Shown one piece after another: positions 1 through 64,000 of a stretch of DNA of 64,000 bases. Made by a program: the position numbers and the translations under genes. The stretch comes from Bacteroidales bacterium. GTDB lineage: Bacteria > Bacteroidota > Bacteroidia > Bacteroidales > UBA932. The DNA lies in the NCBI GenBank assembly GCA_015060225.1, contig SUYX01000007.1, positions 1 through 64,000 of the forward strand. The letters are read 5' to 3'. The notes beneath the pieces were generated by a model that worked only from the letters and a program-made list of their open reading frames with translations, was not told where the DNA came from and made no database searches. Every line of letters starts with the position of its first letter. Positions within the stretch are counted from its first letter, which is position 1.

Positions 1-79
1 ACTCTTCAATCAAGCCTGCTATTTTTTCAAATAGGGCATCTACCTTAACTTCTGTAATTTCTGTTCCTTTCATAAGCAT
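1..79 (-). CDS. Partial N-terminus of a small protein (MLMKGTEITEVKVDALFEKIAGLIEE...), possibly a mobile-element-associated DNA-binding/excisionase-like protein
   Basis: Open minus-strand frame running off the left edge from ATG at 79 or 73; lies next to an integrase remnant. Function is a guess. Confidence 0.3.
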   Translation of the reverse strand, partial: MLMKGTEITEVKVDALFEKIAGLIEE

Positions 80-109
80 AATCTCCTTGTTGCAAATTTA
101 CTGATTTTC

Positions 110-334
110 CTACATTCCCCACGCACCGTCTATGAGTTTCATTGCGTCGGATTTTGTTTTTTCTGCTATGTCAATGTATGGGCGCATTGCTTTGTAGTCT
201 GAGTGACCGGTCCACTTCATTACTACTTGTGGGGATATGCCGTTTGATAGGGCAAAGCAGATAAATGTTCTTCTGGCGGCGCATGTTCCCATGAGTGCAT
301 ATTTTGGGTAGGCCTCTTCTACCCTTTGGTCCAA
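110..334 (-). pseudogene. C-terminal remnant of a tyrosine recombinase/integrase
   Basis: Translation ARRTFICFALSNGISPQVVMKWTGHSDYKAMRPYIDIAEKTKSDAM matches the catalytic C-terminus (R..HxxR..H/W..Y) of Bacteroidales integrases; the upstream catalytic domain is missing and the frame runs into inverted repeats. Confidence 0.75.
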
Positions 335-470
335 GAGGTTGGGAACAGGAAATAAGGCACAGTAGGCACCGAACGGTAGCACGTGTGCCTAACCTCCAAA
401 GATGCCGTGAGGTTGGGCACGCCTTCCACTATCTGATGCATTTCCGCCCAAGGGTTGTGTGCCCAACCTC
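335..470. repeat. Two consecutive 62-bp inverted-repeat units with GAGGTTGGG(C/A)AC / GTGCC(C/T)AACCTC ends
   Basis: gaggttgggaac (335-346) with gtgcctaacctc (385-396); gaggttgggcac (409-420) with gtgcccaacctc (459-470). Both units are 62 bp and offset by 74 bp. Confidence 0.7.
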
Positions 471-674
471 TTCAGTAGGCAAGGCATACCACAAAACAAT
501 CCCCTCTCCAGTCTCAGTTGGAGAGTGGTCTTACCTGCCCCTGTTAGAGAGGGGTTTTACCGGTCCCAATCTTTCATTTTATCCGCATCAGTGATGGGCC
601 TGATTACCCGGCAAGGGTTGCCGGCCGCAACACAATTGTCGGGAATAAGTACTATTTTTTAGACACATTACCCA

Positions 675-1238
675 TCATTGGGCAGTCAACTCCATCTGCA
701 TATGCCACATAGGGTGGCCCAGGAATTCTTTAGTTCCAACACGCCTGAAGCCCAGGGAGGCATAGAGTTTTTCCACATGGGGCCGTTCTACCTCAACTAT
801 GAGGCCCACCCTACTGCAATCTGCATCTGATGCAACGGAGCAGATGGCCCGGATAAGGGCAGAAGCAACTCCGCAGCCGCGGAACTGGGGCAGCACACCA
901 AGGGAATCGAGGTAGAATTCTCCTTGCGAAGTTTCGTCGGGAAGATGGGGAACAGCAGGGTTGTATTTTCCCACAATGGAGAGGGTATTCTCCCTCAACG
1001 GGTAGAGGAGTGCCCCGTCATACCCCACAATTGCACCTGCAGGCTCCCCTTCTACAAATGCCACAAGGGAATTGGCGTAACTGTATTGGGTCCCCTCAGT
1101 ACTGGCAACCTCTTCCAGCACTGCGAGGTAATTTTCCCCGCAGTACTCTGCCACAGATTCCTCCCCAATTGCCATTGCAACTGCTCTGGCAATTATTGGG
1201 GCATCCTCCCGGCTGGCTTTCTTTATTGCAATCTCCAT
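675..1238 (-). CDS. GNAT family N-acetyltransferase
   Basis: LDSLGVLPQFRGCGVASALIRAIC (acetyl-CoA motif A) and VEKLYASLGFRRVG. Confidence 0.85.
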   Translation of the reverse strand: MEIAIKKASREDAPIIARAVAMAIGEESVAEYCGENYLAVLEEVASTEGTQYSYANSLVAFVEGEPAGAIVGYDGALLYPLRENTLSIVGKYNPAVPHLPDETSQGEFYLDSLGVLPQFRGCGVASALIRAICSVASDADCSRVGLIVEVERPHVEKLYASLGFRRVGTKEFLGHPMWHMQMELTAQ

Positions 1239-1263
1239 AATACGGTCTGAATTATAATGCAAA

Positions 1264-2004
1264 CTACATTGCACTGCACAAAATTATCACTCCACTTATT
1301 CCAATATACCCATATACCACATACGGGAACTTTTTGCCGGGGATTCTGCTGAAGGCCCAGGCCCCCAATGTGGAGCCTATTGCAACGGCACCAAGACAGA
1401 ACAGGTAGCATTTCCCAACAGCCGGGGTTACAAATCCGTTCCCCGCCCTGGCTATTGTCATCATTGCATTTGTTATTACAAAGTAGGTCTGGATCATTCC
1501 CATATAATGCTCCTTGTCCCGTTCTGCAGAGATGAAATAGAGCACAGCCGGAGGGCCGTGCATCCCAAAGAAGCCACCCATAAGGCCGCTCAAAGAGCCT
1601 GCACCCAACTGGTACGGCAATGTTGTGCCAAATTTTATCCTCTTGTTGAGGAAAGCAAAATAGATGCTCACAAAAATGAGTATGAAGCCCAGTATGAACC
1701 TTATTGTCCCGTCCTGCATCACCTTAAGGAGGCATATTGCAGCGGTGGAGGTAAGGAGGAATATTGAAAGTATTGGAATGAGCCTTCTCCAGGTTATGAA
1801 CCTCCTGTATTTTATTGAGGCAATCAATGAGGTTGTAAGTGCCAATAATCCCGACAAAGCCGTTGCCTCCCCATACGAAGGCATAAGGAACGGAAGCAGC
1901 GTCATTATGAAAATGCCGAACCCGAACCCTGTTGTCCTCTGTACAAAACTGGCCCCAACAGCCAGCAGGAATATCTGTAGAATATTTTCTGTAAAAAATG
2001 CCAC
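1264..2004 (-). CDS. Sulfite exporter TauE/SafE (TSUP) family membrane protein; GTG start at 2004 is plausible
   Basis: Polytopic protein; FVQRTTGFGFGIFIM and SGLMGGFFGMHGPPAVLYF motifs. Confidence 0.8.
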   Translation of the reverse strand: MAFFTENILQIFLLAVGASFVQRTTGFGFGIFIMTLLPFLMPSYGEATALSGLLALTTSLIASIKYRRFITWRRLIPILSIFLLTSTAAICLLKVMQDGTIRFILGFILIFVSIYFAFLNKRIKFGTTLPYQLGAGSLSGLMGGFFGMHGPPAVLYFISAERDKEHYMGMIQTYFVITNAMMTIARAGNGFVTPAVGKCYLFCLGAVAIGSTLGAWAFSRIPGKKFPYVVYGYIGISGVIILCSAM

Positions 2005-2043
2005 CGTCTTGTACCTATATTGAATTTGTTGGCGCAAAATTAA

Positions 2044-2051
2044 TAAATTTG
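2044..2051 (+). promoter_or_regulatory. Bacteroidota -7 element TAAATTTG
   Basis: TAnnTTTG, 26 nt upstream of ATG 2077. Confidence 0.5.
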
Positions 2052-2076
2052 TGGCAGGAAGATTATTTTTGGCACC

Positions 2077-2382
2077 ATGAACATACGTATAACAGCAGTA
2101 CGCCAGAGTGTGTATCCCGACCTTATGGCAAAATATGAGAACCCAATTGAACACACCTGTGATATTAAGGTGGGGCAGCAATGGATTTCAGAAGAGGGGA
2201 AATGTCCGGAGGGGATGTGTCCTTCGGCCTGGTCTTCAATGAGGGAATTTGTGGAATCCCTTGCCAGAGGGGAAGGCAATTTCTACGACGGATGGATGAA
2301 GGACCCTATGAGCGCAATGATAAGTTGCAATGACGGATTCCGTCCAATGAGTTTTTACATTGAGGCAATCAGGGAGGTTTAA
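2077..2382 (+). CDS. TIGR04076 family protein
   Basis: MNIRITAVRQSVYPDLMAKYENP...CDIKVGQQW...PEGMCPSAWSSM...ISCNDGFRPMSFYIE matches this small family. Confidence 0.75.
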   Translation: MNIRITAVRQSVYPDLMAKYENPIEHTCDIKVGQQWISEEGKCPEGMCPSAWSSMREFVESLARGEGNFYDGWMKDPMSAMISCNDGFRPMSFYIEAIREV

Positions 2383-2442
2383 GTGCCAATATTCCATACG
2401 AAACCGTAGTCTCCCCACATAAAGCATAAGGGACGGAAGCAG
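2358..2442 (-). pseudogene. Decayed duplicate of an internal tauE segment (source 1812-1899)
   Basis: attgaggcaatca..gaggtt.taagtgccaat..cc...ccgt..tctcccca.a...gcataagg.acggaagcag occurs at both positions with small gaps; minus translation LLPSLMLYVG resembles TauE LLPFLMPSYG. Confidence 0.7.
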
Positions 2443-2502
2443 AGGGGAGTAAATTACACAATAAAAAAAGCAGCCATCATCACCGACGGCTGCCATTTTC
2501 CT

Positions 2503-2649
2503 TTAGTCGAGGGCAAGTTCCTTTTCGGCTGCCCAGAAGAGTTCAATCTCGCTGCACTCCTGATATTGCGGATTGCGTCCTGCTATCTCCATCATTTTGT
2601 TGATTACATACAAAGGAAGGTTCATTGCCAAAGATAAATTTGTATTCAT
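2503..2649 (-). CDS. Small hypothetical protein (48 aa from internal ATG)
   Basis: MNTNLSLAMNLPLYVINKMMEIAGRNPQYQECSEIELFWAAEKELALD; preceded by a clear promoter/operator module. Confidence 0.5.
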   Translation of the reverse strand: MNTNLSLAMNLPLYVINKMMEIAGRNPQYQECSEIELFWAAEKELALD

Positions 2650-2685
2650 AGCGTCAAAATTTTTAGTTATTGTCTTATTTTTCTG

Positions 2686-2719
2686 CAAAATTAGGGTGCA
2701 GTTTTGACAACTTTTGACA
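2686..2719 (-). promoter_or_regulatory. Operator-promoter module: dyad TGTCAAAAGTTGTCA plus -7 TAATTTTG
   Basis: Dyad at 2705-2719, -7 at 2686-2693; same layout as 13882-13915. Confidence 0.65.
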
Positions 2720-2743
2720 CAAGTTCAAATACAGGCAATTATT

Positions 2744-4453
2744 TCAATCTTTGGAATGACGTTCTGCATACTCTATTACTTCCCAGTTATCCGGACTGTA
2801 CCTCTGCACATCCGATACATTACCTTCTCTCCAATATGTTCCTCCCTTCTCTATTCTTGAAGACAATTCCAAAGTATCAGGTGTGCCATACCAATCTTTA
2901 TTACATGAGTTGCATTTATAATGGGGCTGGAGTGTGATTTTGTTCGTAATCTTCTTCCCTTCTCTATACAATCTCCTTTCCACCCTCTTTGAAATCCATA
3001 TATTTTTATAAGGGGTGGCGTTTGCAACATCTTTCATAAAATTCTTGTTATAAACTGTATCATAGCCGGATCTTATATATTCATCTTGGCGTCCCACTTC
3101 TTTGTATCTTCGGAGTATTTTATATTCAAGTACCTTAACCGTTTTAAATTTATTACAGTATGGGCATCTTGTCCCTTCATGCGTCAGAAAACCGACAAGG
3201 ACAGTTGGGATGCCAATAGCAAACAGAATAAAGAATGAATATAAAATTGCCCAAACCGGTCCCTCCGCCCAAAAAACATATATGCTGTAAAACCAAAGCA
3301 AACATGTCACAAAACCACTGAACACCTCATGAGCAGTATTGGAGCCAATTTTTGTACATGTAATTACAATAGTCTGAGGTACAAAGACTAATAATGACAG
3401 ACACAAAAGGGCCAGTGCCAGATGCCATACTTTTGCGGGATTAATCAAAGCTGTGTATATCAATGATTTATCATGAGCGTCATATAACTGGTATTGTTTA
3501 TTAGGATTGTACGATTGAATACCCCGCAACTTCATATGACCGGAAGAGACATCCACCCTGCCGCACAATTGGCCCGGGGCATCCGGCATTCTTGCATCGC
3601 TGATTGATTCATCTTTGAATTTTCCATCCAATCCTGTCATAAATGCTGCATCTACAACATTCATATCCTTGTTGTAATAAACAGCCAGGCCATATAGTTT
3701 GTAGCGCTCAGGAAAGCTCTTTATGGCAATGTTCTGGTAGTATGAGTAGGCATATCCAACATCTGTAAGTGCATCACCGACAAATGTCTTTGCTTTACCG
3801 AACCTGTTTTCTACAAATTTTTTGTCATGGCCTACCAGATTTTCAATATCCTTGGGATTGCCAACAAAAAGGATAAGCTCGGACACATGCTTGTCCATCT
3901 CAACTTTATACCATTTAGTATCATTGGTCCTTACAAGAGTGTGATTGAGCGGTATCTTCCTATTGCCCTTATCTGTTTTCACCGTAACCTCGGGTGATTG
4001 CCATCCGTATTTTGCATATATCTTGTTGCCAACCTTCTTGTTACCCTTTACCCATCCGTCATAATGTACTGAGGTACCTTTCCACTTGTTGGAATAACTT
4101 ATTTCAACTTCATCCAAAGCATAAGAGGGGACATATCCCAAACTTCCGTCAGGCAACATTATATAATAAAACCTATCACCCCCCTCATAGTATCTTGCAA
4201 GTACAGTTACAGGCAGATTTTTTGGAAGAGAGTATACAGGAGCCCCATAGTTTGTTACAACAGCCTTATTGTCAGCAGTATAATTGTACTCAAAATGCTT
4301 TTCACCCTGCCATATAAAAAAAGGGACATTTTCCCATTTTGTAAATATTTTCTCATTATCTGACGGTTCGGTTTGAGCCATTAAGACAACTGCACTCAGC
4401 AGAGTTAAAATCAGGCTCATTGCAAACAGACGGAATCTGTATATATGTTCCAT
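2744..4453 (-). CDS. Membrane protein: signal peptide, SH3-like region, two or more TM helices, C-terminal split CxxC/CxxC region
   Basis: APVYSLPKNLPVTVLARYYEGGDRFYYIMLPDGSLGYVPSYAL (SH3-like); CPYC and CNSC in the C-terminal domain. Confidence 0.65.
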   Translation of the reverse strand: MEHIYRFRLFAMSLILTLLSAVVLMAQTEPSDNEKIFTKWENVPFFIWQGEKHFEYNYTADNKAVVTNYGAPVYSLPKNLPVTVLARYYEGGDRFYYIMLPDGSLGYVPSYALDEVEISYSNKWKGTSVHYDGWVKGNKKVGNKIYAKYGWQSPEVTVKTDKGNRKIPLNHTLVRTNDTKWYKVEMDKHVSELILFVGNPKDIENLVGHDKKFVENRFGKAKTFVGDALTDVGYAYSYYQNIAIKSFPERYKLYGLAVYYNKDMNVVDAAFMTGLDGKFKDESISDARMPDAPGQLCGRVDVSSGHMKLRGIQSYNPNKQYQLYDAHDKSLIYTALINPAKVWHLALALLCLSLLVFVPQTIVITCTKIGSNTAHEVFSGFVTCLLWFYSIYVFWAEGPVWAILYSFFILFAIGIPTVLVGFLTHEGTRCPYCNKFKTVKVLEYKILRRYKEVGRQDEYIRSGYDTVYNKNFMKDVANATPYKNIWISKRVERRLYREGKKITNKITLQPHYKCNSCNKDWYGTPDTLELSSRIEKGGTYWREGNVSDVQRYSPDNWEVIEYAERHSKD

Positions 4454-4482
4454 ATTAAAAGTATTGACAATTCAAATGAGAT

Positions 4483-5340
4483 TTATTTTGCAGACTCTAT
4501 AACTCCCGTTTCATGGTTGAGTTCCGAGCCTCTCATGCTGTGGGGGATTGAAAAGATTGCAAACATTACCGCCATTGCAACCACAACCGCCCATCTGTTC
4601 CACCTCTTTTTGCCGGTAACCACTGCAAACAACAGCACTACTGCTGCAAACAGTGTCTTGTTGTCTGTGAGGTCCCCACCAAACGGGAAGCCGCTCCAGA
4701 ATATATCAAAGGCGTATTTCTGTACTATAGGGCCAAATACAAAGCCTCCCAGCACCAGCAACCAGAATGAAAGGAGTGTGTATCTCCTGTATTGAGGCAT
4801 GTTTGCCAAGGCACACAGGAATGCATAGGCTCCAAAGAGCATTGAAATGAACATGCAGAGGATATGCGGAATGAGGACCCATGCCGGAACATCCCCTTTG
4901 AAGCGGATTATCAGCGGCTCGTCATAACATATCATTGTGCGGGTCTTCAGGGAAGAGGCATCATCCTTCCTGAATGTCTCCAGTTCTATGTAATACTCAA
5001 GTTTGCCGGCGGCCGGCTGCACAGGGAGAAATGCGGTAAGCCCCTCCTCTGCAGGGAGCATCTGTACAGCAGTATATTCTCCCCCACCGGGATATTTTCT
5101 CCAATACATTACGGCATTTATGTCAAGCCCGAGGGAATCAATCATCTGAGGGGTTCCAAAACCTTTCAAGACAACGCTGCAGTCCGTTTCACCGCCACTA
5201 CGGGGGAGTTTGAACCTATATTCATCCCCTGCAAGAAATACGGTTTCATATTTTGGATTTGTAGGACCGGTCTTTCTCTGATAAATGCTGGCAGACAAAG
5301 TTATTACAACTGCCAGTATCCAAAACAATACCTTCTTCAT
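4483..5340 (-). CDS. Hypothetical membrane protein: N-terminal extracytoplasmic domain and about four C-terminal TM helices
   Basis: Long ORF with signal-like N-terminus and hydrophobic C-terminal segments. Confidence 0.6.
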   Translation of the reverse strand: MKKVLFWILAVVITLSASIYQRKTGPTNPKYETVFLAGDEYRFKLPRSGGETDCSVVLKGFGTPQMIDSLGLDINAVMYWRKYPGGGEYTAVQMLPAEEGLTAFLPVQPAAGKLEYYIELETFRKDDASSLKTRTMICYDEPLIIRFKGDVPAWVLIPHILCMFISMLFGAYAFLCALANMPQYRRYTLLSFWLLVLGGFVFGPIVQKYAFDIFWSGFPFGGDLTDNKTLFAAVVLLFAVVTGKKRWNRWAVVVAMAVMFAIFSIPHSMRGSELNHETGVIESAK

Positions 5341-5349
5341 AACACTGTT

Positions 5350-6588
5350 TTATAGTTGTACATCAAACTGCATCTCCTTTCCCTCTCTCAGTACCTTTAC
5401 CTTTACCAGATCTCCTTTCTTGAGTGTTCCAAGAGCCTGCATATATACCTGAATATCCTTAATTACAATATCATTCACCTGAATTATCACATCCCCGTTC
5501 TTCATTCCGGCCTTATAAGCCGGTTTCCCCTTTACAATTATCTCAGCCCTCAGGCCGTTCTCAACCTGGCCGGTAACATCGGGCATGAGTCCCAAAGACA
5601 CCTTGAATCCTCCGCGCATTGGTGAAGCCTCAGGCGCGGCAGTCTCTGTGAATGTCAATCCTCCCGGATATTCCTGAACCTGTTCAACAAGCAGGGCTGC
5701 AAATGTTGCAACAGAGTCAATTCCACCAAAATTTATCTTGTGGGAATCATCGTCGGGAGTATGGTAATCCTCTGTACTGCCGGTTGTGAGGTAGAATACC
5801 GGAATGTTTTGAGCATAGAAAGCAGAGTGGTCGCTTGGGCCGTGCCCCTGTTCTGAACGGGTTACCTTAAGGGCGTTCCCCATCCGGTGCGATGCTCCGG
5901 CTATTATTGCATCCATCTCCTTTGCAGTTCCGGTTCCCCCAAGGGTAATTGCCTTGTTGCGAAGGCGCCCTATCATATCAAAATTCACCATTGCCACAAT
6001 ATCCTTAACTGAAATACCTTTTCTTCCCGACAGTTCCAACTCCTGCAGGTTCTCCACCATATTCTTGCTTCCCACAATTCCCCTCTCTTCCGCACCGAAT
6101 GCCGCAAAGATTATCCCATGCTGCAAATCCTTCCTCTTGGCAAAATGTTTTGCAAGATATAGCACTCCTGCCACTCCTGAGGCGTTGTCGTCTGCCCCGT
6201 TGTGTATAGCCAGGGTGTCAGGCCTGCGGGAGCCGCTCCCCTGCCCTCCCATTCCAAGATGGTCATAATGGGCCCCTACCACAATGTATTTCCCACTGCG
6301 TCCGGGAATGCTTCCATACACATTGAAGGTGCTTATATTACCTCTCTTTATTGTAAAGGGCTGTTTGTGCGGATTGAGTCCCAACTTCTCCAACTGCCTT
6401 AAAATGAAATCTGAAGCAAGGGTATCCCCCCTTGTGCCGCCATCCCTCCCCTGCAGGGCATCGTGGGCAAGGTATTCAACTGCCTGCTGCGATGAGAGCC
6501 TCTTGCCAAACTTTGGAACTTTAAGTTCCTGGGCTTCCAGCATCCCGCACAAAGCCAATACTGCACCGGCCAACAATATTCTTTTCAT
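5350..6588 (-). CDS. M28 family metallopeptidase with C-terminal PDZ domain
   Basis: GAHYDHLGMGG, HNGADDNASGVAG, FGAEERGIVGS, GPSDHSAFY; PDZ-like YKAGMKNGDVIIQVND. Confidence 0.9.
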   Translation of the reverse strand: MKRILLAGAVLALCGMLEAQELKVPKFGKRLSSQQAVEYLAHDALQGRDGGTRGDTLASDFILRQLEKLGLNPHKQPFTIKRGNISTFNVYGSIPGRSGKYIVVGAHYDHLGMGGQGSGSRRPDTLAIHNGADDNASGVAGVLYLAKHFAKRKDLQHGIIFAAFGAEERGIVGSKNMVENLQELELSGRKGISVKDIVAMVNFDMIGRLRNKAITLGGTGTAKEMDAIIAGASHRMGNALKVTRSEQGHGPSDHSAFYAQNIPVFYLTTGSTEDYHTPDDDSHKINFGGIDSVATFAALLVEQVQEYPGGLTFTETAAPEASPMRGGFKVSLGLMPDVTGQVENGLRAEIIVKGKPAYKAGMKNGDVIIQVNDIVIKDIQVYMQALGTLKKGDLVKVKVLREGKEMQFDVQL

Positions 6589-6635
6589 ATATTTTATTCC
6601 TGTTGTTTAAAGCTATAAATATAGCATAAAAAAAG

Positions 6636-6643
6636 TATCTTTG
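6636..6643 (+). promoter_or_regulatory. -7 element TATCTTTG
   Basis: TAnnTTTG upstream of ATG 6682. Confidence 0.5.
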
Positions 6644-6681
6644 CCCGCTGTAAACATGTTATTTTTGGTTCAGCAGACAAT

Positions 6682-7041
6682 ATGAAGATTTTTCTTACGA
6701 TATTGGGAACAATCTCACTGGGACTGGGGATACTGGGGATTTTTCTTCCCCTTCTGCCCACAACTCCCCTGTTGCTTCTTTCAGCGGCATTATTCCTCAG
6801 AAGCAACAGAAGATTGTATGACTGGCTGATAAACCATCCCCGTCTGGGACCCTATATAACCAACTTCCTCAAGCACAAGGCAATTCCCCTGAGAGTAAAG
6901 ATAGTATCAGTTACAACTGTGTGGCTTACATTGCTCTACTGTGCGTTCGCGATTGCAGGGCATTGGGTACTGAGCCTTTTGTTCATCCTACTTGCGGCAG
7001 GAATCTCAATACATATCCTTTCGTACGGGACTTTGAAATAA
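6682..7041 (+). CDS. DUF454 (YbaN-like) inner-membrane protein
   Basis: LGTISLGLGILGIFLPLLPTTPLLLLSAALFLRSN..YDWLINHPRLGPYI. Confidence 0.85.
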   Translation: MKIFLTILGTISLGLGILGIFLPLLPTTPLLLLSAALFLRSNRRLYDWLINHPRLGPYITNFLKHKAIPLRVKIVSVTTVWLTLLYCAFAIAGHWVLSLLFILLAAGISIHILSYGTLK

Positions 7042-7055
7042 CAGTTTCAAGACTC

Positions 7056-7766
7056 TTAAAATGTCCATTTTACGCCAAGGGCAGGCATTGCCTTGAACCC
7101 TTTCTCAACAAAATTTGAAGAGAGTTCCAGCTCACCGCCAACGCTCAGATTCACATCCTTCCACCCCTCAATCTTATTGAGATTAACCCAGAACTGAGGT
7201 TCTGCCAGGAAGATATATTCTGTATCCTGCCAAGGTCTTGCCTCTCTCCAGAAGTCTGCAAATCCGCTGAATGAACACCATCCGTCGGCGAAGGTTATTC
7301 CCCATACTCCGGTAATCTGGAAGTTGCTCTCCTGCTCCTCTCCATCCAGACCTATTGTATCCGGAATAAGTTTGTACATTGCAGAAAGAGACCAGGTTTT
7401 GCTGAAATCCTTTGAGTGGCCTGAATATGTAAGACCTGCAAGCCACGCATTGTTGAATGAACCTGCAACATTGTTCAATCCGCCATTGAACTCAAGGTGC
7501 AATGAGAGCCATGAGAGATTGCTCTCCTTCCAGAAACACAACTCCCTTGAAAGTTCCCAATATGCTCCGCTCACATTTGGAGTGTAGTCAAAATCTGCAA
7601 AGAAAAATGTGCTTCCCCAGGCATCAGGACGGAACATCTCTATTGTAGAAGTTACGCATTCGCGCTCTGTATCATACAGAACCTGTATGTTCTGAGCCTT
7701 TACCTCATTTGCAGAAACAGAACACAATACCATAATGGCAATACACAATACAAACAGTTTTTTCAT
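7056..7766 (-). CDS. DUF5020 family outer-membrane protein (Tsx-like barrel)
   Basis: Signal peptide; FFFADFDYTPNVSGAYWELSRELCFWK..LSLHLEFNGG; C-terminal aromatic residue. Confidence 0.75.
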   Translation of the reverse strand: MKKLFVLCIAIMVLCSVSANEVKAQNIQVLYDTERECVTSTIEMFRPDAWGSTFFFADFDYTPNVSGAYWELSRELCFWKESNLSWLSLHLEFNGGLNNVAGSFNNAWLAGLTYSGHSKDFSKTWSLSAMYKLIPDTIGLDGEEQESNFQITGVWGITFADGWCSFSGFADFWREARPWQDTEYIFLAEPQFWVNLNKIEGWKDVNLSVGGELELSSNFVEKGFKAMPALGVKWTF

Positions 7767-7778
7767 AAGTATAGTTTT

Positions 7779-8492
7779 TTAATTGTTGTAGTCCAATCTG
7801 ACATATTTTCTTACGAACTTTATGGCTGCATAAGCCAGAGGTGTTCCAAACAGAGCCTCTATAAGAAGTTTGCTCACATATTGGAAAGCCATCATAAGAA
7901 GGAGTTCCCTCACAGGCACCACACCTGCAAATGCTATAAGCACAAAAGGGAGGCTGTCAAACAGATATCCCACCGCAGAACTTCCTATTGTACGCACCCA
8001 CAGATGCTTTCCCTTTGTCTTCTCCCTTATCTTTACCATAAGCCAGGCATTGGAGAGTTCTCCACACAGGAAGCCCACCAATGAGGCCAATACAATGCGG
8101 GGGACACAATTGAATATTGTACCATAAGCATTTGAAATCTCTTCCATATGCTCAGGGGCAGGGAGCCATACCCCTATCTGGGTACACACCACCATAAGGA
8201 TATTGCAGAAGAATGTTGTCCAGATTACCCTTTTTGCTATACGGAAGCCCCATAACTCTGTGAGGACATCGCCCAGCATGTAGGCAAAGGGGAAAACTAT
8301 TGTTCCTGCATCAAAGAAAAAGATGTTGAATAATCCAATGACCTTTACTGCCATTGTGTTTGAGATGAGGTAGGAGGATACGAACAGCGCCGTAACCACC
8401 ATAAGTGCAGTCTGGTTGCTTACAGACTGACCTCCGGCACGCAGGCGTGCCTTCACTCGGTTTTTTAAAGGGTTTCCCGATACCTTGTTCAT
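7779..8492 (-). CDS. Queuosine precursor transporter (VUT/YhhQ family)
   Basis: VKVIGLFNIFFFDAGTIVFPFAYMLGDVLTELWGFRIAKRVIW and SLPFVLIAFAG. Confidence 0.85.
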   Translation of the reverse strand: MNKVSGNPLKNRVKARLRAGGQSVSNQTALMVVTALFVSSYLISNTMAVKVIGLFNIFFFDAGTIVFPFAYMLGDVLTELWGFRIAKRVIWTTFFCNILMVVCTQIGVWLPAPEHMEEISNAYGTIFNCVPRIVLASLVGFLCGELSNAWLMVKIREKTKGKHLWVRTIGSSAVGYLFDSLPFVLIAFAGVVPVRELLLMMAFQYVSKLLIEALFGTPLAYAAIKFVRKYVRLDYNN

Positions 8493-8514
8493 GATTTTAA
8501 GTTCTTGTCGGGAG

Positions 8515-8522
8515 CAAAGATA
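8515..8522 (-). promoter_or_regulatory. -7 element TATCTTTG for the transporter/DUF5020 unit
   Basis: Reverse complement of caaagata, 23 nt upstream of the start. Confidence 0.5.
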
Positions 8523-8564
8523 AGAAACATTGAAAAAAATGCCATAATTGTGTGGAAGTTTGCT

Positions 8565-8572
8565 TAATTTTG
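8565..8572 (+). promoter_or_regulatory. -7 element TAATTTTG
   Basis: Upstream of ATG 8595. Confidence 0.5.
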
Positions 8573-8594
8573 AACCAAACTAAATTCAACCATT

Positions 8595-10121
8595 ATGAAA
8601 AAACTATTCAATCTTGTTGCTGCTGCAATGCTGGCTGCAATTATTGTTTCCTGCAGCAGCAACCCTTCACAGAAGTATTATAAGTCCATTCCCGACGGAT
8701 TTGACGCAATGTGCCAGCGTGCCATTGACGAGTGGAAAGTTCCCGGAATGGCAGTTGCCGTTGTAAAGGACGGCGAGGTGGTTTTCATGAAAGGATACGG
8801 TAATGCCCACCTTGGGGACTCGGTTACCGCTCCTGTACCTGTTACCCCACAGACACAGTTTGTAATTGCATCAACCTCAAAGGCATTTACATCGGGACTA
8901 TTGGCAAATGTAATGGATGAGTATCCCGAGATAAAATGGGATGCACCGGTAATCAATTATCTCCCCGACTTCAAGATGTATGACCCTTGGGTTACCAAAA
9001 ATTTCCAGGTGAGGGAGATAATGTCGCACCACAGCGGATTCAACAGTTATGCCCTTGATGATCTTCCACCTTGGGGATACGATAGGGATGACCTTTACAA
9101 GATCTATTCTGTACTTCAGCCAACCTACAGTTTCCGTACAAAATATGCCTACAATAACAGCATGTACACAATTGCCGCAAAAATCATTGAGAAATATACC
9201 GGCAAAACTTGGGACAACGCTTTGATTGAGCGTATCTTCACTCCTCTTGGGATGAAGAACTCCACTACCGGAAACATCTCTTTCTATACCGCTGAAAACC
9301 TTGCCCAGGGCTACAGGATGAGAAAAGCGGAAGACAAAGACGAGATTGTTGTTGTTCCCCGTACAGACAAGGAGGATGCATTTGCATGGCTTTCTGCCGT
9401 TGCCCCTGCAGGTTTTGTAATCTCCACCGTAGAGGATATGGCAAATTGGGTAAAAATGCACCTTAACCACGGTACATTCAACGGCAAAGAGATTATTTCA
9501 CGCAAAAATCATGATATGCTATGGTATCCTCAAACCATTACCGGAAGTGACTCTACACGCCTTACCAACTACGCCCAGGGATGGACAGTTGAGTTCGGCG
9601 AGCAGGGGCGCTACATCAGACACACCGGTTTGGCATACGGCTACACTGCATTGGTAGGTATGGTTCCTGAAATGAACCTTGGATTTGTATTCCTCACAAA
9701 CAACGGAAGTTCATCAGACCCTCAGTCTGCCCTTGGACGTGACCTTATTGAACTTTACAAAGGAAACAAATCTTCATATTTTGACGAGTATTTTGCAGAC
9801 TACAAAGAGGATTTGTTCAGCAAAGATGAACCTGAGCCCCAAAAAGAGGTTACCCCTGTTGCTGCACTGGCAAACAAGGCTTACATTGGAAACTACACCC
9901 TTGAGCCTTTTGGCACTGCCAAAGTTTATGAGAAGGATGGGCAGTTGTATTTTAAACTGCGCAAGGTTGACAGCCCTCTGAAACATAAAAACGGCAACGT
10001 ATTTACCTTCTACGCAAAAGGCTCCGGTACATTTGACCTTACATTCACAGTTAAAGGGAACCGTGCCCAGTCACTTACTTTTGATATAGTGGATCCTGTA
10101 GGTGAGTTTGTAAGGAAATAA
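8595..10121 (+). CDS. Serine hydrolase, class C beta-lactamase-like lipoprotein with C-terminal DUF3471-like domain
   Basis: Lipobox VSCSS; SxxK in IASTSKAFTSG; YxN in YAYNNSMY; HTGLAYGY. Confidence 0.9.
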   Translation: MKKLFNLVAAAMLAAIIVSCSSNPSQKYYKSIPDGFDAMCQRAIDEWKVPGMAVAVVKDGEVVFMKGYGNAHLGDSVTAPVPVTPQTQFVIASTSKAFTSGLLANVMDEYPEIKWDAPVINYLPDFKMYDPWVTKNFQVREIMSHHSGFNSYALDDLPPWGYDRDDLYKIYSVLQPTYSFRTKYAYNNSMYTIAAKIIEKYTGKTWDNALIERIFTPLGMKNSTTGNISFYTAENLAQGYRMRKAEDKDEIVVVPRTDKEDAFAWLSAVAPAGFVISTVEDMANWVKMHLNHGTFNGKEIISRKNHDMLWYPQTITGSDSTRLTNYAQGWTVEFGEQGRYIRHTGLAYGYTALVGMVPEMNLGFVFLTNNGSSSDPQSALGRDLIELYKGNKSSYFDEYFADYKEDLFSKDEPEPQKEVTPVAALANKAYIGNYTLEPFGTAKVYEKDGQLYFKLRKVDSPLKHKNGNVFTFYAKGSGTFDLTFTVKGNRAQSLTFDIVDPVGEFVRK

Positions 10122-10163
10122 CGGCCCCCTGCTCCGGCCCTGCAATGGTAACCCCACAAAGGC

Positions 10164-10220
10164 GGCATTGCACCAGGAGGCTTGCACCAGGAGGCATTGC
10201 ACCAGGAGGCTTGCACCAGG
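10164..10220. repeat. Alternating 15/14-bp tandem repeat (GGCATTGCACCAGGA / GGCTTGCACCAGGA), four units
   Basis: 10164-10178, 10179-10192, 10193-10207, 10208-10220 read directly. Confidence 0.9.
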
Positions 10221-10231
10221 CGCTAAATAAG

Positions 10232-10269
10232 AATTCCTCCACAAAAGCATAATGTTTTGTGGAGGAATT
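10232..10269. terminator. Perfect 15-bp stem hairpin between convergent genes
   Basis: aattcctccacaaaa-gcataatg-ttttgtggaggaatt. Confidence 0.75.
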
Positions 10270-10405
10270 TAATTTTTGCCGCTATCTGTCCACAAAAGAG
10301 GTATCCGGTGTGGATGCAAAACGCCCAGAAGAAACTTTTGTCCTCATTTTAGCGCAGTTTTGTGGAAGAACAGCTCAATTCTACCGGAAAAGCCGGGTCA
10401 ATCCA

Positions 10406-10879
10406 TCACTCTTCTACCTCGTATGGAAGGAAGTGGAATTCCTTTTCCGCCTTTTCACGGGAAAAGCAGTAGTAGGTTGCTTCTGCTGTAGAACATAAAG
10501 TACCGTTTGCAGTGAGGGTAATATCCATAATTACAAAGGCCCTTTTCTGCTCCTTCATCCTGGCCCGTATTTCAATTGTTCCCTCAATTGGCACAGGAGC
10601 CTTGTATTTGATGTTCAGGCTGGTGGTCATGGCTGAAGTCTGGAACTTGCGGGAGATGAACCATCCACCGGTCTCATCCATAAGGGTGGCCTGGATGCCT
10701 CCATGCAATGTATTGAGCCATCCCTGGAAATTGCCGTTAGGTTTCCAGAAGCATACTACATCATCACCGTCTTCATAGAATTCCATCTTGAGTCCGCACG
10801 GATTTTCCGGGGCACAGGCGAAGCAGTTATAACCCAATCCCTCAGAAGTCCCTGCATATGGATTGATTATCTTTTTCAT
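10406..10879 (-). CDS. PaaI/hotdog family thioesterase
   Basis: NCFACAPENPCGLKM, WLNTLHGGIQATLMDETGGWFI, TTSLNIKYKAPVP. Confidence 0.85.
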   Translation of the reverse strand: MKKIINPYAGTSEGLGYNCFACAPENPCGLKMEFYEDGDDVVCFWKPNGNFQGWLNTLHGGIQATLMDETGGWFISRKFQTSAMTTSLNIKYKAPVPIEGTIEIRARMKEQKRAFVIMDITLTANGTLCSTAEATYYCFSREKAEKEFHFLPYEVEE

Positions 10880-10902
10880 TCTCATTACATATTTTAACAA
10901 AA

Positions 10903-13002
10903 CTACTCTGTATCTTCATTTACCAGTACATCCCGCTTGCTGGTACCGGATTCTTCCTTCTTTGGAGGATAAGCTATACGGGCATGATAAATTTCCTGCA
11001 GATGCTTCTTGAATACAGCCTTTACAATATTTATCTCCTTTATTGAGATATCTGCCATAGCCAGTTGGGAATCGTTGATTCTCTGGCTTGTAATTCCTTC
11101 TACCAATTTGGAGATGCTCTCAGCAGAATAATCTTTGAGTGTACGGGATGCAGCCTCTACCGCATCGGCCATCATTACCACCACCTGCTCCTTTGCAGTT
11201 GGGAGTGTTCCCTGGTATGTAAAGTCAGCAGTATTTGCCGGATCTCCTCCGTTATTGCAATACTGCATATAGAAATATGCTGTCTGGGAACGTCCATGAT
11301 GGGAAGTGATGAAATCTATCACAATCTGAGGCAGATTATGTTTTTTTGCTATTTCTACTCCGTCTGCTACATGCCTGATAATCTCCTTTGCGCTCTCCTG
11401 AGGAGAAAGGTCCTTATGATACTGTACACCGGGGGCCTGGTTCTCTATAAAGCACTGCGGATTGTTAATCTTTCCAATATCGTGATACATTGCACCAACC
11501 TTTACCAATCTGGAGTTGCCCCTGATAGCAAGTACAGCCCTCTCTGCCAGATTTGCCACCTGCAACGAGTGCTGGAATGTACCGGGAGCTTTGCGTGCAA
11601 GTTCCTGCAGCAGCCTGTTGTTGGTATCCGACAGATCCTTCAATGTTGCCACTGAGACAAGCATAAATATCTTTTCCAGGAGGAATACAAGAGGATATGC
11701 CGCTACTACAAGGAATGCATTGCAGAAAATGAATGATATTATCCTGTAGTTTGCCACTTCAAATACCCCCCCTTCCATCATCCTGAATGCCATATGCAAT
11801 ATGAACATTCCAACAAAGATGAGCAGTGAGTTGAGGAACTGGAGCCATCCCCTATACAGGAATGAGAAAGAGACCAGTGCTATACCTCCTGCAACAAGGT
11901 TAAGCATATAGAGTTCTATTCCGTTTTCTGATATTACCAGCAGAGGCAACAGCGAAATCATATATATTGGGAATACAAGCCTGTTCCTGAAGAAGGCCAT
12001 CATATATAGGGCAAATACTGCATAAGGGACCATATACATGAAGTGTGGTTCAAGTTGTCTTGCTACAGCAGTTGCCATAAACGCCATGAGCACTACAAGC
12101 AGGATAAAATTAAAACGGTTGCTCTCTGTAAGTATGTTGAAGTTTACAAAATATATTGTAACATACACAAGCAGCAGCACAACAATGCAGATGAAGACAT
12201 GTGCAAAATAAAGCTGCCAAATGTTGCCGGTATAGCCGTAGCTCAATTCATATTCCGCTTTATATGAATCCAGCAACTGCTGGATTTCTGCTGTAATTGT
12301 CTCCCCTTGGGTAACTATCAGTTGCCCTGAGTAGACCATTCCCTTTGTTGGGGAGATGTAGTCCATTGCCTCCTTATGGAGGAGATCCGTATTCTGCTGG
12401 CTGAATAGGAGGTTGGGCTGCACCAGCTTGTCAACGCCATAAAGTGTAAGGAGGGAATCCGCATTGTATTGCGGCATGTTTATGAATATGTCATTCTTCA
12501 CATACTGCCATGCAGAGGCTACTGTATAAAGGTCAGTCAGAAGCACCTCCGTAGCCCTCTTCTCCCTCTGCACTATTACATAACTTGTGCGGGAAGGGGA
12601 GAGTTCTGATTTGTCGGGAATAATCCCTTCCTCATATATATGCCTTAGGGCATCCTGCAACTCCCTCTCCAAATCTGAAGGAATTGAATACCTCACCTGC
12701 AAATGCGCAAGGGCATTCTGCTGCTCCAGTCCTACACTCTCATCATAGATATAATATGGAACCACTTTTGACGCTGCTGCATCCTTCTCGGCAAAGAGTT
12801 CCGCATCTGTTTTAAGGATTGGAAAGTCTATGGGTGCTACGAGTGTTTCATACATCCATGGACGGCCTTTGTGGTACTCATATGGGAATTTCCCTTCATT
12901 GGGGAAAAACAGCATCATTACTATAAAAGCCAGCGAGAGGCTTACATAAACGGACCTTTTCTTTAAAATGGCCTTAGTTTTATTTACATTTATAATATCC
13001 AT
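10903..13002 (-). CDS. 7TM-HD family phosphohydrolase (PgpH-type, probable cyclic-di-AMP phosphodiesterase)
   Basis: TFQHSLQVANLAERA, GAMYHDIGKINNPQCFIENQ, FITSHHGRSQTAYFY; N-terminal extracytoplasmic domain and multiple TM helices. Confidence 0.9.
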   Translation of the reverse strand: MDIINVNKTKAILKKRSVYVSLSLAFIVMMLFFPNEGKFPYEYHKGRPWMYETLVAPIDFPILKTDAELFAEKDAAASKVVPYYIYDESVGLEQQNALAHLQVRYSIPSDLERELQDALRHIYEEGIIPDKSELSPSRTSYVIVQREKRATEVLLTDLYTVASAWQYVKNDIFINMPQYNADSLLTLYGVDKLVQPNLLFSQQNTDLLHKEAMDYISPTKGMVYSGQLIVTQGETITAEIQQLLDSYKAEYELSYGYTGNIWQLYFAHVFICIVVLLLVYVTIYFVNFNILTESNRFNFILLVVLMAFMATAVARQLEPHFMYMVPYAVFALYMMAFFRNRLVFPIYMISLLPLLVISENGIELYMLNLVAGGIALVSFSFLYRGWLQFLNSLLIFVGMFILHMAFRMMEGGVFEVANYRIISFIFCNAFLVVAAYPLVFLLEKIFMLVSVATLKDLSDTNNRLLQELARKAPGTFQHSLQVANLAERAVLAIRGNSRLVKVGAMYHDIGKINNPQCFIENQAPGVQYHKDLSPQESAKEIIRHVADGVEIAKKHNLPQIVIDFITSHHGRSQTAYFYMQYCNNGGDPANTADFTYQGTLPTAKEQVVVMMADAVEAASRTLKDYSAESISKLVEGITSQRINDSQLAMADISIKEINIVKAVFKKHLQEIYHARIAYPPKKEESGTSKRDVLVNEDTE

Positions 13003-13017
13003 ATCACAAAAATACAC

Positions 13018-13025
13018 TAATTTTG
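13018..13025 (+). promoter_or_regulatory. -7 element TAATTTTG
   Basis: Upstream of ATG 13057. Confidence 0.5.
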
Positions 13026-13056
13026 CGCTTATAACCAAAAAATAACTTTTAATATT

Positions 13057-13857
13057 ATGATTCGTTTTGCAGTTGCATTATTGCTGTGCATTATGGCAAT
13101 GGGCAAAGTTAGTGCCCAGGAACTTATTGTAATTGAGAGTCCGAACCTCAAATGCAATGATTCAATTCTTGTTTTTACCCCAAAGAATGTAAATGAACAG
13201 ACTCCTACCCTGTTCCTCCTTCACGGCTGGAGCGGATGCTATAAGGACTGGAGCAAAAAACATGACATCCAGGAGATCAGCAACAGAACCAATTTCCGTA
13301 TCATTTGTCCCGACGGTTTCTACAACGGATGGTACCTCAACAATACTGACCCTGAGAAAATGCAGTGGAGAACCTTCTTCTGGAGCGAACTTTTCCCTAT
13401 GATGCAGAAGAAGTTCAACCTTGTTCCCGAGAGAACCTTCATTACAGGTTTGAGTATGGGAGGACACGGTGCAATGAACCTCTTCCTTGACAACCCGGAT
13501 ATGTTCAAATCTGCAGGGAGCATGAGCGGTGTCCTTGACCTTGAACTCACCCCTCTTAAAAAGAACCAGATACCTGAGGTTATAGGTGACAAAGTTGAGA
13601 GACTTGCACAGGAGAGCGCAATAAACAGGGTACACAAACTTGAGGGGAAAAACAAGCCGTTCATCATAAGCTGCGGTTACGATGATTTCTATGTAAGGTG
13701 TACAGACCTCTTCTCTGAAAAATGCCGCTACATGGGAATCCCACATTTTGCGCTCCTTACCCCAGGCAAACACTCATGGCCTTACTGGGGATTTGCCCTT
13801 GAGCAGCATATCGCCTTCTTCCAGAAACTCATGAGAGGCGATAACCTGGGATATTAA
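13057..13857 (+). CDS. Esterase family alpha/beta hydrolase, secreted
   Basis: LFLLHGWSG, FITGLSMGGHGAMNLFL (GxSxG), C-terminal GKHSWPYW. Confidence 0.85.
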   Translation: MIRFAVALLLCIMAMGKVSAQELIVIESPNLKCNDSILVFTPKNVNEQTPTLFLLHGWSGCYKDWSKKHDIQEISNRTNFRIICPDGFYNGWYLNNTDPEKMQWRTFFWSELFPMMQKKFNLVPERTFITGLSMGGHGAMNLFLDNPDMFKSAGSMSGVLDLELTPLKKNQIPEVIGDKVERLAQESAINRVHKLEGKNKPFIISCGYDDFYVRCTDLFSEKCRYMGIPHFALLTPGKHSWPYWGFALEQHIAFFQKLMRGDNLGY

Positions 13858-13881
13858 AATTTTTTGCAGAAAATTTTCTTG

Positions 13882-13915
13882 TGTCAAAAGTTGACAAAAC
13901 ACCGGGATATTTTTG
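13882..13915 (+). promoter_or_regulatory. Operator-promoter module: dyad TGTCAA-AAG-TTGACA plus -7 TATTTTTG
   Basis: Perfect dyad at 13882-13896, -7 at 13908-13915; spacing identical to 2686-2719. Confidence 0.7.
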
Positions 13916-13955
13916 CACTGTAATTAAAACAGTACAAACTAAAATATCAGGTGTC

Positions 13956-14075
13956 ATGAGAGAATTTTTACTTAACGCAATGGGTTACGCAACAGTTGTT
14001 GCAATGGTTGTTTCAGTTGTTTATACCTGGAGCTGTATAAACAGGGAAATAAGAAAAATGGAGAAAGCACAATAA
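13956..14075 (+). CDS. 39-aa single-pass membrane small protein
   Basis: MREFLLNAMGYATVVAMVVSVVYTWSCINREIRKMEKAQ; stop/start overlap (TAATG) with the MFS gene. Confidence 0.65.
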   Translation: MREFLLNAMGYATVVAMVVSVVYTWSCINREIRKMEKAQ

Positions 14076-15238
14076 TGCTTTGGAGCAGGAACTTTATATT
14101 GGTAAACTTGGGCAACTTCTTAATGTACAATGCCTTTTACATGTTGTTGCCCATTTTGCCACTATATCTGGCAAATCATCTTCACGCAAGTGAATCTATA
14201 ATAGGGACAATATTGTCCCTTTATACTATAGCGGCACTCATAACAAGGCCTGTAGCAGGATTCTGGCTTGACAAAGCCTCCCGCAAGCCCCTTATGATGT
14301 GCTTCTATCTTTTCTATATCTCAATGTGCCTGAGCTACACCCTGGCAGCCACATTGGGGCTTTTCTTCATAATCCGTTTCGTACACGGCATTGCATTCGG
14401 CTGTTCAACCGTAGGGATAAATACAATGGCTGTGGATATCATCCCCTGGGAACGGAGGGGTGAAGGTCTGGGTATCTATACCTCATCCACATCACTGGCT
14501 ATGGCCACAGGTCCCCTCATTTCGCTTTTCATGTATGAGAACGGCATTGATTTCAACACCATTTTCATTGCGGTATTCTGCGTTGGCCTGACCGGTTTCC
14601 TGGCCACTGCAAACATAAAGCCTGTCAAGGATGTGCAGCGTTCTAACAGAAAATTCAGCATCTCCAGCCTGCTCCTGCGGAAGGGTCTTCCGGTTGCTGC
14701 CGTAATGGTGCTCCTTACATTCGGATACGGAATAATTACAGTGTATCTCTCAATTTACGCAAAGGAAGAGGTTGGGCTTACCCAAGGGACAGGATACTAT
14801 TTTACAATATTCTCTGCAGGGCTTGTGGCTGCACGCCTCTCATCTTCCATGATTCTTAGGAGCGGAAAATACATAATGGTATTTGCATTGGGTATAATCT
14901 CCCTCATTATAGGGTTCTTTATAGTGGCATTCATACTTAACCCCACTGCCTTCTACTCTTCCGCCATCTTTATGGGTATCGGCTACGGACTCATCTCCCC
15001 TACTGCCCAGACAATGATAATCAACTTGGGAGAAGATACTGAACGGGGAGCCGCAAATGCCACCTACCTCACATTTTTTGACCTTGGTGTAGGTGCAGGA
15101 GTATTTTGCGGAGGAATCATTGCCCAATACTCAAACTATTCAACAGCATACGCTGTAGGATTTGCCCTCACAATTTTGGGGCTTGTTTACCTCCTTACCC
15201 TCATCCGCAAACACTTCTACAAATACAGGCTCAGATAA
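14075..15238 (+). CDS. MFS transporter
   Basis: 387 aa, polytopic; AALITRPVAGFWLDKASRKPLM. Confidence 0.9.
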   Translation: MLWSRNFILVNLGNFLMYNAFYMLLPILPLYLANHLHASESIIGTILSLYTIAALITRPVAGFWLDKASRKPLMMCFYLFYISMCLSYTLAATLGLFFIIRFVHGIAFGCSTVGINTMAVDIIPWERRGEGLGIYTSSTSLAMATGPLISLFMYENGIDFNTIFIAVFCVGLTGFLATANIKPVKDVQRSNRKFSISSLLLRKGLPVAAVMVLLTFGYGIITVYLSIYAKEEVGLTQGTGYYFTIFSAGLVAARLSSSMILRSGKYIMVFALGIISLIIGFFIVAFILNPTAFYSSAIFMGIGYGLISPTAQTMIINLGEDTERGAANATYLTFFDLGVGAGVFCGGIIAQYSNYSTAYAVGFALTILGLVYLLTLIRKHFYKYRLR

Positions 15239-15239
15239 T

Positions 15240-16181
15240 ATGATACTGCATACAATCATAGACAATCAGCCGTCAAAGGATACATCGGGCCCCAACCTTC
15301 AATCGGAGCACGGCCTTTGCTTCCAGTTTACATCAGATGGAAAAAACTACCTTATAGATACAGGTGCCAGCGGTGCATTCATCGGGAACATGGAGGCACT
15401 TGCCGGAAATGGTATATGTAATGTAGAGGATATAGATGCCGTATTCATCTCCCACGGGCACAATGACCATACAGGGGGGCTGAGGAAGTTCTTTGAACAC
15501 AATTCAAAGGCACCAGTGTACCTGCACAATTCAATTAGGGGAAACTTTTTCTACTCTTGCCGCCCCAAAAAAGGGGTACGCGAAGCCCGCAACATTGGAA
15601 TGGAACAGGCCCTTTTTGCAGATTTCGGCCACCGTTTCACAGAGATTGGAGAAATTACCCGCATTACAGAGAAGATTACCCTTATACCGTTGTCGGGAAG
15701 AAGGGATTTCCCCACCCCAATGGGAAATGAATTCCTCTACTGTAATGATCTTCCCGACAATTTTACCCACGAGGTTGCCGTTCTGGTTGAGTATGCTCCG
15801 GAGGAATTTGCAGTAATCTCCCCATGCAGCCACAACGGGATACTGAATATTCTGGAAGATTGCAGGGAGTGGATTGAAAGGAAATATGGCAACGGCAGCA
15901 AAAGTGGAAGCAATGCCGGCATGTGGAGAAAAGTGGATTGCGCCGAAATGATAAAACATTTCGTTGGAGGGCTCCACTATGTGGATTATCTTCTTATGGG
16001 GCAGGGCGAAAAAGAGGCCGCCTCAATACTTGAGACGGCCAGTATCATAAAAGAAAAATATCCTCTTTTGAAAATCCACACGGGGCATTGTACATGTACC
16101 CGTGCAGCGGAACTGCTTGCTGATGCATTGGGATGCCGATGTTCCATTTTCTGCAGCGGATACACAATTGGCCTGGAATAA
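15240..16181 (+). CDS. MBL-fold metallohydrolase
   Basis: FLIDTG-like YLIDTGASG, AVFISHGHNDHTGGLRKF; in-frame ATG at 15240 just after the MFS stop. Confidence 0.85.
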   Translation: MILHTIIDNQPSKDTSGPNLQSEHGLCFQFTSDGKNYLIDTGASGAFIGNMEALAGNGICNVEDIDAVFISHGHNDHTGGLRKFFEHNSKAPVYLHNSIRGNFFYSCRPKKGVREARNIGMEQALFADFGHRFTEIGEITRITEKITLIPLSGRRDFPTPMGNEFLYCNDLPDNFTHEVAVLVEYAPEEFAVISPCSHNGILNILEDCREWIERKYGNGSKSGSNAGMWRKVDCAEMIKHFVGGLHYVDYLLMGQGEKEAASILETASIIKEKYPLLKIHTGHCTCTRAAELLADALGCRCSIFCSGYTIGLE

Positions 16182-16850
16182 CTACTCAATCTTCTTGAGC
16201 AAAAGTTCTGTGGAGACCATTCCTCCCATAGCAACAGTAGCCTGTTTAACAAGTCCGACACCCTTGCCATACCAGTAGGTTACCTCAGATACCTGTTCCT
16301 GGCCCATTACTGACACAACCTGTTTTTCAGTCATCTTAACACATTGGAAAGTACCTGCAGGGGTAACAAGTTCTTCTGTTGTACCGGTTTTCCTATCCTT
16401 TATTGAAATGGTCATATCCAAATCCATTCCCTGGATATTAACCTTTACACGCATAGTGGCAGGTTTCAGTTCCAAATTCTCTAAAAGGGTAAGAGGATAG
16501 ACCAAGTCTGTAGCCTCAAGCACCTCAGCATTGCCTCCCATTTGGGAAAGCTGACCTTCAAGTACCTCCTTTACAGATATGACATATTCACCATCTGCAA
16601 CAGAATAGGTAAGGGAACTTTTCTGTCCCTCCACCCCCTCTGCAGTGGAAGCGGAACTTGTTACAATATATTTTCCGTCTTCGGTTTTCTCCAGAGTTTG
16701 GGTAACATACATTTTAGTAACACCCATAGGAGTTACTGCATTAACTTCATAAGAGATCTTTTTGCCAGGATCCGGCATTATCTGGAACTCCTGGGCAACG
16801 GCAGCCATGGAACATAGGACAAGGGCTGCAAACAACATAAATCTTTTCAT
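16182..16850 (-). CDS. TapB/DUF3108-like secreted protein
   Basis: Signal peptide; VTPAGTFQCVKMTEKQ..VTYWYGKGVGLVKQ pattern. Confidence 0.6.
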   Translation of the reverse strand: MKRFMLFAALVLCSMAAVAQEFQIMPDPGKKISYEVNAVTPMGVTKMYVTQTLEKTEDGKYIVTSSASTAEGVEGQKSSLTYSVADGEYVISVKEVLEGQLSQMGGNAEVLEATDLVYPLTLLENLELKPATMRVKVNIQGMDLDMTISIKDRKTGTTEELVTPAGTFQCVKMTEKQVVSVMGQEQVSEVTYWYGKGVGLVKQATVAMGGMVSTELLLKKIE

Positions 16851-16872
16851 TGCAATATGGTTTTATAATATT

Positions 16873-17514
16873 TTACACAAGTATATCATCAACTCCCATT
16901 TTAGGGACAAAATGTACTCCATCTTTACGGTAGTATGCCTGCGGCTCACCCAGTTTTATACGGGTCAACTGTATATTCTCCGCCCCTTTGCCTATAGCAA
17001 GTACCAGAACCGGCTCATGTTCAAGTGCAAATTCATTTACTGTCTCCACTTTATTGAAGGCACCAATACAGATACCGTTCAAACCAATTTCCACCGCCTT
17101 CAGGAGCATGCTCTGGGCTGCAATTCCCAAATCGATATCTACCCACTTGTTCTCCGCCACAGTAGAGCAGATGATTATGAATGCGGTAGGCTCAGTCCCC
17201 TTGAACGGCAGATTGAGTTCAGGCAATGCCCCGCCCCATTTTGTATATTGCTGCATCCGCGGAGCATCCTCACCGTAAACCAGTTTGAACCTCAATGCCT
17301 GCTGGTTCTTGGCACAAGGAATTTTTGTACACACCTCCACAATTTTGACCAACTCCTCCCTGCTCACCTTATAAGAATTGTCAAACCCCCTATAACTTCT
17401 GTTCCTGAGCAACAGAGAATCCAGACTTGGATTGCTGGCCGCCACTTTATGCTTTGTACCACCTTTCCTTGCTTGCAACTCCTCAAATTTTTTCTCCAAA
17501 TAATTGTCTGCCAT
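16873..17514 (-). CDS. Nitroreductase family protein
   Basis: RNRSYRGFD, IPCAKNQQALRFKLV, DLGIAAQSMLLKAVEIGLNGICIGAF. Confidence 0.85.
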   Translation of the reverse strand: MADNYLEKKFEELQARKGGTKHKVAASNPSLDSLLLRNRSYRGFDNSYKVSREELVKIVEVCTKIPCAKNQQALRFKLVYGEDAPRMQQYTKWGGALPELNLPFKGTEPTAFIIICSTVAENKWVDIDLGIAAQSMLLKAVEIGLNGICIGAFNKVETVNEFALEHEPVLVLAIGKGAENIQLTRIKLGEPQAYYRKDGVHFVPKMGVDDILV

Positions 17515-17529
17515 AACTGAATGTTTTTT

Positions 17530-17537
17530 CAAAGGTA
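17530..17537 (-). promoter_or_regulatory. -7 element TACCTTTG
   Basis: Reverse complement of caaaggta, immediately upstream of the nitroreductase start. Confidence 0.45.
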
Positions 17538-17550
17538 ATATTTTTTTTAT

Positions 17551-17673
17551 AACGTTGTCTTTTTGTACAATTCATTGTTTCACAATGAATTGCAAAAATC
17601 CCTCTCCTTCACAACGCAGGAGAGGGATTTTAAAAACACTGTAAATCAGTGTTTTATACAAAAAGACAACGTT
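17551..17673. repeat. Cloverleaf-like palindrome: 17-bp closing stem enclosing three perfect hairpins
   Basis: Closing stem 17551-17567/17657-17673; hairpins 17568-17578/17582-17592 (11 bp), 17595-17607/17619-17631 (13 bp), 17633-17641/17647-17655 (9 bp). Confidence 0.95.
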
Positions 17674-19228
17674 AAAAAGTAATACCTACAGTTAAACCGG
17701 TATAACTTCTGTTGTCAAATTCCGAACCTTTTGGAGCCCAATACTGGAACTGGGCTTTTATAAACAGAGATGTCAAATCTGAGACAAATGTAGAATAGGT
17801 GGCCTCAGCGCCAAACCTGTAGTAGTCAGACACAAGATACATGAAATCATTCCTGTACATGTTTGTAACAGTTTCTGAGGTTTCGTACGCACCTGTGTAG
17901 ATGTACTCACCTTCCAAATTGGAGTTGTAACCCAAATTCACACCTGCAAGAAGAGAACTCTTTTCACACAATTCAAAATTCTTCTTTGCATAAAGATTCC
18001 AGAAAAAGTTGTCTGCCTCAAGAGAAGATACCGGCAAAAGATATTTGTCTGACTGCTTGGAGTGTTTCATCTCCACACCTGCCATCCATGAATAGCCTGA
18101 ACCCTTCTTGGCATACATGTCATAACGGAGACTCAAATCCCTGAAGGAGTATTTGCTCCTCACATATTTTGCAAGGGTAACCCACTCTGCCACATCAAAA
18201 GATGAATCCAGTTCCTGAACATACTCAATACCTTCTGTCTTCCTGTCAAGAAAGGAGATAGCCAATTTCTTCATATAAACCTCACCATCATTGAGCAGCT
18301 GGACATCCACACCCCACAAATTCTGTTTGGTAGAACCCATATTCTGCTTTTTGGTTGGGGTCTGGAATGCATCCTCTACCTTGTATGAGTATTTCACATC
18401 CACAAGGGCAGAGAAATCATCATTATTGGTATAGCCGTACTGCAAACCACCGCCAATCCTGTTACCCTTATAGAAGAATGTACCCACTCCTACAGAACCT
18501 GAAACAACCCCCGAAGTATAGTTACCCAATCCTCTCATAATGAATACAGGGTAATCAACCTCCGTATCACTTCTGTTGAAAGTACTTCTCTCATACAGAT
18601 ACTCATAGTTGAAGGTAAGTCCCAAACTGCTTCTTCCCGACAATTCAAACAACAGTGAAGGGGCAGCTTTTACTGTGAGGTAATAAGTTACCGAACGGGG
18701 ATCCCTCTGTTTGGCACCTGTCTGGGTAGTATATTGCAAATCCATACCGGGAGTCACAAATCCCCACAACTGAGGAAATGCCGCCTTTACACCAAGGTCG
18801 TAAGACTGTTTCTTGAACTTGCTCATTACGGCATCAGCCACATAATAAGGCATATCCCTATGCGGATCATAAAGGTTTGTAATGAAACTTGCATCCTTCT
18901 CCACAATGTTCTTATAATCAAAGGTACCCCACAATTGGGTTTTGCCAACTGATGTTGCGCCATTGGTATTGAACCCTACTGTGTTCTCCTTTTCCCCATC
19001 TTGAGTAAGTTTAAAATCACCGGAAATCATTTCATAACCCAAACCTACAGTACTGTATTTGCTGAGCGGCATCACACTCATACCTGCAGCATTGTTACTG
19101 CTCCACCACAGGCTGCGGGCAAGGTTCATCTCTATCTGCGGTTCCCTCACAACCTCCTGCTGTTGGGCATAAACAGCTGAAGGAACGGACAAGCCAAATG
19201 CCATCAATAGTATATATAATCTTTTCAT
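17672..19228 (-). CDS. Outer-membrane beta-barrel protein (DUF6850-like)
   Basis: Signal peptide, alternating beta pattern, C-terminal GLTVGITF; sits beside DUF4876/TonB receptor genes. Confidence 0.65.
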   Translation of the reverse strand: MKRLYILLMAFGLSVPSAVYAQQQEVVREPQIEMNLARSLWWSSNNAAGMSVMPLSKYSTVGLGYEMISGDFKLTQDGEKENTVGFNTNGATSVGKTQLWGTFDYKNIVEKDASFITNLYDPHRDMPYYVADAVMSKFKKQSYDLGVKAAFPQLWGFVTPGMDLQYTTQTGAKQRDPRSVTYYLTVKAAPSLLFELSGRSSLGLTFNYEYLYERSTFNRSDTEVDYPVFIMRGLGNYTSGVVSGSVGVGTFFYKGNRIGGGLQYGYTNNDDFSALVDVKYSYKVEDAFQTPTKKQNMGSTKQNLWGVDVQLLNDGEVYMKKLAISFLDRKTEGIEYVQELDSSFDVAEWVTLAKYVRSKYSFRDLSLRYDMYAKKGSGYSWMAGVEMKHSKQSDKYLLPVSSLEADNFFWNLYAKKNFELCEKSSLLAGVNLGYNSNLEGEYIYTGAYETSETVTNMYRNDFMYLVSDYYRFGAEATYSTFVSDLTSLFIKAQFQYWAPKGSEFDNRSYTGLTVGITF

Positions 19229-19256
19229 CCTATTATTCTGAGTTTAAATTCTACAA

Positions 19257-20516
19257 TCAGTTTGCCCAAGTGTTCCATGAAGGTATTTTGGCTCCGTCAC
19301 GTCTTGGTACAGGTTTCTCATTTACCTGAAAATCCTCAAGGCTGTTGTTTGTGTCAACATACACAACTCTTCCGTCTTCCTTTGTCTCCTTTACCTTTCG
19401 GCTTACACTCATAGCCTTGTATGTACCTCCTACCCAGGTTGCACCGGCATCAAGAACCGCAGGCATACGTTTCTGTGTGATTTTTGTCTCATTGAGCATA
19501 AGTTCCACAGCATCCACAATGCAGTCAATAGGAACATCTTTTCCTTTTGTAGAATAGCCAACCGGTGTAATCCATGTGCTTGAATACTTCTGCTCATAAT
19601 CAGGATCATACATGAGTGAGGCCATCTGCTCATCGGGATAAAAGATTGCAAAAGCACCACCGTTTACAGTAACCAGCCACCACGAGGTAGTAAGTTTCCA
19701 GAACGCTCCAACCATATTGTGGGCAGGATTGTCTTTTGTATATGCAGTAGTTTTCAAATAAAACTCAAACTCTGCTCCCGACAAATCTACAGGACAATCT
19801 GGATTCAAATTCTCCGCCCTGTGATCATGTGCCATCTGGGCAAGGATTACTGACTCACCAGGCTGAAGAGGGTAAAGTTTATTATTTGGATTCTCCCTGT
19901 CAAAAGGAATCTGCCAGATGGTCTGGAAATAGATATAATCCTCCTGGTTCTCCCTCTCCCAAACATATTTGATTGAAGAGGTTCCTGCAGGATTTATATT
20001 TCCAAGGCACAAACCGTCCAGATACTGCACCTCATTGCTGTTATTGTACAGTTCATAGTACTGGTCCCTGAAATACGATGTCTTGCCATTTATCTTGCTT
20101 CCGCAGTAATATATCTCCTTAAGGATAATATTGCCCGATTTTGCAGCAGACAATTCAAGTGAGAATCTCTTTCCGTCCTCGGTAATATTTATATTGGAAA
20201 GGTTACCGTTGAAAACATATGTAAAGCCGTTTGCAGAAGACTCTCCTGAAACCGCTATTGTATAAATGCCGGGGATAATATCCTTGAGTTCCACTACATC
20301 ACCTGCTTTTACATCCTGCACCATCTCAATGTTCTCTGCATAGTTGTTGAGTTTCACTTTATATGTCTTTGGAGCAGGTACTTCCTCCCCTTTATTGAGG
20401 GATATCTGTATTCCTGCCGATATTTCCCCTACAGGTACAATATCCTTCACATCCTCAAACTGTTCACAGGCAATGATTGAAAATGCCGCCATCATTAGAA
20501 CAAATATCTTTTTCAT
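19257..20516 (-). CDS. DUF4876 family lipoprotein
   Basis: Lipobox FSIIAC; lamin-tail-like YYELYNNSNEVQYLDGLCLG; domain name from family recognition. Confidence 0.7.
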   Translation of the reverse strand: MKKIFVLMMAAFSIIACEQFEDVKDIVPVGEISAGIQISLNKGEEVPAPKTYKVKLNNYAENIEMVQDVKAGDVVELKDIIPGIYTIAVSGESSANGFTYVFNGNLSNINITEDGKRFSLELSAAKSGNIILKEIYYCGSKINGKTSYFRDQYYELYNNSNEVQYLDGLCLGNINPAGTSSIKYVWERENQEDYIYFQTIWQIPFDRENPNNKLYPLQPGESVILAQMAHDHRAENLNPDCPVDLSGAEFEFYLKTTAYTKDNPAHNMVGAFWKLTTSWWLVTVNGGAFAIFYPDEQMASLMYDPDYEQKYSSTWITPVGYSTKGKDVPIDCIVDAVELMLNETKITQKRMPAVLDAGATWVGGTYKAMSVSRKVKETKEDGRVVYVDTNNSLEDFQVNEKPVPRRDGAKIPSWNTWAN

Positions 20517-20528
20517 CTGGGTCTCCTC

Positions 20529-23405
20529 CTATCTTATGTTAATTTTAAGGTCAAAGCCAAAGAATGTAGGCATTCCAAGTTCAAGGTATGAGCCGGGATA
20601 CATTTTTCTCTCATACAAAGGTCTTGTATTGAAAATGTTGTTGGCAAAAAACGATGCTGTAAGGAAATCACCTATCTCTTTTGACACATTAATATTGAAA
20701 ATTACATACGGATCATATTTCTCCTTTATGAACCTCCTGTCATTTGGTGTCTCAAACAGATTTGCGAACTCCGGATCATCCTTCATTGACGGGTCAAAGT
20801 CATACACCTTGCCATCCTTGTATGAAATGTACTTCTCAAACATTGTATCATTGCCATACTCTGTCCAGGTTTTGGTAAACCAGTTTGCCTGTGCAGACAA
20901 TGTCACAACAAAACCTACCTGAGGGATATTGTGGGTAAAACGGAATGTGGTATTGAATACCTCATTAAAACTGCGTGAAACACCTTTCTCGTAAACTCCA
21001 ATATGGTGTTCAAGATTGTTTGCACTTGTACCGGAGCTGTAAGTATGGTTATTGTTTACTTTCTTCACATGCATATAGGCTCCGTTCACATTTACGCTGG
21101 TACGGATTGCATCTATCCTGCCAAGATTCAGTTCATACTCAATACCCTTGTTTACAGTAGAAAGTGAGTTCATAGGGGTTGTGTGGCTCACAAATATATT
21201 GTTTACCTCATCCACTTCAAGGGTATATCTGCCCTGTGCATCTTTCTGGAGGTCCTTATAGGTTATGTATGGGATAAGGTGGAAACCTGAGTAAAGGTCA
21301 GTACCCATTGAATAACCGTTCTTGAGTTCCTCATGGAATCCTGTAACTGAGAATCCCATCTTCCCGTCGTTGAACTTGAGGTCAAATCCAATCTCAGACT
21401 TGGTATTTTTGGCAATTTTCAGATCAGGGTTCTCTGTCTTGAATACTCTTGTTGTACCCAGAAGCAACTGCTGGTCTGCAGGAAGCTTCTCATCGCCCAA
21501 GGTATTATAGTTTACAAACTCAAAATATGCATCCTGCGGATACAGGTACAAAGATGTAGGAGCCTTTGCAAGGACACCCCAACCACCCCTGACAAAGAGT
21601 GTACGCGGCAAAATCTCAAATGAGGCGTTGAATCGTGGAGTAAGTATACTCTTGCTGTTTATCTGGTCGAAACGGGCTCCGGCAGTAAGTTTCAGTTCAT
21701 GGTTTCCGAACGAATGCGAGAATACATCCTCAACATATACGCTCAACTGGTTTATGAACGGAATATCCTTGAACGCCCTTGGACGGTAAGCAGATGAGCT
21801 GCTGTTGCTCTGTGGAGGGGTATTTATGTTATAGACTGTTCCCCTTCCAAGGTTACCGTCTGTCTTATAATCAACACCCACGAGGATGCTGTTGCTGCTG
21901 CTTTCCCATCTCTTATTGAAATGTGCCTTAACAGAGGCCTGGAAGTTAAGTTCCTTTCCATAAATGTCATATCTTGAGAAATAGCTGTACGGAAGATAAG
22001 TTCCATAATATGACTCCTCTCCTACAGGAATATTTGTAATCTCTTTTCCATCCCTGTCAAAAATCTTCAAACCTGCAACATTGGAAAGTACAGAACCGTC
22101 TGTTGAAGACATAAGGTACGGTGCGTATGCATTTGAAAGCATGCTCTCCCTATAAGACTGTTTGTCTGCATAAGAAAATGAGAGGGTATAGCTCAATCTC
22201 TTCAGCCAACCCGCATTGGGAGTTGAGAATGAACCGTTGCTGTTGAACCTGAATCCAATCTCATCAGCACCGTAGGCCATCTGGGAGCGCTCATCATCGG
22301 GATTCTTCTCACGGGTATCCTTGCGGTATTTCAAATCGAGGGAAGTATTGGTTGTAAGACGTTCAAAGAATGTCTTTGTCCAAAGGCCCCTTAGGGTAAA
22401 CCTCTGGTAATACTGGTGTGCCATCTCCTGCTGGCGCGCATCGTAGGCATAATCTCCGCTGATTGAAAGGGCACCACCCTTCTCACCCAACTGCATACCT
22501 TTAGATGCAGATACAGAATATGTATAAGGGTTGAGGTTGGCCTTAATCCTCAAAGGTTCCTTGCCGGCTTTGGTCTTTATGATCACTGCACCGGATGTAA
22601 GGTCACCATACTGAGCAGAAGGGATACCTCTAATAACCTCAACACTCTCAATGTTGTCTGTAGAGATACCTCGCAAATCCACACCGGCAGCAGGGGTTGA
22701 ACCCACTCCTACATTTGAATTTGTCCCCTGCATTGTTCCCGACAGCAGCTGCATATTTGCGTTGTTTGAAAGGGCTGCACCATCCATAATTACCGCTGTA
22801 CCCAAACTGTTCATATTTGCATGGGCATCATCAGTAGCTGTGGTGGCACTGCGGGAAGTTGATGTAGGGGCAATTGTCCTTATATAAATGTTGTTTGCTA
22901 CAGACATGTTCGAGTTCTGCAATGTGGCTCCCGGCAACAGCTGCATCACATCCTTTATGGTAGCCGCCTGAAGGTGGTCAATTGCCTGTCTGGAAATGTT
23001 TGAGGCGGTAGCCTCTCCCGCTTTGCTCTGCTCTGCGAGTACAGTAACCTCACTCAATCTGAAGTTTGTCTCCTTCATTGTAAAATTGAAGGTATATGTT
23101 GCACCTGGGGCAAGATTCACCAATGTATCAATTGTTTCCATACCCACAAACTGAATGGCAATGGAGGTCTTTCCAGGCTCAACATTCTTCAGCAGATATG
23201 TTCCGTCAAGTTCTGTAGATGTATATACATCCTGTGGCAACAGATGTACTGTTGCAAATCCTACAGGCTCCCCCTTAGGATTTTCCATTACAACCTTTCC
23301 TTTTATCTGGGCGTATTTGGCTGCATCATTATTACCTTGCTGGGCAAAAAGGGCTGCAGGCAAAACAAACAAAAGGAGTGCTGCTATAAAACTGCATCTT
23401 TTCAT
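20529..23405 (-). CDS. TonB-dependent receptor with carboxypeptidase-regulatory-like N-terminal domain
   Basis: GKVVMENPKGEPVGFATVHL..; plug VEVIRGIPSAQYGDLTSGAVIIKTKAG. Confidence 0.9.
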   Translation of the reverse strand: MKRCSFIAALLLFVLPAALFAQQGNNDAAKYAQIKGKVVMENPKGEPVGFATVHLLPQDVYTSTELDGTYLLKNVEPGKTSIAIQFVGMETIDTLVNLAPGATYTFNFTMKETNFRLSEVTVLAEQSKAGEATASNISRQAIDHLQAATIKDVMQLLPGATLQNSNMSVANNIYIRTIAPTSTSRSATTATDDAHANMNSLGTAVIMDGAALSNNANMQLLSGTMQGTNSNVGVGSTPAAGVDLRGISTDNIESVEVIRGIPSAQYGDLTSGAVIIKTKAGKEPLRIKANLNPYTYSVSASKGMQLGEKGGALSISGDYAYDARQQEMAHQYYQRFTLRGLWTKTFFERLTTNTSLDLKYRKDTREKNPDDERSQMAYGADEIGFRFNSNGSFSTPNAGWLKRLSYTLSFSYADKQSYRESMLSNAYAPYLMSSTDGSVLSNVAGLKIFDRDGKEITNIPVGEESYYGTYLPYSYFSRYDIYGKELNFQASVKAHFNKRWESSSNSILVGVDYKTDGNLGRGTVYNINTPPQSNSSSSAYRPRAFKDIPFINQLSVYVEDVFSHSFGNHELKLTAGARFDQINSKSILTPRFNASFEILPRTLFVRGGWGVLAKAPTSLYLYPQDAYFEFVNYNTLGDEKLPADQQLLLGTTRVFKTENPDLKIAKNTKSEIGFDLKFNDGKMGFSVTGFHEELKNGYSMGTDLYSGFHLIPYITYKDLQKDAQGRYTLEVDEVNNIFVSHTTPMNSLSTVNKGIEYELNLGRIDAIRTSVNVNGAYMHVKKVNNNHTYSSGTSANNLEHHIGVYEKGVSRSFNEVFNTTFRFTHNIPQVGFVVTLSAQANWFTKTWTEYGNDTMFEKYISYKDGKVYDFDPSMKDDPEFANLFETPNDRRFIKEKYDPYVIFNINVSKEIGDFLTASFFANNIFNTRPLYERKMYPGSYLELGMPTFFGFDLKINIR

Positions 23406-23426
23406 ATATTATAATATTGCAGGTTA

Positions 23427-25613
23427 TTATTTAAGTCTGTTGAGGGTTTTAAGGAGTTCATCTTTAGCCGCGCCCTCATTCTCAGCACTATAAAGAGTCT
23501 CACACTGGGCAATGATATCATCCTTCACACATGAGTACTCATACCATCCCAAAGCCTCAATTGCTGTAAGTTTCAACTCCTCGTCCTTTGTACTCTTTAT
23601 AATGTGCATCAAAGATTCAACCAATTTGGGCTCGCAACCGTTGCGTCTGCCACGGGCAAAGCTCTTCTGCTCCTTCAATGACATTGAGCCGTCCATAACA
23701 CCGGCAACCTCCTCCTGGAACGACTTGTCATAATTGTTTATCATCTTTATCAGCTTCCCGAAAGCCTCCTGGCCCTCCCAATAAGGATTTGCCTGGTTCT
23801 CCTTGTTGAATTCCTCTATCAGCTTCTGTGCATCATAACCTTTAAGGTTACCCTTCAACTGGAACAATACACGGGCAGAAGTCATTGGATCCATATAAGT
23901 TTTTACCACTGCAGGGATAAGTTCCTCAGAGAAGTTCTTGCCCACATACATTGCACTAAGGCGCTGTGTAAGTTCATAGTCATCTGCCAATCCAAGGATA
24001 ATTGCCTGAGGAAGATTCTCATCCGCTATCTTTCTGTTGGTATTGAATGCAGCCAGGCGCAACACCTTACTGTTGCTGTTTTTCTGGATATCAAGCAACT
24101 CCTGTGATGTGATTGCATTGTTGTTGTAGAGCATCTTTATTGCCAGAGATTTGAAGTCACAAACCAACTCATCATCTACAGGGGCATCAAGGACTTTTTT
24201 CCAATATTTTACATCATTCTTTTTGGAAGCAATTACCTCATTGATATTGAATCCTCCCTTATTGAAATACTCAATATCCTGGGCTCCGAACTCAAAAGTA
24301 GGGTCACCTATAAGGTGTGACTCAAGGGTCATCTGCCCTTTTGCCCAGTTTCCTGCTGAAATGCCCCAGTTGAGCAGACCTATAAGTTCAGTTGTCCAGG
24401 TATCCTGCAAAGTGTTTACACTGTTGCCTTTAACCACTACTGTATTACCCGGGTTAAAGATATAATGGCAGGCAATGTAATCATCCTGGTTGAAACTGCC
24501 GTTGTAGCATGCATCAAAAATTACCATTCTGGCACCTGATTCATATCCCTCAAGATCTGGAATTACTATATCCATTGATGCTGCATGAAGGCTGTCCTCC
24601 TGAATGCGTACAGGGTCAAATGCATCATTGAGCCATGACCTTGGAATGTCATAGTTCTTTACAAAGCGGGCTTTTGTAGCCTCTACATTTTTTGCTGAAC
24701 GCACCTTGCCCCTGAAATAGTTCCTTGCAAGGTCAATCCACCCTGTAGGGTCTGCTACAAAAGGTGAACCGTTCAGATACTGGGTATCATCCGCACCGTG
24801 GTGGTGAAGTACAGCAAGATCCAACTCCTTGTCTGCAACTGCCGCCATAAGGCGGGTCTTCACATATTTGTCAAATGTAAAGTCTATATAATCGAGGTCT
24901 CCACCCTTGCGGTTAAGGAACTGGAAATGCTCAGAGAAGGCAACAGCCTCATCTATACGGGCGTTCATGCTCTCTGAGTTGTAACCGTGTCCACCAAAAT
25001 GTAGCATCTTGTCCATAGGGGCCGGATTCTGTTTTGCTGCAACCGCCTTCTGAAGATAAGCAGCAAGAAGTTCATATTTGTTATCTACCTCAGGAGCCTT
25101 TATCCTTGCAGAATATATGTCACACTCAATTTCCTGGGCTCCGTCTGCCAAAAGTGAATAGTAGAAGAAAAGTTTTTTCTGCTCATCCTGTTTCAGGAAC
25201 TTGAATTTGAGGTCAAAATCATCATAGAAACGGTCTGAAGGGACAGATGACCTCTTCATATCCATTTTCTGGTTCATCTTGAAAGCTGTTGTAAAGTGCT
25301 GGGCATCCCTCAACATAGGAATTGGAATGTCACCAATGAATACTGCCCCTTCAAGATTCTCATTTGTGTACATGTTGTACAAGTGACCCTTGATTGAATC
25401 AGGGTTGAACCATTTGTCAACAACAAGGACACCTTTTCTGTAGTCATTATCTACAGATTTCACATAAGCATCAATCTGCTCAGGAATGACTTCATAAGTC
25501 TTTTCATCTACAACCACAGCCAGGGTTGTAGATGCATTGCTGCTGCAGCTGCTACCGCCAATGACAAACAGTGCGGAGCATACAGCCAATGCCAATTTCA
25601 TTGTTTTTTTCAT
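23427..25613 (-). CDS. Lipoprotein with caspase/gingipain-like (clan CD) peptidase fold and C-terminal HEAT-like helices
   Basis: Lipobox IGGSSC; LDLAVLHHHGADD (His-Gly) and ARMVIFDACYNGSF (DAC); alpha-helical repeat C-terminus. Confidence 0.7.
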   Translation of the reverse strand: MKKTMKLALAVCSALFVIGGSSCSSNASTTLAVVVDEKTYEVIPEQIDAYVKSVDNDYRKGVLVVDKWFNPDSIKGHLYNMYTNENLEGAVFIGDIPIPMLRDAQHFTTAFKMNQKMDMKRSSVPSDRFYDDFDLKFKFLKQDEQKKLFFYYSLLADGAQEIECDIYSARIKAPEVDNKYELLAAYLQKAVAAKQNPAPMDKMLHFGGHGYNSESMNARIDEAVAFSEHFQFLNRKGGDLDYIDFTFDKYVKTRLMAAVADKELDLAVLHHHGADDTQYLNGSPFVADPTGWIDLARNYFRGKVRSAKNVEATKARFVKNYDIPRSWLNDAFDPVRIQEDSLHAASMDIVIPDLEGYESGARMVIFDACYNGSFNQDDYIACHYIFNPGNTVVVKGNSVNTLQDTWTTELIGLLNWGISAGNWAKGQMTLESHLIGDPTFEFGAQDIEYFNKGGFNINEVIASKKNDVKYWKKVLDAPVDDELVCDFKSLAIKMLYNNNAITSQELLDIQKNSNSKVLRLAAFNTNRKIADENLPQAIILGLADDYELTQRLSAMYVGKNFSEELIPAVVKTYMDPMTSARVLFQLKGNLKGYDAQKLIEEFNKENQANPYWEGQEAFGKLIKMINNYDKSFQEEVAGVMDGSMSLKEQKSFARGRRNGCEPKLVESLMHIIKSTKDEELKLTAIEALGWYEYSCVKDDIIAQCETLYSAENEGAAKDELLKTLNRLK

Positions 25614-25627
25614 ATATATGCTATTTA

Positions 25628-28594
25628 TTACTCTTTAACCAGTTCAAGTCCCATATCAATCCCCTTATGGGTTGCCGGAACTCCGTATTTCATCCACACA
25701 GGCATAGGGGCCCCTTTTAGGAAGTGGTCCATAAACTGTGACAATCTTATTGTGTAGTCAAGGGCATTCACCCTCTTGCTTATATTGTGGCTCTCGTCGT
25801 TGTACTGGAGCATCCAAACCTGTTTGCCAAGTCTGCGCAATGCGGTGAAGTACTCAATGCCCTGATACCATGGAACTGCCTCATCCTTGTCGTTGTGCAT
25901 TATGAGCAGAGGAGTGTTCACCTTGTCGGCGAAGAAAAGAGGTGAGTTCTCTATGTAAAGGTCAAAGCCCCCCTCATCCCACAATGTTTTTCCTATACGG
26001 CTCTGGGTATGCTCATACTGGAACTGTCTCACAACTCCACTGCCCCATCTTATACCACCGTATGCACTTGTCATATTGGCTACAGGTGCACCTGAGCCGG
26101 CACATTTGAACATATCTGTCTGAGTTACCAGGTAAGCCACCTGATATCCACCCCAGCTCTGTCCCTGGATTGCAATGTTATCCCTGTCAACCCAAGAGTT
26201 CTTGCAAAGGGCCTCAACACCTGAAACTATACAGTTGTAGGCACTCTTTCCCGGGTGCCCTACGGTATAGTGGATATCCGGCATGAATACAAGGTACCCG
26301 TTGCTGGTAAAATATGTGATGTTGATTGTAGAACGGCTTACAGCAGGTTTGCGGTATGCATGCTTGTACTGGCTGGATGTCTCATAGAAATAAACCACCA
26401 TAGGATACTTCTTGTTTGCATCAAAATTCTCAGGCTTGTAAAGCAAACCTTCAAGTTCGCGGCCGTCATAGGCTGTCCAATACACAGACTCACAAGTTCC
26501 CCAATTGTAATCTGCCTGCTGAGGATTTGAATTGGTAAGTTTCTTTGAGGTCTTGAACATGTCTTTGGTAACCCACATGTTTGTACTCTCCACAAAGCTG
26601 TTCTTTGTATAAGTGATCACATTTGCATCTTTGGCCTTGTTCAGATATCCCAAAGCAAAATCCGTTTCCATAATGAGTTCCTTCATAGGGAGGAGTTTCC
26701 CCCTGCGGTTCTGCCTCATATAATATCCGTTGCCCTTAGATTTGTTGTCAAGTGCAGTGAAATATACATTATCCTTCTTCCCTATAGGTTCCTTCTTTAT
26801 ACCTGGAGTACCGTCGGGAAGCTGGAGGGCATCCCATCTCATCATCCTGAAGGTATAACCTTTCTCCCTTCCCAATCCCTGGGTAAGCATCTGGGGAGCT
26901 TTCTGCACAAGAGGGTCCACCTCCCATACATCATATTTGTCATATACATAGAAGGTCCTCTCATCTGCACTCCAACCGCCGTTGCCATATGCAGGGGCCA
27001 TCTGGGGCTTGTCATGCGATTCTTTCCAGAGAGGGAAATGGATTCCGTTGGTAATTGTAACAGGTTCAGCCACATTGCTGATACCAACACCTTTCTCTGT
27101 GTTTGCTCCGCGCAAGTCCAATGAGAAGAACTGTTTCTGCTCAGGATTGTACCATACAAGAAAATTCCCTTTTGGAGATGCACTTATATTGCCGGCATAA
27201 ATCTTCTGAGCAACCATTCTTGAAGATCCGTCTTTCAACGAAATAAGGTAAAGGTCACAAATTGGATTTGCATCCCACTGGCTCTGAATATTGTATCTCT
27301 CACTGCTGAATGCGTAGGCATAATCTGCACTCCACTCTGCAGGTACGGTAATATTAGGATATTCCGGCTGCGCAAGACGTACAAGTTCCGCACTTGCCGC
27401 TTTATGTGATACAGTATCAAGGTCTATTGTACTGAGGTAACTTCTCTTGGTAAGCATACCCCTCATGTTCAACTGCTGGGTTGAGATGAAGTCATCATTG
27501 TAATGCCATACATCTACCTTGGCCTGCTCCTCCTTGTTGGTGGTATCCTTCTGTGGAGGTATTACTGTAATGCCAAAGAAGAGACGGCTGCCAGCCTTAT
27601 TGGTATTCAAGGCACGGTTGCGGGTAACCCTCATCCCCTCAGGAATGCCGGCCATTGAGTTGTCAACAACTTTCCGGGCCTTTGCCCCTTTATCATAAAT
27701 ATTGAATGTATAGATCTCAACATTCTCATCAATCTTCTTTGTAGTATCAGTATTGGCATAGAAAATTATGAACTTCTCATCTGCAGAGAGATAAGGTTTC
27801 AGAATCTCCCCCTTCTTACCTGTTTGGAGAATCTCATCTGAAGATTTTGTTGCTGGATTGTAAGAATAAAGTTTCTTGTACTTCTCCCCTTTTTCTATGC
27901 AGAAAAGGCGGTCTCCCTTCTTGCTGAATGAAAGGACATCCACCTCCTTGAGTGTATCTGCAATAGAGTTTGTAGCCAGATTGTATATGATGGTAAGGAT
28001 TTCTGTCTTTGGCTTTGACTGCTTCTTTGCAGTTTTCTTTTCCTGTGCAGCATCTTCTTTATTATCGGGAAGAGCCTCCTTGTGCTCAACTTTGAATGCG
28101 ATGAAATCGCCCCCCTCACGAGGAATCTCAACCCCTTTGAGAGCCGGGAACTTTACAATATTTCCTGTAGCAAGTTCAAGAATGCCCAAAGTATCCTTGG
28201 GAGCCTTGTCCCCTTTGAGTTTCTTCAGTTTCGCCTCCTTCTGCTGTGCATGGGTAGGCCTGATGGTAAATACGAGGTGTTTCCCCTGTGGTGAGAACTT
28301 CATTCTTGCCCCCCTTGGGACAGTTGTGGTTTTCTCTGTTGTGAGATTGATAACATTTACAGAGCCGTCATTCTCCTCCCTATTGCAATAATAAGCGGCC
28401 CATTGGCCGTTGTCTGTAATGGCATAGCCGCCAAGTGTCTCCCACTTGTCATAAACCGAGTGGTCAAGCGGTGGCTTAACTACACTCTTGGGCTGCAGGC
28501 TTCCATTCTGCTCCTGGGCATTTGCACTCGTGCCCATGCCACAAGCGGCAAGTAATGCCGCACACATAAGAGTTCCAAAAAACAATTTTCTCAT
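25628..28594 (-). CDS. S9 family prolyl oligopeptidase/dipeptidyl peptidase
   Basis: IAIQGQSWGGYQVAYLVTQT (GxSxGG), LLIMHNDKDEAVPWYQGIEYF, YNDESHNISK. Confidence 0.9.
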   Translation of the reverse strand: MRKLFFGTLMCAALLAACGMGTSANAQEQNGSLQPKSVVKPPLDHSVYDKWETLGGYAITDNGQWAAYYCNREENDGSVNVINLTTEKTTTVPRGARMKFSPQGKHLVFTIRPTHAQQKEAKLKKLKGDKAPKDTLGILELATGNIVKFPALKGVEIPREGGDFIAFKVEHKEALPDNKEDAAQEKKTAKKQSKPKTEILTIIYNLATNSIADTLKEVDVLSFSKKGDRLFCIEKGEKYKKLYSYNPATKSSDEILQTGKKGEILKPYLSADEKFIIFYANTDTTKKIDENVEIYTFNIYDKGAKARKVVDNSMAGIPEGMRVTRNRALNTNKAGSRLFFGITVIPPQKDTTNKEEQAKVDVWHYNDDFISTQQLNMRGMLTKRSYLSTIDLDTVSHKAASAELVRLAQPEYPNITVPAEWSADYAYAFSSERYNIQSQWDANPICDLYLISLKDGSSRMVAQKIYAGNISASPKGNFLVWYNPEQKQFFSLDLRGANTEKGVGISNVAEPVTITNGIHFPLWKESHDKPQMAPAYGNGGWSADERTFYVYDKYDVWEVDPLVQKAPQMLTQGLGREKGYTFRMMRWDALQLPDGTPGIKKEPIGKKDNVYFTALDNKSKGNGYYMRQNRRGKLLPMKELIMETDFALGYLNKAKDANVITYTKNSFVESTNMWVTKDMFKTSKKLTNSNPQQADYNWGTCESVYWTAYDGRELEGLLYKPENFDANKKYPMVVYFYETSSQYKHAYRKPAVSRSTINITYFTSNGYLVFMPDIHYTVGHPGKSAYNCIVSGVEALCKNSWVDRDNIAIQGQSWGGYQVAYLVTQTDMFKCAGSGAPVANMTSAYGGIRWGSGVVRQFQYEHTQSRIGKTLWDEGGFDLYIENSPLFFADKVNTPLLIMHNDKDEAVPWYQGIEYFTALRRLGKQVWMLQYNDESHNISKRVNALDYTIRLSQFMDHFLKGAPMPVWMKYGVPATHKGIDMGLELVKE

Positions 28595-28617
28595 TTGATA
28601 AGTATACTTATAAAAAT

Positions 28618-28650
28618 AGGGTGCAAAACTACATAAAAGTTTCACACCCT
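28618..28650 (-). promoter_or_regulatory. Imperfect dyad overlapping a -7-like TAGTTTTG; either terminator of the upstream gene or operator of the downstream operon
   Basis: agggtg-ca-aaact-acataaa-agttt-ca-caccct; -7-like sequence at 28624-28631 on the minus strand. Confidence 0.5.
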
Positions 28651-28694
28651 ACAATATAAAAAGCTACCCAATTGGGGTGAAAATATGGTGAGAT

Positions 28695-29120
28695 CTACTC
28701 AACCACTTCCACCTGTGCCACGCTCTCCTCTTTGATGCTCACTTCATCATCTTCCGAGGTGGCCACACATGAGAATCTGTAGGAACCTGGGGTTATCCCC
28801 TCTACCTTGAACTTGTACAGATATGGATACTCATTGTCCACCACCTTATTATTGTTGAACAATGTAAAGACAACATCAAATCCATATTTTACATATTCCA
28901 GTTCGGCGACAAACTTAACCTGAAGGGAATCATTGTTCCTGATTGTCAACAATGGGGAATTGTATCCCAGTTCCACGCTCTCAAATGTCTGTTCCTCACC
29001 GGTTGTAATGTTTTTAAGGACAAATTTGGCCGGGCCATCATGGTTGATTTTTGTCTTTTCACAAGAAACAAGGGTGATTGCCGCCAGAAACAATACTGCT
29101 AAATATCCAAGATTTTTCAT
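28695..29120 (-). CDS. Hypothetical lipoprotein
   Basis: Lipobox ITLVSC; 141 aa. Confidence 0.6.
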   Translation of the reverse strand: MKNLGYLAVLFLAAITLVSCEKTKINHDGPAKFVLKNITTGEEQTFESVELGYNSPLLTIRNNDSLQVKFVAELEYVKYGFDVVFTLFNNNKVVDNEYPYLYKFKVEGITPGSYRFSCVATSEDDEVSIKEESVAQVEVVE

Positions 29121-29315
29121 AACTGTATCAAATCATTATAGTTAAAACTGTTGCAAAAATACATAAAATTACATTTCGTCCACACTCGGCATCCTCAGCG
29201 TGGATAAGCGGTTGCTATTATCTCTCTGCATCCACTAAAGATACCATTTTTGTGGACAAATGCCGCCTCAGCTCACCTCCCGGCACCCACAAGAGCCAGC
29301 TGTACCCCACAAAAA

Positions 29316-29336
29316 AAGCCGCTTTTCCAGCGGCTT
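29316..29336 (-). terminator. Rho-independent terminator downstream of tRNA-Lys
   Basis: AAGCCGCT-GGAAA-AGCGGCTT followed by TTTTT on the minus strand. Confidence 0.85.
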
Positions 29337-29342
29337 GGTCTG

Positions 29343-29415
29343 TGATCCGTCTGGGGCTCGAACCCAGGACCCCAACATTAAAAGTGTTGTGCTCTACCTG
29401 CTGAGCTAACGAATC
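29343..29415 (-). tRNA. tRNA-Lys (anticodon TTT)
   Basis: GATTCGTTAGCTCAGCAGGTAGAGCACAACACTTTTAATGTTGGGGTCCTGGGTTCGAGCCCCAGACGGATCA; acceptor, D, anticodon and T arms all fold. Confidence 0.95.
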
Positions 29416-29489
29416 ATCCCGTTTTGGGACTGCAAATGTAGAGTTTTTTTTTAAATATACAAACATTTGCAGCACAATTGATGTAAAAA

Positions 29490-30341
29490 TCATATCTCTT
29501 CCACCAGACTATACTCGGCTTCCCAATTTTCTGCCTTAATAATCAATTGGTTATAAGAATAATCAATCTCCATTCTTATATCCCCCAAATTGGCACACTG
29601 TATATCATATCCATTCTCTTCAAGATATTTTCCAATTGGTATATCCCTGTTTACCAAAATCTTACCCAATGTACCATCCACTTCCCTTTTCCGTATCAGC
29701 AGAGAAAGCAGAATATTCTCGGTATCAGGCTGGCGAAGAATTCGTCCGGAATATTTTGTATAATAATTGCCCATATCACACAATTCCATATATGTCTGCA
29801 CTCTGCTTCCCGAAAACCCGCCATCTACATAAAAGCCCCCTTTGGCACATAGAAGCACCATCTCCACATCAAAATCTACTCCTACCCATCCCTGCAAATA
29901 TACATCTACAGTTGCAAACTCCTTATGCGGCCTCACCTTAATATAAGAATCTTCACATTTTGTATTAATCATACTCTTGCAGAAATAGAGAGAATCGGCC
30001 TGTATGCCATCCCGTTTGAGCATTGCCGTACCCAATGAATATTTCTCCACCAGTTCAGTACCTCCCCTGATGTTACCCCAAAGCATGCACCTCACATCTT
30101 CATATCTCGGCACCTCAACCACATAGGGGGAGGTATAGTCCCTTCTGTATATTGTATCTTTGTATATCATTTCCCCCACTTCATTAAAAAGCCACATCTG
30201 CAGTTCCCTTATACTTTTGTCCACATCCTTCAAATCCACTGTAAGATACGAAGGGCATACATCCCTGTCTTCAAATACCCTGCAGCCCGCGGCTAAAGCA
30301 AGGATAGCTCCCAAAAACAAACATTTCAAGCACCTTTCCAT
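29490..30341 (-). CDS. FimB/Mfa2 family fimbrial anchor lipoprotein
   Basis: Lipobox ALAAGC; CPSYLTVDLKDVDKSIRELQMWLFNEVGEMI..YTSPYVVEVPRYEDVRCMLWGN. Confidence 0.8.
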   Translation of the reverse strand: MERCLKCLFLGAILALAAGCRVFEDRDVCPSYLTVDLKDVDKSIRELQMWLFNEVGEMIYKDTIYRRDYTSPYVVEVPRYEDVRCMLWGNIRGGTELVEKYSLGTAMLKRDGIQADSLYFCKSMINTKCEDSYIKVRPHKEFATVDVYLQGWVGVDFDVEMVLLCAKGGFYVDGGFSGSRVQTYMELCDMGNYYTKYSGRILRQPDTENILLSLLIRKREVDGTLGKILVNRDIPIGKYLEENGYDIQCANLGDIRMEIDYSYNQLIIKAENWEAEYSLVEEI

Positions 30342-30346
30342 ACCTA

Positions 30347-31372
30347 CTAAAACTCAACTACACTTTCAGAGAGAGGTTCCCAGTCCTTAACACTAACTGT
30401 CGCCGACAATGTACCCTTCTCAACATCCGAATCAGGATCCAGAGAACCTGGCCTCTTGATGGTCACATCTACCGAATAGCAGCAGTTCCTCTTTACTTCA
30501 CTCAATTTTACAGGGTAATAATATACTGACCCGTTCAGTTCCCCCTCTATCACAACTCTTGTAAACTTGTCCGTATCATTCTCTGCAGCAAATCCGTTCT
30601 CAAAGCAATAGAAATAGTGCGGAGTTGCATATCCTGCATCAGAAATTCCAGTTCCCAGATCATCATAAATCATACCGGCCATCGCACATGCATCAGCATC
30701 CTCCTCCAGAGCTTTTCCCTTGTTATAAACCTTAAGATTGTCTCCACTGCCATCAAAAATCACTTTTTCTGCCTGAGCATTTAGCAAATAAGCCTTCACA
30801 TTTTTAAGTTCCATACCCTCATAAGGGCCATCTTTAAAAGCTGTCCTTACAGATTTGACCTGTATTCGTGCCACAAGCCTTTTTATGGTAAATGATACGG
30901 TTGAAGCTATCTGCAGCCGTGCTTCTGTTCCCCCCGTCATTATGAAACTTTTCAGATTCTCCTGTGCCAGCAATGCCGTCTGCTGCTCAAAAAGGGTACG
31001 GGTATTTACCCCCTTCCAGTTTGCCCTGTGAGAATTTGCCACTGCATAAATCATCTTGTTGCCTGTAGTTGTCTGAACTTCCAGATTTGTAAGGTTTCCC
31101 AATTCAGCTGTTGTGAATTTTCTGTATCCGTCCAATACCCCGTCATCCGGTTTTCCCTCATTTACCCTGAAAACGAATATCTCCAATGTCTGTATATGGT
31201 TGTCATCACTCTGTATGCCATGTCCGTTTCCAACAGCCTTGGTCCCCTCCTGGGGTTTGAGATTAACATACAGTACACTTTCCATAAGATCTTCAGCCAC
31301 AACTGGCTGATCCTCCTTGCTGCAGCTGCAGGCCATTACTGCCACTGCCATCATAAATAAGATTTTCTTCAT
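30347..31372 (-). CDS. Fimbrial major subunit-like lipoprotein (FimA/Mfa1-like)
   Basis: Lipobox AVMACSC; HIQTLEIFVFRVNEG; TGNKMIYAVANSH; STVSFTIKRLVARIQVKSV. Confidence 0.8.
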   Translation of the reverse strand: MKKILFMMAVAVMACSCSKEDQPVVAEDLMESVLYVNLKPQEGTKAVGNGHGIQSDDNHIQTLEIFVFRVNEGKPDDGVLDGYRKFTTAELGNLTNLEVQTTTGNKMIYAVANSHRANWKGVNTRTLFEQQTALLAQENLKSFIMTGGTEARLQIASTVSFTIKRLVARIQVKSVRTAFKDGPYEGMELKNVKAYLLNAQAEKVIFDGSGDNLKVYNKGKALEEDADACAMAGMIYDDLGTGISDAGYATPHYFYCFENGFAAENDTDKFTRVVIEGELNGSVYYYPVKLSEVKRNCCYSVDVTIKRPGSLDPDSDVEKGTLSATVSVKDWEPLSESVVEF

Positions 31373-31382
31373 AATATAGTTT

Positions 31383-33341
31383 TTAAAAATTGTTGAACAA
31401 TCCGTATTTCTTTATCAAAGCACTTATTTCAGGATCAAGGTTTCCCCTATGTCTCATTGCTTCATCCTGCTCAACTGAGTTGAGGAAATGCTCTACTGCC
31501 AGTTTCTCATCGCCCAGCCTCCCGTACACAACTGCCAGCATGTAATCCCTCCTGGCATCTCTTGGAAGTCTGCTGAGGATATCCAGAGCTGAGTTGTTAT
31601 AATCCATACACACATACGCCACAGCTGTATTATAGCAGTCATATGGTCTCAAGAGTGTTACAGCCCTCTTGTAATCCCTGTTTTTCAAAGCTTCTACGCC
31701 ACTCATGTAAACGGAATCCAGCACTGTTGTATGCACTGTATCCTTCAACATCCCCTTCCTGTGCAGCTTGAAATTGAACTTCACCCTCCTCAAACGGGGA
31801 TAAATAACCCTCTGCAGATAACCGGAGCCATCCATACCTGTCAAAAGTTCCTCCCTCCTGTCGGGATCAGTTTCCTTAATACACTTCTCCAGCATTTCAG
31901 ATCCACATCCAAGAACCGTATCCTTCCGGAGAATGGCATACAGACTCTCCCAATCTTCAGATATCTCTGTTATCCTTATGTTTCCATTCCCAAAACCCTC
32001 AGATTTTCCATTCACATCCCCCTCATATCCGTCATCCTCATTTATCTCCCATACACTGCTCTCCAGGGAATCACGGTACTGCCGCATATACTCCATAACA
32101 TAATTCTTAATAGATTCCCCCCTTCTTCCCGACAGTTTGCTGTTCACATGCATCTTCCCCTCAGGGGAGCATGCTGCGGTGATATGAATTGAATCCATTA
32201 CATAATCTTCATTTGAGAGTATCTGGGAGATATTATCTTTCAATGAGGCCAGTTCTCTCCAGTTATCTCCTACTCCAGGATCAATTTTCCACTCACCCTT
32301 CCTGAACTCAATATTATACATTGCATCAAAATGGAGATCCCTGGATATCACCTTTTTGAGATATCTCCCGGTATTGTCTGTGAATGATGAAATTGAACTT
32401 ATATAAAAGGTAATAGGTTCCGTCCCTTTAAGGGAACATAATCTTCTTCCGTTGGTATATACCTCCCCATCCATAACCATATCTACCCGCCGTAGTCCTG
32501 CTCGGGCTTCAATCCTCTGGAGATAGAAATACCTGATTTTCCCTTTCCCCGGATCATGCACTACGGAGTCCAGCCTCACACCCCCAACCGGATATGGATC
32601 CACTACAAACCTGTTGTAAATCTTTTCGCTGGCCCTGGCCATCCTGCTGTTGATTCCAGCCAGAATACCTTTTCTGAAATGCTTTCTGGCAGCAGTGTCG
32701 GCAACATTATTGCCGTTCCTTGCTACAAATCTCTCCATCATCTTCTCCCTGTGGTACAGTGTATCCGCCACCTCCTGAGGCACCACCCGTCCCATATAAT
32801 TGCCGTACATCCGGTATTCCCATTCCTGTACCTTCCTGAATCTGGTCCCGGTAATGAATATCTTGTCTGCCGCAAGGGTATCGCCAAGAAACATATAGCG
32901 TGGCAAGAACCTCACCTGCCACATGCTCCTCTGCAATTGTTCAGGTACAGCAAGTTCAAAAACAAGGTCAACCACTCCGTTCCTCTCTGCAACATGTCTG
33001 AACCTGGCCTCTACAACAATCTCATTGAGCTGCTCTACAGCAACCATCTCCCCGCTTTCATCATCCATCACGGCATTCATTATTATACTGTTCCCCTGCA
33101 GATCTTTAACTTCAATCACCTCCGGAGGTTTCTGTACCGTATCATTTGCCGGTGCGGAATAAACATCATCCAGACTCCCGACAGCCACCTCAGCCGTCAC
33201 TCCTCCTTCCCTTACATAGGAGAGTTTCCTCCCTCCTGCGCACCCTACCATCATAAGGGCCGCAACCACAACCACAACAATTATTGAAACACGCCTGACA
33301 GCCAATGCCCAACAGCACCCCTTATACCCTACAGTTTCCAT
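31383..33341 (-). CDS. DUF3868 family protein of the fimbrial operon with OmpA-like region and helical C-terminus
   Basis: HITAACSPEGKMHVNSKLSGRRGESIKNYVM; genomic context. Confidence 0.75.
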   Translation of the reverse strand: METVGYKGCCWALAVRRVSIIVVVVVAALMMVGCAGGRKLSYVREGGVTAEVAVGSLDDVYSAPANDTVQKPPEVIEVKDLQGNSIIMNAVMDDESGEMVAVEQLNEIVVEARFRHVAERNGVVDLVFELAVPEQLQRSMWQVRFLPRYMFLGDTLAADKIFITGTRFRKVQEWEYRMYGNYMGRVVPQEVADTLYHREKMMERFVARNGNNVADTAARKHFRKGILAGINSRMARASEKIYNRFVVDPYPVGGVRLDSVVHDPGKGKIRYFYLQRIEARAGLRRVDMVMDGEVYTNGRRLCSLKGTEPITFYISSISSFTDNTGRYLKKVISRDLHFDAMYNIEFRKGEWKIDPGVGDNWRELASLKDNISQILSNEDYVMDSIHITAACSPEGKMHVNSKLSGRRGESIKNYVMEYMRQYRDSLESSVWEINEDDGYEGDVNGKSEGFGNGNIRITEISEDWESLYAILRKDTVLGCGSEMLEKCIKETDPDRREELLTGMDGSGYLQRVIYPRLRRVKFNFKLHRKGMLKDTVHTTVLDSVYMSGVEALKNRDYKRAVTLLRPYDCYNTAVAYVCMDYNNSALDILSRLPRDARRDYMLAVVYGRLGDEKLAVEHFLNSVEQDEAMRHRGNLDPEISALIKKYGLFNNF

Positions 33342-33342
33342 A

Positions 33343-33900
33343 TCACAACACCCTTAAAAGTTGTACCATTATATTTGAAGGGATCAGATAGCCCCCTTCA
33401 TACTTGCCCAATACCTTTCCGCAAGCAGGACATCCATATTTTGTATATGAGGTGTATCCCCCCTGCAATCCCACCCCTACATTCAGGTTCCACCTGCTGC
33501 TTATCATAAAGGCGTACCCAACTCCAACTCCTGCTCCAACAGCATCCCCTTCATAAGCATAACGGTCAATTATACCTCCCGTATTATATCTTGCACATCC
33601 CAGATTGGCATCCAGGAACCATCCGCTATTGGAGTACCAGAACCAGTACCTTACCCCAATTGTACCTGCTGCTACCCTATTCTGTACCTGCTTGTCATTG
33701 AACTGGAATGTAAAGGGATTATAGCGCCCCCTTATATAAAAGGTCCAGTTGGGGGCCGTACTTAAACCAAACTCACCATTAATTGTTCCAAGATTAAGAT
33801 AATCCAGCAGATTGGCTGAAACATGCATATTTTGCCCATATATATATGTGGTACCAGGAAGCACCAAGGCAAATGCAGCGAACAAAAAGAGTCTTTTCAT
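33343..33900 (-). CDS. DUF3575 family protein
   Basis: VSANLLDYLNLGTINGEFGLSTAPNWTFYIRGRYNPFTF; FWYSNSGWFLDANLGCARYN. Confidence 0.8.
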   Translation of the reverse strand: MKRLFLFAAFALVLPGTTYIYGQNMHVSANLLDYLNLGTINGEFGLSTAPNWTFYIRGRYNPFTFQFNDKQVQNRVAAGTIGVRYWFWYSNSGWFLDANLGCARYNTGGIIDRYAYEGDAVGAGVGVGYAFMISSRWNLNVGVGLQGGYTSYTKYGCPACGKVLGKYEGGYLIPSNIMVQLLRVL

Positions 33901-34025
33901 TTCCTTTTTTTTGAGGCGAAAATACTCCTACTGCGCCAAAGGGGATACCTGAAAAAGATAAAGTTTGAATTTTATTGCTCTTTTTAAAAAAAGCAAAACA
34001 TACATTAATTTAAAACAATTTGAAT

Positions 34026-34568
34026 ATGGAAAAAAAACATTGGTGGAGCCCCCTCATACTGGGAATTCTGATCCTGGCTCTAGGTATTGTAATCCTTGTT
34101 TTCCCACAGGCAAGTTATCTTACAATGACACTCCTTTTTGGAATTGTGATAGCTTTGTCGGGAATAATGTACATAGGATTGGCATTCTGTAAAGAGGTAA
34201 AAGGACGCGGATGGCTCATTGCATCCGGAATAGTTGAAATTATTCTGGGAATTTTCCTTACCCTCTCCCCTGCAGTATCTGCTATTGCAATCCCAATCGT
34301 TCTCGGATTCTGGCTTTTGTTCAAAGGATTCACACTCATTGGAATGGGATATGCATTGAGTAAAATAAAAGGGAGCGGTTGGGGATGGACAATCTTTTCA
34401 GCAGTATTGCTGATAATCTGTGGTGCAATAATTCTTCTCCAACCCATATTTTACGGCATTGAAGCTGTAATATTGTGGAGTGGAGTTTCATTCATCATAG
34501 GTGGATGCACCCTCATGAACTACGCATTCAAGCTCAAGGATCTTTATGACGGGAATATGGAGGAATAA
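34026..34568 (+). CDS. HdeD/DUF308 family membrane protein
   Basis: GILILALGIVILVFPQASYLTMTLLFGIVIALSGIMYI with repeated TM pairs. Confidence 0.85.
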   Translation: MEKKHWWSPLILGILILALGIVILVFPQASYLTMTLLFGIVIALSGIMYIGLAFCKEVKGRGWLIASGIVEIILGIFLTLSPAVSAIAIPIVLGFWLLFKGFTLIGMGYALSKIKGSGWGWTIFSAVLLIICGAIILLQPIFYGIEAVILWSGVSFIIGGCTLMNYAFKLKDLYDGNMEE

Positions 34569-34571
34569 AAA

Positions 34572-34596
34572 AAGGGTGAATCAAAAGTTCACCCTT
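34572..34596 (-). terminator. Terminator whose 5' arm is coding for the C-terminus of the porin
   Basis: AAGGGTGAA-CTTTTGA-TTCACCCTT followed by TTTTT on the minus strand; stop codon at 34581-34583 lies in the loop. Confidence 0.7.
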
Positions 34597-35822
34597 AATG
34601 ATGCCTGCAATCTGTTGTTATGATGAAATACATCATTCCGGTCTTTCCGGCTCCCCCACAAATATTCAACACCTGTTGTCAGTACCGGAGAAACCTTATA
34701 AATGAGGTTGGTAACAAAGTAGACACCTTCTCTGTAGATATCCCCCTGCTCACCTGAATAATCCTCAGGCAAAAAACATTTCACCTCACTGAATGTAGCG
34801 GAAGTTGACAGTTTTTCATTTATGATGTACTGCAATCCCAGATATGATGCAACCACTTCAACACCTTTCATTCTTCCGCTTCCTGCATCAACACTCACCA
34901 TATCAAGCCCCAATCCCTGCAAATCCTGGACATAAGAGGCGATTCCCCGTCCAAACACACTCTGACTGTAAAGGTTAAGCTTTTTTGTAAGAGGGCTTAC
35001 TCCACTCAGTTTCACTGCAATACCTGTCTGTGTAGAATTCTTTCCCAATACAGCATTATGATACTCCATATTCCTTATCAATCCCGACAATCTCAGCCAT
35101 CCATTTCCCTCTTTCCATCCATATTGCACATAAAACGGGATATCGGGAAACCGCTGGTTCACACCATAATTTCCGGCACTGTAATTTGCATTTACAGATG
35201 GCATCTCAAGTCCGGCTCCAACTTTCCAGTGTTCCCCGAACCTCTTCTGCCAATCTATAACTGTATTGAACAGAAATGTCATTGCATTTGGCCCCTGCTG
35301 GTCTATTGTCTGGGCCGCCGCTGCTCCATCAGTAAAGAGGCTTGTGGTATATCCCACTGTAAGATTCCTGTATGTGAGATATGCAGCCTTAATGGAAAAT
35401 CCGTAATTGTCAAGGCCCTCTGCAAAGCCAAAATCAACATAGGCACCCACTTTGTTCTCTGTATGGGGCAGTGCCACAAAGTTGAAGAAGATATTTGATG
35501 AGGCGGCACTCATCTGTACAAGCGAACCGTTCCCGGCCTGAGGCTGCATAGGGATTGCGCTGGTCACAAAGTACATTGGACTCTCAATAGGATTTCCAAA
35601 ATCATATGAGAGGGATCCCCTGATATAGCCGCCAATTCCCAGATAAAACTCCCTTTCCTTACCAATTACTGAGAATCTTGGCATACCTGGTGCATTGAAA
35701 TATTTGGGGGCATTCTCCTCAAGCACCTTCAATACTACTGTATCCTGCCCATTTACCTTTAGGACAGAAAAAGTGGCCGCACATATGCAGGCCACCATAA
35801 TTTTACACAATTTCATTTCCAC
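34581..35822 (-). CDS. Porin, DcaP-like family
   Basis: FYLGIGGYIRGSLSYDFGNPIES...SNIFFNFVAL..VGAYVDFGFAEG; C-terminal aromatic NF. Confidence 0.65.
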   Translation of the reverse strand: MEMKLCKIMVACICAATFSVLKVNGQDTVVLKVLEENAPKYFNAPGMPRFSVIGKEREFYLGIGGYIRGSLSYDFGNPIESPMYFVTSAIPMQPQAGNGSLVQMSAASSNIFFNFVALPHTENKVGAYVDFGFAEGLDNYGFSIKAAYLTYRNLTVGYTTSLFTDGAAAAQTIDQQGPNAMTFLFNTVIDWQKRFGEHWKVGAGLEMPSVNANYSAGNYGVNQRFPDIPFYVQYGWKEGNGWLRLSGLIRNMEYHNAVLGKNSTQTGIAVKLSGVSPLTKKLNLYSQSVFGRGIASYVQDLQGLGLDMVSVDAGSGRMKGVEVVASYLGLQYIINEKLSTSATFSEVKCFLPEDYSGEQGDIYREGVYFVTNLIYKVSPVLTTGVEYLWGSRKDRNDVFHHNNRLQASLRVNF

Positions 35823-37006
35823 TATTCTTTATCTTCAATTACAACAACCCTATTGAGCTGTGCACCTTCAAATTTCTGCTGTGAAGAACCTACCGCATCA
35901 ATTTTCAACTGTGCAGGATCAATTCCATATTTGTCTACCAATACTTTATAAACTGCCTCACCCCTCTTCTGGCTCAACTTCATATTGAACTCAGGAGTAC
36001 CTGTCTCCTTGTCTGCAGATGCAAAGATTACAAAGTTCTTTCCAGGGAACTGTTTTATCATATCAGCCATATATCCAAGATTAATAACGGATTTCTCAGT
36101 AAGATCTGCTTTACCAATCTCAAAGAAGATTGCAAGGTTAGGCATCAACGGTACCGGCATTTCCACACTGTTGGCATCATTGAGCTCTTTCTTGACATTC
36201 TTGAGCTGCATCTCAAGCACTGACCTCTTCTGGTCGGCCTTCTCCAGCATTGCCTCCAAAGCAGCTATTTCCTGCACATAGCGGGTATTGTCTTCCACTA
36301 CAACAAGATCTGATGCTCTTTGGAATCCCCTGGTATTGAATTTATATGTAAGGCCGGCTGTTACGGTGGCCAATACATTTACCCCGTTGTCTCCCTGGCT
36401 GTGGACAAATCTCTGGTTTACAAACATGGTACGCATATCAATACTTATATCAAATGCATCCGAGAGCCTTAAATTGTGCAACAGGCCAAGATTTGCGGCA
36501 AGTTCTTTCTTGGATGTACCGTTGCCCTCACTTCTCGCCAGGCCAAAACCGGCATAAGGAACAAAATTCCAGAATCTGTCAACTCTTTCACCTCCAATAG
36601 CATTAGAGATGTTCCACAAGAAGTCTCCATGAATGTTCATTGTGTTGAATTTCTCCTTATAGAACCCCTCCTTGTCAATATTGCCCTCTGAATAAGGCAA
36701 CATGCCGTAGCTCCATCCTTTGGCCTGGAGCCCTGAATACTGCAATCTTACTCCTACAGCCGGAGTAATCCACTTGCCCACTGAAATATCAAGGGCAGGA
36801 GCCATACGTTTCCCTATTGAACCGTGGGAATCATCATCTCCAAAATAAATCTGGACACCGCCTCCGGCTGAAACAAACCAATTGTCCCAAAAACCGTTGG
36901 TAACATACGGGCCCTTAACATTCTGGATCTCTATTACTGTTTCATCTTGTGCAAACACCGGTAAGCACATTATTGAAACCATCATAATCATAAAAACTTT
37001 TTTCAT
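35822..37006 (-). CDS. OmpA family outer-membrane protein
   Basis: N-terminal barrel; C-terminal FFEIGKADLTEKSVINLGYMADMIKQFPGKNFVIFASADKETG..NMKLSQKRGEAV. Confidence 0.9.
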   Translation of the reverse strand: MKKVFMIMMVSIMCLPVFAQDETVIEIQNVKGPYVTNGFWDNWFVSAGGGVQIYFGDDDSHGSIGKRMAPALDISVGKWITPAVGVRLQYSGLQAKGWSYGMLPYSEGNIDKEGFYKEKFNTMNIHGDFLWNISNAIGGERVDRFWNFVPYAGFGLARSEGNGTSKKELAANLGLLHNLRLSDAFDISIDMRTMFVNQRFVHSQGDNGVNVLATVTAGLTYKFNTRGFQRASDLVVVEDNTRYVQEIAALEAMLEKADQKRSVLEMQLKNVKKELNDANSVEMPVPLMPNLAIFFEIGKADLTEKSVINLGYMADMIKQFPGKNFVIFASADKETGTPEFNMKLSQKRGEAVYKVLVDKYGIDPAQLKIDAVGSSQQKFEGAQLNRVVVIEDKE

Positions 37007-37150
37007 ACGCCTGAATTTTAAATTAAACCGCTTTACCTACTCAACACACATCATCCCAATTTGTTTTGTCAGGCCCCAAAATTTTCAAAACAAGAACATT
37101 CCGCCTCTTTCTTTGTTTGTATTTGGAAACTGAATAAATGAATTGGAGCA

Positions 37151-37759
37151 ATGAAAAGAATTTTAATGCTATCACTGGCCCTACTTACCTTTATTACTTA
37201 TGGAAACCAAGCTAATGCACAACAAACAAATAACCAAGATTTTGGAGCTGAATCAACGATGAGCCGGCAGGAGGCAAGAAAAGCCGCCAGAGCAGCACAC
37301 AGAAGAGCTGAAGCAGCACAGCAGCTGAAAGATTTCCAGAAAGCAGTAGAAACAATAAAAAGCGGTTCATTTGTCATTGAAGTGGACCAGCTGCTGTTCC
37401 CGAGAGGAAACTCAAAGTTTGTATCAAGCCTTACAAACTTTATCTCTATGAATCAGGGAAATGCAGTCATACAGATTGCCACCAGCTATTACAACCCCGG
37501 CCCTAACGGTTTGGGAGGAATTACTGTAGAAGGAAAAGTATCCGATATAACAATGAGTACAGACAAAAAAGGATTTGTCTATTACAACTTTAATGTACAA
37601 GGGATGTTTGTTTCTGCCTCGGTAAATGTACAGCTTCTTGGAGACGGGAACAGGACAACAGTAACAGTTTACCCTAATTTCAACAACAATAACCTTACAA
37701 TGACCGGTGTCATAGTTCCGTATGCCGACTCAAACATATTTCAAGGCCAGACATTTTAG
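37151..37759 (+). CDS. DUF4251 domain-containing protein
   Basis: SGSFVIEVDQLLFPRGNSKFVSSLTNFISMNQGNAVIQIA..GLGGITVEGKV. Confidence 0.8.
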   Translation: MKRILMLSLALLTFITYGNQANAQQTNNQDFGAESTMSRQEARKAARAAHRRAEAAQQLKDFQKAVETIKSGSFVIEVDQLLFPRGNSKFVSSLTNFISMNQGNAVIQIATSYYNPGPNGLGGITVEGKVSDITMSTDKKGFVYYNFNVQGMFVSASVNVQLLGDGNRTTVTVYPNFNNNNLTMTGVIVPYADSNIFQGQTF

Positions 37760-40700
37760 ACACATATGACTTCATCCTCGGAGAGGTACCACAAATACCC
37801 CTTCACATTTTTGAAGCCCATTCCGGTGAGCAGTTTCATATAGCTGCTCACCTGTTTTTTATACCTTTCTCCAAGATTGGGATTTCCTTTATGTGCTGAC
37901 CCGAACTTATAATCTATCACAACTGCCTCATCACCCTTAATGATGACTCTGTCCGGACGTTTCTCCTCTCCACTGACGGTAAGAAGTGTACATTCGTTCA
38001 GCACTTTCCACTCCTGAGAAAACCATCCATACTGCGCAACAGATTCCATTTTTGAATTTACCATATCCAGCAGCTCCTCCTCAGAACATGAAGCAATCCC
38101 CTCCTTGCAGGCCTTGGCAACTGCAGATGGGGTACTTTGGGGATAATCAATCAGAGAAAAGATATAGTGCATTGCTATACCATGCTCGCGTATTGATTCC
38201 CCCTCCCCTAAAGAGCCTCCGGCGGCAGCCATCTTCAATCTCTTTTCATTTACAGAAGATGCAAAGACATTCCCCAGGACCATTTTTCCTGCAGATTTCT
38301 CCTCACACTTACCTGCATCATGCCTACCGATTGTCATTTTTCCGCACCATTCACCTTCAGCCATCTTTTTGCAATATGCATAGAGGAGATCTGAAACGGT
38401 CCCCTTAGACTCTCCACTTTTTCTTGCAACAGGCTCCGGAGCAAAAATTACCAAACTCTTTTTGGGACGGGTAAATGCTACATATACGGTATTGAGTGCA
38501 TCAATATAAGTACAAAGTTTTTCATTCAGGTATGCCTGTGCGAATTCTGTATCCAGCAATTGCCTCGAATATTTCACCGGTACAGGCCAACCGTTATAAC
38601 GGCACCACAGATTTGGCGCCAGAAGAGGCTTGTGGTCGAGGTTTTCCGAGAGGAAAGGAAGAATAACCACATTGAACCCCAGTCCCTTGGACTTGTGTAT
38701 TGTCATTACCCTTATGGCATCCATATCCTCTGGAGCAGATATTGTACATTTTACTCCACTCTCATCCCACCATTTTACGAATTGTGCAATATTGGTTCCA
38801 TGATTGTTGGTAAAATCGAGTACCAGATCAAGGAAAGCCTGAAGAAAGGCAATATCCTTACGGTCTTCATCGGGAAGTGTTTCCCTTATCACAGCCTCAC
38901 ACAACTGATATAAAGAATGGTTATGCACCAACTCTGCCTGCGGAATGTTCTGGAACATCCTGAGTATCCTCAAAGAATCACCCTGAGGATTATCCATCTC
39001 CCTCAACACATTTACAACCTTCTGTACTGCAATTGAAGATGAAATGTAAAGGGAATCGCTTGATATTATATCGTAACCGCACTCAAGGAGCTTTTCAGCA
39101 ACCATATTCCCTTCGCTCCCTTTCCTTACCAGTACGGCAATATCTTTCTGTGAATACCCGGCACCAAGCAGCTGCTCCACCTTTACCGGCAAAAGTGCAA
39201 GTGCGCTCTCCTCAAATCCCTCCTCCGATTTAGGGACAAACCCGATATCTACACAACCTGGAGACTCCAGGCCCTTATCCGACACTTTCTGGTCAAGCCC
39301 CATATACACATCAACAATAGGTCCCTCTTTACTCCCATCGTAAAGTATCTGGGCCTCTATGGAACAGAACTTGAAGAAATTGTTGTTGAAGTTCACAATA
39401 TTGGCGCCACTGCGGTAATTGGTCAGAAGTGGATCACGAACCAGTTCGTCTTCTCTGAACTGTCTGAAAATATCCTCACCAAGTATCTTCCAATCCGAAC
39501 CTCTCCACCTGTATATGCTCTGCTTCACATCCCCCACTACAAGACTCCCCTTTCCGTCATCAAGACTGTTTTTAAGAAGAGGATAAAAATTCCTCCACTG
39601 CAAAGAAGAAGTATCCTGGAACTCATCCAGCATATAATTCTCCAACTGCACACCAATCTTCTCATATACGAACGGAGTGTCACTCCCGTCAATTATCCTG
39701 TTAAGCAGCAGGGCAGACTCCGACAAAAGTATTATATTTTTCTCCCTGCAATATTCCAGTACCCTCACATAAACGTCATTTAGAATACCCAATATATTCA
39801 CATTGGCCAGTACAGCACATGCCGTCGCATACCCCCTGTAACCTTTTTCAAAATGATCCACAATCTTCCCGACAACTTCATTCAGTCCCTGATAAACCAT
39901 TTCGATTCCTTCCGGACAGCGCTTTCCTGTGTACCATTTTTCAATATTGTCATATAACGCCACAAAACTTGCCGCCGGAGGCTCCACTCCCCCTTTACCC
40001 TTCTTAGCGGCAATTTTGCCCAGATAATTGAACGGAGTCCTGCTTCCCCCCTTGAAGTCCACAAGCTCAAGGCCTGCTCCGGATATAATCTGCAATCCCT
40101 CCTTTGCCAAATCCACAACCACATTCTCAAAAGTGCCGGCCACCCCCTTCAACTCTCCCTTCAATAAAGCGACATCAGCTACTGAAGCCTTTTCAAAATC
40201 ATCCCCGCATGCCTCCCGTGCCAATTTGAACTCTTCTGAGAAAAGTTGTGATGCCAATTTCATTATCTCCCCCTTCACATTCCACGAATTTCCCTTGTCC
40301 ACAGCATCCAGCGAGTATTCAATCAGCCAATCCAGCAATTTGCGGTTCTTTGGATCATCCAAGTCAGAAAACATCCTGTCCACTGCCTTAGAAAGCACAT
40401 TATCCTTGTCAAGTTCCACATTATATGTGGCCATTCTCCCAAGCTCCCTGGCAAAAGAGCGCATAACAAGTTGGAAAAACTTGTCAATGGTACTTACTCT
40501 GAACGAAGTATAATCATGTAAAATGGAAATGAGCATCTCCCCCGCCTTATTCCTCACCCATGATTCACCCTTCCCTGTGTACCCGATTATATCGTTCAGG
40601 TAATCCGATTTTGCATCTTTACAGGAAAGCGTATACAATTCCTGAAGAATCCTCTGCTTCATTTCATCGGTAGCCTTGTTTGTAAAGGTTACAGCCAATA

Positions 40701-40821
40701 TATGCCTGAAGGCAAAAGGTTGCCCAAACAGCAGCTTTATATACTCCCCTGTAAGCCTATGTGTTTTTCCTGCTCCTGCAGAAGCCTTAATTACCTGTAA
40801 CATATCCTTTACCTTTGGCAC
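37756..40821 (-). CDS. UvrD/RecB-like (AddA-type) helicase with C-terminal nuclease domain
   Basis: Walker A ASAGAGKTHRLTGEY, MLDEFQDTSSLQW, VGDVKQSIYRWRGSD, RVMTIHKSKGLGF; VIDYKFGSAH. Confidence 0.9.
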   Translation of the reverse strand: MPKVKDMLQVIKASAGAGKTHRLTGEYIKLLFGQPFAFRHILAVTFTNKATDEMKQRILQELYTLSCKDAKSDYLNDIIGYTGKGESWVRNKAGEMLISILHDYTSFRVSTIDKFFQLVMRSFARELGRMATYNVELDKDNVLSKAVDRMFSDLDDPKNRKLLDWLIEYSLDAVDKGNSWNVKGEIMKLASQLFSEEFKLAREACGDDFEKASVADVALLKGELKGVAGTFENVVVDLAKEGLQIISGAGLELVDFKGGSRTPFNYLGKIAAKKGKGGVEPPAASFVALYDNIEKWYTGKRCPEGIEMVYQGLNEVVGKIVDHFEKGYRGYATACAVLANVNILGILNDVYVRVLEYCREKNIILLSESALLLNRIIDGSDTPFVYEKIGVQLENYMLDEFQDTSSLQWRNFYPLLKNSLDDGKGSLVVGDVKQSIYRWRGSDWKILGEDIFRQFREDELVRDPLLTNYRSGANIVNFNNNFFKFCSIEAQILYDGSKEGPIVDVYMGLDQKVSDKGLESPGCVDIGFVPKSEEGFEESALALLPVKVEQLLGAGYSQKDIAVLVRKGSEGNMVAEKLLECGYDIISSDSLYISSSIAVQKVVNVLREMDNPQGDSLRILRMFQNIPQAELVHNHSLYQLCEAVIRETLPDEDRKDIAFLQAFLDLVLDFTNNHGTNIAQFVKWWDESGVKCTISAPEDMDAIRVMTIHKSKGLGFNVVILPFLSENLDHKPLLAPNLWCRYNGWPVPVKYSRQLLDTEFAQAYLNEKLCTYIDALNTVYVAFTRPKKSLVIFAPEPVARKSGESKGTVSDLLYAYCKKMAEGEWCGKMTIGRHDAGKCEEKSAGKMVLGNVFASSVNEKRLKMAAAGGSLGEGESIREHGIAMHYIFSLIDYPQSTPSAVAKACKEGIASCSEEELLDMVNSKMESVAQYGWFSQEWKVLNECTLLTVSGEEKRPDRVIIKGDEAVVIDYKFGSAHKGNPNLGERYKKQVSSYMKLLTGMGFKNVKGYLWYLSEDEVICV

Positions 40822-43640
40822 AGAGCCTGCAATTTACAATAGCCGCAATGCTTCTCCTGCGGATTGGCATAAAACGGCACATCCTCATTAAAAATCTCTT
40901 CAACACAATTCACAAGGAGTTCCTTGAACTCCATTAGAGAATCATGCTCCAGCAACAGCTGCATAGGGTGCTCTTTTGCAATTTTCTTCAACGGATAAAT
41001 GGTAAGAAGAGCATCCTTAACCGTCTCCCCCCTCTCCAACTCATCTTTAAAATATATAAGTGCATAAAGATATAGCTGGGTTATTGCCTTATATCTTCCA
41101 TCCCCATCCTTGTCAAACAATACAGGAAGCTCAAACTTGCTGTCCGGCGCTGTTACGGCACCGGTCTTGTAATCGACAATCCTTGTTATGTTGTCCTGGG
41201 AAAGGATATCTATTCTGTCTATGAAAGCCTTGAAGTTCACCCCAAGTTTCCCTCCATAAACTGGTAGAACATATCGGAAACGTCTCTCACCAGCAACATA
41301 TCTGAACGGAGCCACCAGCATATCCTCAGCAAGGGCCAGTGAGATATACTTCCTCAGAAGTGCCTCCACAATCCTGTGCTGCCCCTCCAGCTCCTTAAGA
41401 TGCATATGCTCTTCAAATCCTTTGAGGATAAGTTCCCCTATCCTTGCACTATCCTTCATCATCCCGGCTATTACCTCCTTTCCCACAATACCCCCTTCAT
41501 ACTCCTTATAAAGCCCTTCCATCACAAAATGGAATATGCTTCCAAACACATTGCTCTCCACACTCTCGGCAACTTCCTCCTCATCTGCCATTCCCTCAAC
41601 ACTCTCCACATAGAATTTGAGGGGACATGCAATATAGTTGTTCAAAGCACTTGCAGAGAGGGATTTTGTCCCTTCTCCAGTAAACATTCCCACAAGTTTC
41701 TCCATTACCTCACCCCTCTTCTCCACCTTCACCGGTCCTGCTTGCCCATTGATGACCGGAGGTACAGATACAACCGTCTCCTGCAGAGGCATCTGAAAAT
41801 GGTATTTCAGCTGTTTAACATAACGGCTTACCTCCCCTACAGAAAGACCTTCTGTACGGGTATCATAAATCATGTACACATTGCGTGCCCTGCAAATGCT
41901 CCTGTAGAAATGGTATGCAGCTATACCATCCTGAAGTTCATATGTAGGAAGCCCGAACCCCACCCTCAAGTTATATGGTACAATTGAATCCGCCACACTG
42001 CTTTGCGGAAATTTCCCCTCATTGGCAGATACTATTATCACATTGTCAAAATCCAGGGCCCTGGTCTCAAGGGTTCCCATTACCTGTAACCCTGCCAGCG
42101 GCTCTCCCCTGAATGGTACAACAATTCCCCTGCACAACTGCTCCAGCAGTCTGAAGCATGTTGCCCCTTCCATAGGAATTTCCAGCTTCCTCAGCCTGTT
42201 CACCTGCTGATAATATCTGTATACAAACTCCCTGTCCCATCCTTCCAGGGCAGAATCAAGATACTCCAGCATATCCATAAGGTACCCGAGTATGTCATCT
42301 GCACCGTCAACTGCATGAAACAATCTGGAAAGCAGCACATTCTCCCCTTCAAGCAAAGCTGCCCCTACAGGAATATATATCATATTGCCCTCTACAATCT
42401 GTCTCCTTATCCTCGCCCCCTCCTCCTTGGCAAGCCTCTTCACATATTCATGGGAAAGGAGTTCCAACAATGAGGCATGATAAAACACCTTTTCCCCTTT
42501 CCATATCCTCACATCACTCTGCATCTGCCTGACCAGATTCATAAAAGAAGCCAGAGGAGCAGCAGATAAAGGATACCCCATGGTAACATTTATTGACTTG
42601 AACTTTGGTGGAATTGAATTTAGAACAGGCATGAGCATATTCTCGTCGGGAAGCACAACTGCAGTGGAAAATGCATCATCCGCACCAACCTCCTCTCCCG
42701 GGAAAAGTTTCTCCAGAATCTCTGCAACCACAAAAGCCTGCCCTATTCCCGACGGGGAAGCAAATACACTGATCTTCTGTTCACCTTTTGGAACGGTATC
42801 CCCCTTTATCCTATATTTGGATGGAAATTCTTTAACGCATCCGCTTATTATTCCATAAGCGCCGTTAAGGGGGTCAGTAAGCATCTCACCGTAAAAATCC
42901 CAATAGAAATCCCCTTTGCCACAATCCCTCAAATACCGCATTATCCTCTTCTCGCACACATTTGGCGCATTGAATCCTATGAAGACAACATCCTTGGAAA
43001 ACTCTTTTCCATCTATCTTCTCCGCAACCCGCCTGTATATCTGTCCTTCATACCCTATTCCTCTACCAATCAACGTCTTATTAAAGTTCTCATACAAGGT
43101 GTACATTATTCCCCAAATGGAAGCAAAGAACTCCTTCTTTTGGGTAAATGTCCCCCCCTTGAGATAATTTGACCAAAAACACTTTACAGCCTCAAGTTGT
43201 CGGGAAGAGAGAAATGAAAAATCTGTTTCCAGTTCCTTCAACTCCCTAATATTGGTAAAGAGCTGTCGGGGATTCACCATATACTTGTCTATATCATTGA
43301 AATCCTTAAGAATTACATTCCCCCAGTGGACAAAATCGTCAAAGGATTCCGGTGCAGCATTCCCAATACCACCGCTTTTGATTGCAACATATTCTTTATA
43401 CAACAGGTACAGCTGTTCAACCGGATCAGCCGGCTCCAAACCAGACAACTGCTGTACAAAGTCATTTATGGTAATTATTTCAGGTGAAAAGAGAGGAGTA
43501 CCCCATCTGCTTCCATACTCCTGTCCAAAATATCTCTGAAAAAATTTCACAGATCTCCTGTTTGGAAGCACAAAAGTACAATCCAATCTGTTGTCTGACA
43601 CAAAACATCCGGCAACTTCCCTTAAAAACTGATTATTCAT
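40809..43640 (-). CDS. AddB-like PD-(D/E)XK nuclease
   Basis: SASALNNYIACPLKFYVESVEG, RIVDYKTGAVT, CGYCKLQALC; overlaps the helicase gene by 13 bp. Confidence 0.85.
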   Translation of the reverse strand: MNNQFLREVAGCFVSDNRLDCTFVLPNRRSVKFFQRYFGQEYGSRWGTPLFSPEIITINDFVQQLSGLEPADPVEQLYLLYKEYVAIKSGGIGNAAPESFDDFVHWGNVILKDFNDIDKYMVNPRQLFTNIRELKELETDFSFLSSRQLEAVKCFWSNYLKGGTFTQKKEFFASIWGIMYTLYENFNKTLIGRGIGYEGQIYRRVAEKIDGKEFSKDVVFIGFNAPNVCEKRIMRYLRDCGKGDFYWDFYGEMLTDPLNGAYGIISGCVKEFPSKYRIKGDTVPKGEQKISVFASPSGIGQAFVVAEILEKLFPGEEVGADDAFSTAVVLPDENMLMPVLNSIPPKFKSINVTMGYPLSAAPLASFMNLVRQMQSDVRIWKGEKVFYHASLLELLSHEYVKRLAKEEGARIRRQIVEGNMIYIPVGAALLEGENVLLSRLFHAVDGADDILGYLMDMLEYLDSALEGWDREFVYRYYQQVNRLRKLEIPMEGATCFRLLEQLCRGIVVPFRGEPLAGLQVMGTLETRALDFDNVIIVSANEGKFPQSSVADSIVPYNLRVGFGLPTYELQDGIAAYHFYRSICRARNVYMIYDTRTEGLSVGEVSRYVKQLKYHFQMPLQETVVSVPPVINGQAGPVKVEKRGEVMEKLVGMFTGEGTKSLSASALNNYIACPLKFYVESVEGMADEEEVAESVESNVFGSIFHFVMEGLYKEYEGGIVGKEVIAGMMKDSARIGELILKGFEEHMHLKELEGQHRIVEALLRKYISLALAEDMLVAPFRYVAGERRFRYVLPVYGGKLGVNFKAFIDRIDILSQDNITRIVDYKTGAVTAPDSKFELPVLFDKDGDGRYKAITQLYLYALIYFKDELERGETVKDALLTIYPLKKIAKEHPMQLLLEHDSLMEFKELLVNCVEEIFNEDVPFYANPQEKHCGYCKLQALCQR

Positions 43641-43646
43641 AACCCT

Positions 43647-45857
43647 TTATTCCAACTCCTTAACCTTATGTTTCTCTCCCACAACCCATACCGTATCCCC
43701 AGGCTGTATGATTGTGGCAGATGTGGTCCTGATGAATGTATTGCTGTCTTCCCCCTCAAGTCCAACAAGAAGGACTCCAAACTTTTCCCTTATATGTGTA
43801 ATGTTGGCATTCTCCCCAATCATAGGAGAATCCTCCTGCAGGGTTATCTGGAAAAGTTCCATCTCAACAGATGTACCTTCCCTTGGTTTAACCTTCTCCT
43901 CTGCCGCATCCTTGAAATCCATTATCTGCTTGTCTGTGCCAAGTATGATAAGGATATCCATCGGGAATAATATCTCTGTATTTACCGGGAGGTCCACAAT
44001 ATCCATACCCCTGAGCAGCTGTATTACCAAAGCCCCGGTATTCCTGCTCCTGTGTATCTGGGATATAGTCTTGCCGGCAATGAAAGAGTTAGGTTCAACC
44101 TCAACCTTCTCTATATGTATTTCATCCGCAAGTTCTCGTGGAAGCACCAAGGACCTTCGTCCACCTTCACTGTTAAGATTTGTAAGGAATCTGTCCTCAA
44201 TACGGGCATAATGCTGTTTTATCTTATTGGAAACAAGCACAACAGAAATAATGAGCGCACATAGGGTAAGCACCGCTCCATATCCCATTGCAATATAGAA
44301 AGATGAAGTTATTGATATGGCAATGATTGCAATCAGGTACTTGAGTATCATCATGAACAGAAGCGGTCCGCGTGCAAATTTCTGGTCCTGCCATATTTTG
44401 TCAAATGCCCCGTCGCTGTCCTTCCTCTTGAGCAAAGCCCACAGAAAAGGCAACATTGCAGAGAGATTTATTGCAAAAGAGAGTATCCTTATATGGGTAG
44501 CTTCCCCAAAAAGCCTCACTATATACGGATAAATTATCTGTGTAAAGAAAATGTTCACAAACAATATCCACCCTATATAAATGAAGAGCCTCAACGCATA
44601 CGACTTCAACAGTTTGTTCCATTCACTCTCCCGGTTAAGTGTCTTTCTTCCTGTACCCAATCTCTCAATTACAGTTCTCCACTGTGGCTTTACACTGTTG
44701 TAAATAAAATTGTAGAGCGGCTCACCCAACTTCATCCAATACGGAGTGATGAATGTAGTAAGTATGGAGACTGTTACAATAACCGGATACAAGTGTTCAG
44801 GAACCACTTTATGGTCCAGTCCCATCTGCACAATAATGAAAGAGAACTCTCCTATCTGGCACAGGCATATTCCCGACAATATTGCATTCTTGAGCGTCTG
44901 ACCGGAGAACAGAAGCCCCAAAGTGGCCGCCAGCGGCTTTGCAGTAATGATTACTGCGGAAATGAGAAGTATCTGCGGCCAATACTTGAAGACAGCAGAA
45001 GGATCAACAAGCATTCCTACCGAAACAAAAAAAATTGCCCCAAAGAAATCCTTTACAGGCTTTACAAGCTTAATAATTCTCTCGCTCTGAATTGTACCGC
45101 TTAGAATGGAGCCCATTACAAAAGCCCCCAATGCCTCTGAAATGCCTGCCTTTATAGTAATGACAACCATCATGAAACACAACCCCAATGAAACGACAAT
45201 AACTGTTTCATCAGAAAGGAACTGTTTCATTTTCTTAAAGATTGTAGGTATGAAGAATATTCCCCCAGTAAACCATAGCAGCAGGAACAGTGCCAGATTA
45301 GCAATCTTGTCTGCCAATTCCACCCCATTGAAACTTTTGCTCAGCACAACTGCAGGCAACAGTACCAGTATAAGAATTGCTACAAGATCCTCCACCACAA
45401 GTGCCCCAAATACCATTTGGGTAAACTTCTTGTTCTTCACCCCCATATCATCAAAAGCCTTGATAATGATTGAAGTGGAGGAGATGCTGAGCATTCCACC
45501 AAGGAAAATTGATGAGACCCATGTCCAATGCAGAACCCTTCCCACAATTATTCCCATACAAAACATCATTACCACCTCAGTAAATACGGTAATGAAACCC
45601 GAACCGCCCACCTTCTTGAGCTTCTTGAAGTTGAACTCCAGTCCAAGGCCGAACAGAAGGAAGATTACACCAATCTTACCCCAGAATTCAACATTCTGGG
45701 AATCAGCAACCGTAGGGATAAAAGTAATGTACGGACCTGCAAGTACACCTGCAACAATATATCCAAGAACTACTGGTTGTTTGAGTTTCTTGAAAATTAC
45801 AGTAACAACCCCGGCAACTATAAGTATCAGGGCCAAATCGGACAAAAGCGTATTCAT
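43647..45857 (-). CDS. Cation:proton antiporter (CPA2/KefB-like) with TrkA-C domains
   Basis: LKQPVVLGYIVAGVLAGP; FGLGLEFNFKKLKKVG; C-terminal TrkA-C-like repeats. Confidence 0.9.
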   Translation of the reverse strand: MNTLLSDLALILIVAGVVTVIFKKLKQPVVLGYIVAGVLAGPYITFIPTVADSQNVEFWGKIGVIFLLFGLGLEFNFKKLKKVGGSGFITVFTEVVMMFCMGIIVGRVLHWTWVSSIFLGGMLSISSTSIIIKAFDDMGVKNKKFTQMVFGALVVEDLVAILILVLLPAVVLSKSFNGVELADKIANLALFLLLWFTGGIFFIPTIFKKMKQFLSDETVIVVSLGLCFMMVVITIKAGISEALGAFVMGSILSGTIQSERIIKLVKPVKDFFGAIFFVSVGMLVDPSAVFKYWPQILLISAVIITAKPLAATLGLLFSGQTLKNAILSGICLCQIGEFSFIIVQMGLDHKVVPEHLYPVIVTVSILTTFITPYWMKLGEPLYNFIYNSVKPQWRTVIERLGTGRKTLNRESEWNKLLKSYALRLFIYIGWILFVNIFFTQIIYPYIVRLFGEATHIRILSFAINLSAMLPFLWALLKRKDSDGAFDKIWQDQKFARGPLLFMMILKYLIAIIAISITSSFYIAMGYGAVLTLCALIISVVLVSNKIKQHYARIEDRFLTNLNSEGGRRSLVLPRELADEIHIEKVEVEPNSFIAGKTISQIHRSRNTGALVIQLLRGMDIVDLPVNTEILFPMDILIILGTDKQIMDFKDAAEEKVKPREGTSVEMELFQITLQEDSPMIGENANITHIREKFGVLLVGLEGEDSNTFIRTTSATIIQPGDTVWVVGEKHKVKELE

Positions 45858-45863
45858 ACCGGA

Positions 45864-46532
45864 CTATTCAACTTTTAATTGGGAAATCTCGTCAAGAGAC
45901 TGGATAAACACAAAAAGCCCGTTCTGCTCCCTGTGTCCATGTATTTTCATAACCACATCAGCCTTGTATACAACCACACCTCCATGCATCTCCTCCATAC
46001 TGCTATATGAGACAAGGTGATATTTTCTGTCGTGAATCTCCTTCACAACCCTCTCAAGATTATCTTTCCTGGAGGTATAAAAAGTAATGGAAATGGAACT
46101 GAGTCCAATCTTTCCAAAAATAAGAGTAAGCACCTCAAGCCCTATAAGCACAAGAATAGTTGCAGCTATACCAAGGAAATACATTCCTCCACCAACAGCC
46201 ATTCCTATACCGGCGGTTGCCCATAGACCTGCTGCTGTAGTAAGCCCCCTAATGAACTGCTTGTGAAAAATTATGGTTCCGGCACCTAAAAAACCAATTC
46301 CACTTACAATCTGGGCAGCAACCCTTGCCCCGTCATAATTTGCACCATTGGCCTTTACAATCTCCGCAAACCCGTACTGCGAAATTATCATGAAAAGTGC
46401 GCTTCCCAAACTTACAAGGAAATGTGTCCTGAACCCAGCCTCCTTTGCCCTATATTCCCTGTCAAGGCCAATTACAGCCCCCAACATTCCTGCAATCAAT
46501 AATCTTGAAACAAATGTCCATTCCATATACAT
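45864..46532 (-). CDS. MgtC/SapB family protein
   Basis: GAVIGLDREYRAKEAGFRTHFLVSLGSALFMI; GIGFLGAGTIIFH; TTAAGLWATAGIGMAVG. Confidence 0.95.
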   Translation of the reverse strand: MYMEWTFVSRLLIAGMLGAVIGLDREYRAKEAGFRTHFLVSLGSALFMIISQYGFAEIVKANGANYDGARVAAQIVSGIGFLGAGTIIFHKQFIRGLTTAAGLWATAGIGMAVGGGMYFLGIAATILVLIGLEVLTLIFGKIGLSSISITFYTSRKDNLERVVKEIHDRKYHLVSYSSMEEMHGGVVVYKADVVMKIHGHREQNGLFVFIQSLDEISQLKVE

Positions 46533-46611
46533 CTCCTCCCATATTATTCACAAGGAGGGTGACTGCAAAGCAGCCGCCCTCCATACAATATACCATTATG
46601 CAACTGCTATG

Positions 46612-47940
46612 TTACAATCTTGCTCTGATAGCCTTTGAAGCCTCTTCATAACCGGGCTTGTCAAGCAGGGCAAACATGTTCTTCTTGTAATCCTCAACAC
46701 CAGGCTGGTTGAAAGGATTCACTCCCAACATATAGCCGCTTATACCGCAGGCAATCTCAAACATATAGAACAACTCTCCCAAGTTGTACTCATCTATCTG
46801 CTCAATCTCTATCTCAAAGTTAGGGACACCTCCATCTGTATGGGCAAGACGTGTACCCAACTGGGCCATCTTGTTAACCTCCTCAACACGTTTTCCGGCA
46901 AGGAAGTTCAAACCGTCAAGGTTCTGCTCATCACTCTCAATCTTAACTGTATGATAAGCCTTCTTCACAAGTACATTTGTCTCAAACAAGGTTCTCTCAC
47001 CGTCCTGGATGTACTGGCCCATAGAGTGAAGGTCTGTAGAGAAGTTTACCGATGCAGGGAAAATACCCTTGCCGTCCTTACCCTCGCTCTCTCCGTAAAG
47101 CTGTTTCCACCACTCACCCAAATACTGCAATTTAGGGTTGTAGTTTACAAGAATCTCAATCTTCTTGCCCAATGAATATGCGGCATTACGCGCTGCAGCA
47201 TATAGGATTGCAGGATTTGAAGCCTCTCTCTTTGCACAAACCTCCTGCATATGCCTTGCACCCTCAACAAGAGCCCTTATATCAAAACCTGCAACAGCAA
47301 TTGGAAGAAGTCCAACTGGAGTCAATACAGAGAAACGGCCACCCACATTATCAGGAATCACAAAAGTTGTGTACCCCTCCTGAGTTGCAAGAGTCCTCAA
47401 AGCACCTTTTGATGCATCTGTAATTGCCACAATCCTCTCTTTGCAGATCTCTTTGCCGAACCTCTTCTCCATATTCTCCTTAAGGATACGGAAAGCGATT
47501 GCAGGCTCTGTAGTTGTACCTGATTTTGATATTACAATTGTGGCGTAAGTCCTGTTTGCAAGGAACTCAAGAAGCTCCCCAGTATAATCCTCAGAAATGT
47601 TATGGCCGGCAAATACCACCTGCGGATGAGTATTTGGCATGCTTGCAGCAAAAGTGTGCGAAAGTGCTTCAATAGCACATTTGGCACCAAGATAAGAGCC
47701 GCCGATACCCACAACAACTACAACATCCACCTTGCCAATCCATCTCTTTACAATGCTGTTGCAAGCGTCAACAAGTGAATTGTCAATCTCTGATGGAAGG
47801 TTTACCCAGCCAAGGAAATCATTTCCTGCACCATTCCCTGCCAATACTGTATCCAAACCGGCATAAGCCTTCTCTACATGCTCTTTCAAAAGAGCCTCTG
47901 AAATAAAGCCTTCAGCAGCTTTTAAATTTATTGAAACCAT
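46612..47940 (-). CDS. pgi: Glucose-6-phosphate isomerase
   Basis: [49 protein letters not shown]. Confidence 0.95.
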
Positions 47941-47972
47941 TTTATTATTATTGTTATTGTTTTCCCGATAAT

Positions 47973-48986
47973 CTAGAACAACTCCTCTGTAAGCTGTTTT
48001 ATTACAAAAGGAGGATATCTTTCTTCATACAGAATCAGATATACAGCCTCAGCTATAGGCATATCTATCCTGTATTCCTTATTTATCTCATGAATACACT
48101 TGCTGGCATAATACCCTTCAGCAACCATACTCATCTCCACCTGCGCACTCTTTACAGAATATCCCTTTCCAATCATGTTTCCAAAAGTACGGTTACGGCT
48201 GAACTGCGAATAACCGGTTACAAGCAGGTCTCCCAGATATGCTGCCGATTTCACCACACGGTTCTTGTCGGGATGGGTGGCATTGAGGAAAGATGCAAGC
48301 TCGTGGAAAGCATTTGTCATAAGGACAGCCATAAAATTATCGCCATACCCCAGCCCATGACATATTCCTGCTGCTATCGCATAAATATTCTTGAGGGCTG
48401 CGGCAAACTCAACGCCATATATATCTGTACTTGGAGTTGTCTTTATGTATTTGCATGCAAAAACATCACACAATGCTCTGGCCACCTCAATGTGTTTGCT
48501 GGTAAGTGTCAGATAAGACAACCTCTCCATGGACACCTCCTCCGCATGACAAGGTCCGCTGATAATGCCAATCCTGTCAAAAGGGACCCCATGTATCTGG
48601 TTGAAGTACTCCGCGATTGTAAGATTCTTCTCATCCACAAAGCCCTTGATTGCAGAAATGATGAATTTGTTGTCCAAAGATCCGGTAAAGTTCCGCATGA
48701 CACTCATGAAGTAGGCTGAGGGAACAGCAAAGACCAGCACATCTGCACTGTCAATAACTTCATTGATATCTGTACTCATGTTCAGCCTGGTAGGATCCAG
48801 CAGCACTGATTGCAGATATGAACGGCTGTGATGATTTTCCCGGATGTTGTCTATGTTCTTCTGATTTCGCATGAACCACGATATGCACTGCTGATGATTC
48901 AGCAGCAATTTGACGAGCGCAGTGGCCCAGCTGCCACTTCCTATCATTGCATATCTCAGATTTTCATTCTCAAAAAATGTAATCAT
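47973..48986 (-). CDS. gpsA: NAD(P)H-dependent glycerol-3-phosphate dehydrogenase
   Basis: [56 protein letters not shown]. Confidence 0.9.
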
Positions 48987-49030
48987 GATATTCAGGTTTG
49001 TACAAAGTACAAATATAACCTTTTTTTTTA

Positions 49031-49063
49031 GAAAAAAAAAACCGGCAACACTGAGGCTGCCGG
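49031..49063 (-). terminator. Rho-independent terminator
   Basis: CCGGCA-N10-TGCCGG followed by TTTTTTTTTT on the minus strand. Confidence 0.85.
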
Positions 49064-49205
49064 CTGCCTTCCTAAAAGGAAAACACATAAATTCAGATGA
49101 ATCCGGAATACCGGGAAATCAAACCCCTTTGAACGGCATACCCGCACACCTTGAACGTCTATACCGCATAACCCCAATATTCCATTAAGGACTCAAACAT
49201 TAGAC
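49042..49205 (-). ncRNA. Candidate structured RNA of unknown family ending at the 49042-49063 terminator stem
   Basis: Minus-strand GGAAUAUUGGG (49183-49173) pairs with CCCGGUAUUCC (49114-49104); inner CGGUAUA (49166-49160) pairs with UAUGCCG (49139-49133). Wobbles are G-U only in minus-strand RNA. The 5' end is a guess. Confidence 0.5.
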
Positions 49206-49257
49206 TTGTGAAACAAAAAAAAGTTTAATCGGGAGAGAAAATTTAAAAAAATTTTCA

Positions 49258-49734
49258 TTATAGCATGTTTCCAACACCCCCATTCTCCTCAAACCATCTG
49301 TCCACAGCAAGGGAGTCTGACATGGCTGCGGTTGTGGCCAATTGGTCACACCTTTCGTTTTCCGGGTGACCGGCATGCCCCTTTATCCAGAAGAAGCGGA
49401 GCTGGTGCTTGCGGGATATCACAAGGAAACGCTCCCACAAATCTGCATTCTTCTGTTTGTGCAACCCCTTTTTCTGCCAGTTTGAGAGCCAGCCCTCATT
49501 AACTGCCTTAACCACATAAGAAGAGTCTGAATAGACATTTACCTGGGCATTCTGCCTCTTGATTGCCTCAAGTCCCACTATTACAGCCAACAGTTCCATC
49601 CTGTTGTTGGTGGTGTTCCTGAACCCTCCGCTCAACTCCTTTCTGTGCGGGCCACAAGAAAGGACAACCCCATAGCCTCCAGGCCCGGGGTTACCTCTCG
49701 AAGATCCGTCCGTATATAGATTTATAGGCTCCAT
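49258..49734 (-). CDS. rnhA: Ribonuclease HI
   Basis: LYTDGSSRGNPGPGGYGVVL; NRMELLAVIVGLEA; YSDSSYVVKA; FFWIKGHAGHPENERCDQLA. Confidence 0.95.
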   Translation of the reverse strand: MEPINLYTDGSSRGNPGPGGYGVVLSCGPHRKELSGGFRNTTNNRMELLAVIVGLEAIKRQNAQVNVYSDSSYVVKAVNEGWLSNWQKKGLHKQKNADLWERFLVISRKHQLRFFWIKGHAGHPENERCDQLATTAAMSDSLAVDRWFEENGGVGNML

Positions 49735-49743
49735 CTACGTATG

Positions 49744-50829
49744 CTATGCAATGAAAGGCTTGCCCGTCCTCTCCTTCTGCTGGGTTTCAAACTCCTTTAT
49801 CTTAAGTGGATTCGCATGCATCTGGGCATATCTTTCCCTGTTTCTTACCACATCCACGGCAAGATAAATGGAACTTATCATGGATTGTGGATTTGCCTTG
49901 TTCTCCCCTGCCAGATCAAATGCAGTTCCATGGTCAGGAGATGTCCTCACTACAGGCAATCCTGCAGTAAAGTTGACACCGCTGTCAAAAGCGAGGGATT
50001 TGAATGGAATCAGTCCCTGGTCGTGATACATTGCCAGTACAGCATCAAATTTATACTGCATGTTCACACTGAAGAATCCGTCGGGAGGATAAGGTCCGAA
50101 TGCCATAATTCCCTCTTCATTTGCCATCTTTATAGCAGGAGCAATTATATTCTGTTCCTCATCACCCATAAGCCCCTTGTCTCCAGAGTGTGGATTTAGC
50201 CCCAATACCGCAAGTTTCGGCTTCACTATATTGAAGTCTTTGAGCAATGATTCATTCATTATCCTCAGCTTGCTTACAATAAGTTCCGGATTAAGGGCCT
50301 GGGATACTTTGGAAAGGGCAATGTGGCCGGTTGCAACACCAACCCTCATCTTGTCTGAGCAAAGGAACATAAGGCCGTCCTTAGCCTCAAACTCATTTAT
50401 CAGATACTCTGTATGTCCTGCATATTTGAATGTCTCCTCATTTACAGACCTTTTGTTGAACGGTGCAGTTACTATTGCATCCAAATGTCCGGCCTTTATC
50501 TCCTCAACCGCCTTTTCAAGAGCAATGATGGCAGCTTTTGCCCCATCATTGGTACATTGTCCCGGTTCAATCTGAAGATTGTCGGGAACACAATTCACAA
50601 TATTTACCCTTTTTGGATGGGCATCTTTTGCAGATGAAATGACATTGGTGTTAATATTCTCTGTCTCAGGTATATCTTTCCTGTACAAGCCAAAAGCCTT
50701 TGAAGATCCATAAACTACAGGGGTACATATCTCAAGGATTCGCGCATCAGACAAAGCCTTGATTATCACTTCATATCCTATGCCATTGGTATCCCCTTGC
50801 GTAATTCCTACTACTATTTTTCGTGTCAT
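49744..50829 (-). CDS. pdxA: 4-hydroxythreonine-4-phosphate dehydrogenase
   Basis: VGITQGDTNGIGYEVI; APFNKRSVN; LGLNPHSGDKGLMGDEE; YHDQGLIPFKSLAF; RTSPDHGTAFDLAG. Confidence 0.95.
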   Translation of the reverse strand: MTRKIVVGITQGDTNGIGYEVIIKALSDARILEICTPVVYGSSKAFGLYRKDIPETENINTNVISSAKDAHPKRVNIVNCVPDNLQIEPGQCTNDGAKAAIIALEKAVEEIKAGHLDAIVTAPFNKRSVNEETFKYAGHTEYLINEFEAKDGLMFLCSDKMRVGVATGHIALSKVSQALNPELIVSKLRIMNESLLKDFNIVKPKLAVLGLNPHSGDKGLMGDEEQNIIAPAIKMANEEGIMAFGPYPPDGFFSVNMQYKFDAVLAMYHDQGLIPFKSLAFDSGVNFTAGLPVVRTSPDHGTAFDLAGENKANPQSMISSIYLAVDVVRNRERYAQMHANPLKIKEFETQQKERTGKPFIA

Positions 50830-50891
50830 AAAAATCTCATTAAAACTTTGCAATATAGCAAAAAAATAAAAATTACACATATTTATTTTAG

Positions 50892-50899
50892 TATCTTTG
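50892..50899 (+). promoter_or_regulatory. -7 element TATCTTTG
   Basis: 5 bp before the recG ATG at 50904; the leader would be very short or absent. Confidence 0.35.
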
Positions 50900-50903
50900 T
50901 AAT

Positions 50904-53018
50904 ATGGCTGGAATCCTTGACACCGAAATTAAATACCTCCCGGGCATAGGGCCAAAGAGGGCTGAGCTTCTTGGAAAGGAGCTTGGTATATTCACATTCA
51001 GGGACATGCTCCACTTCTTCCCGTTCCGCTATATAGACCGCAGCAAGGTCTACACCATAAGGGAGCTCCAGCCCACCATGGCTTACATACAGGTAAGGGG
51101 AAAGATTGTAAGTTGCGCCACTGCCGGAGACTCTCCGCGGAGCAAAAGATTTGTTGCAACCATGCAGGACCCTACAGGAAGGATTGATCTTGTATTCTTC
51201 AAAGGGATAAAATGGATACAGGCGAAATTGAAAGTGGGGCAGGAGTACATTGCTTTCGGGAAGCCGAGTGAATTCAATGGAACAATAAACATGGTTCATC
51301 CCGAGATAAACCTCCCAACAGATGAAATCCTATACGGGGGAAGTTCAATGATGGGGGTATATTCCAGCACTGAAAAAATAAAAAACAGCGGCATAGGGAA
51401 CAAGCAGATATCAAAATTCCAGTTGACCATACTGGAAAAATATCTCAATTCCATTCCCGAGAGCCTTCCCCAATACCTTCTGCAGAAGAAAAGATTATGT
51501 ACCCTCAGGGAAGCATTGAAGAACATCCACTTCCCGACAGATAATTCCACATTGGCCCGGGCACAACTCCGTCTCAAATATGAGGAACTTTTCTACCTGC
51601 AGCTCGGGCTTCTAAAGCAGAAAAGCATCCGAATGCGCAATGATGGCGGCATCCGGATGCCAAAAGTTGGAGAAGGATTCAACAAATGCTATGCATCACT
51701 CCCTTATCCGCTTACCGGGGCCCAAAAGAGGGTAATTAAGGAGATGCATTCAGACATGAAAAGCGGGAAGCAGATGAACCGTCTGCTGCAGGGAGATGTG
51801 GGGAGCGGTAAAACTCTGGTTGCAGTACTTTGCTCCCTGCTGGCTGTTGACAACGGATACCAGGCCTGTATAATGGCCCCTACTGAGGTGCTTGCACAGC
51901 AACACTTCAAAGGTATTTCGGAACTGCTGGAACCAACCGGCATATCCGTTGCGCTACTTACAGGCAGCACAAAAACAAAGGAGAGGAAAGAACTTCTTCC
52001 GGCTTTGGCTGCCGGAGAGATAAAGATACTGGTAGGAACCCATGCCCTTATAGAGGAAGTTGTAGCATTCAAGAATCTTGGACTGGCAGTAATTGACGAG
52101 CAGCACCGTTTTGGTGTGGAACAGCGTTCACGTCTGTGGGAGAAATCTGCTGTTCCACCACATATACTGGTAATGACAGCCACCCCTATTCCACGCACAC
52201 TTGCAATGACACTATACGGAGACCTGGATGTCTCTGTATTGGACGAGCTTCCTCCCGGAAGAAAGCCGGTACAGACAATGCACGCCACAGAAGCGCAGCG
52301 TGGAAAGATATTTGCCTTCATGAGGGAACAGATAAAGGCCGGAAGGCAGGTATTTGTAGTGTATCCGCTCATCAAGGAGAGCGAAAAGATGGACTACAAA
52401 AATCTGCAGGAAGGTTACGAAACAATTATCCAGGAATTCAAGGCTCCCGAATACATAACGGCAGTAGTGCACGGCAAACAGAAAAACGAGGACAAACAGC
52501 ACGATATGGATCTTTTTGCCGGCGGTCGTGCCCATATTCTGGTAGCCACCTCTGTTATTGAGGTGGGTGTAAATGTTCCCAACGCATCAGTAATGATAAT
52601 TGAAAGTGCTGAGAGATTCGGATTGAGCCAGCTCCACCAGCTGCGCGGAAGGGTTGGACGTGGCTCTGAAAAATCATACTGCATCCTTATGACGGGATAC
52701 AAGTTGAGCAAGGAGAGCCGCCAGAGAATAGAGCTCATGTGCCAGACAAACGACGGATTTGAACTGGCCGAAGCTGACTTGCGTATGCGCGGCCCTGGAG
52801 ACCTTGAAGGGACTTCCCAAAGCGGTCTGGCAATGGACCTCCATATATCAAATCTCGCCAAAGACTCCCAAATTCTGGAAGATGCCCGCCAGCTTGCACT
52901 GGCAGTGCTGGAATCGGACCCATTGTTGGAGGCTCCTGCCAATGCTTTATTGAAAGAGCAACTTTCCGTATTGAAGAAATACGGAAAGGCTCCTACAGAC
53001 TATTCACAGATAAGCTAA
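50904..53018 (+). CDS. recG: ATP-dependent DNA helicase RecG
   Basis: [61 protein letters not shown]. Confidence 0.95.
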
Positions 53019-53857
53019 CCCTCAAAACTTCTGAGCATATCCAGCTCCTGTGTCCAAATGTCGGGATCAGGAGTTTCCAGAATAAGCGGAATACCGTCAA
53101 AGCGGGAATCCTTCATAATCATCTGGAAAGGAACCATTCCAAGAACGCCGTTGCCCAATGTACTGTGGCGGTCAACCTTGCTGGCAAGGGGTTTTGTTGC
53201 ATCATTAAGGTGCATTCCCCTCAAATATTTGAATCCTATAACATTCTCAAAATGCTCAAACACCTGGGTAAAGCCCAATTCTGTAGAAAGGTCATACCCT
53301 GCAGCAAAACTGTGGCAGGTATCAATACATACACCTACGCGGCTCTTGTCCTCCACCTGCTCAATAATCTGGGCAATCTGCTCAAAAGTATAACCGAGGT
53401 TGCTTCCCTGTCCGGCAGTATTCTCAATCACAGCAGTAACACCCTGTGTCTTGTCCAACGCCAAGTTGATTGAATGTGCTATGGTAGCAAGGCATTCATC
53501 TACAGATATCTCCTTCAAGTGGCTGCCTGGATGGAAATTCAACCTGTCCAGCCCCAACTGTTCACAACGGCGCATCTCGTCAATAAATGCGGCACGCGAT
53601 TTCTGCAGCCCCTCCTCACGCGGACTTCCCAAATTTATGAGATAACTGTCGTGCGGAAGAATCTGTGCTGCCGTATAGCCATACTTTGCACAATTGTCCT
53701 TGAATTTCCCTATCTCCTCATCTGTAAGAGGCTTTGCCACCCACTGCTTCTGGTTCTTTGTAAATAGGGCAAAAGCCGTTGCCCCTATATTATGCGCATT
53801 GAGTGGAGCATTATAAACTCCACCACTTGCACTCACATGAGCTCCTATATATTTCAT
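53015..53857 (-). CDS. nfo: Deoxyribonuclease IV
   Basis: [59 protein letters not shown]. Confidence 0.95.
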
Positions 53858-53883
53858 ACTCTTTTTTTTTGCTAAAATAATAA

Positions 53884-53916
53884 AAAAACGGGAGACTTTA
53901 AAAGTCTCCCGTTTTT
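53884..53916. terminator. Bidirectional hairpin terminator
   Basis: aaaaacgggagacttt-a-aaagtctcccgttttt. Confidence 0.9.
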
Positions 53917-53934
53917 ATCATATATTATACTGGA

Positions 53935-54486
53935 TTACAGCTCTGAATTTGAGAAATTCTTCCAACCAAGGAATGTAAGGATTGCAGTTGCAATGGATAT
54001 GAGCAGCACAACAATATCACCAAGTACTGGAATCAATCCTAAAATTAAAGCAACTATTGTAAGTATCATCATAATCCACAACTGTTTTGCACCTTTGGCA
54101 GCAAGAGGATTGGTTGCAACTTTACGAAGATTATTGAAACCTGACATCATAATGAAGAAACCAATAACTTTAATTATTGTAGCAATCCATCCCATAAGTG
54201 GCACAACATCTACAACTGCGCCAATCAAGGCCAAAAGAGTACCGGTATATAGGCTTGCAGCACCTTTCTCCATAACAGAACCAACAGCACTTGCCTTCAT
54301 CCCTTTTACCCCCAAGAAGTAGTAAATATAACCCACAAGAGCAAGAATACTTATAATGATAGGAAGAGGCTGATCTGCAACCATATCAATTATAGTATAC
54401 AAAATACCGCTTAACAAAGTGTAAGCCAATAGTCCGTAAAACGCTTTCTGTACGCTTGACTTCCAAATTAAATTGTTGTTTTCCAT
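53935..54486 (-). CDS. Hypothetical polytopic membrane protein
   Basis: 183 aa with several TM helices. Confidence 0.65.
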   Translation of the reverse strand: MENNNLIWKSSVQKAFYGLLAYTLLSGILYTIIDMVADQPLPIIISILALVGYIYYFLGVKGMKASAVGSVMEKGAASLYTGTLLALIGAVVDVVPLMGWIATIIKVIGFFIMMSGFNNLRKVATNPLAAKGAKQLWIMMILTIVALILGLIPVLGDIVVLLISIATAILTFLGWKNFSNSEL

Positions 54487-54519
54487 AATATAAAAGTTTT
54501 AGTTTAGTGTGAATAGTAT

Positions 54520-56190
54520 CTACTTCTTAAAGGTATCCTTCAAACCTGTTGTCTTGTTGAATACAAACTTCTCCGGTGTTGAATCCTGGTCCTTCACAAA
54601 ATATCCAAGGCGCTCAAACTGAACCGCAATACCGCTGTTGTCCTCAAGCAAAGCAGGCTCTGCATAACCTGTAATGATATTCATTGAATCAGGGTTCAGG
54701 TAATCCTTGTAGTCTGTACCCTCAGGAATTGCATCCATGAACGGCTCTGTAAACAGACGGTCAACCAGCCTTACCTCAACCTCCTTGGCCTGTGAACATG
54801 CAACCCAGTGGATTGTACCCTTAACGGAACGCCACTCGCCTGCACCCGGCTTGCTGGTAGGATCGTATGTACAACGGATCTCAACAATGTTTCCGTTCTC
54901 ATCCTTAATAACCTCCTCACATTTGATGATGTAGGTATATTTCAGACGTACCTCCCCACCCGGTTTCAGACGGAAATATTTCTTAGGAGGCTCCTCCATA
55001 AAGTCGTCTCTCTCAATGTAAAGTTCCTTTGCAAACTTCACTGTACGTTTTGGACCGTCGGGATCAGCAGGGTTAAGCGGTGCCTGGAACTCCTCTACCT
55101 TGCCGTCCTCCCAGTTGGTTATAACAAGTTTTACAGGGTTCAGCACTGCCATATATCTGTTTGAACGCTTGTTCAAATCCTCCCTTACGCACCACTCCAG
55201 CAATGAAAGGTCAATTGTGTTGTCACGTTTTGCAACACCCACCTTCTCCGCAAACAGACGGATACTTTCGGGAGTATAACCTCTCCTTCTTATACCGCAG
55301 ATGGTTGGCATACGTGGGTCATCCCAGCCGCGTACGTAGTTGTTCTTCACAAGTTCCAGAAGTTTGCGCTTGCTCATTACTGTATAAGTGAGGTTCAGAC
55401 GGGCAAACTCATACTGGTGTGAAGGGAAAATCTCAAGTTTCTCAATGAACCAGTCATACAGAGGACGGTGCACATCAAACTCAAGTGTACAGATTGAGTG
55501 TGTGATACCCTCAATTGAATCGCTCTGGCCATGGGCATAGTCATACATAGGATAAATGCACCATTTGTCACCTGTCCTGTGGTGGTGAGAATAATTGATA
55601 CGGTACATCAGAGGGTCCCTGAACATCATATTAGGGTGGGCCATATCAATCTTGGCACGCAAAACCTTCTCACCCTCCTTGTATTTGCCCTGGCGCATCT
55701 CCTCAAACAGCCTCAAGTTCTCCTCAACACTACGGTCCCTGTAAGGGCTGTTTATACCAGGCTGGTTTACAGTACCACGAGTGGCTCTAATCTCCTCCTG
55801 GCTTTGGTCGTCAACGTAAGCAAGACCCTTTTTAATCAACTCCTGTGCCCACACATAAAGCTGCTCAAAATAATCTGAAGCATAGAACTCGTTGGCCCAC
55901 TCAAAGCCGAGCCATTTAACATCCTCCTTTATTGAATCCACATACTCCACATCCTCCTTGGTAGGGTTGGTATCATCAAAACGGATGTTTGTCTTTCCGC
56001 CATACTTCTTTGCCAGGCCAAAGTTAAGGCAGATACTCTTGGCATGGCCTATATGCAAATAACCGTTTGGCTCCGGAGGGAAACGGGTAAGGATACTCTC
56101 ATGCTTTCCACTGGCCAAATCGCTCTCAACTATCTCTTCAATAAAGTTCAACTGGCGCTCCTGTGCCATCTCATTTTTAACTTCTTCCAT
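54520..56190 (-). CDS. glnS: Glutaminyl-tRNA synthetase
   Basis: TRFPPEPNGYLHIGHAKSICLNFGLA (HIGH); VMSKRKLLELV (KMSKS-like); C-terminal anticodon-binding barrel. Confidence 0.95.
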   Translation of the reverse strand: MEEVKNEMAQERQLNFIEEIVESDLASGKHESILTRFPPEPNGYLHIGHAKSICLNFGLAKKYGGKTNIRFDDTNPTKEDVEYVDSIKEDVKWLGFEWANEFYASDYFEQLYVWAQELIKKGLAYVDDQSQEEIRATRGTVNQPGINSPYRDRSVEENLRLFEEMRQGKYKEGEKVLRAKIDMAHPNMMFRDPLMYRINYSHHHRTGDKWCIYPMYDYAHGQSDSIEGITHSICTLEFDVHRPLYDWFIEKLEIFPSHQYEFARLNLTYTVMSKRKLLELVKNNYVRGWDDPRMPTICGIRRRGYTPESIRLFAEKVGVAKRDNTIDLSLLEWCVREDLNKRSNRYMAVLNPVKLVITNWEDGKVEEFQAPLNPADPDGPKRTVKFAKELYIERDDFMEEPPKKYFRLKPGGEVRLKYTYIIKCEEVIKDENGNIVEIRCTYDPTSKPGAGEWRSVKGTIHWVACSQAKEVEVRLVDRLFTEPFMDAIPEGTDYKDYLNPDSMNIITGYAEPALLEDNSGIAVQFERLGYFVKDQDSTPEKFVFNKTTGLKDTFKK

Positions 56191-56229
56191 TGTGTAAAAA
56201 TTTATCAAGCAAATATACTCTTTTTTATT

Positions 56230-56237
56230 TAATTTTG
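56230..56237 (+). promoter_or_regulatory. -7 element TAATTTTG
   Basis: Upstream of ATG 56261. Confidence 0.5.
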
Positions 56238-56260
56238 CCCTCACAATACACATTTTAGAG

Positions 56261-57121
56261 ATGATTAAATCAATGACCGGCTACGGCAAGGCAGAATGTC
56301 CCCTTCCCAGTGGCAAAATGACAATAGAAATCCGTTCACTCAACGGCAAGAATGCCGACATAAGCATAAAGACCTCCATCATCCCGCGCGAAAAGGAGAT
56401 GGAAGTGAGGCAGTTCATAGCCAAAGAGCTGCAGAGGGGCAACATAGACCTGTTTGCAAACTTTGAGCAGAATGCGGCAGAGAAGGCAAAACAGATAAAC
56501 AAGGATATTTTCAACGGCTACCTGGAGCAGATAAACGGCCTTGGCATCCAGTTAAGCAACGATGCAATCCTCCAGACAATCCTCCGTCTTCCCGACATAA
56601 TTGAGGCCAAAAAAGAGGAGATTACCGAGGAGACCTGGAACGCCATTGAGCAGGCAATCCACCAGGCAGTTGCCGCCCTCAATGAGTTCCGCAGCAAGGA
56701 GGGGGAAATCCTCTACAAAGATGTAACCTCCCGCGTTGCCCTCATTGAGTCATTTGTGGCAGAGGTGGAAAAACACGAGCAGAGCCGCGTAGAGGCCGTA
56801 AAGGAGAGAATCCACAACCGCATAGAGGAACTTGGTATTAATCCCGACGAAAACCGTCTGGAGCAGGAGATTGTATTCTATGTGGAAAAACTCGACATCA
56901 ATGAGGAAAAGGTGCGTCTTCGCCAGCATTGCAAATACTTCATGGAGACTATCAATTCAGAGCCGTATCCGGGCAAGAAACTCGGTTTCATTGCACAGGA
57001 GATGGGCCGCGAGATAAACACCATGGGTTCAAAGGCCAACCATGCAGAGATCCAGAAATGGGTAGTGCGCATGAAGGACGAACTGGAAAAAATAAAGGAA
57101 CAGAGTCTGAATATCTTATAG
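56261..57121 (+). CDS. yicC: YicC family endoribonuclease-like protein
   Basis: MIKSMTGYGKAE; EIRSLNGKNADISIK; C-terminal GKKLGFIAQEMGREINTMGSKANHAEIQKWVV. Confidence 0.95.
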   Translation: MIKSMTGYGKAECPLPSGKMTIEIRSLNGKNADISIKTSIIPREKEMEVRQFIAKELQRGNIDLFANFEQNAAEKAKQINKDIFNGYLEQINGLGIQLSNDAILQTILRLPDIIEAKKEEITEETWNAIEQAIHQAVAALNEFRSKEGEILYKDVTSRVALIESFVAEVEKHEQSRVEAVKERIHNRIEELGINPDENRLEQEIVFYVEKLDINEEKVRLRQHCKYFMETINSEPYPGKKLGFIAQEMGREINTMGSKANHAEIQKWVVRMKDELEKIKEQSLNIL

Positions 57122-59704
57122 GGATACATTCACCCCTATAAGATATTCCGCACCTCTGAGTTTTGTTATCCTGCTCACGGTAGAGGCCCCGCTGAAATAA
57201 GTATAATTGTACTCTTTTGTATCAAGTACATTCCTCAGAATTGCATATAGTCTGGTTTTCTTCCCCAATTCATACTCTATTCTGAAATCCAGGAACGGCA
57301 AGGAAATGTCTTTGTATCTGCTGTCATTGGACTTCTGCCAATAATTGTACATCTCCCCTTTTAGCAGCAGCCGCTGTACCGGATACCAGTTGACAGCCGT
57401 TTTCGCCGTAATATGGTCCATTCCCCTGGAACTGCCTGATTTGAATATGCTGTGGGTATATGACCCCGAAAACACCAATGAAAATTTCTCACACGGAGTA
57501 AACTCCATATCCAAATTGCCTTTTATCCCTTCTGTCCTGTAACGGTAAAACTCCCCCTGCAGATACTGCTCCTGCCTGTTGGATGAATACTCTCCCCCGC
57601 CACGCAATGTAAACACACTCCCAAAAAGTTTCTTGACACTTGCCCCAACAGAGAAACTCCTGTTTCGGGTATTTTCATCAATGAATGTAATCAGGGTATA
57701 ATCCTTCAAATAAAGTTCCTCCTGTGCCAAAGATGAATGGAACACATTATAATGCACATTTACAGAAGTAAAGAGCATTCTGCGGAAATTACTGTGAGAC
57801 AACATCATGCTATAATTCTGCGAAACTCTCTCCGGCACTGCGCCGTATCTGTAGAGATTCCTGTACCCGGTAAAGATGTAACCTTTTCCCATAGTCCCAA
57901 TACCTCCGACCTTATTCCCCACATTGGCGTTACCTCTTAACGTAAGTGTATTGGACAGCTGATGCTCCAGGGAAACTGCAGGGGAATATATAAAGTGCAT
58001 CTTTGCATCACCGCCAATGAAATCACCCCTCAGAGCCAACGGAACAGCAATATCCACTTTCATCCCCCTGAACTTCTTATAGTATGAAAAATCGGCATAA
58101 GGCTGCACCGAAAAAAGATGCAGATTATTGTACATGGAATCTGTCCGGGGCAAAACCTCAGATTCATAACTGTTGTACTCCGCTTTCAGGCCTGGGGTAA
58201 ATGTAAACGAACCCTTCCCCACCTTGCGGACAACAGAAGTGTATAAATTGCCCCTCAGATTATCTGTATTGAATTCCTGCACAACCCTGTCCGTTCCAAA
58301 AAGGGAACTTAAATTGTCGGAAACAACCTCCATACTCTGGTTCTGTCGGGAATAATGCATATCTGCATTAAATTTTCTCACCTTCCCTCCCCTCTTCCCG
58401 ACAACTGAAAGTTTATCCTCAAAAATGAATTTCGGCAATGAATAATCCTGTACATATCCTCCCGACGAACTGCTTCTCACCGCACCGGCCTCATTGAAAT
58501 GAGCCTTTACGGAAAAGAGATTTTCCAGATACCGTTCCCTGGAATTTGAAGTATATGTCAACTCAGCCTCCAACTGCTTGTCTGTACGCTTGCGCATCAT
58601 ACTGTCCGATATCACAATTGCAGGCTGGTCCCCGGGCATGACAACACTTTGCGTAAAGACATCATCCCTCCTTATATCTGTAAAAAGCACCACATTTTCC
58701 TTCAATGTTGCATTTTGGGAGAGTTTATTGAGGTTATTTACAGATAAAGCATTGGATCTGTTGTTATAGTAATAATTCTGAGGCACAGGGAGCATTACAG
58801 CACCGGTAGAAAACAGGTCATCCATACCCCCTCCCTGCAAATCTGAAAGTTTGTACCCTCCCGGTTTTAGATTCTGCATTCTGGTCTCAGTTATGATATC
58901 TTCTCCGGAATTGTCTGTCTTGGCAATTGCCATTGTCTGGCGGCCGCTTCCAAAATTCATTGCACTGGCTTTCCCCTGATATAAAGAGGGAATGCCGGCA
59001 AGGGCACCCAAAGTCCACACCCACCTGTTTTTGGCTTTCTCCTTAAGTTTGATATTGAGTGCTGCCTGATTGCTCTTTTCTATTCCCTCCAGCGCCTTTA
59101 TGGGTTGGTGCTCATAGTACACACTAACCGCAGAAATATCTGCAGGACGGATATTCTTTATGGCCAGTCCATAGCGCGCTCCCAACAGATCCATATCCTC
59201 AATATAAACCTTGTTCACGTTTACACCCTGAACCTTAACCTGCCCTGTTGATGCAACACTCACATGTGGAAGGCGGTTGAGCACCTCCTGCAAGGTATTG
59301 TCCTCCTTTCTCACAAATGCAGTGGCATCATAGGTTACGGTATCTCCGGCAACCTTAACCGCCACAGGTTTAACTGTAATTGACGGAAGTTGGAAATTAC
59401 TCTCCTCCAATATTACATCCTTTACAAGGGTTGATGCCCCCTTCATATCCACCCTTAAGGTCACCCTCTTGTAACCCATAAGATAATAATCAAGAGAAGT
59501 CACCCCCTTTGTTGTTTTCAACTCATAGTGCCCGTCACCTTGTGCTATTGTATAGGAGACAATCCTGTCATTCTCATAAACTGTAACAGTTGCTCCCGGC
59601 AAAGGATTCCCGGCAGCATCCGCAATCCTGCCGCTAACCCTTATCTGCGCAAATACAGAGAGACAGAAAAGGGTACACATCAATGATAAAAGTACTCTTT
59701 TCAT
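57116..59704 (-). CDS. TonB-receptor-like outer-membrane beta-barrel protein with carboxypeptidase-regulatory-like domain
   Basis: RVSGRIADAAGNPLPGATVTVYEND; TVTYDATAFVRKEDNTLQEVLNRLPHVSV; barrel C-terminus. Confidence 0.85.
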   Translation of the reverse strand: MKRVLLSLMCTLFCLSVFAQIRVSGRIADAAGNPLPGATVTVYENDRIVSYTIAQGDGHYELKTTKGVTSLDYYLMGYKRVTLRVDMKGASTLVKDVILEESNFQLPSITVKPVAVKVAGDTVTYDATAFVRKEDNTLQEVLNRLPHVSVASTGQVKVQGVNVNKVYIEDMDLLGARYGLAIKNIRPADISAVSVYYEHQPIKALEGIEKSNQAALNIKLKEKAKNRWVWTLGALAGIPSLYQGKASAMNFGSGRQTMAIAKTDNSGEDIITETRMQNLKPGGYKLSDLQGGGMDDLFSTGAVMLPVPQNYYYNNRSNALSVNNLNKLSQNATLKENVVLFTDIRRDDVFTQSVVMPGDQPAIVISDSMMRKRTDKQLEAELTYTSNSRERYLENLFSVKAHFNEAGAVRSSSSGGYVQDYSLPKFIFEDKLSVVGKRGGKVRKFNADMHYSRQNQSMEVVSDNLSSLFGTDRVVQEFNTDNLRGNLYTSVVRKVGKGSFTFTPGLKAEYNSYESEVLPRTDSMYNNLHLFSVQPYADFSYYKKFRGMKVDIAVPLALRGDFIGGDAKMHFIYSPAVSLEHQLSNTLTLRGNANVGNKVGGIGTMGKGYIFTGYRNLYRYGAVPERVSQNYSMMLSHSNFRRMLFTSVNVHYNVFHSSLAQEELYLKDYTLITFIDENTRNRSFSVGASVKKLFGSVFTLRGGGEYSSNRQEQYLQGEFYRYRTEGIKGNLDMEFTPCEKFSLVFSGSYTHSIFKSGSSRGMDHITAKTAVNWYPVQRLLLKGEMYNYWQKSNDSRYKDISLPFLDFRIEYELGKKTRLYAILRNVLDTKEYNYTYFSGASTVSRITKLRGAEYLIGVNVSL

Positions 59705-59714
59705 ATTCAGCCAT

Positions 59715-60542
59715 TTATTTTACAAGATACAGAGGTATATAATACTGTTTTGGAGGTGGAGCAGAAGAGGTTATTGATATGGCATCACCATAAGTTGTCT
59801 CAAATTTTATAAAATCTGTATTGCACAAATGTTCTGCCTTCAGCAATGACTTTATATCATAAATTTTCACCTTTTCATCTTTGGAAACTCTGTCTATAGG
59901 CAATAAAACAGTATCTGGTTCTGCCAGTTCCCCTACATTCTCGCACTCAAACGCAAAATATCTTTGAACATCCCGGGCAAATATTACAAGTCCGGGCAAT
60001 CCCCACATAAGCCACGGCCCGTCATTTACAGGAATTTGAGGAGTATACCACACTTCCCACTCTCTACCGGCCACTTTGGCTACAGCCTTGCGGCACAGCC
60101 ACCCTTTTACAGTAAGGGTATCCTGCAAAAGTTCCCACTTGGGCATTTCCAACTTGTCAACTGCACTATAGAAATCAATCATCAACTTGTTTGTATAACG
60201 GTATTTTTCCTCAGCAAACCGCTTCTCCAGACTCCAGTGCAATCCTCTTGGCAATGGACGTATTACCTCCATGGCTTCATATGAATTCATCCCTTGCTCC
60301 AGACAGGCCCACATAACAGAATCCCTATATTGGTTTGCCCTACTGTAAAAATATGAATGTCCACCCTTGCATATATCCAGAAAATAAGTATCATTAAAAT
60401 ACCCGGCCCTTGTAGAATCCTTCTTGTAAAAATAAGTATACTCAGCCCTGAACACCGCCACATTTGATAGAGGGTTATTCTGAGCCACCCCCTCCATTAC
60501 AGCAACAGAAAAGGAGATAAAAAGGCATAAAAACTTCTTCAT
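59715..60542 (-). CDS. GLPGLI family protein
   Basis: WYTPQIPVNDGPWLMWGLPGLVIFARD contains the diagnostic G-L-P-G-L-(I/V) motif. Confidence 0.9.
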   Translation of the reverse strand: MKKFLCLFISFSVAVMEGVAQNNPLSNVAVFRAEYTYFYKKDSTRAGYFNDTYFLDICKGGHSYFYSRANQYRDSVMWACLEQGMNSYEAMEVIRPLPRGLHWSLEKRFAEEKYRYTNKLMIDFYSAVDKLEMPKWELLQDTLTVKGWLCRKAVAKVAGREWEVWYTPQIPVNDGPWLMWGLPGLVIFARDVQRYFAFECENVGELAEPDTVLLPIDRVSKDEKVKIYDIKSLLKAEHLCNTDFIKFETTYGDAISITSSAPPPKQYYIPLYLVK

Positions 60543-60572
60543 ATCTATTTAAATTTTGAATATTCCATCACT

Positions 60573-61241
60573 CTACCACGAAAAATGCAGCGGCAAAGAA
60601 CATGTAACCATAATGGGCGTTCCATTATTTTCTGCCGGAACCCATCCGGGCGAAGATGAAACCACTCTTAAAACCTCCTCATCCAATAAAGGATGGACAC
60701 CCTTTACAATTGTAGGGTTCTTCACAACTCCTTTTTCAGTTATGGTAAATGATACAAGCATTTCTCCCGATATCTTCTTTTTCTTTATCTCATGAGGCAA
60801 CTTGATTGAAGCCAGTACCCATTTCTTGAACTCTGCTTTTCCTCCGCCATTGAATGTTGCAGGAGACATTGAATTTCTCATATCTTTAAAATACACAGGC
60901 ATAACATATACAACATCTTCAGGCTTTCCGTTACTCATTGCCGGTGTCCATTTTGGGGATGATGAAACAACACGTACAATCTCTTCATCCAATGATGGAT
61001 GAACTCCTGCAAGTACCTTTACCTCCCTTATACTGCCGTCTTCACAAACCTTAAATTTTATTACGGCCCTTCCTTCTATCATCCTCTCCAGTACATCTAT
61101 AGGATAAACTATATTTTCCGACACCCAAGACGGGAATCCGGATGCACTTTTGCCATCAAACTTGGGATGTACATCCAGTTGGGCACATACAAACCCCGGC
61201 ATACATAATAACACCAGTACCAGAATCGCCAATCGTCTCAT
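60573..61241 (-). CDS. Secreted protein with two tandem TonB C-terminal domains
   Basis: IVYPIDVLERMIEGRAVIKFKVCEDGSIREVKVLAGVHPSLDEEIVRVVSSSPKWTPA and IKLPHEIKKKKISGEMLVSFTITEKGVVKNPTIVKGVHPLLDEEVLRVVSSSPGWVPA. Confidence 0.85.
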   Translation of the reverse strand: MRRLAILVLVLLCMPGFVCAQLDVHPKFDGKSASGFPSWVSENIVYPIDVLERMIEGRAVIKFKVCEDGSIREVKVLAGVHPSLDEEIVRVVSSSPKWTPAMSNGKPEDVVYVMPVYFKDMRNSMSPATFNGGGKAEFKKWVLASIKLPHEIKKKKISGEMLVSFTITEKGVVKNPTIVKGVHPLLDEEVLRVVSSSPGWVPAENNGTPIMVTCSLPLHFSW

Positions 61242-61861
61242 TGTTGTGTATTTTTAAAAATTTTCAGGTTCTTCATATAATAATCCGCATCACCGGTCTG
61301 CTTCAATTTGTTTCTCACCCTGTTCCTTACAGTCCGCACAGTATTTATACTTGCCCCCAACAACAGCGCTATTTGAGAATTGGAGCATCCGTTTTCTGTC
61401 AACAGCAATACATATTTCTCCTGGACACTCAACATGGACATCTTTTTAAGATACGGATACCTTCTGCTGAAATCATCATCATTCATCAACTCCATAATGC
61501 CGCTCTTGTGCTCCCGCTTGACCTTATCTATGGCCTCCTGAAACTCATCATATATTGAACCGGACAACTTGATGCTCTTATTGGAAATTGCATTTACCTT
61601 CTCTATAAATGCAGGCATGGCTCCAGCTTGTTTGCTCAGCAGCATATTGGCCAAACGTTCTTTCTGCAATCTTTTTCTGGATGACACAACAATGACAGCA
61701 ACTGCCACAACAGCAAGAACAACTGTAAATACAATTGCCCATACCAGAATATTGTTGGCAGTCTGGAGAGTATCCATCTTCACCACAATTTCATCCATCC
61801 GGTATCTGTAAACAACCGCCGCTGAAAGAGTATCCTGTATTGTTTCTGTCATTGCCATCAT
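61238..61861 (-). CDS. Single-pass membrane protein with C-terminal LuxR-type HTH
   Basis: TM ILVWAIVFTVVLAVVAVAVIVV; HTH EKYVLLLTENGCSNSQIALLLGASINTVRTVRNRVRNKL. Confidence 0.8.
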   Translation of the reverse strand: MMAMTETIQDTLSAAVVYRYRMDEIVVKMDTLQTANNILVWAIVFTVVLAVVAVAVIVVSSRKRLQKERLANMLLSKQAGAMPAFIEKVNAISNKSIKLSGSIYDEFQEAIDKVKREHKSGIMELMNDDDFSRRYPYLKKMSMLSVQEKYVLLLTENGCSNSQIALLLGASINTVRTVRNRVRNKLKQTGDADYYMKNLKIFKNTQQ

Positions 61862-62001
61862 CTGATGTTTTTTACAAAATTAGCCAAAATGCCCATTAAA
61901 ATACCACGTTGCATTCCTGTTATGGGTATATCAGAAACAACTCCCTGATTCACTGATATATAAACACAATATGTTTACACCTTTTCCCAACAATTTTACG
62001 C

Positions 62002-62037
62002 AACAAGGGCGTCCATTTTCCAAAGGACGCCCTTGTT
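62002..62037. terminator. 13-bp stem hairpin downstream of glmM
   Basis: aacaagggcgtcc-N10-ggacgcccttgtt. Confidence 0.7.
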
Positions 62038-62057
62038 TGTCTGTCGGGAAGAAACTG

Positions 62058-63446
62058 CTACAGACCGCAGATTTCCTTTATTTCTCCAACGATTTTCTGG
62101 GCCAGTGCATTTGCACTCTCCTCATCCTTGCTCTCGCTGTAGATGCGGATAATTGGCTCTGTGTTTGATTTGCGCAGGTGAACCCACTCTGTAGGGAAAT
62201 CAATCTTTACACCGTCTATGTCGGTTACCTTCTCAGATGCGTATTTCTCCTTCATCTTTACAAGCACCTCATCCACGTTGATGTCTGGAGTAAGTTCTAT
62301 CTTGTTCTTTGAGATGAAGTAACTTGGATACTGCGCCTTAAGTTCGCTCACCTTGCACCCTTTCTTTGCCAGGTGGGTAAGGAACAGTGCAACACCTACA
62401 AGGGCATCCCTTCCGTAGTGGAGTTCAGGGTAAATTACACCACCGTTACCCTCACCGCCAATAACTGCATTGGTAGCCTTCATAAGGGTTGTTACGTTTA
62501 CCTCTCCTACTGCAGATGCATTGTACTGCATTCCGTGTTTCTCTGTAACATCTCTCAAAGCCCTTGAAGAACTCAAGTTTGAAACTGTGTTTCCTGGGGT
62601 ATTTGAAAGTACGTAATCCGCTACAGAAACAAGGGTGTACTCCTCGCCAAACAGTTCACCGGTCTCACAAACAAGGGCAAGACGGTCAACGTCAGGGTCA
62701 ACAATAACTCCAAGGTCTGCACCGCTCTCCTTTACAACCTTGCAGATCTCTGTAAGGTTTTCAGGAACCGGCTCAGGATTGTGTGAGAAGTTTCCTGTAG
62801 GCTCGCAGTAAAGTTTTACAACCTCCACACCCATTCTCTCCAGAAGGGCAGGAATTACAACGCCACCAACAGAGTTTACAGCATCAACTGCAACTTTGAA
62901 ACCCTGTTTCTTTACAAGTTCAACATCTACAAGAGGCAATGCAAGCACTGCATCAATATGCTCAACATCGTAAGGCTCGCGGCTTATAACCTTTCCAATC
63001 TCATCAATTTCCACAAAATCAAACTCCTCATTCTGGGCATACTCAAGAATCTGTGCACCCTCGGCAGCATTGAGAAACTCTCCTCTCTCATTGAGAAGTT
63101 TTAGGGCATTCCACTGTTTTGGATTATGGCTGGCTGTAAGGATGATACCGCCATCTGCCTTCCTGGCAACAACTGCCATCTCCACACCCGGAGTTGTACA
63201 AAGGCCAACATTTATCACATTTACACCGCAACCCAGCAAAGTTCCCTCCACAAGGTCATTTACCATTTCTCCCGACAATCTTGCATCCCTTCCAAGGACA
63301 ACTGTAAGTTTGCGTCCTGGGTTCTTGCCCACAAGCCATTTTGCATACGAAGCAGTGAACTTCACTGCATCAAGAGGTGTAAGATTGTCTCCTATAGGAC
63401 CACCTATAGTACCCCTGATTCCGGAAATTGATTTAATAAGTGTCAT
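62058..63446 (-). CDS. glmM: Phosphoglucosamine mutase
   Basis: ISGIRGTIGG; LTASHNPKQWNALKLL; VIVDPDVDRLALV; LRKSNTEPIIRIYSES. Confidence 0.9.
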   Translation of the reverse strand: MTLIKSISGIRGTIGGPIGDNLTPLDAVKFTASYAKWLVGKNPGRKLTVVLGRDARLSGEMVNDLVEGTLLGCGVNVINVGLCTTPGVEMAVVARKADGGIILTASHNPKQWNALKLLNERGEFLNAAEGAQILEYAQNEEFDFVEIDEIGKVISREPYDVEHIDAVLALPLVDVELVKKQGFKVAVDAVNSVGGVVIPALLERMGVEVVKLYCEPTGNFSHNPEPVPENLTEICKVVKESGADLGVIVDPDVDRLALVCETGELFGEEYTLVSVADYVLSNTPGNTVSNLSSSRALRDVTEKHGMQYNASAVGEVNVTTLMKATNAVIGGEGNGGVIYPELHYGRDALVGVALFLTHLAKKGCKVSELKAQYPSYFISKNKIELTPDINVDEVLVKMKEKYASEKVTDIDGVKIDFPTEWVHLRKSNTEPIIRIYSESKDEESANALAQKIVGEIKEICGL

Positions 63447-63473
63447 ATATGGTTTCCTTTAAATTTTCTTCAA

Positions 63474-64000
63474 TTACATCTGCATACCTCCGCAAACAGA
63501 AATAACCTGTCCGGTAACATAACTGCTCAAGTCACTTGCAAGGAATGTTGCAACATTGGCAATATCCTCAGGAGTACCGCCACGGCGTAGAGGAATCTTT
63601 GCATTCCACCCCTCGCGAACCTCTTCAGGAAGTTTTGCAGTCATCTCGGTAATGATGAAACCTGGAGCAATTGCATTTGCCCTTACACCTCTTGAACCCA
63701 ACTCCTGTGCAATTGATTTTGCAAGGCCAATCATACCTGCCTTTGAAGCAGAGTAGTTGCACTGTCCTGCATTTCCGTGAACACCTACAACAGAACTCAT
63801 GTTAATGATTGAACCGCTTCTCTGACGCATCATTACAGGGGTAACGGCATGTACAAAGTTGAATGCAGATTTAAGGTTAACTGCAATTACAGCATCCCAC
63901 TGAGCCTCAGACATTCTCATCATAAGGCCGTCTTTGGTGATACCTGCATTGTTTACAAGGATATCAAGTCTTCCGAACTCTTTAACAACCTGCTCAACTG
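63474..64000 (-). CDS. fabG: 3-oxoacyl-ACP reductase, partial (5' end outside window)
   Basis: [72 protein letters not shown]; frame open to 64000. Confidence 0.9.

Follow-up and report, generated by a model that had tools for sequence, protein, structure and literature searches.

A palindromic element lies in the window (the whole 64,000-nucleotide stretch of DNA analysed here) between a gene for an outer-membrane barrel-like protein and a nitroreductase-like gene (Table 1). The initial annotation placed it over the barrel-gene stop codon and just before the nitroreductase -7 element, and both placements hold: the TTA at 17672-17674 ends the barrel ORF (17672-19228, minus strand), and TACCTTTG is found directly past the other end of the element. 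The consensus of the Bacteroidetes -7 box is TAnnTTTG. TACCTTTG fits it and is presumably a candidate -7 box.

Table 1 Features of the element and its neighbouring genes in the window
Feature	Position	Strand	Description
Outer-membrane barrel-like ORF, 518 aa	17672..19228	-	3' end abuts element; orthologs in G024, G006
Nitroreductase-like ORF, 219 aa from TTG	16873..17532	-	Downstream; homologs align from ATG ~17514
TACCTTTG, candidate -7 box	17530..17537	-	Just outside element; sequence match
Family-defined element	17552..17672	.	121 nt, ACGTTGTCTTTTTGTA ... TACAAAAAGACAACGT; frame in 17 genome copies
Closing-stem left arm	17551..17567	+	Exact inverted complement of 17657-17673
Family arm within left arm	17552-17563		ACGT + TGTCTTTT (species-specific 8-mer), then TGTAC
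Lateral hairpin 1	17568..17592	+	11 bp (17568-17578/17582-17592), 3-nt loop; fold, covariation
Central hairpin	17595..17631	+	14 bp (17595-17608/17618-17631), 9-nt loop; fold, repeat I12, covariation
Lateral hairpin 2	17633..17655	+	9 bp (17633-17641/17647-17655), 5-nt loop; fold, covariation
Closing-stem right arm	17657..17673	+	Overlaps upstream gene's stop codon, TTA 17672-17674

The cloverleaf at the window locus

The arms of the 17-bp closing stem are exactly complementary, as had been claimed, and an extra T-A pair at 17550/17674 extends the stem to 18 bp. The helices are separated by 0-2 nt and the whole four-way cloverleaf is near-perfect. Its inner hairpins had been read as 11, 13 and 9 bp; the two lateral lengths were right, and the middle hairpin has 14 bp with a loop of 9. 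This central hairpin carries an A-tract at its 5' foot and a T-tract at its 3' foot, and is terminator-like on both strands. Folded as RNA, the cloverleaf reached a minimum free energy of -66 kcal/mol, compared with -19.4 ± 3.1 for dinucleotide shuffles (z -15.3, 0/200), and folded as DNA it gave z -14.5 against shuffles. These results indicate a fold far beyond chance. A simple terminator scan called no terminator at the element, and an Rfam search with it returned nothing at gathering score, only sub-threshold chance matches to long-hairpin models. The initial annotation had also proposed a competing fold from the complementarity between ACAACG in a loop and CGTTGT in the closing stem. The complementarity is real, but the motif occurs in 0 of the 61 other copies described below; the pairing, unique to the window copy among 62, is therefore probably a coincidence, and the competing fold is unsupported.

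In the sister species G024 an element occupies the same position, with arm CGCAATTA and an interior unrelated to that of the genome carrying the window, G000 (identity 0.59; background 0.61). The locus in G006 is empty, the barrel-gene stop adjoining the nitroreductase start; an empty site of this kind in a relative was what the initial annotation had proposed to look for. The nitroreductase locus with its element is present twice on G024 contig C24 (23613 and 67699), inverted and 44 kb apart, which is either a real duplication or a palindromic misassembly.

Copies, placement and arms of the repeat family

At E <= 10, blastn of the element against G000 gave 96 match segments, of which many fell within the same elements. 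The arms ACGTTGTCTTTTTGTA and TACAAAAAGACAACGT are identical across the G000 copies and their starts are separated by exactly 105 nt, or by 95 in a single copy; the 17 complete copies are nearly all exactly 121 nt long, and their interiors differ by locus. Thirty-nine genomes of the genus were compared by pattern. The exact pattern occurs in G000 (17 copies), G024 (2) and G008 (1), and allowing any inner 8-mer in the arm made five genomes positive (G000 17, G008 20, G024 12, G006 3, G022 2), while a reversed-pattern control gave about 0 matches. A looser script found 62 copies in the five genomes: 48 of 121 nt, five of 120, two of 122, six of 111 and one of 112, with no copies of other lengths between 100 and 140 nt. 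These counts are not independent events, since the copies share ancestry, and they come from draft MAGs of 84-89% completeness with genes called as longest ORFs; the relatives include Bacteroidales MAGs, one from yak cecum. A pattern search of 394 genomes of the order, G000 included, yielded two likely chance matches besides G000, and the viral contigs searched held no copy.

The inserted palindromic element suggested by the initial annotation is thus borne out, and it has many copies, 17 in G000 and 62 across five genomes; the contrary picture, with no second copy and a single conserved hairpin diverging gradually in relatives, was checked and did not appear. Mismatch-free stems, in contrast, proved to be no hallmark of the family: both lateral hairpins are perfect in 11 of 48 copies, and it is the arms that stay perfect. 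Mismatches affect 0 of 34 arms in intact doublets and 6 of 12 arms in singlets or enlarged copies (p 1e-4, small sample). In two enlarged copies of ~200 nt (L059:3715-3912 on G000 C62 and L064:7389-7589 on G000 C63) one palindrome sits inside another: their centre carries a further long inverted repeat, AAATACCTTTGAAAAC...GTTTTCAAAGGTATTT. A similar motif is present at G006 C173:10729. A lone half-element with a mismatch in its one arm (L074:100-170, G000 C51) lies directly behind a 5S rRNA-like sequence and its terminator. A different palindromic intergenic repeat, built around GGGACGTCGTCCC, occurs twice close together at L139 (G008 C36, near record position 104240), its first copy being GCCCATTGGGACGTCGTCCCAGTGGGC.

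Elements sit preferentially behind genes. Among 102 gene ends facing an element, 64 are 3' ends and 38 are 5' ends (p 0.007 relative to the intergenic background nearby). Fifteen stop codons share exactly 1 base with an element (T-N-A). Filled and empty orthologous sites are both seen among relatives, further empty sites being those compared with G000 C62:8879 (empty in G006) and G024 C62:43242 (empty in G000, G006 and G008). One locus has a plain hairpin terminator at the empty site in G008 and an element in G000 and G024. No target-site duplication was evident at the filled/empty pairs, whose flanks are strongly diverged. Where G000 has an element at C62:15484, G024 (L142, about 7421-7482, C62) holds AACGTAGATAACGTCAC, which resembles two element ends without the middle and could be an excision scar.

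The arms differ between species. All 34 arms in G000 have TGTCTTTT; those of G008 are mostly CGTCTTTT, those of G024 mostly CGCAATTT-like with some TGTCTTTT, those of G022 mostly TGTCCTTT and those of G006 TGTCTTCG-like. Eight loci shared by G000 and G024 have clearly orthologous interiors (identity 0.72-0.99; paralogs score about 0.61). The two genomes differ in both arms at five of them (C62:5488, 13770, 20553, 51854 and C20:46861), in the right arm alone at one, where the copy is half-switched (G024 C62:27431), and in neither arm at two. This comparison indicates that arms change together within a genome and interiors follow the locus. Simple copy-and-paste does not predict such a switch, which could arise by selection at each site from a changed RAYT or by conversion limited to the arms.

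The consensus common to both halves of the element is GTNACGTYGTCTTTTTGTACAA-N4-YTGATTATCAR-N4-TTANAAAA, followed by the central segment; this one half-site, present in two inverted copies, gives the closing stem its complementarity. The ends read GTNACGT...ACGTNAC, and the whole consensus is two-fold symmetric and duplex-like. At its foot the palindrome has GTAC in about 90% and GTAT in about 10%, not GTAG or GTGG, so we did not file the family under canonical GTAG REPs. Pairing was then compared with partner-shuffled controls in the 48 copies of 121 nt. It was 0.53/0.54 for the lateral hairpin cores (0.35-0.36 shuffled; z 5.9/7.0), 0.46 for the central segment (0.33 shuffled; z 6.3) and 0.367 for an alternative long hairpin (0.366 shuffled; z 0.0); relatedness between copies inflates these z values, and the contrast between clover and long hairpin uses the same copies. 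Covariation supports the clover fold over the long hairpin. Lateral hairpins, long-hairpin core and centre all fell below the pairing thresholds in 26 of the 48 copies, whose arms are still perfect or nearly so.

A RAYT transposase and two sister families

The initial annotation recommended a search for a RAYT/TnpA-like transposase in the same genome. One is present and adjoins copies: a 273-aa gene (G000:C62:49448-50269) is flanked by two elements at distances of 83 and 86 bp. The protein matches Pfam Y1_Tnp (PF01797) above gathering (E 5.7e-12), and its best NCBIfam match is NF047646, REP-associated tyrosine transposase, which at 52.5 bits (E 4.7e-14) does not reach the cutoff of 80. NHAH (H57-x-H59) and Y114-x3-N118 are invariant in this protein and three orthologs, and NHxH, Tyr and Asn are also kept in two more distant relatives (6 homologs in all). 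It has, within a Y1_Tnp domain, the HUH motif, catalytic Tyr and then Asn of RAYT/TnpAREP enzymes; the spacing of Y and N118 is that of Y and N119 in E. coli TnpAREP (PMC6006769). A PDB sequence search with the RAYT gave no match, and its AlphaFold model from a 4-row alignment was poor (pLDDT 52).

Orthologs with 60-67% identity occur in G000, G008, G024 and G006, exactly the genomes with at least three strict-pattern copies (co-occurrence with G022 as sole exception, Fisher p 6e-5). G022, a MAG 89% complete, has about six copies, yet no close RAYT ortholog was found in it. Between G000 and G024 the RAYT is 66-67% identical and the neighbouring genes are 96-98% identical. Relative to G000 (L061:9244-11974, C62), G008 and G024, G006 (L146:10149-12621, C153) has the segment bearing a PhoH-like gene and the RAYT in inverted orientation; elements lie at or close to the ends of this segment. 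The G024 gene is broken after codon 238 at TGTCCGGTAAAA (L151:7083-7931, C13), TTTTACCGGACA stands at the other contig end (L206, C62), and the gene is probably interrupted by an insertion sequence. A more distant RAYT of the same genus (L161, G034 C1:2186280) is flanked by short TTACGGCGTAATAACNGGTA-type repeats in a genome with at least four RAYTs.

The complete genome G263, from another genus of the same family, encodes two RAYTs 39% and 37% identical to that of G000, and each adjoins an inverted-arm repeat family of its own, an independent replication of the linkage. The GGCACTGATTTTTCTA family has 15 copies, of 107 nt (4) and 115-118 nt (11), and the GCGCAGTTTGAGGTA family has 4, of 115, 116, 125 and 125 nt. 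A search of G263 at shorter spacing added one 92-nt copy of the GGCACTGATTTTTCTA family, offset in phase by half a turn from the rest. With this one exception, lengths fall into two classes ~9-10 bp apart in each of the three families. Ortholog comparison suggests several separate shortenings in the main family, 9-10 nt each. We infer helical phasing of duplex-bound arms from the length classes, although loss of 5 bp from each side of the central stem would produce the same pattern.

Origin of the family and comparison with known systems

We consider it very probable that the cloverleaf is a copy of a non-autonomous REPIN-type element served by the cognate RAYT at G000:C62:49448-50269. As in REPINs, spacing is near-constant (55 of 62 copies measure 120-122 nt), the spacer is less conserved than the repeats and shows compensatory changes in the predicted fold, and the genome has a cognate RAYT whose gene is flanked by copies. 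Against this reading, the GTAC/GTAT foot is neither canonical nor common to the sister families. On the same side stand the 26 copies with poor pairing, the G022 copies with no close RAYT ortholog found, the sub-cutoff NCBIfam score, the poor AlphaFold model and the arm switch. The family appears to have been spread by the RAYT, a domesticated single-strand-DNA transposase. Two inverted REP-like half-units, each with an outer arm, a GTAY foot and a lateral hairpin, would surround the central hairpin and be recognised by the HUH/Y1 tyrosine transposase encoded elsewhere in the genome. As other RAYT/REP systems suggest, the enzyme would act on the clover-folded strand, a fold proposed for the transposable REPIN (PMC3116915), and cut at or just outside the arms; copies would then build up in extragenic DNA, chiefly directly behind stop codons. 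Marinomonas TnpAREP, given a GTAC foot, shifts its cleavage to GT or GA sites (PMC8266576), so the GTAC foot of the present family would fit a cut at the GT (-2/-1) of GTNACGT, the element edge, with GTAC as guide. Once inserted, the central hairpin may serve as a bidirectional terminator or boundary. Mobilisation by the RAYT, its activity, its binding to arms, the cut site and the terminator effect are what we infer.

In a more specific version, the C-terminal helix-turn-helix-like tail of the RAYT would hold the outer arms as duplex DNA, helically phased, and a change in RAYT specificity would lead to arms being rewritten singly across the genome while interiors stay fixed; this is possible and still doubtful. 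Such a phased two-arm complex would make element lengths cluster about 10 bp apart, and the rewriting would be an arm-dialect switch undescribed for REP systems.

It is unlikely that the elements serve a host chromosome-organising or regulatory protein as binding sites, with the RAYT neighbourhood incidental or domesticated. The symmetric duplex-like consensus, old copies with perfect arms, arm dialects that shift together as with a trans-acting binder, lengths ~10 bp apart and clustering of copies on C62 would suit such a protein, but the family is confined to a few species of one genus (two likely chance matches in 393 other genomes of the order), and RAYT linkage recurs for two further families in another genus. 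An ordinary cis-acting terminator or boundary, a structured gene-end RNA selected in place and immobile, could explain the 3'-end preference (64/102, p 0.007), the 15 stop codons overlapping by 1 nt and the plain terminator that G008 has in place of the element. This account is distinctly improbable given that identical 16-bp arms enclose unrelated interiors genome-wide, that relatives have empty sites and that the sister families beside related transposases have wholly different arms; a well-paired central hairpin is also absent from most copies at the threshold used.

Terminal inverted repeats, a non-coding extragenic nature and a size of about 120 bp are also what a MITE of a classical (DDE) transposase would show. 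The gene flanked by copies is HUH/Y1 rather than DDE, however, old orthologous insertions keep perfect arms, and a target-site duplication is not evident in filled/empty comparisons with their diverged flanks, which leaves a MITE very improbable. We regard a site-specific recombination site, either an invertible promoter or integron attC-like, as extremely improbable: inverted arms, an attC-like position behind stop codons and the one G006 inversion with elements at or near its borders are in its favour, whereas there is no cassette array, an orthologous C28/C36 copy (interior 0.99) keeps its orientation, and the ends GTNACGT...ACGTNAC misfit attC GTTRRRY / RYYYAAC.

ERIC, Correia/NEMIS and YPAL elements measure roughly 100-170 bp. 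Like the present family they are imperfect palindromes near gene ends, but they are grouped as MITEs (PMC3733652), whereas this family is linked to a Y1/HUH enzyme. The REPIN was described by Bertels and Rainey (2011) in Pseudomonas fluorescens SBW25 as a REP doublet forming a hairpin (PMC3116915). It shares inverted conserved 16-mers, fixed spacing, a variable spacer with compensatory changes, extragenic location, RAYT linkage and doublets better conserved than singlets, and hairpin and clover folds were contrasted there as well (PMC3116915). In the present family, by contrast, the conserved 16-mer lies outside the lateral hairpins and makes the 17-bp closing stem, the foot is GTAY, copies number about 20 instead of hundreds, the host is a member of Bacteroidales, sister species switch arms and keep interiors, and there are two length classes 10 bp apart. 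TIRtrons (TIRYT and TIR dimers; Di Nocera et al. 2013) likewise have a RAYT-like gene between long inverted repeats unrelated to GTAG REPs, and form moderately abundant repeat families, some of dimers (PMC3733652); the present family differs in lacking the GGGGWSAS motif, in its species-specific arms and in its doublet with lateral hairpins. REP-type repeats often follow genes; the stop codon itself can come from a GTAG REP (PMC3733652). Among the TnpAREP subclasses of Quentin et al. (2018), 2.1, 2.4 and 2.6 have similar NH[x]H and YIxxNP-type motifs, 2.1 carries an HTH-like tail and no REP-like repeats found by those authors, and 2.6, mostly from Bacteroidetes, has atypical flanking structures that recur within the genome (PMC6006769). 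The RAYT here (~270 aa, NHAH and YILxNP) matches no single subclass signature.

A literature search, mostly without subscription papers, brought up no paper that treats Bacteroidales REPINs and none combining RAYT with helical phasing. REPINs (PMC3116915), TIRtrons (PMC3733652) and Bacteroidetes TnpAREP subclasses (PMC6006769) are already known; the concerted arm change between species with locus-specific interiors and the ~10-bp length classes in three families with three RAYTs look new. The family accounts for perfect gene-end palindromes in Bacteroidales that could otherwise be mistaken for terminators or RNAs. Bacteria have few domesticated transposase systems, and RAYTs with their repeats are one of them; shared loci with common interiors and differing arms, a half-switched copy and three RAYTs with three arm families that follow a similar length rule make the coevolution that keeps enzyme and repeat population matched directly testable here.
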